Virus record (IMG/VR): IMGVR_UViG_3300050119_000013
Location: 1 to 29,805 of that record
From: a virus
Length of the DNA: 29,805 bases
Strand: one strand, 5' to 3'
Position numbers and translations under genes: made by a program. Numbering within the stretch: position 1 is the first letter of the stretch; every line of letters begins with the position of its first letter. Shown piece by piece: positions 1 to 29,805 of this stretch. The notes beneath the pieces are model-generated. The model was not told the DNA's origin and made no database searches. It was given only the letters and a program-made list of their open reading frames with translations.

Positions 1-1
1 T

Positions 2-193
2 GGTGGGTCCTCTGGCCCCGCTCCAACCGCCGCTCCTGCCCCGGGTCAACCTCCGGCTGGGACTGTGCCGCCCACACCGCCTAATAAGAACGTTCCGATC
101 AAACCGAACTCGCAAAGCAAACACGGGCACACACGCGGCTCGCCAGTCCCGCTGAAGCGCAAGGTCGGCAAGAAAGGCGCGTCTGCAAAATGA
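2..193 (+). CDS. C-terminal end of a phage structural protein, probably portal (partial)
   Basis: An open frame enters from the left edge and ends at TGA 191-193, giving 63 visible residues. It is a low-complexity tail: first Gly/Pro/Ala-rich, then strongly basic and ending in KRKVGKKGASAK. No catalytic or structural motif can be seen. The stop overlaps the next ATG as ATGA, so the two are translationally coupled. Position just upstream of minor head proteins, scaffold and capsid is where tailed phages carry the portal gene, and disordered portal C-termini are common. The portal call is therefore an inference from context; a minor head protein is the alternative. Confidence 0.5.
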   Translation, partial: GGSSGPAPTAAPAPGQPPAGTVPPTPPNKNVPIKPNSQSKHGHTRGSPVPLKRKVGKKGASAK

Positions 194-441
194 AGGACCC
201 GCACGGGCCTCGCATCGTGAAGGTCTTTCACGAAGCACTAGACATTCTCGATCAGAGCGAGCCGTTGGTTCGTGATCTGATCGAGTGTCGTCTCATGAAC
301 GTCGCTGGCGTCAACAACACCAAGGTCAGCGACGCGATGCTCAAACGTGATGACCTGACCAAAGAGGTCATTCGTATTCGTCAACATCACATCAAGGCGG
401 CCTTCCGCCATCTCCGGGACAATTTGCCCAGTGACATATGA
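190..441 (+). CDS. Small hypothetical head-region protein
   Basis: 83 residues, predicted mostly helical and charged, with no recognised domain. The ATG overlaps the previous stop (ATGA), and the 3' end overlaps the GTG start of the next gene by 11 bases, so it sits in one translational unit with the head genes. There is no signal peptide or membrane segment. Its function is unknown; a small virion or assembly factor is plausible only from position. Confidence 0.7.
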   Translation: MKDPHGPRIVKVFHEALDILDQSEPLVRDLIECRLMNVAGVNNTKVSDAMLKRDDLTKEVIRIRQHHIKAAFRHLRDNLPSDI

Positions 442-1408
442 CCCCTCGCAAGCTCGCAATAACCACGGCGAGTTCGGCACAACCGACGTAGCGCTCAAAG
501 GCCCGCAGCAGACCGGCGGGCTCAGCGCCGTCGTGACGCGGCCAATCGACAGGCCGATAGCGCCGCCTGCGCACGCGGGCGCGGACACGCCGGAAGACGC
601 GCAAGCGCAGGCACTGAAGGTGGCCGATGGCGCGAAGCCGCTCGAAGGCCTCCCGCAGAAGCCGATCAATCTCGAAGGTCAGTGGTACGTGCCCGGCCCC
701 ATCGGACGGCTCCGGGATGCAGCGGCCAACTACATGCAGAGCGCGGGTCTCCCGTACAACCCGCCGACCGAATACGCCAAGCTCGACAAGGATCGCGCCG
801 CGCGGATCGCGAGCGCGTTCGAAGACGAAAAGAATGCACCGACCGATCCGGCGGTGAAGGCCAGCTATGAGGCCATGGTCAAGGAAACGCTTGCGCAGTG
901 GGCCACGATCAAGCAGACCGGCCTGAAGGTCGAGTGGGTCAAGCCCGGCCAGCCCGATCCCTACGCGCTGTCGCCGCGTCTCGCCGCGATGGACGTGAGC
1001 GAGAACAATCACTGGTGGGGTTTTCCAACCGATCTGGGCTACGGCTCGGCGGGTGGCGACTTCAGCAAAGACAATCCACTGCTCAAGCCGACCGGAGAAG
1101 TGATCGACGGGCGGCCTGTCGTCGCGAACGACGTCTTCCGCATCGTGCATGACATGATGGGTCACATGAAAGAAGGAAATGGTTTCCGTGCCGAAGGCGA
1201 GGAAAACGCGTGGCGCTCGCACGCTTCGATGTATTCCGATCTCGCGCGGCCTGCGATGACCAACGAGACGCGTGGCCAGAACTCATGGGTCAACTACGGC
1301 CCGCATGGCGCGACCAATCGAACGGCGGACAGCGAGCACACGGTATTTGCTCCGCAGAAGATCGGTCTGATGCCAGAGTGGACGGCCAATGAGGGCCGCG
1401 CGTCATGA
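431..1408 (+). CDS. Putative head-associated protein with NPSxAR-NHG N-terminus and HDxxGH motif
   Basis: 325 residues from a GTG at 431, which is the only start that keeps the conserved N-terminus. Residues 4-15 (DPSQARNNHGEF) match the first residues of the next protein, a tag-like motif seen at the N-terminus of phage minor head or injected proteins. Residues 20-75 look disordered. The conserved-looking C-terminal region holds HDMMGH at 240-245 followed by GEENAWRSH at 256-264 and RGQNSWVNYGPHG at 281-293. The His/Asp/Glu spacing could bind a metal, but that is an inference. I recognise this as a recurrent phage protein type of unknown function. It overlaps its downstream partner by ATGA. 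Confidence 0.8.
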   Translation: MTYDPSQARNNHGEFGTTDVALKGPQQTGGLSAVVTRPIDRPIAPPAHAGADTPEDAQAQALKVADGAKPLEGLPQKPINLEGQWYVPGPIGRLRDAAANYMQSAGLPYNPPTEYAKLDKDRAARIASAFEDEKNAPTDPAVKASYEAMVKETLAQWATIKQTGLKVEWVKPGQPDPYALSPRLAAMDVSENNHWWGFPTDLGYGSAGGDFSKDNPLLKPTGEVIDGRPVVANDVFRIVHDMMGHMKEGNGFRAEGEENAWRSHASMYSDLARPAMTNETRGQNSWVNYGPHGATNRTADSEHTVFAPQKIGLMPEWTANEGRAS

Positions 1409-2697
1409 CATTCAATCCAAGCGAAGCACGCGACAACCACGGAAAGTGGACAGCGGGCTCCGGCTCATACGAGGACCTCACGGTCAACTCGATCTTGAAC
1501 GGGCCGCAGCGCGGCAAGCTGCGGTCGCGCAGCAACGAAGAGATTGCCAAAGAACTCAATGATCGTGGTCAGGCTGCGCTCAAAGCTCTCGGTGTTGAGA
1601 GCGGAGTGATCGACAGCCCGAGCGGCAAGAACGCCGTGTCGGACCCGAAAGAGGACAACATAGTCTCCAGCGCTATCGCGTCGGAGATTGAAAACGAACT
1701 CACACGCGGCGGCTCGGAGCACGCGGACGACTGGTACACGACGAAAATGAATGATGCGATGGGCATTGCGCAAAAACTCCATCCCGAAATGGCGAACAAC
1801 CCGGCGGCGAGGTTCGCCTACACCGCCGCGATGGCGATCACCAGTCAAGGCGAGACGGTGCCGCGCAACACGCGTCTGGCTGACGGGGCCTATGAAACCT
1901 TCGCGAAGACCGGAAAATTTCCGACCGACGTCGAGAGTAAAGCGCAAGGCATGATGAACGGCAACTTCGAAAAGCTCAACAAGCTGATCGGAGAGGTCGG
2001 CGTCGCCGGTACGCAGAAATTTTTGGACAAGCAGTTCGCAGTCGGCGAGTTGGAGAAGATGGGATACGTCGTCGGCGGCAGCGAGAAGAAAACCACGATG
2101 GTCTACGGCTCCGCGATCTTGGGACCGAAGATCGGTCAGGGCTTCTATCAGAACCTCAATGGCAACTACGCCCCACTCACGACTGATATGTGGTTCATGC
2201 GTGGATGGGGTCGCCTCACCGGGACGCTGGTCGGCACGGTTGACGTAGAGAAGCCGAAGGCACGTTTCACCGATGCACTCAAGGCCGCCGGAGAGAAAAT
2301 CCCGGCAGATGGTAAAAATTTGATTAACCGGGCCAGTGAAATTTTCAAGGCACACGAGCGGGACTTCAAGGTTAACCGAGCCGATTATGACAGCGGCGCG
2401 AAGAAGAAATCAGAATTGGTTTTCGCAGCGGATCGGTTTTCACAGGCTAATTCAGGCCTCAAAGACCAGCCCAGCAGCGGCAGCCAGCGACAGCATATCC
2501 GGGACGTCTTCGCGCAGGCGCAGGCGAAGCTCGCGGACGCCGGGCACAAAATGAGTATTGCAGACATGCAAGCGACTTGGTGGTATCCTGAAAAACGGCT
2601 ATATTCCAAGATGGGCGGTCGAGCCGACAAAGACATGACGGTCGACTATTCGACAGCCCTGAGGGACTTGGCGGAGAAGAAGGGTATTAAGCTGTGA
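1405..2697 (+). CDS. Putative head-associated protein sharing the NPSEARDNHGKW N-terminus
   Basis: 430 residues. Residues 1-14 (MTFNPSEARDNHGK) repeat the N-terminal motif of the preceding gene, suggesting a shared localisation or packaging signal. The middle has an alpha-helical region with the recognisable stretch AITSQGETVPRNTR, then FYQNLNGNYAPLTTDMWFMR. The C-terminus has a WWYPEKRLYSK motif around residue 396. These stretches recur in proteins of unknown function from phages of Proteobacteria. ATGA overlap with the upstream gene and GTGA overlap with the downstream gene indicate coupling. A virion-carried protein delivered with the DNA is possible but unproven. Confidence 0.8.
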   Translation: MTFNPSEARDNHGKWTAGSGSYEDLTVNSILNGPQRGKLRSRSNEEIAKELNDRGQAALKALGVESGVIDSPSGKNAVSDPKEDNIVSSAIASEIENELTRGGSEHADDWYTTKMNDAMGIAQKLHPEMANNPAARFAYTAAMAITSQGETVPRNTRLADGAYETFAKTGKFPTDVESKAQGMMNGNFEKLNKLIGEVGVAGTQKFLDKQFAVGELEKMGYVVGGSEKKTTMVYGSAILGPKIGQGFYQNLNGNYAPLTTDMWFMRGWGRLTGTLVGTVDVEKPKARFTDALKAAGEKIPADGKNLINRASEIFKAHERDFKVNRADYDSGAKKKSELVFAADRFSQANSGLKDQPSSGSQRQHIRDVFAQAQAKLADAGHKMSIADMQATWWYPEKRLYSKMGGRADKDMTVDYSTALRDLAEKKGIKL

Positions 2698-3194
2698 GCG
2701 ATCTCGAAACGTTTGCACCATGGATCACCGATCCTGATCCGCTCGAAACTCCGATGTCATCGGAAGCTGCCGCTCGCGCCGCTAAAGCGCTGGCGGAGGC
2801 ATTCCCCGATTTGGTCGACAGGTCTATGGACGGCCCGATCAATGGCAACGGAAACAGCGGTGAAGGCCACCATGAACACGAAGCAACGTCATGGGACCGT
2901 CATCGTCGCGCACCTCGGCCATTGACAATCTATGGCCACGGTCTCGCGTCGTGGGCGCGCGGGATCGCGGCACAAGATGGCAATCGCATTCATTCCGCAA
3001 TTAGTGTTGGGCTCACCGCTGGTGAAAGCAACACTGATATCGCTCACCGCGTCATTGGCAGTCGACATCTAAACGGTGTCAACGGCGCGACTGAGGTTAC
3101 TAGGCAGCACATCCTTCGTCTCGGCAAAGGATTGCTCCACAAACGCAAATCCCGCTTGGGCGGGTCGGACGGGAATGATCCTGCCGCAACCTGA
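2694..3194 (+). CDS. Minor-head-like small protein
   Basis: 166 residues from a GTG that overlaps the previous TGA. The N-terminal 80 residues are acidic and then His-rich. The second half (residues about 80-160) reads like the segment of phage minor head proteins of the Mu F/SPP1 gp7 type, in which a helix is followed by an AI..GLTAGES..DIAHRV-like stretch and an N/D-G-x-TE-x-TR stretch. The full-length family is usually at least twice as long, so this may be a trimmed or diverged relative. The call is weak: it rests on pattern memory, not an alignment. Confidence 0.65.
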   Translation: MSDLETFAPWITDPDPLETPMSSEAAARAAKALAEAFPDLVDRSMDGPINGNGNSGEGHHEHEATSWDRHRRAPRPLTIYGHGLASWARGIAAQDGNRIHSAISVGLTAGESNTDIAHRVIGSRHLNGVNGATEVTRQHILRLGKGLLHKRKSRLGGSDGNDPAAT

Positions 3195-3206
3195 TGGAGA
3201 AATTCT

Positions 3207-4070
3207 ATGCTGAAGACTATTTACGACACCAAGGATGAAATCCCGGTGGGCTACGAGGACCTCTATACCGAGAAGAACGGCAAATGGGAATTGACCGGCG
3301 TGATCGGTGTGAAGACCCAAGCCGACATCGACCGCGTGCAGGGCGCGCTCGTCAAAGAGCGCACAGAGCATCGCGCGACCAAGGCGGCGTTCGCGCCGTT
3401 CGAAGGCCTCGATGCCGAGACCATCGCCACGCAGGCGCATGACCTCGAAGAGGCGAACGCCCAGTTGGCGGCGCTGAAGTCCGATGGCAGCATCGACGAG
3501 ACCAAGCTTGAGCCGATCATTGCTGCGCGCGTTGCGCAGAAGGTCGCGCCCATCGAACGCGAGAAGAACGCGCTCGGCCGCAAGCTGTCGGACAGCGAGA
3601 AGCTCGTCGCTGCCGCGCAGACCGAAGTCGCTGGCCTGAAAACGACCATCGTCATGGGCAACGTCGAGCGCGCGATCCGCGACGCCGCCATCGGCGCGAA
3701 GGTCCTGCCCTCGGCAATCGACGACGCGGTGATGCGCGGCCTGCGCATCTTCGAAATCAGCGAGGACGACCACCGCATCATCACCAAGGATGGTGTCGGC
3801 GTCACCGCTGGCCTGACCCCGAAGGATTGGTTTCACGACATGGAAGAGCGCGCACCGCATTGGTGGCCCGCTTCCGTGGGCAGTGGCAGCGGTCCGCTCG
3901 GTCGCAACGGACCGAACTCCGGTTACGCGGGCGCGAATAACCCGTGGTCGAAGGAAGGCTGGAACGTCACCAAGCAGGGCCATCTGGTCAAGACGCTTGG
4001 CGAGGTCAAAGCCAACGAGATCGCCGGTCAGGTCGGCTGCGTAGTTGGGTCGACCAAAGCCGCCGCCTAA
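3207..4070 (+). CDS. Capsid scaffolding protein (DUF6651-like)
   Basis: 287 residues; the ATG is preceded by a GGAG Shine-Dalgarno near 3195. The N-terminus (DEIPVGYEDLYTEKNGKWEL) is typical of scaffold proteins of this class. Residues about 45-155 form a long charged coiled coil rich in Glu, Lys and Ala. The C-terminus carries NPWSKEGWN followed by a short helix, also typical. It would act inside the procapsid as an internal assembly scaffold and leave or be degraded before DNA packaging. Its place directly before the capsid gene supports this. A strong terminator-like hairpin follows at 4097-4136. Confidence 0.85.
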   Translation: MLKTIYDTKDEIPVGYEDLYTEKNGKWELTGVIGVKTQADIDRVQGALVKERTEHRATKAAFAPFEGLDAETIATQAHDLEEANAQLAALKSDGSIDETKLEPIIAARVAQKVAPIEREKNALGRKLSDSEKLVAAAQTEVAGLKTTIVMGNVERAIRDAAIGAKVLPSAIDDAVMRGLRIFEISEDDHRIITKDGVGVTAGLTPKDWFHDMEERAPHWWPASVGSGSGPLGRNGPNSGYAGANNPWSKEGWNVTKQGHLVKTLGEVKANEIAGQVGCVVGSTKAAA

Positions 4071-4096
4071 CCGCTCGTTATCGCGGGTAGCAAATG

Positions 4097-4136
4097 ATGA
4101 CGCGCCCCGGTATAAAGGGCGCGTCATTTTCATTTT
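4097..4136 (+). terminator. Rho-independent terminator after the scaffold gene
   Basis: A perfect 11-bp stem pairs 4097-4107 (ATGACGCGCCC) with 4117-4127, with a 9-base loop and then TTTTCATTTT. It lies 26 bases after the scaffold stop and just upstream of a micro-ORF, so it could separate scaffold from capsid transcription. Confidence 0.8.
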
Positions 4137-4148
4137 GGGAGATACTAC

Positions 4149-4238
4149 ATGGCCAATCCATCGATCAAACGTACCATCGGCCCCGTCGCGCTGTCCGCGA
4201 CCCTCACGACCAACGCGAACGTCGGCAACTGGTCCTAA
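4149..4238 (+). CDS. 29-residue micro-ORF between scaffold and capsid
   Basis: ATG 4149 to TAA 4236-4238 encodes MANPSIKRTIGPVALSATLT plus nine residues (TNANVGNWS). A good Shine-Dalgarno GGGAGA sits at 4137-4142 with a spacing of six. The start resembles the N-terminus of longer phage proteins that begin with a K..GPVALTT.LTTN stretch, so it may be a cut-down relative or a genuine short peptide. Nothing in the other frames downstream continues the similarity. Confidence 0.6.
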   Translation: MANPSIKRTIGPVALSATLTTNANVGNWS

Positions 4239-4254
4239 TTTTTCTAAACGAAAT

Positions 4255-4266
4255 CGTCAGTTGTTC
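4255..4266 (+). repeat. Junction repeat CGTCAGTTGTTC, copy 1
   Basis: The 12-base string also occurs at 7554-7565, and its first 10 bases occur at 18039-18048. All three lie just after a stop codon in a gene junction. The 175-base gap here (4239-4413) holds this repeat and the capsid Shine-Dalgarno; I see no further gene in it. Confidence 0.6.
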
Positions 4267-4413
4267 TTCGGAATTTAGTGCTGTAGTCTTGCGACACAAT
4301 TTGCAGTGATCTTCGCTTCCGCCATGGGCGATTGTGCGAAGCCACTGAAGCAAGGCTCAACCCGTGATGGGACCGGCCCCCGAACTTCCACCCATCACTC
4401 GGAGAGCAATCCC

Positions 4414-5511
4414 ATGACCAACGTGTCCACTCAGATCAGCGATGTGATCGTCCCCGCCGTCTTCACTCCGTACACGCAGCAGCTTACGATGGAGAAGACC
4501 GCGATCATCCAGAGCGGCGTTGCGGCTCGCGACGACTTCCTCGACAATCTGCTCGCTGGCGGCGGTCTGACCTTCACGGTCCCGTCTTGGCAGGACATCG
4601 GCGATCCGGCCGAGAACGTTTCGGACGACAACCCGAACAACGTGTCCACCCCGAACATCACCCAGACCTCGGCCGAAGTCGCCGTGCGCCTGTCCCGCAA
4701 CGCAAGCTGGAGCACCATGCGTCTGGCCACGGCACTCGCCGGGTCTGACCCGATGCAGTCCATCGCGTCGCGCGTCTCCGACTACTGGGTCCGTCGTCTG
4801 CAGCGCGCCTTCGTCGCCGTTGCCAACGGTGTGTTCGCCGACAACGCCCTCTCCGATCCGACCCATGGTCGCTCGGGCCAGCTTGGCATCAACGCGGCCT
4901 ACGGCCATCAGAACGATCTGACCCATGACATCTCGGGCTCCTCGTTCACCGCAGGCGTCACCAACTTCTCGGCGTCGGCCTTCATCGACACCGCGACCCT
5001 GCTCGGCGACGCCGCCGAGGACGTGCAGGCTGTGTTCATGCATTCGGTCGTTTACTCGACCGCGCAGAAGAACAACCTGATCGACTTCATTCCCGACAGC
5101 GAGGGCAAGGTGAACATCCCGGTGTTCCTCGGTCGCCGGGTGATCGTCGACGACGGCATGCCGAACCCCGCTGGCGATACCAGCAACGGCTCGGGCACGT
5201 CGGCAGGCATCTATCACACGTGGCTCGTTGGCCCCGGCTCATTCCGGCTGGGCGTCGGCACCCCCGTCGTGCCGACCGAAATCTTCCGCAACCCGGACCG
5301 TGGTAACGGCGCGGGCAGCGACACCCTCTACAACCGCGTCGAATGGTGCATCCATCCGGTCGGCCACGCCTACATCGGCTCGCCGTCTTCGGAAGGCGGC
5401 CCGACCAACGCGGCGACCTCGAACAACCTCGCCGCCGCCGGTTCGTGGGTTCGCGTCTTCCCGGAGCGCAAGCAGATCAAGCTGGCCCGCCTGATCACCC
5501 GCGAGAGCTAA
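4414..5511 (+). CDS. Major capsid protein (HK97-fold type)
   Basis: 365 residues from ATG 4414, which has a GGAGAG Shine-Dalgarno at 4401-4406. A GTG at 4306 is in frame but would add residues unlike a capsid N-terminus. The protein has a helical N-terminus without the long delta region of HK97, then an acidic loop (DIGDPAENVSDDNPNN), then the characteristic stretch with LLGDAAEDVQAVFMHS and IPVFLGRRVIVDDGMP that marks the central capsid domain of this family. It ends with the WVRVFPERKQIKLARL strand. It would form the icosahedral shell. Hairpins on both sides, a long leader and a strong Shine-Dalgarno suit very high expression. The fold assignment is from family knowledge. Confidence 0.9.
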   Translation: MTNVSTQISDVIVPAVFTPYTQQLTMEKTAIIQSGVAARDDFLDNLLAGGGLTFTVPSWQDIGDPAENVSDDNPNNVSTPNITQTSAEVAVRLSRNASWSTMRLATALAGSDPMQSIASRVSDYWVRRLQRAFVAVANGVFADNALSDPTHGRSGQLGINAAYGHQNDLTHDISGSSFTAGVTNFSASAFIDTATLLGDAAEDVQAVFMHSVVYSTAQKNNLIDFIPDSEGKVNIPVFLGRRVIVDDGMPNPAGDTSNGSGTSAGIYHTWLVGPGSFRLGVGTPVVPTEIFRNPDRGNGAGSDTLYNRVEWCIHPVGHAYIGSPSSEGGPTNAATSNNLAAAGSWVRVFPERKQIKLARLITRES

Positions 5512-5561
5512 CCCTCTCCGGTTTGACGAGCCACCGATTTGCTAAGCCACACTGGACAAAT

Positions 5562-5594
5562 TGCCCGCCCTCTAAACCGGGCGGGCATTTTCTT
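5562..5594 (+). terminator. Rho-independent terminator after the capsid gene
   Basis: A perfect 9-bp stem (TGCCCGCCC at 5562-5570 with 5579-5587), an 8-base loop and a TTTTCTT tail. It lies between the capsid stop and the next small head gene, so it probably reduces rather than fully stops downstream transcription. Confidence 0.85.
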
Positions 5595-5610
5595 AGAAGG
5601 GATCACGACC

Positions 5611-5835
5611 ATGGCTAACCAGCTTTCCGGCCAGACCGGCGCTTCACCCCGCGAGTACAATTCGCATCAACGTTACGCCAAGTTCGCGCGCGTGCGCTAC
5701 GCCAACCAGAGCGTTGCGTTCCTCGCCGCGCAGGCGACCCGGCTGACCCTGACCTCCGCCCAAGTTTTCGCGAAGCTCACCAAGAACACCGCTGCCCAGA
5801 TCGTCGCGGCTGCCACGTCCGGCAGCCTCTCGTAA
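5611..5835 (+). CDS. Small head-associated protein, possibly decoration
   Basis: 74 residues starting at ATG 5611 after an AGAAGGGA Shine-Dalgarno. The sequence has a basic first half (YNSHQRYAKFARVRYANQ) and an Ala/Thr-rich second half without a recognisable domain. It sits between two strong hairpins, directly after the capsid gene. That placement and the independent hairpin-bounded unit suggest an abundant virion protein such as a decoration or head-stabilising protein, but this is inference from context. Confidence 0.75.
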   Translation: MANQLSGQTGASPREYNSHQRYAKFARVRYANQSVAFLAAQATRLTLTSAQVFAKLTKNTAAQIVAAATSGSLS

Positions 5836-5903
5836 TTGCGGCGAGCGTGAGTTCGGGATAAGAGGGGGACACTTCGGTCCTTGAGCTTACGCCACGCAAT
5901 GCG

Positions 5904-5940
5904 GCCCCCGGAGAGTAAAATCTCCGGGGGCTTCTACCCT
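5904..5940 (+). terminator. Strong hairpin, probable terminator
   Basis: A perfect 11-bp stem (GCCCCCGGAGA at 5904-5914 with 5921-5931) closes a 6-base loop. The tail is only CTTCTACCCT, so the U-tract is weak. It lies 68 bases after the small head gene and 28 bases before the next ATG. Confidence 0.65.
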
Positions 5941-5968
5941 GTCCCCCACCAACCATGAGGTTGCCCAC

Positions 5969-6619
5969 ATGCCTACCCCCAAAGCCGCTATCGCTGAAGC
6001 CCTCCAGCAACTGGACCCGAAAGACGACGTGAACTGGACCGATGATGGTTCGCCGATGGTCGTCGCCGTGCAGCGGGTCTGCAATGACCAGGAAATCACC
6101 CGAGCCCAGATCAACGATGCGTCGCCCGGGTTCGTCCGCAAGATCGTCTCGCTCGACGAGGAGACCCAAGAGCCGGTCGCCGCTGTAGTCGCCAAGCCGC
6201 TGGGCACCGTCGACGAGGACGGAGAAGACGAGGATATGTTCACCGAGGGCGAGCAGCCCCGGGAGATGTTGGCCCGTCACGTGCGCGAGGCCGAACTCGA
6301 AATTCAAGAGGCGCAGAAGCGTCTCGCCGAGGCGCATCGGGACGTCACGAATGCCCAGCGCATTCACGCCAAGAAGCTGATGCTTTACAACTCGAAATTC
6401 CCGCCGATCTCGGCGGCTCAGAACATCAAGGACCATCTCGCGCGCCAGCAGGAAATCCTCTACGAGCGCGTCACCGGCCAGAAGCCCGCACCGGCTCCAG
6501 TGCTGCAGAACCCGGTTGACGTCACGATGTCAGATCGAAAGCGGTCGAATGGCCGCAACAAGGTCTCCGCCGTGAGCAACGCTCCGTTCCTCCCCCGGCA
6601 GTCGGCGGTCCATTACTGA
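5969..6619 (+). CDS. Hypothetical neck-region protein with small N-terminal helical domain
   Basis: 216 residues; ATG 5969 follows a GAGG Shine-Dalgarno at 5957-5960. Residues 8-58 match a recurrent phage mini-domain pattern: LDPKDD..WT.DG.P.V.AV, then EITRAQI, then SPGFVRK. That domain is found in small head/connector-region proteins and may bind DNA, though this is not established. Residues 75-105 are acidic. Residues 95-160 form an amphipathic coiled coil, and the end is basic and disordered. The function is unknown. Confidence 0.75.
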   Translation: MPTPKAAIAEALQQLDPKDDVNWTDDGSPMVVAVQRVCNDQEITRAQINDASPGFVRKIVSLDEETQEPVAAVVAKPLGTVDEDGEDEDMFTEGEQPREMLARHVREAELEIQEAQKRLAEAHRDVTNAQRIHAKKLMLYNSKFPPISAAQNIKDHLARQQEILYERVTGQKPAPAPVLQNPVDVTMSDRKRSNGRNKVSAVSNAPFLPRQSAVHY

Positions 6620-6641
6620 TCGCTGATCGAAAGGCGACCAG

Positions 6642-7553
6642 ATGACTGCGCTCTTCTCGGTTCAAGATGAAACTGGTACGGTGACGGAAGTTACGATCCT
6701 TCCGTCGCCTTCGCCTGCGCAGACGATCTCAGTCGGCGATACCGGCATCTATGCCGGTGTCCCTGACGACGGCACCGATCTCTCGTTGCAACCCGTCTTC
6801 AACTCCCTCCCCTTCACCGTGATCCAAGTCGTCGACAACGAGCACTTTTCGGTCGGCACGACCAACGGCAACCTCGCTGACTGGCCCGCGTTCGGACATA
6901 TCACGTGGACCACTGGCGCGAATACGGGAGAGACGACCGTCGTGCTGGAGATCGATGGCGCGAACGCGTACATGAGCGTCGCCGAGTTCGTCAAGTATCA
7001 CACGGCGCGCGGCAACGCGGTGCCAGTCGGCGCGACGACTGGCGCGATCCAATCGGCCATCGTGCAGGCCACGGACTATCTCGATCAGAAGTACCAGTAT
7101 AACGGCATCAAGTTGTTGCAGACCTACGGCACTGCGCTGTTCGATGCGAACGCCACGTTCCTCGAAGCGTGGCTCACGCCATATGCGCTGCAGGGCGTCT
7201 CCTACCTCACGCCGACCACCACGACCCAATCGACCGAGTGGCCCCGTCAGGGCGTCGTCGACTACAACGGTGACACCGTCAACGGCATCCCCAAGCAGAT
7301 CAAGGCCGCGTGCGCCGAACTTGCGATCCGGGTCCTCAACGGCACTCCGCTTCAACCCGATTATGACCCCGGCCTCGTCGGCGCGGGTGGTGTCGTCTCG
7401 TCGATCACGAAGAAGGTCGGCCCGCTGGAGACCGTCACGGCATACGATACGAAGATGGGACTTGGTTTCTTTGCCTCTTTCCCAATCGTCGACCGGATGC
7501 TCAGCAAGGCCGGGCTGCTCAACTCCGGCGGAGGCCGAACGACCTTCAGATAA
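6642..7553 (+). CDS. Head-tail connector, DnaT-like, with N-terminal extension
   Basis: 303 residues. Residues about 105-255 match the pattern of phage DnaT-like head-completion/adaptor proteins: DGANAYMSVAEFVKYHTARG, then an ATDYLDQKYQ helix, then TEWPRQGVVD, then IPKQIKAACAELAIR. Such proteins sit between portal and tail. The first 100 residues are an extra beta-rich region with no relative I can name; the family is usually about 150-190 residues, so this is an extended form. The gene follows its neighbour by 22 bases and ends at TAA 7551-7553, next to junction repeat copy 2. Confidence 0.8.
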   Translation: MTALFSVQDETGTVTEVTILPSPSPAQTISVGDTGIYAGVPDDGTDLSLQPVFNSLPFTVIQVVDNEHFSVGTTNGNLADWPAFGHITWTTGANTGETTVVLEIDGANAYMSVAEFVKYHTARGNAVPVGATTGAIQSAIVQATDYLDQKYQYNGIKLLQTYGTALFDANATFLEAWLTPYALQGVSYLTPTTTTQSTEWPRQGVVDYNGDTVNGIPKQIKAACAELAIRVLNGTPLQPDYDPGLVGAGGVVSSITKKVGPLETVTAYDTKMGLGFFASFPIVDRMLSKAGLLNSGGGRTTFR

Positions 7554-7565
7554 CGTCAGTTGTTC
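7554..7565 (+). repeat. Junction repeat CGTCAGTTGTTC, copy 2
   Basis: This is identical over 12 bases to 4255-4266 and begins immediately after TAA 7551-7553. A TAGAAT follows 17 bases after its TTGTTC, but that hexamer overlaps the next ATG, so a simple promoter for that gene is unlikely. Confidence 0.6.
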
Positions 7566-7586
7566 CCCCTCTTAGGATCACATAGA

Positions 7587-7958
7587 ATGGCTCCGAAATT
7601 CGACTACCAGCAGGCAATCGCGGATGCTGACGCCCTGATCCAATTCTTTGGGATGGACGCCGTCCTCCGCCGCGCCGGGATCGCCGACCGCCCTTGTAGG
7701 GTAGCCGTCGTAAAGTTCAACCCGCGTGAGAAGCCGTCTGATCTGGCCAACCCGATTGACCGCAAGGTCTTCATGTCGGCGGCCAACTCAGAAGTGCAAC
7801 TGATGCCGCCGGACAACGAACAAGACAAGCTGGTGACGTTCGTGCAGCCCCCTGCGAACCCGCCAGTGATCGACGAAATCTTGCCGATGACGTGCAAGCC
7901 TGAGAAGACAGCGCCAGCCGGGGTCACGGTCCTTTGGGAGTTTACGGTGCGCGCATGA
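7587..7958 (+). CDS. Head closure / neck protein
   Basis: 123 residues from ATG 7587, with AGGA at 7574-7577; an upstream TTG would add nine unlikely residues. The N-terminus (FDYQQAIADADALIQFFGMD) and the RPCRVAVVKFNPRE stretch match a neck protein recurrent in siphoviruses of Alphaproteobacteria, placed between the DnaT-like connector and the tail terminator. It likely acts at the head-tail interface. It overlaps the next gene by ATGA. The exact role in the neck is inferred from order. Confidence 0.75.
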   Translation: MAPKFDYQQAIADADALIQFFGMDAVLRRAGIADRPCRVAVVKFNPREKPSDLANPIDRKVFMSAANSEVQLMPPDNEQDKLVTFVQPPANPPVIDEILPMTCKPEKTAPAGVTVLWEFTVRA

Positions 7959-8458
7959 CGGCGAAGGTGGATAGGCGAGCAATGATTTTGGCCAGACTGG
8001 AAGCGATGCTCCCGGCTCTGTCCATCGGACTTTCTACGGGAGTAATTCCTGCGAAGAACTTCGTGCACAATCGCGATGAGCTTCCCAAAGAGTTAGTCCC
8101 GGGCATCATCCTCTTGGATGCCGATGAGACCAAGGACCCGCGCTTCGCATCCAACCAAGGGCGCGGCGGTCCTCCCGGTCCGGGCATGATGAAGATGACG
8201 CCGGAGATTTATGTCGTGCTCGACGTTCGCAAGCCGAACAACGAGAATGTCGGCGAGGATTTGAATATCGCGCGGGCGGCCATCATGGATGCCATCCTGC
8301 ACGACGCCACCCTTCAAGCTATCACTGGCTCTGGAGGATCGATTGTTTACGACGGCTGCTACACCGACTTGGCACGCAACCGGCAAATGCGAGGACAGAT
8401 GGGCCTGAGCTTTACGTTCGGATACCCGTTCGTCCCCGGCGAGTTTTCACCTAGCTAA
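7955..8458 (+). CDS. Tail terminator-like protein
   Basis: 167 residues; the ATG at 7955 that overlaps the upstream stop (ATGA) is chosen over an in-frame start 21 bases earlier. The pattern is a helical start (MILARLEAMLPAL), a central strand region with EIYVVLDVRKP, then a helix with AIMDAILHDATLQ and a final strand GLSFTFGYPFVP. This layout fits tail terminator or tail completion proteins of the lambda gpU type, which cap the tail tube before joining to the head. Its place directly before the tail tube gene supports the call. Confidence 0.75.
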   Translation: MTAKVDRRAMILARLEAMLPALSIGLSTGVIPAKNFVHNRDELPKELVPGIILLDADETKDPRFASNQGRGGPPGPGMMKMTPEIYVVLDVRKPNNENVGEDLNIARAAIMDAILHDATLQAITGSGGSIVYDGCYTDLARNRQMRGQMGLSFTFGYPFVPGEFSPS

Positions 8459-8472
8459 TCGGAGAGCCCCAC

Positions 8473-9048
8473 ATGGCCGGAAATCTTGGAAACGAAACTA
8501 TCGAAGGCTCCCTGACGTCGCCCAATATCGGCAACTACTACATCGGTAAGGGCATCGTCTCGATCAAGCTGCTCGGCGAGACCACGTACACCGACTGCGG
8601 CAACGTTCCGCAGTTCGAATTTCTCGCCAAGGTGACGAACCTCGATCACTACTCCAGCCGGACCGGCGTGCGGGTGAAAGACTTCACCGCCGTGATCGAG
8701 ATCACGGGCGCGCTCACGATCCAGATGGAAGAGCTTACCGCTCGGAACATGGGCTTCGCGCTGCTCGGCCTGCCGACCGGCGGCCCGTCGCCGACCCCGG
8801 ACACCATCGACATCTTCTCGAACCCGGTCATTTACGGGTCTGTCAAATTCGTCGGCACCAACGACATCGGCCCGATCTGGACGGTCAACTTCCCGCTCGT
8901 CAAACTGTCGCCCTCCAAGGCGGTCTCCCTGATCGCCAACACGTGGGGCACCGTCGACCTCGAAGGCGACGTGCTGTTCGATCAGCTTCAACAGACGTTC
9001 GGCACCGCGACCGTTTCGCTGCCCAACTCGCCGACCAACGAACTCTAA
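8473..9048 (+). CDS. Major tail (tube) protein
   Basis: 191 residues with a GGAGAG Shine-Dalgarno at 8460-8465. The motif GNVPQFEF near residue 43, followed by LDHYSSRTGVRVKD, and the helix MEELTARNMGFALLG are typical of siphovirus tail tube proteins. The protein would polymerise into the tail tube around the tape measure. It is followed by a strong hairpin at 9085-9114, as expected for a highly expressed virion gene. No second tail-sheath gene accompanies it, which argues against a contractile tail. Confidence 0.88.
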   Translation: MAGNLGNETIEGSLTSPNIGNYYIGKGIVSIKLLGETTYTDCGNVPQFEFLAKVTNLDHYSSRTGVRVKDFTAVIEITGALTIQMEELTARNMGFALLGLPTGGPSPTPDTIDIFSNPVIYGSVKFVGTNDIGPIWTVNFPLVKLSPSKAVSLIANTWGTVDLEGDVLFDQLQQTFGTATVSLPNSPTNEL

Positions 9049-9084
9049 GGCTCGGGTCGGCCCTGATGGTTTTTGTGCGTGGCG

Positions 9085-9114
9085 GAACCGGCCCATTCTA
9101 ATGGGTCGGTTCTT
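9085..9114 (+). terminator. Hairpin after the tail tube gene
   Basis: A 12-bp stem with one G-T wobble (GAACCGGCCCAT at 9085-9096 with 9101-9112) closes a 4-base loop. Only TT follows before GCG, so this could be a weak terminator or an RNA-end stabiliser. Confidence 0.6.
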
Positions 9115-9166
9115 GCGTGCAACCCGGTTTATCACCCCATTATAAAACCTTCGAAAGGACACCCCC

Positions 9167-9469
9167 ATGGCCGACGATAAAACCCCCGAACAGATCGCTG
9201 CCGAGGCCGCTGCGGCCTCCGCTGCCGAGAAGACCCCGGAACAGCTTGCCGCCGAGGCAGCCGCTGCCGCTGGCGCGGGCCCTGAAGTCAAGGCCCCGGA
9301 AGAGCCCGCCGCTTCGGAGACCTCTCCAGCAGCCCCGGAAGAGCTTGCGGACCCCGTCTCGGGCGAGCTTGAGCCGGGCCAGACCCTGACTGCCCTTCGG
9401 GGCATTCCGGCCGGACCGGCAGACCATCCCCGGCTCGTTCACCACCGCCGGACCCACACTGGCGGCTGA
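9167..9469 (+). CDS. Ala/Glu/Pro-rich tail-region protein, possible frame switch near its end
   Basis: 100 residues. It starts with MADDKTPEQIAAEAAAASAA and a second copy of the KTPEQ.AAEAAA unit at residues 22-35, then a Pro/Glu-rich region. From about 9390 the frame becomes compositionally odd (Arg/His-rich with poorer third positions). The +1 frame opens there and runs to TGA 9504-9506, reading FGAFRPDRQTIPGSFTTAGP and 17 more residues (TLAAEPPPSLSPSKGT at the end). The natural product may therefore be longer than the in-frame reading. The function is unknown; it lies between the tail tube and chaperone genes. Confidence 0.6.
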   Translation: MADDKTPEQIAAEAAAASAAEKTPEQLAAEAAAAAGAGPEVKAPEEPAASETSPAAPEELADPVSGELEPGQTLTALRGIPAGPADHPRLVHHRRTHTGG

Positions 9470-9509
9470 GCCGCCCCCTTCGCTGTCCCCCTCGAAAGGA
9501 ACCTGACCT

Positions 9510-9980
9510 ATGTCCAAAAAGCCCGGCCTCAATCTGGCCGACATCGCGCCGATGTCCGAAGACGTGCCCATCGGTGATAGCTTCCTCCGTGTCCATGGCA
9601 TCAGTGCCAAGGATGGTCTCGAAATCTTCAAGCGCTTCCCCAAAATTCTGGGCATGATGACCAGCGCCGGGTTCAACCTGTCAGCGTTTCTTTCGGTCGC
9701 CCCGGATGCGGTCGCCGCGATTATTGCGACGGCCTCCGGTGATCCGGGAGACGAGGCGGCCGAAGCAGCCGCCGGAAGTCTGGGACTGGAGACGCAGTTC
9801 GACATCCTCGAAGCGGTTGGGAGGATGACCTTCACGAAGGGGTTCGCCCCTTTCGCGGAGCGGGTGATGGCCCTCGCGGGAGACCGCGCAGCCAACTCCG
9901 CCCGCTCTTCAAGGGAGACGGATACGAAATCGCCGCCGGGATCGAAACCCTCATCGCCACTGGGCACGATGCCGCTTTAG
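9510..9980 (+). CDS. Tail assembly chaperone, zero-frame product (gpG-like)
   Basis: 156 residues. The N-terminal pattern (KPGLNLADIAPMSEDVPIGD..L.V.GISAKD.LEIFKRFP) and the helix VAAIIATASGDPGDEAAEAA are typical of small siphovirus tail assembly chaperones that bind the tape measure. After residue 115 the zero frame degenerates into a Ser/Pro/Lys-rich tail. The slippery heptamer CCCTTTC at 9848-9854 marks where the longer form branches off. In lambda, the ratio of the two forms matters for tail assembly; the same is inferred here. Confidence 0.8.
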   Translation: MSKKPGLNLADIAPMSEDVPIGDSFLRVHGISAKDGLEIFKRFPKILGMMTSAGFNLSAFLSVAPDAVAAIIATASGDPGDEAAEAAAGSLGLETQFDILEAVGRMTFTKGFAPFAERVMALAGDRAANSARSSRETDTKSPPGSKPSSPLGTMPL

Positions 9981-10138
9981 TTTGGGACTATACCCCCAGA
10001 CAAATTCAAGCTTACGCATTTCTCGCGTCGAAGCGGCAGCATATGGAAAACCACCGCATGCTGTCCCTCCTGATCCTCGCGCAGGCAGACAAAAAGCAGA
10101 CCGACAAGCAGTTCGAAGAGTGGGAGAAGGATAGCTGA
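9510..10138 (+). CDS. Tail assembly chaperone, -1 frameshift product (gpGT-like)
   Basis: Slipping back one base at 9848-9854 joins the first 115 residues to a 94-residue extension that ends at TGA 10136-10138, about 209 residues in total. The extension contains YEIAAGIETLIATGHDAA, then WDYTPRQIQAYAFLASKR, a recognisable C-terminal chaperone motif. It has no credible own start upstream of that motif (first ATG near 10042), so frameshifting is the simplest way to make it. A small stem-loop with a GAGA loop (9875-9888) follows the slip site by about 20 bases. Confidence 0.7.
9848..9854 (+). other. Predicted -1 ribosomal frameshift site CCCTTTC
   Basis: The heptamer has the X-XXY-YYZ form in the correct zero frame (C CCT TTC). 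After slippage the -1 frame is open through to 10138 and carries the conserved chaperone extension. I found no other canonical heptamer in the overlap of the two frames. Confidence 0.65.
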
Positions 10139-10140
10139 CC

Positions 10141-10659
10141 ATGGAGATGTCCGTCACCATCAACTCGGACGCGTTCCTCAAGAGTGTGGACCGCGTCCGT
10201 GATCGGTACGATCAGGCGCTCGGCGTCTCCAAGAACATGATCGCGTCCATGCTGCGGACAGAGATCGCAGCCGCCATCCAAAATGCTGGCGGGTTCGGCA
10301 GCAAGTTTCTCGCGGGCCTTAGCGTCACGGTCGACGGCGACACCATCACCACCAAGATTGACGCGCCCGGCGCGGGCCTGTTCGAAACCGGCGGCGTGAT
10401 CCACGGCCACCCGCTCTTATGGCTTCCTCTCAGTGGCACCGATGCAGTTGGCACTCCGGCCAGCAGCTACGGTGACCAACTGTTCTCGGTCAATCGCAAG
10501 ACCGGCGGCGTGCCGCTGCTGTTCTCGATCCAAGACCACGCTCCAAAATACTTCGGTGTCCCCAGTGTGAATATTTCCAAGAAGTTCCATATCGCTGAAA
10601 TCCAGCAGCGCGTGATGGCTAACTTCCCGGACATCGTAGAGGCCGCCCTCAATGGCTGA
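10141..10659 (+). CDS. Tail completion/minor tail protein
   Basis: 172 residues; ATG 10141 or 10147, both downstream of GGAGAAGGA. The layout is an N-terminal helix, then a beta region with HPLLWLPLSGTDAVG and GGVPLLFSIQDHAPKYFGVP, and a final helix with KKFHIAEI. This combination is familiar from phage proteins placed between the chaperone and the tape measure; the exact role is unknown, though tail completion proteins often sit here. It overlaps the tape measure gene by 8 bases. Confidence 0.7.
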   Translation: MEMSVTINSDAFLKSVDRVRDRYDQALGVSKNMIASMLRTEIAAAIQNAGGFGSKFLAGLSVTVDGDTITTKIDAPGAGLFETGGVIHGHPLLWLPLSGTDAVGTPASSYGDQLFSVNRKTGGVPLLFSIQDHAPKYFGVPSVNISKKFHIAEIQQRVMANFPDIVEAALNG

Positions 10660-12988
10660 GCTTGACCCACTCGTCGCAGAAATTCTTCTCAAGGGGGACG
10701 ATGAGTTCCTCGGGAAGCTGAAGAAGGTTGGCGAAGACGCATCGGAGAAATTCAAGGAAGTCGCCAAGGCCGCCGAGGAGGGCGGGGACAGCTTCAAGAC
10801 GTTGACCGGCGTGCTCGGGCTGACGGTGGCGGCGATCTCCGGCACTACCGCCGCGACCATCGCGTTCGTCGATGCGCAGACCGAACTGTCGCAGGCCACG
10901 TTGCTGCTCGCGGACGCGTTCGGCGCGACTGGCGAGCAATTGCAGAATATCGAACAGGTCTTCGCGTCTTCGGGCGTCAAGGTCGAGCAGTTCGAGCGGT
11001 TCGCCGTTCGACTGACCGGCACCATTGCGCGTGAGTGGCCATCGATCACCGAAGCCATCAAAACCTATGCCACGGAGAATGACGCCGCACAAGAGCGCGT
11101 CACCAACGCGACCTTGCGTGTGCAGGATGCGCAGAAGGCACTCGGGGATCACGCCGACGAGCGCACGTCGCAGATGCTGCACGATAACCAAGCTGTCGAA
11201 GCCTCCTACATCTCGCTCCAGTTCGCCACGCAGAAAGCTCTGCAAGAGCAGATCGGCGCAACGCAGGCCGTTACCAGCGCCCGGCTCAGCGAGACGGCGG
11301 CCATGCAGAAGCTGGCCGAACTCGAAGGCCGCCCGCCGTCCGATGCTGATAAACAGGCGCTCGCGCTCGCGCAGGCGCGTGAAGCCGTTGACGCTGCCCA
11401 CAAGGCCACGCAAGACGCCATCATCGCGCAGCAAGAGAAGGCCGCGACCGCTTCACTCAATCGTGCCAAGCAAGAGGCCGAATACGATGATCTCCGTCGC
11501 AAGGCGGCGAAAGACGCACGCGATGATGCTGAGCAGCGTGTCAAGGACGAGAACTCGATCAAGGACGCGATTACTGCCAAGGCCGAGGCCGAGCAGAAGG
11601 CGGACAAGCTCGCGCTGACCAATCCGGTCAGCATTCGCGCTGCGCTCGAAGGTATCGTTTCCGGCAACAAGGATGCGGCCAAACAGATTGACCTCAATGC
11701 GGTCAGCGTCGAGAACCTGAAGAAGGGCGTCATCGCGCTCGCGGGCGAGACCTCGAAGATCACGCCGCCGACCGGGTTCGAAGCGCTGCGTACCCTCGCG
11801 CGCACCTTCGAAGCAGACACGGACAAACTGATCAACCCGCAGCAGCGCCTGCGCCTCGTCACCGAACTCGCGGGCTCGGCGATGCAGTCGCTGGGCAAGT
11901 CGGCGGCGGAGACGTTGGCCGTGTTGGAAAACGGCAGTTCGAAGTTCGATGCGATTGCTAACCGGGCGAAAGAGTTCGACAGTAGCATCGACGACAGCCG
12001 TCACGTTATCGAAGAGTACCGGGGCGCGCTCAACGAGTTCGAGTTGACGGTCAGCCAGCTTTCGCAGTCGTTCGCCGCTGCGGTCGCGCCTGCGTTCACC
12101 GCATTCTTGCAGACCCTCAATGAGTGGTTTCTCGCCCTCAAGAAAAGCGCGAACGATACCGGCGGCATTATCCATGAATTCTGGAATGGCCTGAAGGACC
12201 TCGGCTCCGCCATCAGCACCGTCGTCTCCGTGGGCGGTCAACTGCTCGACTGGTTTGCCAAAGCGGCGAGCCACGACGTGATCACTGCCATGGATATTTT
12301 CAAGGCCGCACTCATCGGCGTTGGCGTTGCGCTGGTAGTAGCGACTGGCCCGCTCGGCGTGTGGGTCACCGCGCTCGGCCTGATCGTCATCGCAATCGGG
12401 GCGATTGTCGACCATGCGCCGGAGATCGGCGCGGTCTTCGGCAAAGTCTGGGACGCGGTCAAGGACACGACGGTTGTCAAGTTTTTCGAGAGCATCTTGT
12501 ACGTCGTCGAGCGCATCGTCAAAGGCATCGGCATCATCTTCGGCGCGTCGAAACCCGCGCCCGTGCAGACGTTGCAGAACACGCCCGTCGTTGGTGCAGT
12601 CGATCAAGGCGCGGAAGCGCCGATCTCGCGCGCAGGCGGCGGCCCGATCAGCGGGCCCGGCTCCGGGACCAGTGACAGCATTCTCGCTCGGCTGTCGAAC
12701 GGCGAGTTCGTCGTGCGCGCGGCAGCGGTGCAGTCCTTCGGGATGGACTTCATGCACGCGATCAATAATGGTTTCATTCCGGGCTTCGCATCCGGCGGCC
12801 TCGTCGCGTCTCCGACCCGCATGGCGGGCGGCGTGAATAATCAGGCTCAGGGAGTGTTGAACCTGACCATCGGCGACCGCACGTTCTCTGGACTGCGTGG
12901 CTCGCAGAGCACGATTGATGACCTCTCCTCATATGCGATCTCGCGCCAAACTTCGGCGGCGGGCTCCAACCCGTCTTGGATGAAGTGA
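10652..12988 (+). CDS. Tail tape measure protein
   Basis: 778 residues. A hydrophobic stretch lies near residues 50-75. A very long Ala/Glu/Lys/Arg-rich coiled coil covers roughly 90-350, with heptad-like repeats (AAMQKLAEL, ALAQAREAVDAAHKA). A strongly hydrophobic region lies near 550-586 (ALIGVGVALVVATGPLGVW then LGLIVIAIGAIV), typical of segments that insert into the host membrane during DNA entry. The C-terminus has the common tape-measure ending GGGPISGPGSGTSDSI..LSNGEFVV. The length would set a tail of somewhat over 100 nm using the usual 0.15 nm per residue. No lysozyme or peptidase domain is visible. Confidence 0.9.
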   Translation: MAELDPLVAEILLKGDDEFLGKLKKVGEDASEKFKEVAKAAEEGGDSFKTLTGVLGLTVAAISGTTAATIAFVDAQTELSQATLLLADAFGATGEQLQNIEQVFASSGVKVEQFERFAVRLTGTIAREWPSITEAIKTYATENDAAQERVTNATLRVQDAQKALGDHADERTSQMLHDNQAVEASYISLQFATQKALQEQIGATQAVTSARLSETAAMQKLAELEGRPPSDADKQALALAQAREAVDAAHKATQDAIIAQQEKAATASLNRAKQEAEYDDLRRKAAKDARDDAEQRVKDENSIKDAITAKAEAEQKADKLALTNPVSIRAALEGIVSGNKDAAKQIDLNAVSVENLKKGVIALAGETSKITPPTGFEALRTLARTFEADTDKLINPQQRLRLVTELAGSAMQSLGKSAAETLAVLENGSSKFDAIANRAKEFDSSIDDSRHVIEEYRGALNEFELTVSQLSQSFAAAVAPAFTAFLQTLNEWFLALKKSANDTGGIIHEFWNGLKDLGSAISTVVSVGGQLLDWFAKAASHDVITAMDIFKAALIGVGVALVVATGPLGVWVTALGLIVIAIGAIVDHAPEIGAVFGKVWDAVKDTTVVKFFESILYVVERIVKGIGIIFGASKPAPVQTLQNTPVVGAVDQGAEAPISRAGGGPISGPGSGTSDSILARLSNGEFVVRAAAVQSFGMDFMHAINNGFIPGFASGGLVASPTRMAGGVNNQAQGVLNLTIGDRTFSGLRGSQSTIDDLSSYAISRQTSAAGSNPSWMK

Positions 12989-13458
12989 TGAGCGATCCCT
13001 TCGAAAATATCCTGCCTGCGAACGCTGATACGATCCTCTCGATCTCCAGCTTCGGCAATATGCTGTTTCAGGCGCGGGGCCTGACGCAAACACTGTCGCC
13101 GATCAGCGAGGCCTCGCAGCAAGAGCGCACCATCAACGGCACGCTCATCGATCTCTCCGTCCCGCAGTTTCGCAAGTACGCGTCTACGATCAATGTCCCC
13201 AACGAGGTTGACGCTCCCCCGCTCGATGGTGTATTCCCCGGGATGACCGTGACTGTCGGTTGCGCCGTCAGTCTCGCGTATCTCACGTCCGGCGGCAATG
13301 GCCCGCACCATCGGCCCGAGGTCTCCGGGAGTTCTTACACGCAAGGGGCCTACACTTTCTATCGTCCCGAACTCACGATGATGATCAAGGATGTCAAGAC
13401 CCAGTTCGACGAATGGAAAAACGTAGTCGGCTGGTCGCTCGATCTTGAGGAAGTCTGA
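12988..13458 (+). CDS. Distal tail / baseplate-associated protein
   Basis: 156 residues from ATG 12988, which overlaps the tape measure stop by one base (TGATG); an in-frame ATG at 12976 is less likely. The stretch ARGLTQTLSPISEA then RTINGTLIDLSVPQFRKY and the C-terminal DEWKNVVGWSLDLEEV match a conserved siphovirus protein located immediately after the tape measure. It likely belongs to the tail tip, between tube and hub. It overlaps the next ATG by one base. Confidence 0.75.
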   Translation: MSDPFENILPANADTILSISSFGNMLFQARGLTQTLSPISEASQQERTINGTLIDLSVPQFRKYASTINVPNEVDAPPLDGVFPGMTVTVGCAVSLAYLTSGGNGPHHRPEVSGSSYTQGAYTFYRPELTMMIKDVKTQFDEWKNVVGWSLDLEEV

Positions 13459-16034
13459 TGTCCAATTTGCTACCGCTCACCTTCGCGTGGGTCAACGAGA
13501 CCCAGAACACGTTCGACCCGACCACGATGGCGCGGTTCGACGAGGAAATTCTGTCGTTCAAAATCGACCACCAAGAGGGTCAGGTCCCTACGCTGGACAT
13601 GGTCATCAAGAACCCGCGCATCGGCCTGCTCGCACCGGGCCGCGAAGTGTGGGGATGGTTTGCATGGCAGAGCCCGACGAACGATCCGATCTATGTGGGC
13701 GCGTTAGTGCCGCTATTCTTCGGCGTGCTCGTCGGCATTCCGACCAACCTGTTTCAAGAGAAGATCAGCATCCGGCTGCTCGCGCGCTCACCGACGTTCA
13801 TCGCAGACAAGCAGGCTGTTGCGGAGAGCATGAAAACCATTCCGTTCTACGATCCGATCTGGATCGAGACATCGAAGCGCGACGACCCCGACACGATCCT
13901 CGAAGGCTGGTCGGCGCTCTGGCACATCGACCGCACATCGCTTGCGATCACCGCCTCCGACATTCTGGAGGGCGAGGACGGTACGCTGACGTTCACCGAG
14001 GGTCAGGCGTTCTACGACAGCGTCACGCTGAAGCTGGGACAGGCTCCGCTCACGAACATCCGCGTCGAAGGGACTGTCAATTGGACCCAACGCTCGTCGG
14101 GCTTCTTCACCGTGCCGACTGTCAACATCTCCAGCTATACCGGAGAGAGTTTGCTGTCTGATTGGCCGAAGCCGGGCGCGAGCATCGGCGGAGGGTACAA
14201 GTGCGAGAGCAGCTTCGTCATCGACACGTTCTACGTTTCGCAGACGCCGACCACATCTTACAACTCGTCGTGGACGAACACCGATCCAAATCCGGGCCAG
14301 TGCTCCAATGCATCGGCCTCGAACTCGTCGAGCGGCCCCGCGCTGCTCGCGCCAAACCCATTGACGGCTGTGCTGACGCACCGCTTCCAGTCGGGCGTCT
14401 GTTTTCCGGACAGCGATCCGCCGGTCAACACGCCGCTGACCATGTCGTCGACGGGCGTGATCGTGCCGCTCTGGAACGTCGCGATGACCATGGAAATCCG
14501 CTACGACGCGTCTCGCCAGTTTTCGGAGGTCCTCGCCTTCGATATGACTGCGAACACGCAAAGCATTTTGACGTCGCCGCTCGTCGCGCAGAACACCGAA
14601 CTCTTGACGCTCTCGTCGGTTGACGTCGGCGCTCCGCTGTATGAGGTCGACGCGTGGACCGACTTCGCGGGCAAAGCCGTGCAACTCGCGCAGATCATTT
14701 TCCCGAACAACCCGACGACGCCGGGCGGTCTCGCATTTCAGGTCGCAGTCGTCTCCGGGACCGCCGGAACAGTCGAGCCCGTTTTCAGCGACGTCGTTGG
14801 CCAGACCACGACGGACGGCGGTGTCACGTGGGCGAGCATGGGCGAGAGCCCGCTGACGAACGCTCCCGCGTGGTCCTCGGCCGCATTCGTTCCGCTCGGC
14901 CAGATCATCAACTTCGTCAATCAAATCTTCAACCCGAACACTGGGCAGTTTGAAGACCAGATCGGCCAGACCAGTTACTATCTCTGCACCGGGGCCGGGC
15001 AGACAAACTCGACGTTCACGGAGATCACCTATCTGCCGCCGATCACATCCAACATCGAACCGACCCCGGCGGAAGTGCACATCTTCAATATCACGCGTCC
15101 TGCCTTCTCGACCACGCCGGGCGCGCAAATCTCAGATGGCTCCGTGACATGGACCGTGCTCGGCACGTCGCCCGCGCTGCTCGGCATCCCGATTGGTGGC
15201 ACGCCGGACAACGTCACGGCTCGTTGCTTCTTCCCCACGGCGCGCGGTGACCAGAGCGTGCAGTATCTCATCAGCCGCGCTCGCGCCCGGCTGCGCTTCC
15301 GCGCGCGGGCGGTGACGGTCGGCTGGTCTTGCCCGTTCAACCTCGCGGTCGCCGCGTCCTGCCGCAAGGATGGCACGCTGTTCGATCCGCGCTTCCCCGG
15401 CGGCGCGGTCACCGGAAAGATCACTGGCTACTCTCTGACCGGCGGCGCAGGAAAATTCATCGGCTCGCTGGAGGTCGGCTGCTCAGTCGGCTTCGGCGGC
15501 AGTATCACGGAGATCACCGGCACGCCGGAGTATGTCGCGGTCGGATACGTCGAAGACTGCTATCAGGTTTTCGACGGCTCGACGTTTGCGACTGGCAACA
15601 ACGACACCACGTATTCAAAGCCCATCTTCATCCCGTTCGATGATGGTTTGCAATTTCCATTGCGTTGGCAGGATGTCAGTGACGGCGGCCTCGTCAGCGG
15701 CACTCTCGCTGCGCAGGCGGCGGCGATCACCGCGTCGTTTGCGGCTGCGCAAGAACTGGCGTGGCTCAATCAATTTGGCGGCGTGATCTCGACCGGCAAC
15801 GCGAACCAGACTGTCTCCGGGCAGTCGCCGACCGAAGCATGGATCGCGACGCGTGATCAGATTGCGCTCGTCGCGCAGAACACGCCCTATGTCATGAACG
15901 CGAACGCGATCTCTTGGTCGTGCTTGCTGAAGCCATGTGCTGGCAACGGGCCGTTCGGTGGCTCGTATGCTATCACCGTATCCCCACTCGAAGTCCCGCA
16001 GGGGATCAATCTGGAGGCTCCGTCATCGCCATGA
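13458..16034 (+). CDS. Baseplate hub / tail tip protein
   Basis: 858 residues. The first 200 residues show the layout of phage hub proteins: an N-terminal beta domain with DEEILSFKIDHQEGQVPTL, GVLVGIPTNLFQEKISIRLL, and ARSP then an Asp/Ile-rich helical section. The centre (about 260-620) is Ser/Thr/Pro-rich and contains two similar segments with FAWQS/AGTVEPVFSDVVGQTTTDG- and TWTVLGTSPALLG-like strands, a bacterial-fibre-like beta arrangement. The end carries IATRDQIALVAQNTPYVMNA, a familiar conserved ending in this family. It probably forms the tail tip that contacts the cell. ATGA overlap with the next gene indicates coupling. Confidence 0.75.
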   Translation: MSNLLPLTFAWVNETQNTFDPTTMARFDEEILSFKIDHQEGQVPTLDMVIKNPRIGLLAPGREVWGWFAWQSPTNDPIYVGALVPLFFGVLVGIPTNLFQEKISIRLLARSPTFIADKQAVAESMKTIPFYDPIWIETSKRDDPDTILEGWSALWHIDRTSLAITASDILEGEDGTLTFTEGQAFYDSVTLKLGQAPLTNIRVEGTVNWTQRSSGFFTVPTVNISSYTGESLLSDWPKPGASIGGGYKCESSFVIDTFYVSQTPTTSYNSSWTNTDPNPGQCSNASASNSSSGPALLAPNPLTAVLTHRFQSGVCFPDSDPPVNTPLTMSSTGVIVPLWNVAMTMEIRYDASRQFSEVLAFDMTANTQSILTSPLVAQNTELLTLSSVDVGAPLYEVDAWTDFAGKAVQLAQIIFPNNPTTPGGLAFQVAVVSGTAGTVEPVFSDVVGQTTTDGGVTWASMGESPLTNAPAWSSAAFVPLGQIINFVNQIFNPNTGQFEDQIGQTSYYLCTGAGQTNSTFTEITYLPPITSNIEPTPAEVHIFNITRPAFSTTPGAQISDGSVTWTVLGTSPALLGIPIGGTPDNVTARCFFPTARGDQSVQYLISRARARLRFRARAVTVGWSCPFNLAVAASCRKDGTLFDPRFPGGAVTGKITGYSLTGGAGKFIGSLEVGCSVGFGGSITEITGTPEYVAVGYVEDCYQVFDGSTFATGNNDTTYSKPIFIPFDDGLQFPLRWQDVSDGGLVSGTLAAQAAAITASFAAAQELAWLNQFGGVISTGNANQTVSGQSPTEAWIATRDQIALVAQNTPYVMNANAISWSCLLKPCAGNGPFGGSYAITVSPLEVPQGINLEAPSSP

Positions 16035-16171
16035 CCCAAGCTGATAAGTTACGGAAAATCGCCGAAGACATCGAAGAGCAGTGGCTCGCGAATGCGATCA
16101 ATGAGGCGAGCAAGTCGGACGCGCACGAAGCGGCCGACGTTCTCCGCGAGATCGCGGACCATCTGGAGTAA
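16031..16171 (+). CDS. 46-residue hypothetical protein
   Basis: ATG 16031 overlaps the hub stop (ATGA) and the ORF ends at TAA 16169-16171. The protein is two charged helices (MTQADKLRKIAEDIEEQWLA ... AADVLREIADHLE) with the repeated LRKIAED/LREIADH pattern, suggesting a small helical hairpin or dimer. Longer in-frame starts inside the hub gene lack a Shine-Dalgarno. The function is unknown. Confidence 0.65.
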   Translation: MTQADKLRKIAEDIEEQWLANAINEASKSDAHEAADVLREIADHLE

Positions 16172-16176
16172 TTGCC

Positions 16177-16413
16177 ATGGCAGGCCTTGAAGGCATCGTC
16201 CGCCCATTCGTCGGCGAGACGACTGGACCCACACCGTTCCACCCCGCTGGCGGCTCATCGCAGCCGCCGGTTCGTTTGACCGTGGGCCTGCTCGGCGGCA
16301 CCAAGACTTTTTCATTCTCGCAGAACGCGACCCTCTCCTCTTACATGGCGGCGGTGCACACTGAAAAAGCGTCGACCGCGTTCGACATGACCACCGGAAA
16401 GCTGGCACAGTAA
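16177..16413 (+). CDS. Small hypothetical tail-region protein
   Basis: 78 residues, ATG 16177 after GGAG. It contains a hydrophobic-glycine strand region (VRLTVGLLGGTKTFSFSQNA) and no recognised domain. It is coupled to the next gene by a one-base overlap (TAATG) and resembles small tail-tip accessory proteins only by position. Confidence 0.65.
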   Translation: MAGLEGIVRPFVGETTGPTPFHPAGGSSQPPVRLTVGLLGGTKTFSFSQNATLSSYMAAVHTEKASTAFDMTTGKLAQ

Positions 16414-18035
16414 TGGCGGGCTTCTCGCGCAAAACTCACATCGTCCGCGTCTCGATGGACGATCCGCCGACCCCCACGGGCCAGCAGCCGACTTCCTATA
16501 TCGATGTCGAAGTCATCGACGCGATCTCGTTTCGCGACGTGCGAGGCGAAGAGATGGTGCTCGATATGGCGGCGGCAAGCGCGCTGCCCTACCTCGTCGA
16601 CAACACCGGGGGCGGTCACGGCGCGACACCCGACAACGCGACCCGTCGCTCGCACATGAAGCGCATCACATCGCCCGACGATCCTACGCAACAGATCGAT
16701 ATCGAAGTGATCGACGTCGTCGCCTTCCGGGGCAAGAACGGCGAGGAGTGGATTTTGGATATGTCCGGCACCGCCGACGATCCGCTAATCTTCGACGTCA
16801 CCACGGGCGCGGGCGGCACCACGGCAACACGTCGCGTTCACGACGAGAAGATTTCAGGCGACCTTACGGACCCGCACCCGACCAGCTACCTCAACGTTGA
16901 GCGCAGCGACAGCATCGCATTCCGCACCGTCTTCGGGCATGAGATGATCGTGGTATGCCCGTCGAATGATGATCCGCTGGCGACCAGTTCGCCGCGCGCG
17001 TCGACGGCCATGACACCGCAGAACTACAACCCGCTGGACACCAGCGCCAGCGCCGCCGTGCCGCCGTCGCCCTCTCAGGTCGGAGACAAGAGCGTCTATC
17101 TCGCTAACGTGAAGGGCTCAAATGGTTTCATGACGAACGCGGCGAAAATCCAGCAGGGTCCGTTCTGGTGGATCAGGGCGATCTCGCCCGGCGGTCAGTG
17201 GGTCATCGTCACGATCAAAGCGGGCGCGGTCTCGAACTCTCCGACCCCTCCTCCGTTTCCAGTGGTCTCGTTTGATTTCTCCAACGATGACCCGAATGCG
17301 CCAGTCGCGTCTCTCTCCGGCCCGCCTGATGAGGTAACGAGCACCACGACGACCCCAGCGGGGCCGCCGAGCTTTCTGTATTTTGTTTGGAATAACGCAG
17401 TGCCTTTCCCGACAATCGATACCTATGGTCTGAGCGTGTTCAACGCTGCCGGGATCAACATCCCGTATTATGCGCAGTTCGCGGCGGGCATCAACGATGT
17501 CAACAACTCTGGCAACGAGTTTACAGGCATCGAGCATTTCGGGTCGTTCGCTGCCGCCGAGGCATTCGCGGCTTCGTTCAACACGGCAAACGCAGGGCCC
17601 CCGCAAAACTCTTGGACGTCGATCTATTCTCCGACAGCGCTGATCTCCGGCGTCAGTGTCCCCACGGTAGTGTTTGCGGCGCAGCTTGCATTTCCGCCTT
17701 CGGATACTGGCTCGGCGACCGCGTCGCTTATCGGCACCTACGGAATTAAAATCCCGAAAGGCGCTGAGAGTTTCTCCGTTAACGTGACCAACCCCGGCGT
17801 CGCGACGACGGGCAACATCACCAGCACGATCCACGTAGACGGGTATGTGAACGGATCGGCTCCCGGAGACGGCACGCCGAGCACTCCTGCCACTGATGAC
17901 GTCGTGGACGCGTTCTCGACCGCGTCCGGCGGCACGACCTACACCGTCGAAACGGAAGTCTTGTCGGACCCTGACCCGCGCGTGCACATTGTGGTCTCCG
18001 GCGGGAGCACCCGAAGCGGGGGTCCGGCAGGGTAA
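16413..18035 (+). CDS. Tail protein with a triplicated N-terminal module
   Basis: 540 residues. The first 185 residues hold three degenerate copies of a module of about 40-65 residues: around 9-52, 81-117 and 143-183. Each has a basic start (THIVRV, HMKRI, VHDEKI), a DDP/DPHP turn, a VEVIDAISFR-like strand (VEVIDVVAFR, VERSDSIAFR) and a G.E..L/V.DM-like strand. The rest is a Ser/Thr/Pro-rich linker and two beta-rich regions. It follows the hub and precedes the fibre genes, so a baseplate or fibre-attachment role is reasonable. The modules have no family I can name. Confidence 0.72.
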   Translation: MAGFSRKTHIVRVSMDDPPTPTGQQPTSYIDVEVIDAISFRDVRGEEMVLDMAAASALPYLVDNTGGGHGATPDNATRRSHMKRITSPDDPTQQIDIEVIDVVAFRGKNGEEWILDMSGTADDPLIFDVTTGAGGTTATRRVHDEKISGDLTDPHPTSYLNVERSDSIAFRTVFGHEMIVVCPSNDDPLATSSPRASTAMTPQNYNPLDTSASAAVPPSPSQVGDKSVYLANVKGSNGFMTNAAKIQQGPFWWIRAISPGGQWVIVTIKAGAVSNSPTPPPFPVVSFDFSNDDPNAPVASLSGPPDEVTSTTTTPAGPPSFLYFVWNNAVPFPTIDTYGLSVFNAAGINIPYYAQFAAGINDVNNSGNEFTGIEHFGSFAAAEAFAASFNTANAGPPQNSWTSIYSPTALISGVSVPTVVFAAQLAFPPSDTGSATASLIGTYGIKIPKGAESFSVNVTNPGVATTGNITSTIHVDGYVNGSAPGDGTPSTPATDDVVDAFSTASGGTTYTVETEVLSDPDPRVHIVVSGGSTRSGGPAG

Positions 18036-18038
18036 GAA

Positions 18039-18048
18039 CGTCAGTTGT
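18039..18048 (+). repeat. Junction repeat CGTCAGTTGT, copy 3
   Basis: The 10-base core shared with 4255-4264 and 7554-7563 lies 3 bases after TAA 18033-18035. In all three copies a TA dinucleotide begins 17 bases after the TTGTNN hexamer (here TACTTA at 18068), which is compatible with, but does not prove, a promoter. Confidence 0.55.
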
Positions 18049-18099
18049 GACCGCTTTGAATACCAGCTACTTAAAGGTCCGGCAAAAAGGATAACCCCA

Positions 18100-18951
18100 A
18101 TGGTTTCTTCCCTCACATACAGGACTTCGGACGTCACGCGGTGGGGCGGGGGCCAAGGCTCCAACCTGACGTCGACCCAAGTCGATCTCAACTTCTGGAA
18201 TTTGTTCGAAGCCATCGATCAGCTTGAGGCCGATCAGGCGCTGACGGTCAGCATCGATTTCATCTCTCAGCCGCTCAATGGAAACCAACTCTTTGTCCAT
18301 CTGACTAACCACGCCGTGCTGGGGCCGTTCACGATCCCGACCGCGCAGTGGAACCCTCGCGGCAACTGGGCCCCGCTCACGAATTACGCGCCGTTCGACG
18401 TTGTGAGTTTCGGTGGTAATCTTTATCTGATCACGACTGCTCACACCAGCGCGGCGACGTTCAATCCGAACGCGACCAACGGTCTCAATCAGAACTTGTA
18501 TATCCTGATCCTGTCCGCGCCGGAGAATGCACTGCCCTCCGATGGCACCATCGGCATGCGGCTCGTCAAGGGCTCCGGCAGCCCGTTCGTCACGCACTGG
18601 GAGAGTGATCTCATTCGCTTGGTGTGTTTCGTCGGTGGCAAGCCCAATCCGAGCGAGCTTCTGTTTCAGTACCCTGTGGTCGATAACATGACGATCCCGG
18701 CCGGACTGATCCAGTCGGTGTTCTTCGCGAACACGCCGACCGCCGCGAACGTGACATACAATCTGTTCAAGACTGGCGCATCTATCGGGAGCATCACGTT
18801 CACTGGTCCGTCGCCCGAAGGCATCAGCATCTCGTTCCCCGCGACCGTGACGTTCATCCCCGGCGACATCATCACGCTCGTCGGTCCCGCGACGCCAGAC
18901 ATCCAGCAAGCTGATATATCGTTCTCCATCGCCGCGCTGTTGACCGCCTAA
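18100..18951 (+). CDS. Tail fibre/receptor-binding protein with CBM5/12-like module
   Basis: 283 residues from ATG 18100, with AAGGA at 18087-18091. Residues about 84-150 contain RGNWAPLTNYAPFDVVSFGGNLY then a TTAHTSAATF stretch: the aromatic-rich W..Y..D.V...G..Y pattern of CBM5/12-type chitin-binding-like modules widespread in phage fibres. The N-terminal part (RTSDVTRWGGGQGSNLTSTQ) is likely the virion-attachment part. The C-terminal part is a beta-rich domain with IPAGLIQSVFFANTPT. It likely binds a cell-surface glycan. The stop overlaps the next start as TAATG. Confidence 0.72.
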   Translation: MVSSLTYRTSDVTRWGGGQGSNLTSTQVDLNFWNLFEAIDQLEADQALTVSIDFISQPLNGNQLFVHLTNHAVLGPFTIPTAQWNPRGNWAPLTNYAPFDVVSFGGNLYLITTAHTSAATFNPNATNGLNQNLYILILSAPENALPSDGTIGMRLVKGSGSPFVTHWESDLIRLVCFVGGKPNPSELLFQYPVVDNMTIPAGLIQSVFFANTPTAANVTYNLFKTGASIGSITFTGPSPEGISISFPATVTFIPGDIITLVGPATPDIQQADISFSIAALLTA

Positions 18952-20810
18952 TGGCAATTGGATTTGACCCATCTACAGTAGCCAACGTAACCCTGTCGAA
19001 TGTAAATTTGACAGGGACGAACTCGGCTACCACCAACCCATCGGGCTGTAAAGGTCTCGCGACAGACGCGAAGTCCACCGGCCTGCTGTATTGGGAAATG
19101 CACGGCTTGTCCGCGAGCGGCGGCTCGCAGATGAGCATCGGCCTCAACGTGCAGTCGTCGACGATGGCGAACCAAGTTTCGACCGGCGGCGGCAGCGGTG
19201 GCATAGGACTGTATCAGGGCGGCGGCGGCGCGGTCTTCGTCAGCGGCAGCAACACAGGCGTCACGGTCGGTACGATCATCGCCACGGACGTGATCGCCGT
19301 TGCGGTCGACATGACCCACATGAGAGTGTGGTTCAAGAACATCACGCAAGGCTTCAACTGGAACGGCTCGGGCACCGCGAACCCCGCGACTAACACCGGG
19401 GGCATCTCGATCGCCGCGACGCCGCTGGTCCCCTTCTTCGGTTGGGGCGGAGGCGGAAGCACTGGTCAGGCGATGACCGCGAATTTCGCCGGGCCGTTCG
19501 TCGGCACGCTTCCAAGCGGGTTCACCGCATGGGATACGTCGACGGGCGGCGAGACCGGCACGTGGGCTTCCACTGAAGCGACCGACACGTTCCACGCTGT
19601 CGGACCCATCACGGGTCTTATCGCTTCAACTGAAGCGCAGGATACGTGGGCCACGTCTGCCGGCTTCACACGTCTGCGCGCGGAGAGCGAGAACGTTCAA
19701 GGCAACTACACGGGCGGTGCGACGTTCAACACGGGAGGCCCTGACCGCATCGTCATCGTCGTCACAACATCGGTCGCGGTCAGTCTGACCCCAAATGCGC
19801 TTACGGGAGTTAGCGATACCAAAGGCTTGACGTGGCAGCCGGGATCGTTCGCGGTTGCGGGCCCCGACGCCAACGGGGGCAACGGACGCATCGATGTTTG
19901 GTGGGCATACGCGCACAACCAATTGATCAACGACGCGATCAGTCTCACCTTCGGTCCGGGCGACAGCACGACGACGGACATCACTGTATTCGCGGTGTCG
20001 GGCCTCAACGGAAACTTCACCTACCCATTTGACGCCACCGGCTTCGGCGGCAATCTCGGCGGCATGAGCGGCACCGCGCAGGACGTCAAATTCAGCACTC
20101 AATATGTCACGGGAAATGGGCTCGGTCAACCACCGGGCATCCTCGGGTTCGCCATCATCCACGGATGGAGCGGAGGCGGCTCGCCGCTCTTCTCAAACCT
20201 CACAGGGTTTTCGACGTTGTCGCAGGGCCTCGCGACGGGGGCGCAGCGTAACACTACGACGTCGATCCAGACCATCGTATCCCCTAATGGTTTTTCGACT
20301 GCGCAAAATTTCATCCCTGATAGCGGCAGTAGTCAACTTAGCTGGATGCTTCAGTGGCTCACGTTGGCCGAAGGGGTATCAACGCCCGGATCACTGCTGT
20401 CGACCGAAGCGACGGACAGCTTCGTTGGCATTGGGCATCCCGGGGCCGCTGGCATCGTCGGCAATCTGGCAACATCAGGCCTTCCTGACACCGCGAGCAT
20501 TCAAGGCTTCCCGCGCGTCAACGGCGTGTGGACCTCGCAAGAGGCGACTGACCTCTTCTCGGCGTTCTTGAAACAGCCGCTGACAGGCTCTTGGCATTCG
20601 ACCGGCGCGGCCGACACGATGACCGCTCACGGGCTTGGGCGCGGCGAGAACGGCATCTTCGTTGCGTTCGAAGGTGTTGACACGTTAACCATAACCGGAT
20701 ATACACCAGCCTCCGGCACTCTTCACGCGACGGGGGCTGCCGATAGCTTCTCCGCGCTCGGCGCTGGTGTAGTTCGAACTAGCGGTCGCCGACAGTTTTT
20801 CGTAACATAA
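18951..20810 (+). CDS. SPRY-domain tail fibre with STEATD repeats
   Basis: 619 residues. Residues about 1-195 match the SPRY/lectin-like fold: a GLLYWEMHGLS strand, DVIAVAVDMTHMRVWFKN, GFNWNG and ANFAGPFVGTLPSGFTAW. Two degenerate repeats (GTWASTEATDTFHAVG and GLIASTEAQDTWATSAG) follow at 203-238. A middle beta domain covers about 240-475. Six more repeats of 15-24 residues follow at about 480-605 (SLLSTEATDSFVGIG, VWTSQEATDLFSAF, SWHSTGAADTMTAHG, TLHATGAADSFSALG and others). Such repeats are known from alphaproteobacterial phage fibres. It likely forms a receptor-binding fibre. Confidence 0.78.
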   Translation: MAIGFDPSTVANVTLSNVNLTGTNSATTNPSGCKGLATDAKSTGLLYWEMHGLSASGGSQMSIGLNVQSSTMANQVSTGGGSGGIGLYQGGGGAVFVSGSNTGVTVGTIIATDVIAVAVDMTHMRVWFKNITQGFNWNGSGTANPATNTGGISIAATPLVPFFGWGGGGSTGQAMTANFAGPFVGTLPSGFTAWDTSTGGETGTWASTEATDTFHAVGPITGLIASTEAQDTWATSAGFTRLRAESENVQGNYTGGATFNTGGPDRIVIVVTTSVAVSLTPNALTGVSDTKGLTWQPGSFAVAGPDANGGNGRIDVWWAYAHNQLINDAISLTFGPGDSTTTDITVFAVSGLNGNFTYPFDATGFGGNLGGMSGTAQDVKFSTQYVTGNGLGQPPGILGFAIIHGWSGGGSPLFSNLTGFSTLSQGLATGAQRNTTTSIQTIVSPNGFSTAQNFIPDSGSSQLSWMLQWLTLAEGVSTPGSLLSTEATDSFVGIGHPGAAGIVGNLATSGLPDTASIQGFPRVNGVWTSQEATDLFSAFLKQPLTGSWHSTGAADTMTAHGLGRGENGIFVAFEGVDTLTITGYTPASGTLHATGAADSFSALGAGVVRTSGRRQFFVT

Positions 20811-20826
20811 ACAGGAGAAGATCACC

Positions 20827-21204
20827 ATGGCAGTAATCTATAACACCACGCTCAAGAACACTCGCATGACCGATGTCGTCACCGCCATCGGCACCGCCGG
20901 GTTCTTGAACATCTATACCACCGGGCTCGGGATTTTGCTCTCGACCATTCCGCTGGCCAACCCGGCGGGCACCGTGACCGGCGGCGTGCTCACGTTCTCC
21001 GGGACACCGCTGACGCAAGCGTCGGCGACCGCGAGCGGCACCGCAGCGGCGGCGACCGTCACGACTGCGACCGGCGGCACGGGCACCGTCATCATCTCGG
21101 GCTTGACCGTGTCGTCCTCCTCGGGCGACATCGTTCTGTCTTCGACCAATATCGTCGCCGGTCAGCCGGTCACGATCACGTCGGCGTCCATCACGCACGG
21201 CTGA
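20827..21204 (+). CDS. Small Thr/Ser/Ala-rich structural protein
   Basis: 125 residues with AGGAGAA 10 bases upstream. The layout is an N-terminal helix (YNTTLKNTRMTDVVTAIGTA), then short strands with GTVTGGVLTFSGTPL, then TATGGTGTVIISGLTVSSSS and a final strand GQPVTITSASITHG. This architecture recurs in phages of Proteobacteria near fibre genes and is presumed to be a virion protein. It is the last tail-region gene before the hairpins and tRNA at 21206-21341. Confidence 0.75.
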   Translation: MAVIYNTTLKNTRMTDVVTAIGTAGFLNIYTTGLGILLSTIPLANPAGTVTGGVLTFSGTPLTQASATASGTAAAATVTTATGGTGTVIISGLTVSSSSGDIVLSSTNIVAGQPVTITSASITHG

Positions 21205-21205
21205 G

Positions 21206-21227
21206 CCCTACCCGATGAACCGTAGGG
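21206..21227 (+). other. Short hairpin after the last tail gene
   Basis: A 6-bp stem (CCCTAC at 21206-21211 with GTAGGG at 21222-21227) starts one base after the stop of the previous gene. There is no T-run. It may be part of a compound terminator with the stronger hairpin that follows. Confidence 0.45.
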
Positions 21228-21234
21228 GAATGAT

Positions 21235-21260
21235 TGCCGGGCCGTACCAACGGTCCGGCA
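21235..21260 (+). terminator. Strong hairpin upstream of the tRNA
   Basis: An 11-bp stem with one G-T wobble (TGCCGGGCCGT at 21235-21245 with 21250-21260) closes a 4-base loop and is followed by TTGTATT. It ends the tail transcription unit and/or forms the 5' processing side of the tRNA precursor. Confidence 0.55.
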
Positions 21261-21266
21261 TTGTAT

Positions 21267-21341
21267 TGGGAGAGGGCGATATGGTGACGCAACGGATTGT
21301 TAATCCGTCTATTTCAGGTTCGAGCCCTGATCTCCCAGCCA
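21267..21341 (+). tRNA. tRNA-Asn (anticodon GTT), encoded CCA
   Basis: A complete cloverleaf of 75 bases. The acceptor stem TGGGAGA (21267-21273) pairs perfectly with TCTCCCA (21331-21337), followed by G and an encoded CCA. The D stem is 3 bp (GCG/CGC) with TGGT in the loop. The anticodon stem ACGGA/TCCGT encloses TTGTTAA, with anticodon GTT at 21299-21301. The T stem TCAGG/CCTGA encloses the exact TTCGAGC loop. An oddity is G at positions 8-9 where U8 is nearly universal. Asn AAC codons are frequent in the neighbouring structural genes. It overlaps the longer possible starts of the next gene. Confidence 0.85.
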
Positions 21342-22270
21342 TCCACATCCAAGGCATGCATGGCCTTGGGGATAACATCCATCAACGCGCTGTCGTGCGC
21401 CAACTCATGAAGCGCTACCGGGTCACGTTGGAAACATCGTGGCCCTCGGTGTATCATGATTTTGATATCGGGCTCGCGCGCCGCAACGTCTCGCTCCGCA
21501 CCCAGCAAAAGAACTCGGAACGCGAAGCTGATAAGTTCGTCTCACGTCATCCGCTCACGCGCTCGGGCATGCGCATCAGCTACACCGGCCAGCAAGTGTT
21601 GGCTTCACCTAGCAAGACAATTCTTGAGGTCATGTGCAATGTCACCGGCACCAGTTTCGCGGAAGCGGACTTTAGTTTTCCTATACCTGATAGCTGGGAT
21701 CACGCGCTCGACGCCGCGCTGGGACCTCTCCCGGATCGCGCGAGGGGAAGGCCGTGGGTCGTGTATCGTCCGCTTTGCGCCAGACCTGAGTGGCGCGGCT
21801 CCATGGCGCGAAACGCCGATCCCGCATCTTATCAAGAACTCTTCAACCGAATTCGCGAACAGTTCTTTGTGATCTCCGTTGCCGATCTGGTCCCCACGCG
21901 TGAGTGGATCGTCGGCCCGGAGATGGACGCCGATCTGAAATTCCACAAGGGCGAGCTTCACTTCGAACTGCTCGCTGCTTTGATGCATCGCGCCGACCTC
22001 GTCTTCACGTCGAGTGGCTTCGCTGCGGTGCTCGGCCCTGCAGTTGGCACGCCGACGATCTCCGTGATCGGCGGCTACGAGGACACGCGTTGCCATGACG
22101 CGGGCGCACGCCACGCACCCTACCTCGCAATCGGGCCGAGGGTGCCGTGCACATGCTGGACGTCGGCCTGCATGCGGGACTGCGCCAAGACCATCGATAT
22201 GCAAATCGCTGGCCCGGCCATCGACGATTTTGTGTCCCAAACTTGTATACAAACTGGGGACAAGCAATGA
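21281..22270 (+). CDS. GT9 (heptosyltransferase)-like glycosyltransferase
   Basis: 329 residues if translation starts at ATG 21281, preceded by GGGAGAGGG (which is the tRNA acceptor stem); 304 residues from ATG 21356, directly after the tRNA. Starts further up (21215, 21230) would run through two hairpins. The core begins at IHIQGMHGLGDNIHQRAVVR (residues 22-41), a GT-B N-terminal P-loop-like pattern. The C-terminal half has ALMHRADLVFTSSGFAAVLG then VGTPTISVIGGYED, the nucleotide-sugar-binding pattern of GT9 enzymes, then a CTCW..AC..DC cysteine cluster. It likely transfers a sugar in the cytoplasm as part of the glycan cassette; donor and acceptor are unknown. It overlaps the next gene by ATGA. 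Confidence 0.72.
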   Translation: MVTQRIVNPSISGSSPDLPAIHIQGMHGLGDNIHQRAVVRQLMKRYRVTLETSWPSVYHDFDIGLARRNVSLRTQQKNSEREADKFVSRHPLTRSGMRISYTGQQVLASPSKTILEVMCNVTGTSFAEADFSFPIPDSWDHALDAALGPLPDRARGRPWVVYRPLCARPEWRGSMARNADPASYQELFNRIREQFFVISVADLVPTREWIVGPEMDADLKFHKGELHFELLAALMHRADLVFTSSGFAAVLGPAVGTPTISVIGGYEDTRCHDAGARHAPYLAIGPRVPCTCWTSACMRDCAKTIDMQIAGPAIDDFVSQTCIQTGDKQ

Positions 22271-22920
22271 CCAGCGCCGCGACCCGCGCCTTCGTGATGC
22301 GTGTTCCGCAAGAGAAGCACATCGTCATGGCACCCACGACACAAGACGTCGCCATTGTCATGTGCGGTGGCGGAGACCCTTTCGCAGAGTGGGAACTTGC
22401 AAAGGCGATGTGTGATCGTGCGGGAAAGAAAGTCAGTATCTTCGCCGGGAACGACATGATAGAACACTTTCCATGGGACATCGATCACGCCATCACACTT
22501 CATCCTGACAAACTCCAACTATGGCTTCCGAAGCGGAAGGCCAACGGCTATAACGACCCGCCGCGCATCTGGGCGCATCGGGCATACGAGGGAGCGATCA
22601 CCGACTGGACGCGGGATTGGGCGGGCTCGACGGGCCTGATGTGCATCAAGGTCGCGAGGGAATGTGGGTTCGTCCACATCATCACATGCGGCGTGCACAT
22701 GGCAGTCGAAAGCGATCACTTCGTCCGCAAGCAACCATGGAATGCCGCGCTCGCTTTCAAACGCGCGTGGGTAGTCCGCAGAAGAGAACTTGCGCCGTAC
22801 CTCCGCAGCATGGGAGGCTGGACGCAAGAAACATTCGGAGCACCAACCGAGGAGTGGCTCCGTGAGGAAATTGTTGACGGCAACCGTCGTCAGCCCGAGC
22901 CAACAGGAATGAGAGCATGA
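22267..22920 (+). CDS. Rossmann-like protein of the DUF115/MptE type
   Basis: 217 residues from ATG 22267 (ATGA overlap). Features are [20 protein letters not shown] (a Rossmann-type first strand and glycine loop), [15 protein letters not shown], then [19 protein letters not shown] and [18 protein letters not shown], ending with [19 protein letters not shown]. The LHP/GSTGL/CGV/RSMGGWT set recurs in phages of Alphaproteobacteria and resembles DUF115-like proteins that act on sugars or related carriers. The enzymatic activity is not established; the neighbours suggest surface-glycan or nucleotide-sugar metabolism. Confidence 0.7.
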
Positions 22921-23231
22921 GATACCGAGACGTCGACCCGAAGATCAAACGGTTTTTCCCGTGGTCTCTCTTCCTTATCGCTGCCCTCTTCTTCGTGCTT
23001 GCGTCCGTCGTTGTCGGGCACAGCGAGGAGGACGTGTGGGCGTGCTATGGCGGCGGCCGGTATCAAGCCATGTCGTCGGGCTGGCCTCAGTGCAACGAGA
23101 TGAGCACGTTGTGCCTCAAGGTCCGCGAATACCTAAACACCCATACCGAGGAAGAGGGACGTGCGGAAGCGGTAGCCAAGCACATCCCGCAGTGGCTGAT
23201 CGCCAAAGCAGAAAGGTGCGTCCCCAAATGA
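22917..23231 (+). CDS. Small membrane-anchored protein inside the glycan cassette
   Basis: 104 residues. A basic N-terminus ([14 protein letters not shown]) is followed by one hydrophobic segment at residues 15-34, then an exported-looking domain with four cysteines (43, 59, 66, 101) that could form disulfides in the periplasm. It lies between the Rossmann protein and the dehydratase, with ATGA overlaps on both sides, so it is cotranslated with sugar enzymes. Possible roles are membrane anchoring of the glycan machinery or superinfection exclusion. Neither can be shown from sequence. Confidence 0.65.
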
Positions 23232-24232
23232 AGAAGGCACTCATCACCGGCATCACCGGCCAAGACGGCTCGTACCTCGCAGAACTCCTCCTCTCCAAAA
23301 ACTATGAAGTCCACGGTCTCAAGCGTCGCGCGTCGAGTTTCAACACTTCGCGCATCGATCATCTGCCGGAGTTGAAACTTCACTACGGCGACATGACGGA
23401 CGGATCGAACCTGACGCGGCTGCTGCAGGACGTCCGGCCGCATGAGGTCTACAACCTCGCGGCCCAGTCGCACGTGCAAGTCTCTTTCGAGACGCCGGAG
23501 TACACCGCCAACGCGGACGGGCTCGGCGCGATGCGGCTGCTGGAGGGCATCCGCGTGCTGGGGATGGAAGACGACGTGCGTCTGTATCAGGCGAGCACGT
23601 CGGAACTTTATGGCAACTCGGGCGGTTTCAATAGGAACGAGCAAACGCCGTTCATGCCGCGCAGTCCCTATGCGGCTGCGAAGCTCTATGCGTACTGGAT
23701 TACGGTGAACTACCGCGAGGCCTATGGCATCCACGCGAGCAACGGCATCCTTTTCAATCACGAAAGCCCCCGGCGCGGGGCTACGTTTGTCACGCGCAAA
23801 ATCACCAAGGCCGTGTGCGCAATCGCCAAGGGTACGCAGGACTGCCTGTATCTCGGCAACATCGACGCCATGCGCGACTGGGGCCACGCCAAGGACTATG
23901 TGCAGGCGATGTACCTCGCCGTGCAGCAGCCGCAGCCCGACGATTATGTGATCGCTACGGGAGAGGCGCATTCGGTCCGCGAGTTTGTCGAGCTTGCCTT
24001 CGCCGAGGTCGGGATTGACATCGGCTGGACGGGCAAGGGCGACCGCGAGGTCGGGATCGATACCAAGTCCATGCGCCCGGTTGTCCGCATCGATCCAAAA
24101 TATTTTCGGCCAACCGAAGTAAACCTCTTGCGCGGCGACGCGACAAAGGCTATGCAGGCCCTCGGCTGGCGGCCCAAAATCGGCTTCAGGACGCTCGTCA
24201 AGGAAATGGTTGCCGCCGACTTGGATGCCTGA
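23228..24232 (+). CDS. gmd: GDP-mannose 4,6-dehydratase
   Basis: 334 residues. Converts GDP-D-mannose to GDP-4-keto-6-deoxy-D-mannose. The SDR cofactor motif [12 protein letters not shown] is at residues 8-19. The catalytic set is visible: T124 and E126 in QASTSELYG, then Y148 and K152 in [20 protein letters not shown]. The signature [13 protein letters not shown] is intact, followed by [18 protein letters not shown], and the end ([23 protein letters not shown]) is typical. The internal loop before IDPKYFRP is shorter than in E. coli Gmd (about 373 residues). The ATG overlaps the upstream stop. The first committed enzyme of a GDP-6-deoxyhexose pathway, cytoplasmic. Longer in-frame upstream starts overlap the previous gene and are rejected. 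Confidence 0.95.
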
Positions 24233-24234
24233 GC

Positions 24235-25857
24235 ATGAACCCGGACACGCGCGTCGCCATCTGTTGCTATCAAGGGGACGCGCATCAGGTCCTCGAACTG
24301 ATGCCGTTCTACCAGCACCACGAATGTCCTATCACGATCCTCTCGCCCGAAGACAGCCCCGTGCTCCTACCCGCGCCGCTCGACTGCCGCATGGGCGGCA
24401 AGCGCTGCTACATCGGCTGGGATGGTATTGAGCGCATGAAGGCGCACTTGCGCATCCTGATCAACGAGACCTCGGAAAACTTTTTCCTCATCAACGACGC
24501 CGACAGCTTTTGCATCACACCCGAACTTCCGGCCTACCTCTATGCCGAGCCGGACGTTCTGTGGACAAGCGTCTTCCCTAACGACATCCCAGAACAACAG
24601 CCGGGCTTTGCCGAGGGCATGCCGCACGTTGCCTTCCACCCGCCGTGGTTCTTGTCTCGCGGTGTGATCGAGAAGCTGCTCGCGGTCGGCGACGACGTGC
24701 AGCCTAACGAGTTTCTCCCCTTCATCGACTACTGGATGCTTGAGGCTGCGGTCAAGGCGGGCATCACGTGGAAGTCGTTCGAGCAGTCCATGAGCTTGCC
24801 GACCAACTCCGACCCAGCCTGCGCCCAACGTGCGCTGGAGATGGCTTCACAAGGGGCCAAGTTTTATCACTCGGTAAAGACCGGCGCGTTCGCCGGTAGG
24901 CTGCTCAACGCCTACACCAGCCTCGGCCGTAACTGGGAGACGGTTGTCTCCGTGCACTGCTACGATGGCGACCGCCACCAAGTCGAAGGAAATCTTCCCG
25001 CCTATGTGCACCATCAGGGGAGCAAGGTAGTAGTTATTTCGCCTACCAACAGCACAGTCGTCATCCCCGGCGTCGACAACATCCATGCGGGCCACGTCGG
25101 ATATATCGGACAGGTCTCGCTTGACCGGCAACTGGCGCAGATGCAGGCGCTGTTGACGAGCTACCCTGATCACAAGTTCTTTCTGCTCAACGATGCTGAT
25201 AGCGTCGTGCTCGACCCCATGATCCCCACGTACCTGTATGAGGAAGATGTCGTCTGGTCGAACACGGTCGTCGATGGCGTTCCGAACCGCGAGCCCTTCC
25301 CTCATGGCTGGCCTACTCTCGCATTTCAACCGCCGTATTTCGTCTCCCGGCGCACGCTGGAAAAGCTCGTCGAAGCTGGGCTAAGCGGCAACCCTCTTGT
25401 GAAGGCTACCGGCTCGCGACCCTTCATCGACTTCTACATGCTGCAACTGACGATGGTGGCAGGCCTGCCATGGAAGAGGATGAAGGACGCGCTAAGCTGG
25501 CCGATCTCCATCAACCAACAGACACACCCAAACCCGAGCCCGCAACAGATCGAGATGTACGATCACGGGTATCGGCTCGCGGTCGACGCTGTTCGCAACG
25601 AGGGCGGCACCATCGTCCACTCTGTCAAGGACGGAGAAACCACTGCGGAGCTTCTCGACTTGCGGCGGCAGTTCAAAGAGGATCACCCGGGCTGGACCCC
25701 AAACGATAGGAGGGCCCCCGTCGTCGGCAACCCTGCGCTCCGTCGAAACCACCGCCACCCAGCGACGCAAGCCGGAGCTAACATAGACGCGGCCAGACGA
25801 CAACGCGCGATACTGGTGCAGCAACAACGTGCGCGCTTTACAGGAAACAAGGCCTGA
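24235..25857 (+). CDS. Tandem-duplicated putative GT-A glycosyltransferase
   Basis: 540 residues, starting 3 bases after the dehydratase. Two copies of one domain lie in tandem, about 5-228 and 235-480. Matching landmarks are: the opening strands TRVAICCYQGDAHQV and TVVSVHCYDGDRHQV; NFFLINDADS (D88, D90) and KFFLLNDADS (D320, D322); PAYLYAEPDVLW and PTYLYEEDVVW; PFIDYWML (162-169) and PFIDFYML (396-403); FYHSVKTG and IVHSVKDG. The paired acidic residues within NDADS fit a DxD metal/nucleotide-sugar motif of GT-A enzymes. The last 60 residues are basic and disordered. A role in glycan transfer or polymerisation is inferred from the motif and neighbours. Confidence 0.7.
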   Translation: MNPDTRVAICCYQGDAHQVLELMPFYQHHECPITILSPEDSPVLLPAPLDCRMGGKRCYIGWDGIERMKAHLRILINETSENFFLINDADSFCITPELPAYLYAEPDVLWTSVFPNDIPEQQPGFAEGMPHVAFHPPWFLSRGVIEKLLAVGDDVQPNEFLPFIDYWMLEAAVKAGITWKSFEQSMSLPTNSDPACAQRALEMASQGAKFYHSVKTGAFAGRLLNAYTSLGRNWETVVSVHCYDGDRHQVEGNLPAYVHHQGSKVVVISPTNSTVVIPGVDNIHAGHVGYIGQVSLDRQLAQMQALLTSYPDHKFFLLNDADSVVLDPMIPTYLYEEDVVWSNTVVDGVPNREPFPHGWPTLAFQPPYFVSRRTLEKLVEAGLSGNPLVKATGSRPFIDFYMLQLTMVAGLPWKRMKDALSWPISINQQTHPNPSPQQIEMYDHGYRLAVDAVRNEGGTIVHSVKDGETTAELLDLRRQFKEDHPGWTPNDRRAPVVGNPALRRNHRHPATQAGANIDAARRQRAILVQQQRARFTGNKA

Positions 25858-25863
25858 CATCAC

Positions 25864-26751
25864 ATGCTTGATTTGTCCCGCGTCACCCTCCTCTTCGTTG
25901 AGACCCGCGCCCACGAAATCACGAACCGCGTCATAAAAGACTGCCTGAGCAAGGCGGTCTTCGGTGAAGTGCTGATCTTCACCGACAAGCCGGATGAGTT
26001 CGGCGATCTCTGTGCGCGCGTCGTGCCGTGCCGAGACTTCCCCAACAAGAAAGAAGCGGGCGCGTTCTACTACTCGCACGCCATGGAGCTTGTCGAGACG
26101 GACTTCGCTTTCATGCTCGAATGGGACGCGGGCATCTATGACACATCGAAGTGGCGGCCGGAGTTCTTCGACTACGACTACATCGGCGCACCGTGGAAAG
26201 TCCGACCCGGCGATCTTCACGACGTAGGCAACGGCGGCTTCACCCTGATGTCCAAGCGGCTCGGCCACCGGCTCTGCAATGACCGCCGCATCACGCCGGT
26301 CTACACCGACATGGATGTCTGCCGGTTCGCGCGGACGCGACTGGAGAACAGCGACACGGGCTTCAAGTGGGCACCGACCGATCTCGCTGGCAAATTCTCA
26401 TGGGAGCTTCTGCCGCGAGACCCTGAGCATTTTGGTTTCCATGGCGCGTTCAACTGGCCGGACACACTGTCCAAAGAAGAACTGATCATCCGGGCCAAGC
26501 TCATGCTCAAGAGCGAGTACCTCACGCTCAAGCTCCGGGATGTCTATAGGACCGCGCCGTGGATCATTGGCGAGTTCACACCAGAAGAGCTAGAGCGGTT
26601 CTCCGAGATAGTGCCCGTGGGACACTTGCTCAAGCCTCGCATCCCCGGTATGATGTCCTCGCAACAGCGCGCGGCGATGCAGTTGATGCAGGCGCAGCGC
26701 CGAGGCTTCGTCGCTCGCACTCATCCCACAACACAAGGACAGAAAGCATGA
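25864..26751 (+). CDS. DUF5672-like putative glycosyltransferase
   Basis: 295 residues. The key pattern is FMLEWDAGIYDTSKW, then FFDYDYIGAPWK, then VGNGGFTLMSKRLG, then DMDVCRFARTRLE, and FGFHGAFNWPDTL: the layout of DUF5672 proteins, a group related to glycosyltransferases of surface polysaccharides. The Glu-Trp-Asp motif at the end of strand 4 could take the place of DxD. Residues 255-295 form a helical basic tail. It is coupled by ATGA to the reductase that follows, so it probably works with the GDP-sugar made by its neighbours. Confidence 0.8.
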   Translation: MLDLSRVTLLFVETRAHEITNRVIKDCLSKAVFGEVLIFTDKPDEFGDLCARVVPCRDFPNKKEAGAFYYSHAMELVETDFAFMLEWDAGIYDTSKWRPEFFDYDYIGAPWKVRPGDLHDVGNGGFTLMSKRLGHRLCNDRRITPVYTDMDVCRFARTRLENSDTGFKWAPTDLAGKFSWELLPRDPEHFGFHGAFNWPDTLSKEELIIRAKLMLKSEYLTLKLRDVYRTAPWIIGEFTPEELERFSEIVPVGHLLKPRIPGMMSSQQRAAMQLMQAQRRGFVARTHPTTQGQKA

Positions 26752-27713
26752 ACAAGAACAGCCGTATTCTCGTTACCGGCGCGGCCGGGCTCGCCGGGTC
26801 CGCCGTCATCGCGCAACTCAAACGGCGCGGGTTCACTGACTTCATTGGCGTCGCTCGCGCCGCGTGCGATCTCCGTGATACCCGAGCAACTGCAGACGCG
26901 TTCTCCGACATTCGGCCCGAGTATGTCTTTCACGCCGCCGCGACCGTCTATGGCTTGCAGGGCAATATCGATAATCAGGCCAAGGCGATCTATGACAACA
27001 CGCTGATCAACACCAGCGTGATCGATGCCTCGCGACGAGTGGGCGTCAAGAAGCTCGTCGCCATGGGCACGAACGCCGTTTACCCGTGGCCCGCCGTGCT
27101 GCCCTATCGCGAGGAAACCATCTTCGACGGTCGGCCGCATGAAGGCGAGGCCGCCTACGGACAGGCGAAGCGTCACATGCTCGCGATGCTCGAAGCCTAT
27201 CACGCGAACTACGGGCTCGACTACACCTACCTCGTCAGCGGCAACCTGTACGGTCCGCGCGACCGCTTCAACCCGGTCTCCGGCCACGTGCTGCCGTCCC
27301 TGATCGCGAAGTTCTACGAGGCCGCGCAGACGCAAGACGACGTCGTCAGCATCTGGGGCGATGGCTCGGCACGCCGTGACTTCCTGTATAGCGAAGACCT
27401 CGCCGATCTTGTTCTGCTCTTCATGCGGAACGCCGACATCCAGTGTGACAATTTCACCGGAGCGATCAATATCGGCAGTGGCACCACGCACAGCATCGCG
27501 GAGGTCGCGAAGATGTTGACAAGTATCAGCGGCCTGTCTCAGGACCGGGTTGTCTTCGATACCTCCAAACCGACTGGACGGCCGACCTGTTTCAGCGATC
27601 TGTCTCGGCTTGACAGTCTGGGCTGGACCTTCAGCACGCCGCTGCATCTCGGCTTGTCGAACACCTACAACTGGTACGAGGCTCAGCAAACTCTCACTAA
27701 GCCCCAGAGCTAA
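26748..27713 (+). CDS. GDP-fucose-synthase-family reductase with catalytic Cys replaced
   Basis: 321 residues from ATG 26748, overlapping the previous TGA. An SDR enzyme acting on GDP-4-keto-6-deoxymannose made by the dehydratase. The cofactor motif GAAGLAG is at 11-17, and Y137 and K141 form the YxxxK pair. Alignment with E. coli Fcl/WcaG (from memory) is clear across NLYGP.D.F, HVLPSL, VVFDTSKP.G and the RL..LGW ending. In E. coli the motif is GSSCIYP with Ser107 and Cys109; here it is GTNAVYP (T108, N109, A110). His179 is kept as H180. Because Cys109 is the epimerisation base in E. coli, this enzyme may reduce without, or with altered, 3,5-epimerisation, giving a sugar other than GDP-L-fucose. 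Confidence 0.9.
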   Translation: MNKNSRILVTGAAGLAGSAVIAQLKRRGFTDFIGVARAACDLRDTRATADAFSDIRPEYVFHAAATVYGLQGNIDNQAKAIYDNTLINTSVIDASRRVGVKKLVAMGTNAVYPWPAVLPYREETIFDGRPHEGEAAYGQAKRHMLAMLEAYHANYGLDYTYLVSGNLYGPRDRFNPVSGHVLPSLIAKFYEAAQTQDDVVSIWGDGSARRDFLYSEDLADLVLLFMRNADIQCDNFTGAINIGSGTTHSIAEVAKMLTSISGLSQDRVVFDTSKPTGRPTCFSDLSRLDSLGWTFSTPLHLGLSNTYNWYEAQQTLTKPQS

Positions 27714-27715
27714 AA

Positions 27716-27771
27716 GTCAGCCCGGGCTCCCCCGGAACCGGGTTGACCGGGAACATGGTTAATGCTACAAG
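27716..27771 (+). promoter_or_regulatory. Candidate sigma-70 promoter for the lysis region, with overlapping hairpin
   Basis: TTGACC (27743-27748), 17 bases, then TACAAG (27766-27771): five of six and four of six matches to the consensus. A 10-bp hairpin with one wobble (27716-27725 with 27738-27747) covers most of the -35 box but has no T-run, so it could end the glycan transcript or mask the promoter in readthrough RNA. The predicted RNA start is near 27778, upstream of the next gene. Confidence 0.4.
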
Positions 27772-27809
27772 CACATGGAACTCATCCCCGCGCTCGAAAG
27801 GCTTTGCCC

Positions 27810-28157
27810 ATGTTCACCGATCCAACTCTTCCGGTTGACCTCCTCGTCAACGTCGCTGTCGCCATCGTTGCAGGCGGCCTTTGTCTCAGCCCGCTCGGCA
27901 CCAAGCTGAAGGACCTCTTCAAGGGCGTTCCGTCCGACCTCCGCACCGCGCTCAACAACGTCGAGACCGACGCGACCGCGAAGTTCAAGGCGGCGACCGC
28001 GCCCGTCCCCGTGAAGCTGCCTGCCTCTCCGGCCGCTGCCGCTGTTGCTGCCGCCGCTGCTGCGGTCGCCGCTCCCGCTGCGCCTGCGCCCGCTGCGACC
28101 GTCATCCTGCAGCCCGCGCCCGCGCCGCTCACTCCGCTGACCCCGCCCGTCGCCTAA
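27810..28157 (+). CDS. Small single-span membrane protein with Ala/Pro tail
   Basis: 115 residues from ATG 27810 with GAAAGG upstream. Residues 10-26 (LLVNVAVAIVAGGLCLS) form one hydrophobic segment, followed by a charged amphipathic helix (TKLKDLFKGVPSDLRTALNN) and a long Ala/Pro-rich extended tail. There are no recognised domains. It is the first gene of the region that holds the endolysin, so a holin-like or spanin-like accessory function is possible but not shown. Confidence 0.65.
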   Translation: MFTDPTLPVDLLVNVAVAIVAGGLCLSPLGTKLKDLFKGVPSDLRTALNNVETDATAKFKAATAPVPVKLPASPAAAAVAAAAAAVAAPAAPAPAATVILQPAPAPLTPLTPPVA

Positions 28158-28173
28158 ACCGACCTGTCACCGT

Positions 28174-28199
28174 TCGGCGACATCTCACGATGTCGCCGA
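28174..28199 (+). terminator. Strong hairpin before the endolysin gene
   Basis: An 11-bp perfect stem (TCGGCGACATC at 28174-28184 with 28189-28199) closes a 4-base loop. There is no clear T-run. It lies 27 bases before the lysin ATG and 17 bases after the previous stop, so it may stabilise RNA or lower lysin expression. Confidence 0.5.
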
Positions 28200-28226
28200 G
28201 CGCTTACTCTGTCCCCGGAGCGCGCC

Positions 28227-29066
28227 ATGTCCATTCTCACTTACATCCCGTTCGTCGACCGCATGATCGACAAATAAGAGGGCGGTTTCGGTTGGAATAA
28301 GTTGGACCCGGGTGGCCCGACGAAATACGGCATCACGTGCTATGACCTCGCGGCCCACATGGGCCAGAAGATGGACAGCATGACGCGCTGGGCTCCCATC
28401 GTTCAAGCGATGACCCGTGCGACTGCGGAAGCCATTTACAAAACCAAATACGCGGCTGCAATCCGCTATGACGATCTCCCGGCGGGCGTCGATTGCACCA
28501 TGATGGATTACGGCGTCAACTCCGGCACGTCCCGCGCGGTGCGCTCGGCTCGCGCGATCCTGAAGATGCCCGGCAGCGGCGTGATGGATCAGGCCCTGCT
28601 CGACGCGATCAAGAAATGCGATCCCTCGGTGTTCATCACCGCGATGTGCGCCGAGCGGCTGCACTTCATGAAGCAAATCCGCACGTGGTCGACGTTCGGC
28701 GGCGGCTGGACCGCGCGCGTCAACGACCTCAAGGCCTATGCCCTGCATCTGGCGAAGGGCGGCACTCCCGCTGCGGCCCCGGCTGCGACCGATCTCTCCC
28801 ACACCGTGCAGCCCAAGGCAATCCACGTTGGCAAGACCGCGCCGGGCAAGACCACTGGCGGCGCGGTTGCGACCGGCAGCGCTGCCGCCGCTGCGGGCTT
28901 CGACTGGTACTACGTCGTCGCCGCCGTCGTGGCCTGCATCATCGTGGGCGTTGGCTACGAGGCCTACTCGGCGAACAAGGCTGGCAACGCCAACCTCGCC
29001 GTCGCTTTCCCGCCCGGCACTGTGCTGCCGACCATTCCGGTAGCGCCGCTCGTCAAGACGGCATAA
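28227..29066 (+). pseudogene. GH108 endolysin with in-frame TAA before the catalytic Glu
   Basis: ATG 28227 has GGAG at 28217-28220. After 16 codons (MSILTYIPFVDRMIDK) TAA 28275-28277 interrupts the frame, which then continues at GAG 28278 as EGGFGWNKLDPGGPTKYGIT: the GH108 catalytic motif, where the Glu is the active-site acid. The frame continues open to TAA 29064-29066, with the second GH108 motif MMDYGVNSGTSRAVRSARAI, a peptidoglycan-binding-like part and a C-terminal membrane segment (YYVVAAVVACIIVGVGY). Without suppression only a TTG at 28302 is available, which would omit the Glu. It would otherwise cut peptidoglycan at lysis. It may be a true nonsense mutation, readthrough or a sequencing error. 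Confidence 0.8.
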
Positions 29067-29078
29067 GGACCAACGATC

Positions 29079-29429
29079 ATGTGGCAGACCGTCAAGACCA
29101 ACGCCCTCGTCTTCCACCGTTCATTCCACAAGTCCGCCGTCATTTGGTTTGGGCGCATTCAGGTTTTGCTCGGCGCAGCTTGGTTCGCCTTGACGGCGGT
29201 CGACCTCGCGCCGCTGATCGGCAACCCGAAGTACGTCACGGCGTGGCTCGTCTTCTCCGGGCTCGTCACTGAGTACGCGCGCCGGTCCAACACCGAAGAG
29301 AATGAGGACGGTCGGCTGGTGCCCAAGCGCGACAACCAGACGATCACCGTCAACGTCAACTCCGCCTCCCCGGCGGCTGCACCGGCCCCGGCGTCTCCGC
29401 TGGGCCCGTCTTCCGACCTGACCAAGTAA
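29079..29429 (+). CDS. Holin-like two-span membrane protein
   Basis: 116 residues; ATG 29079 is 12 bases after the lysin stop with AAGGA upstream. Two hydrophobic segments (about 28-45, VLLGAAWFALTAVDLAPL, and 51-64, KYVTAWLVFSGLVTEY) are followed by a charged and Ala/Pro/Ser-rich soluble tail. A small membrane protein beside the endolysin is typical of holins or their partners. The N-terminal FHRSFHKSAVIWFGRIQ helix is familiar from phage proteins annotated as holin-like. It is not confirmed by any diagnostic motif. Confidence 0.65.
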   Translation: MWQTVKTNALVFHRSFHKSAVIWFGRIQVLLGAAWFALTAVDLAPLIGNPKYVTAWLVFSGLVTEYARRSNTEENEDGRLVPKRDNQTITVNVNSASPAAAPAPASPLGPSSDLTK

Positions 29430-29441
29430 GGACGTCCCCCA

Positions 29442-29805
29442 ATGCTCGCCCTCCTCACGGCCATCCCCTCGCTGATCGGCGGACTGTTCGGCACCGTCAA
29501 CTCCATCACCGCAGCCATCTCCAACGAGAAGCTCGCCGCGATCACCGCGACCACGCAGCGCGACCAGATCGCCGCCAACGAGCGTGTGTCGCAGTTGCAG
29601 GCGCAGCGCGACCTGATGATCGCCGAAGCTGGAACCGGGTCTCGAATAAATATGATCATGCGAGCCTGCTTCGCTTTTGTGGTGCTGTGCGTTGTCGCTA
29701 AGCTTTATCTCTGGGACAAGGTCATTGGCTCATTCGTCGGCTGCTCGCAAGCGGCGGCGGGAACGTGTGGCATGTTCACAACCGATCCGTTCGACGACAA
29801 CGCGT
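29442..29805 (+). CDS. Holin-superfamily-like membrane protein (partial, runs off the window)
   Basis: ATG 29442 to the window edge gives 121 codons without a stop. Layout: an N-terminal hydrophobic/amphipathic helix (LLTAIPSLIGGLFGTVNSIT), a polar coiled coil (TATTQRDQIAANERVSQLQA), then RINMIMRACFAFVVLCVVAK and LYLWDKVIGSFVGC. The order helix, charged coil, EAGSRIN-like junction, membrane segment and WDKV motif matches 3TM holin-like phage proteins. It likely oligomerises in the inner membrane at lysis. The C-terminus is missing. Confidence 0.6.
   Translation, partial: MLALLTAIPSLIGGLFGTVNSITAAISNEKLAAITATTQRDQIAANERVSQLQAQRDLMIAEAGTGSRINMIMRACFAFVVLCVVAKLYLWDKVIGSFVGCSQAAAGTCGMFTTDPFDDNA

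Follow-up and report, generated by a model that had tools for sequence, protein, structure and literature searches.

In this virus record a single in-frame TAA interrupts the endolysin gene, immediately before the glutamate of the EGG motif. The stop is very probably an isolated third-base change in a conserved tyrosine codon with no regulatory role, arising either from a base-call or assembly error or from a very recent nonsense mutation. The observation is true and its cause is ordinary; no new mechanism is indicated. The window, meaning the whole stretch of DNA analysed, comprises all 29,805 bases of the virus record. The ends of the record are classed as linear, and it is probably a fragment. 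It closes with a lysis cluster composed of a small protein, the endolysin, a small putative membrane protein and a putative holin. The features of this cluster are the following.

27810-28157, + strand: small protein encoded ahead of the lysin, with a hydrophobic segment at its N-terminus, ending in TAA and weakly conserved in relatives (open-frame listing, orthologue comparison)
28227-29066, + strand: GH108 endolysin gene, interrupted by one in-frame TAA (PF05838 and PHROG 315 matches behind the stop; whole-length relatives)
28275-28277, + strand: in-frame TAA, codon 17 of the endolysin frame (translation; tyrosine, TAC or TAT, in 28 of 28 close homologues)
28278-28280, + strand: Glu codon (GAG) of the EGG motif, directly after the TAA (invariant column; aligns with EGGY of PDB 7dnp and 2ikb)
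28302-29066, + strand: TTG-start frame, the earliest possible restart behind the stop, without the EGG motif (open-frame listing, start-codon check)
29079-29429, + strand: intact gene of the lysis cluster for a small putative membrane protein, ending in TAAG (open-frame listing, orthologues, stop contexts)
29442-29805, + strand: putative holin, running off the record end (weak PF11351 similarity; orthologues)

The endolysin frame starts at the ATG at 28227, reads 16 codons, meets the TAA at 28275-28277 and is then open up to the TAA at 29064-29066. Its translation is MSILTYIPFVDRMIDK before the stop and EGGFGWNKLDPGGPTKYGIT behind it, for a length of 279 residues when the stop is counted as one residue. 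A sequence-only reading had described this arrangement, with a good Shine-Dalgarno sequence at the ATG and no start codon between the TAA and the Glu codon, and each of these points was borne out: GGAG lies 6-7 bases 5' of the ATG, and the first in-frame candidates after the stop are a TTG at 28302 and then an ATG at 28359, both past the Glu. This Glu is presumably the catalytic one of GH108 enzymes. It would be present in the translated product only if the stop were an error or were read through.

The GH108 motif that had been recognised behind the stop was likewise recovered by profile searches. Directly after the TAA come the first residues of a Glyco_hydro_108 (PF05838) endolysin (EGGFGW..DPGGPTKYGIT). 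Downstream of the stop, the sequence matched PF05838 with an E-value of 1.7e-16 and 61 bits, above the curated cut-off of 21.2, which places it in the family, and matched the PHROG 315 endolysin with an E-value of 2.3e-33. When the profile was carried across the stop (28263-28526, with the one TAA inside), the score was 67.4 bits. Comparison with known Glyco_hydro_108 endolysins (PF05838, PHROG 315; PDB 7dnp, 2ikb and 2is5) showed that the window gene shares the EGG motif, the DPGG.T..GIT motif and the full domain length, and that it too has genes for small membrane proteins and a putative holin as neighbours in its cluster. It differs from them by its single in-frame stop, the TAA just ahead of the Glu, and by a C-terminal hydrophobic segment, although the latter is present in its near relatives. 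This membrane-like segment (28896-28980, + strand) ends both the window endolysin and near relatives of about 245-270 residues, and shorter homologues (175-210 residues) are seemingly too short to carry it. The putative holin resembled the GTA holin family PF11351 with an E-value of 0.00068 and 20.6 bits, below the cut-off of 24.8.

We then compared the same codon in relatives, using 31 loci from viral contig searches and two initial ones, a set that includes a few near duplicates of each other. The codon before EGG, read in 32 of these loci, was TAC in 21, TAT in 7, CAC in 3 and TTC in 1. Tyrosine thus occupied the stop position in all 28 close homologues (21 TAC, 7 TAT), with EGG right after it, which answers the question of the homologous residue that the sequence-only reading had raised. 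The nearest relative, locus L095 of record G018, reads MSVITYIQTIDRIIDKYEGGYGWNKKDPGGPTKYGIT at this place; its identity to the window gene over the first 179 residues is 77%. Since every close homologue has TAC or TAT, the window gene is one third-base substitution away from its family. A stop results from 2.9% of the single substitutions in the window's sense codons, and the change from Tyr to TAA accounts for 0.26%; against this chance background, a single random substitution is enough to give the observed TAA.

Among 2.9 million viral contigs, a pattern search for TAA or TAG followed by EGG[YF]GW found no lysin with such a stop, while the tyrosine version of the pattern gave 48 stretches in the same collection, about 28 of them lysins. 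The sole two matches to the stop pattern (L138 and L139) were rejected as chance, non-lysin stretches with frames full of stops. An independent contig of the same species covering the stop site was not found in this viral collection, from which very near records may be left out, and bacterial genomes scanned with the lysin alignment gave no relative.

The gene shows no decay behind the stop. In the catalytic domain, 24 other lysins share 43 unvarying columns, and the window matches every one of them. Its differences from L095 at codon positions 1, 2 and 3 number 29, 23 and 72, a distribution like that of pairs of intact genes. This lack of decay implies that the change is either very young or absent from the actual virus. 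The rest of the record is equally intact: none of the window's other genes (some 30) contains an internal stop, and orthologues in six related records aligned in one frame over nearly their full length, the exceptions being variable tail genes and glycosyltransferase-like genes. The record is therefore otherwise clean, and the claim that only one gene is affected holds. The stop site is 1.5 kb inside the contig, away from the edge, and no second error is visible; the contig gives no impression of poor overall quality, which speaks against an error. As a caution, one consensus base can be enough to make an essential gene of a metagenomic virus record seem broken, and comparison with relatives quickly shows that the gene and its neighbours are otherwise ordinary.

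Between the two ordinary causes, we infer that a base-call or assembly error in the metagenomic contig is to be preferred, by somewhat better than an even chance, and that the TAA is without effect. GH108 was found once in each of seven related records of 62-127 kb, and searches of these seven records for PF00959, PF01510 and PF01464 gave no match, leaving GH108 alone of the four muralytic families tested. The GH108 lysin is probably the phage's only one. A null allele of a sole lysin should not persist in a replicating virus, which favours error, and a truly broken copy should not lyse the host.

A real and recent nonsense mutation, carried by a defective or integrated genome, is the less likely of the two causes, at about one chance in three. 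The phage would then be left without active endolysin, and phage lysis would be impossible unless helped. The family codon one substitution away, decay not yet present and the TAA as the assembled consensus base all agree with such a mutation, and the record could stem from a defective genome or from a prophage that has only just been disabled. However, only a single muralytic family of the four tested occurs in related records, and a replicating population should lose the null; in addition, the window has no signs of a decaying prophage and its other genes are all open. The weighting of these causes (error first, recent nonsense mutation second, readthrough far behind, the rest shared by others) is a judgement and not a computation.

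The sequence-only reading had offered three options for the stop. A broken gene and a wrong base call are both supported by the tyrosine in 28 of 28 homologues and the single substitution, whereas readthrough as a timing control for lysis found no support in relatives, suppressor tRNAs, RNA structure or the use of UAAG as an ordinary terminator by neighbouring genes. It would be a new way of timing lysis if the stop were functional. Programmed readthrough is expected to be conserved and to have a favourable context. Readthrough of the TAA, by a near-cognate tRNA-Tyr or similar, that would delay or limit the endolysin and so time lysis is improbable here, in spite of the fully conserved frame behind the stop. 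Slightly less probable still is the specific case in which one lineage gained the UAA just before the catalytic Glu and lives on low readthrough, with scarce endolysin and delayed lysis. The stop is conserved in no relative (0 of 28, and none in the viral collection). No stimulating RNA structure was detected, folding being no better than that of shuffled sequences behind the stop (28275-28360, z 1.04) or at the gene start (z -0.01). UAAG also serves as the normal end of four genes, the lysin and its downstream neighbour among them. Asn-GTT is the sole tRNA of the 29.8 kb record; no suppressor tRNA was detected there or in the fetched regions of six relatives, which contained no tRNA genes, although the record is a fragment and one may lie elsewhere in the genome.

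In the passages of PMC10607447 and PMC10746230 that cite Borges et al. 2022, stop-recoding phages are described as reassigning TAG or TGA across many genes, among them those for lysis. Suppressor tRNAs are often, though not always, encoded by recoded phages. The window resembles these phages, as described there, in having an in-frame stop within a lysis gene, a likeness that speaks for readthrough. It differs in that the stop is a TAA, at a single codon of a single gene, with no suppressor tRNA found, relatives that lack the stop and an otherwise standard code. In three bacteria, a reporter study put unprogrammed readthrough of UAG and UGA at about 0.01-0.08% (PMC9481147), which counts against readthrough here. 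T7, however, was shown to be able to replicate when the cell contains some ten molecules of a host factor whose gene carries early stops (PMC12645430); survival on rare readthrough is therefore not unthinkable, and it is for this that a small probability is kept for readthrough.

Translation restart behind the stop, at the TTG at 28302 or the ATG at 28359, to give a shortened, non-catalytic protein with a function is very improbable. The TTG does open a frame of 254 codons, but its product lacks the invariant EGG Glu, so active enzyme is not expected from it, and no relative has such a layout. A reassigned code in which TAA means tyrosine fits the family residue at that codon but is barely credible and was rejected, because TAA is the terminator of 14 genes, which stop about where their relatives stop wherever orthologues are available, all 214 Tyr codons are TAC or TAT, and there is no further in-frame TAA.

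Several other observations were made in the record. The tRNA-Asn (GTT) gene (21267-21341, + strand) lies inside the start of an ORF listed at 21215-22270; in relatives the alignment begins no earlier than about residue 41, which places the probable gene start near the tRNA end or after it. The tail and lysis genes are separated by an extended run of sugar and glycosyltransferase-like genes (21215-27713, + strand), which relatives retain. Sequence motifs point to a nucleotide-sugar dehydratase-like gene at 23228-24232 and to an epimerase-like one at 26748-27713 among its members. The 540-residue protein at 24235-25857 (+ strand) has halves that match shorter proteins of relatives (residues 1-215 in G018 and 225-540 in G002) and is perhaps a fusion or a tandem duplication of glycosyltransferase-like genes. 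Bacterial genomes scanned with the capsid protein gave one distant match only, and its record bears the title of a Verrucomicrobiales MAG. The phage group is a common one: dozens of viral contigs carry its major capsid protein (4405-5511, + strand) at 80-93% identity, whereas the tail, lysis and sugar genes vary widely.
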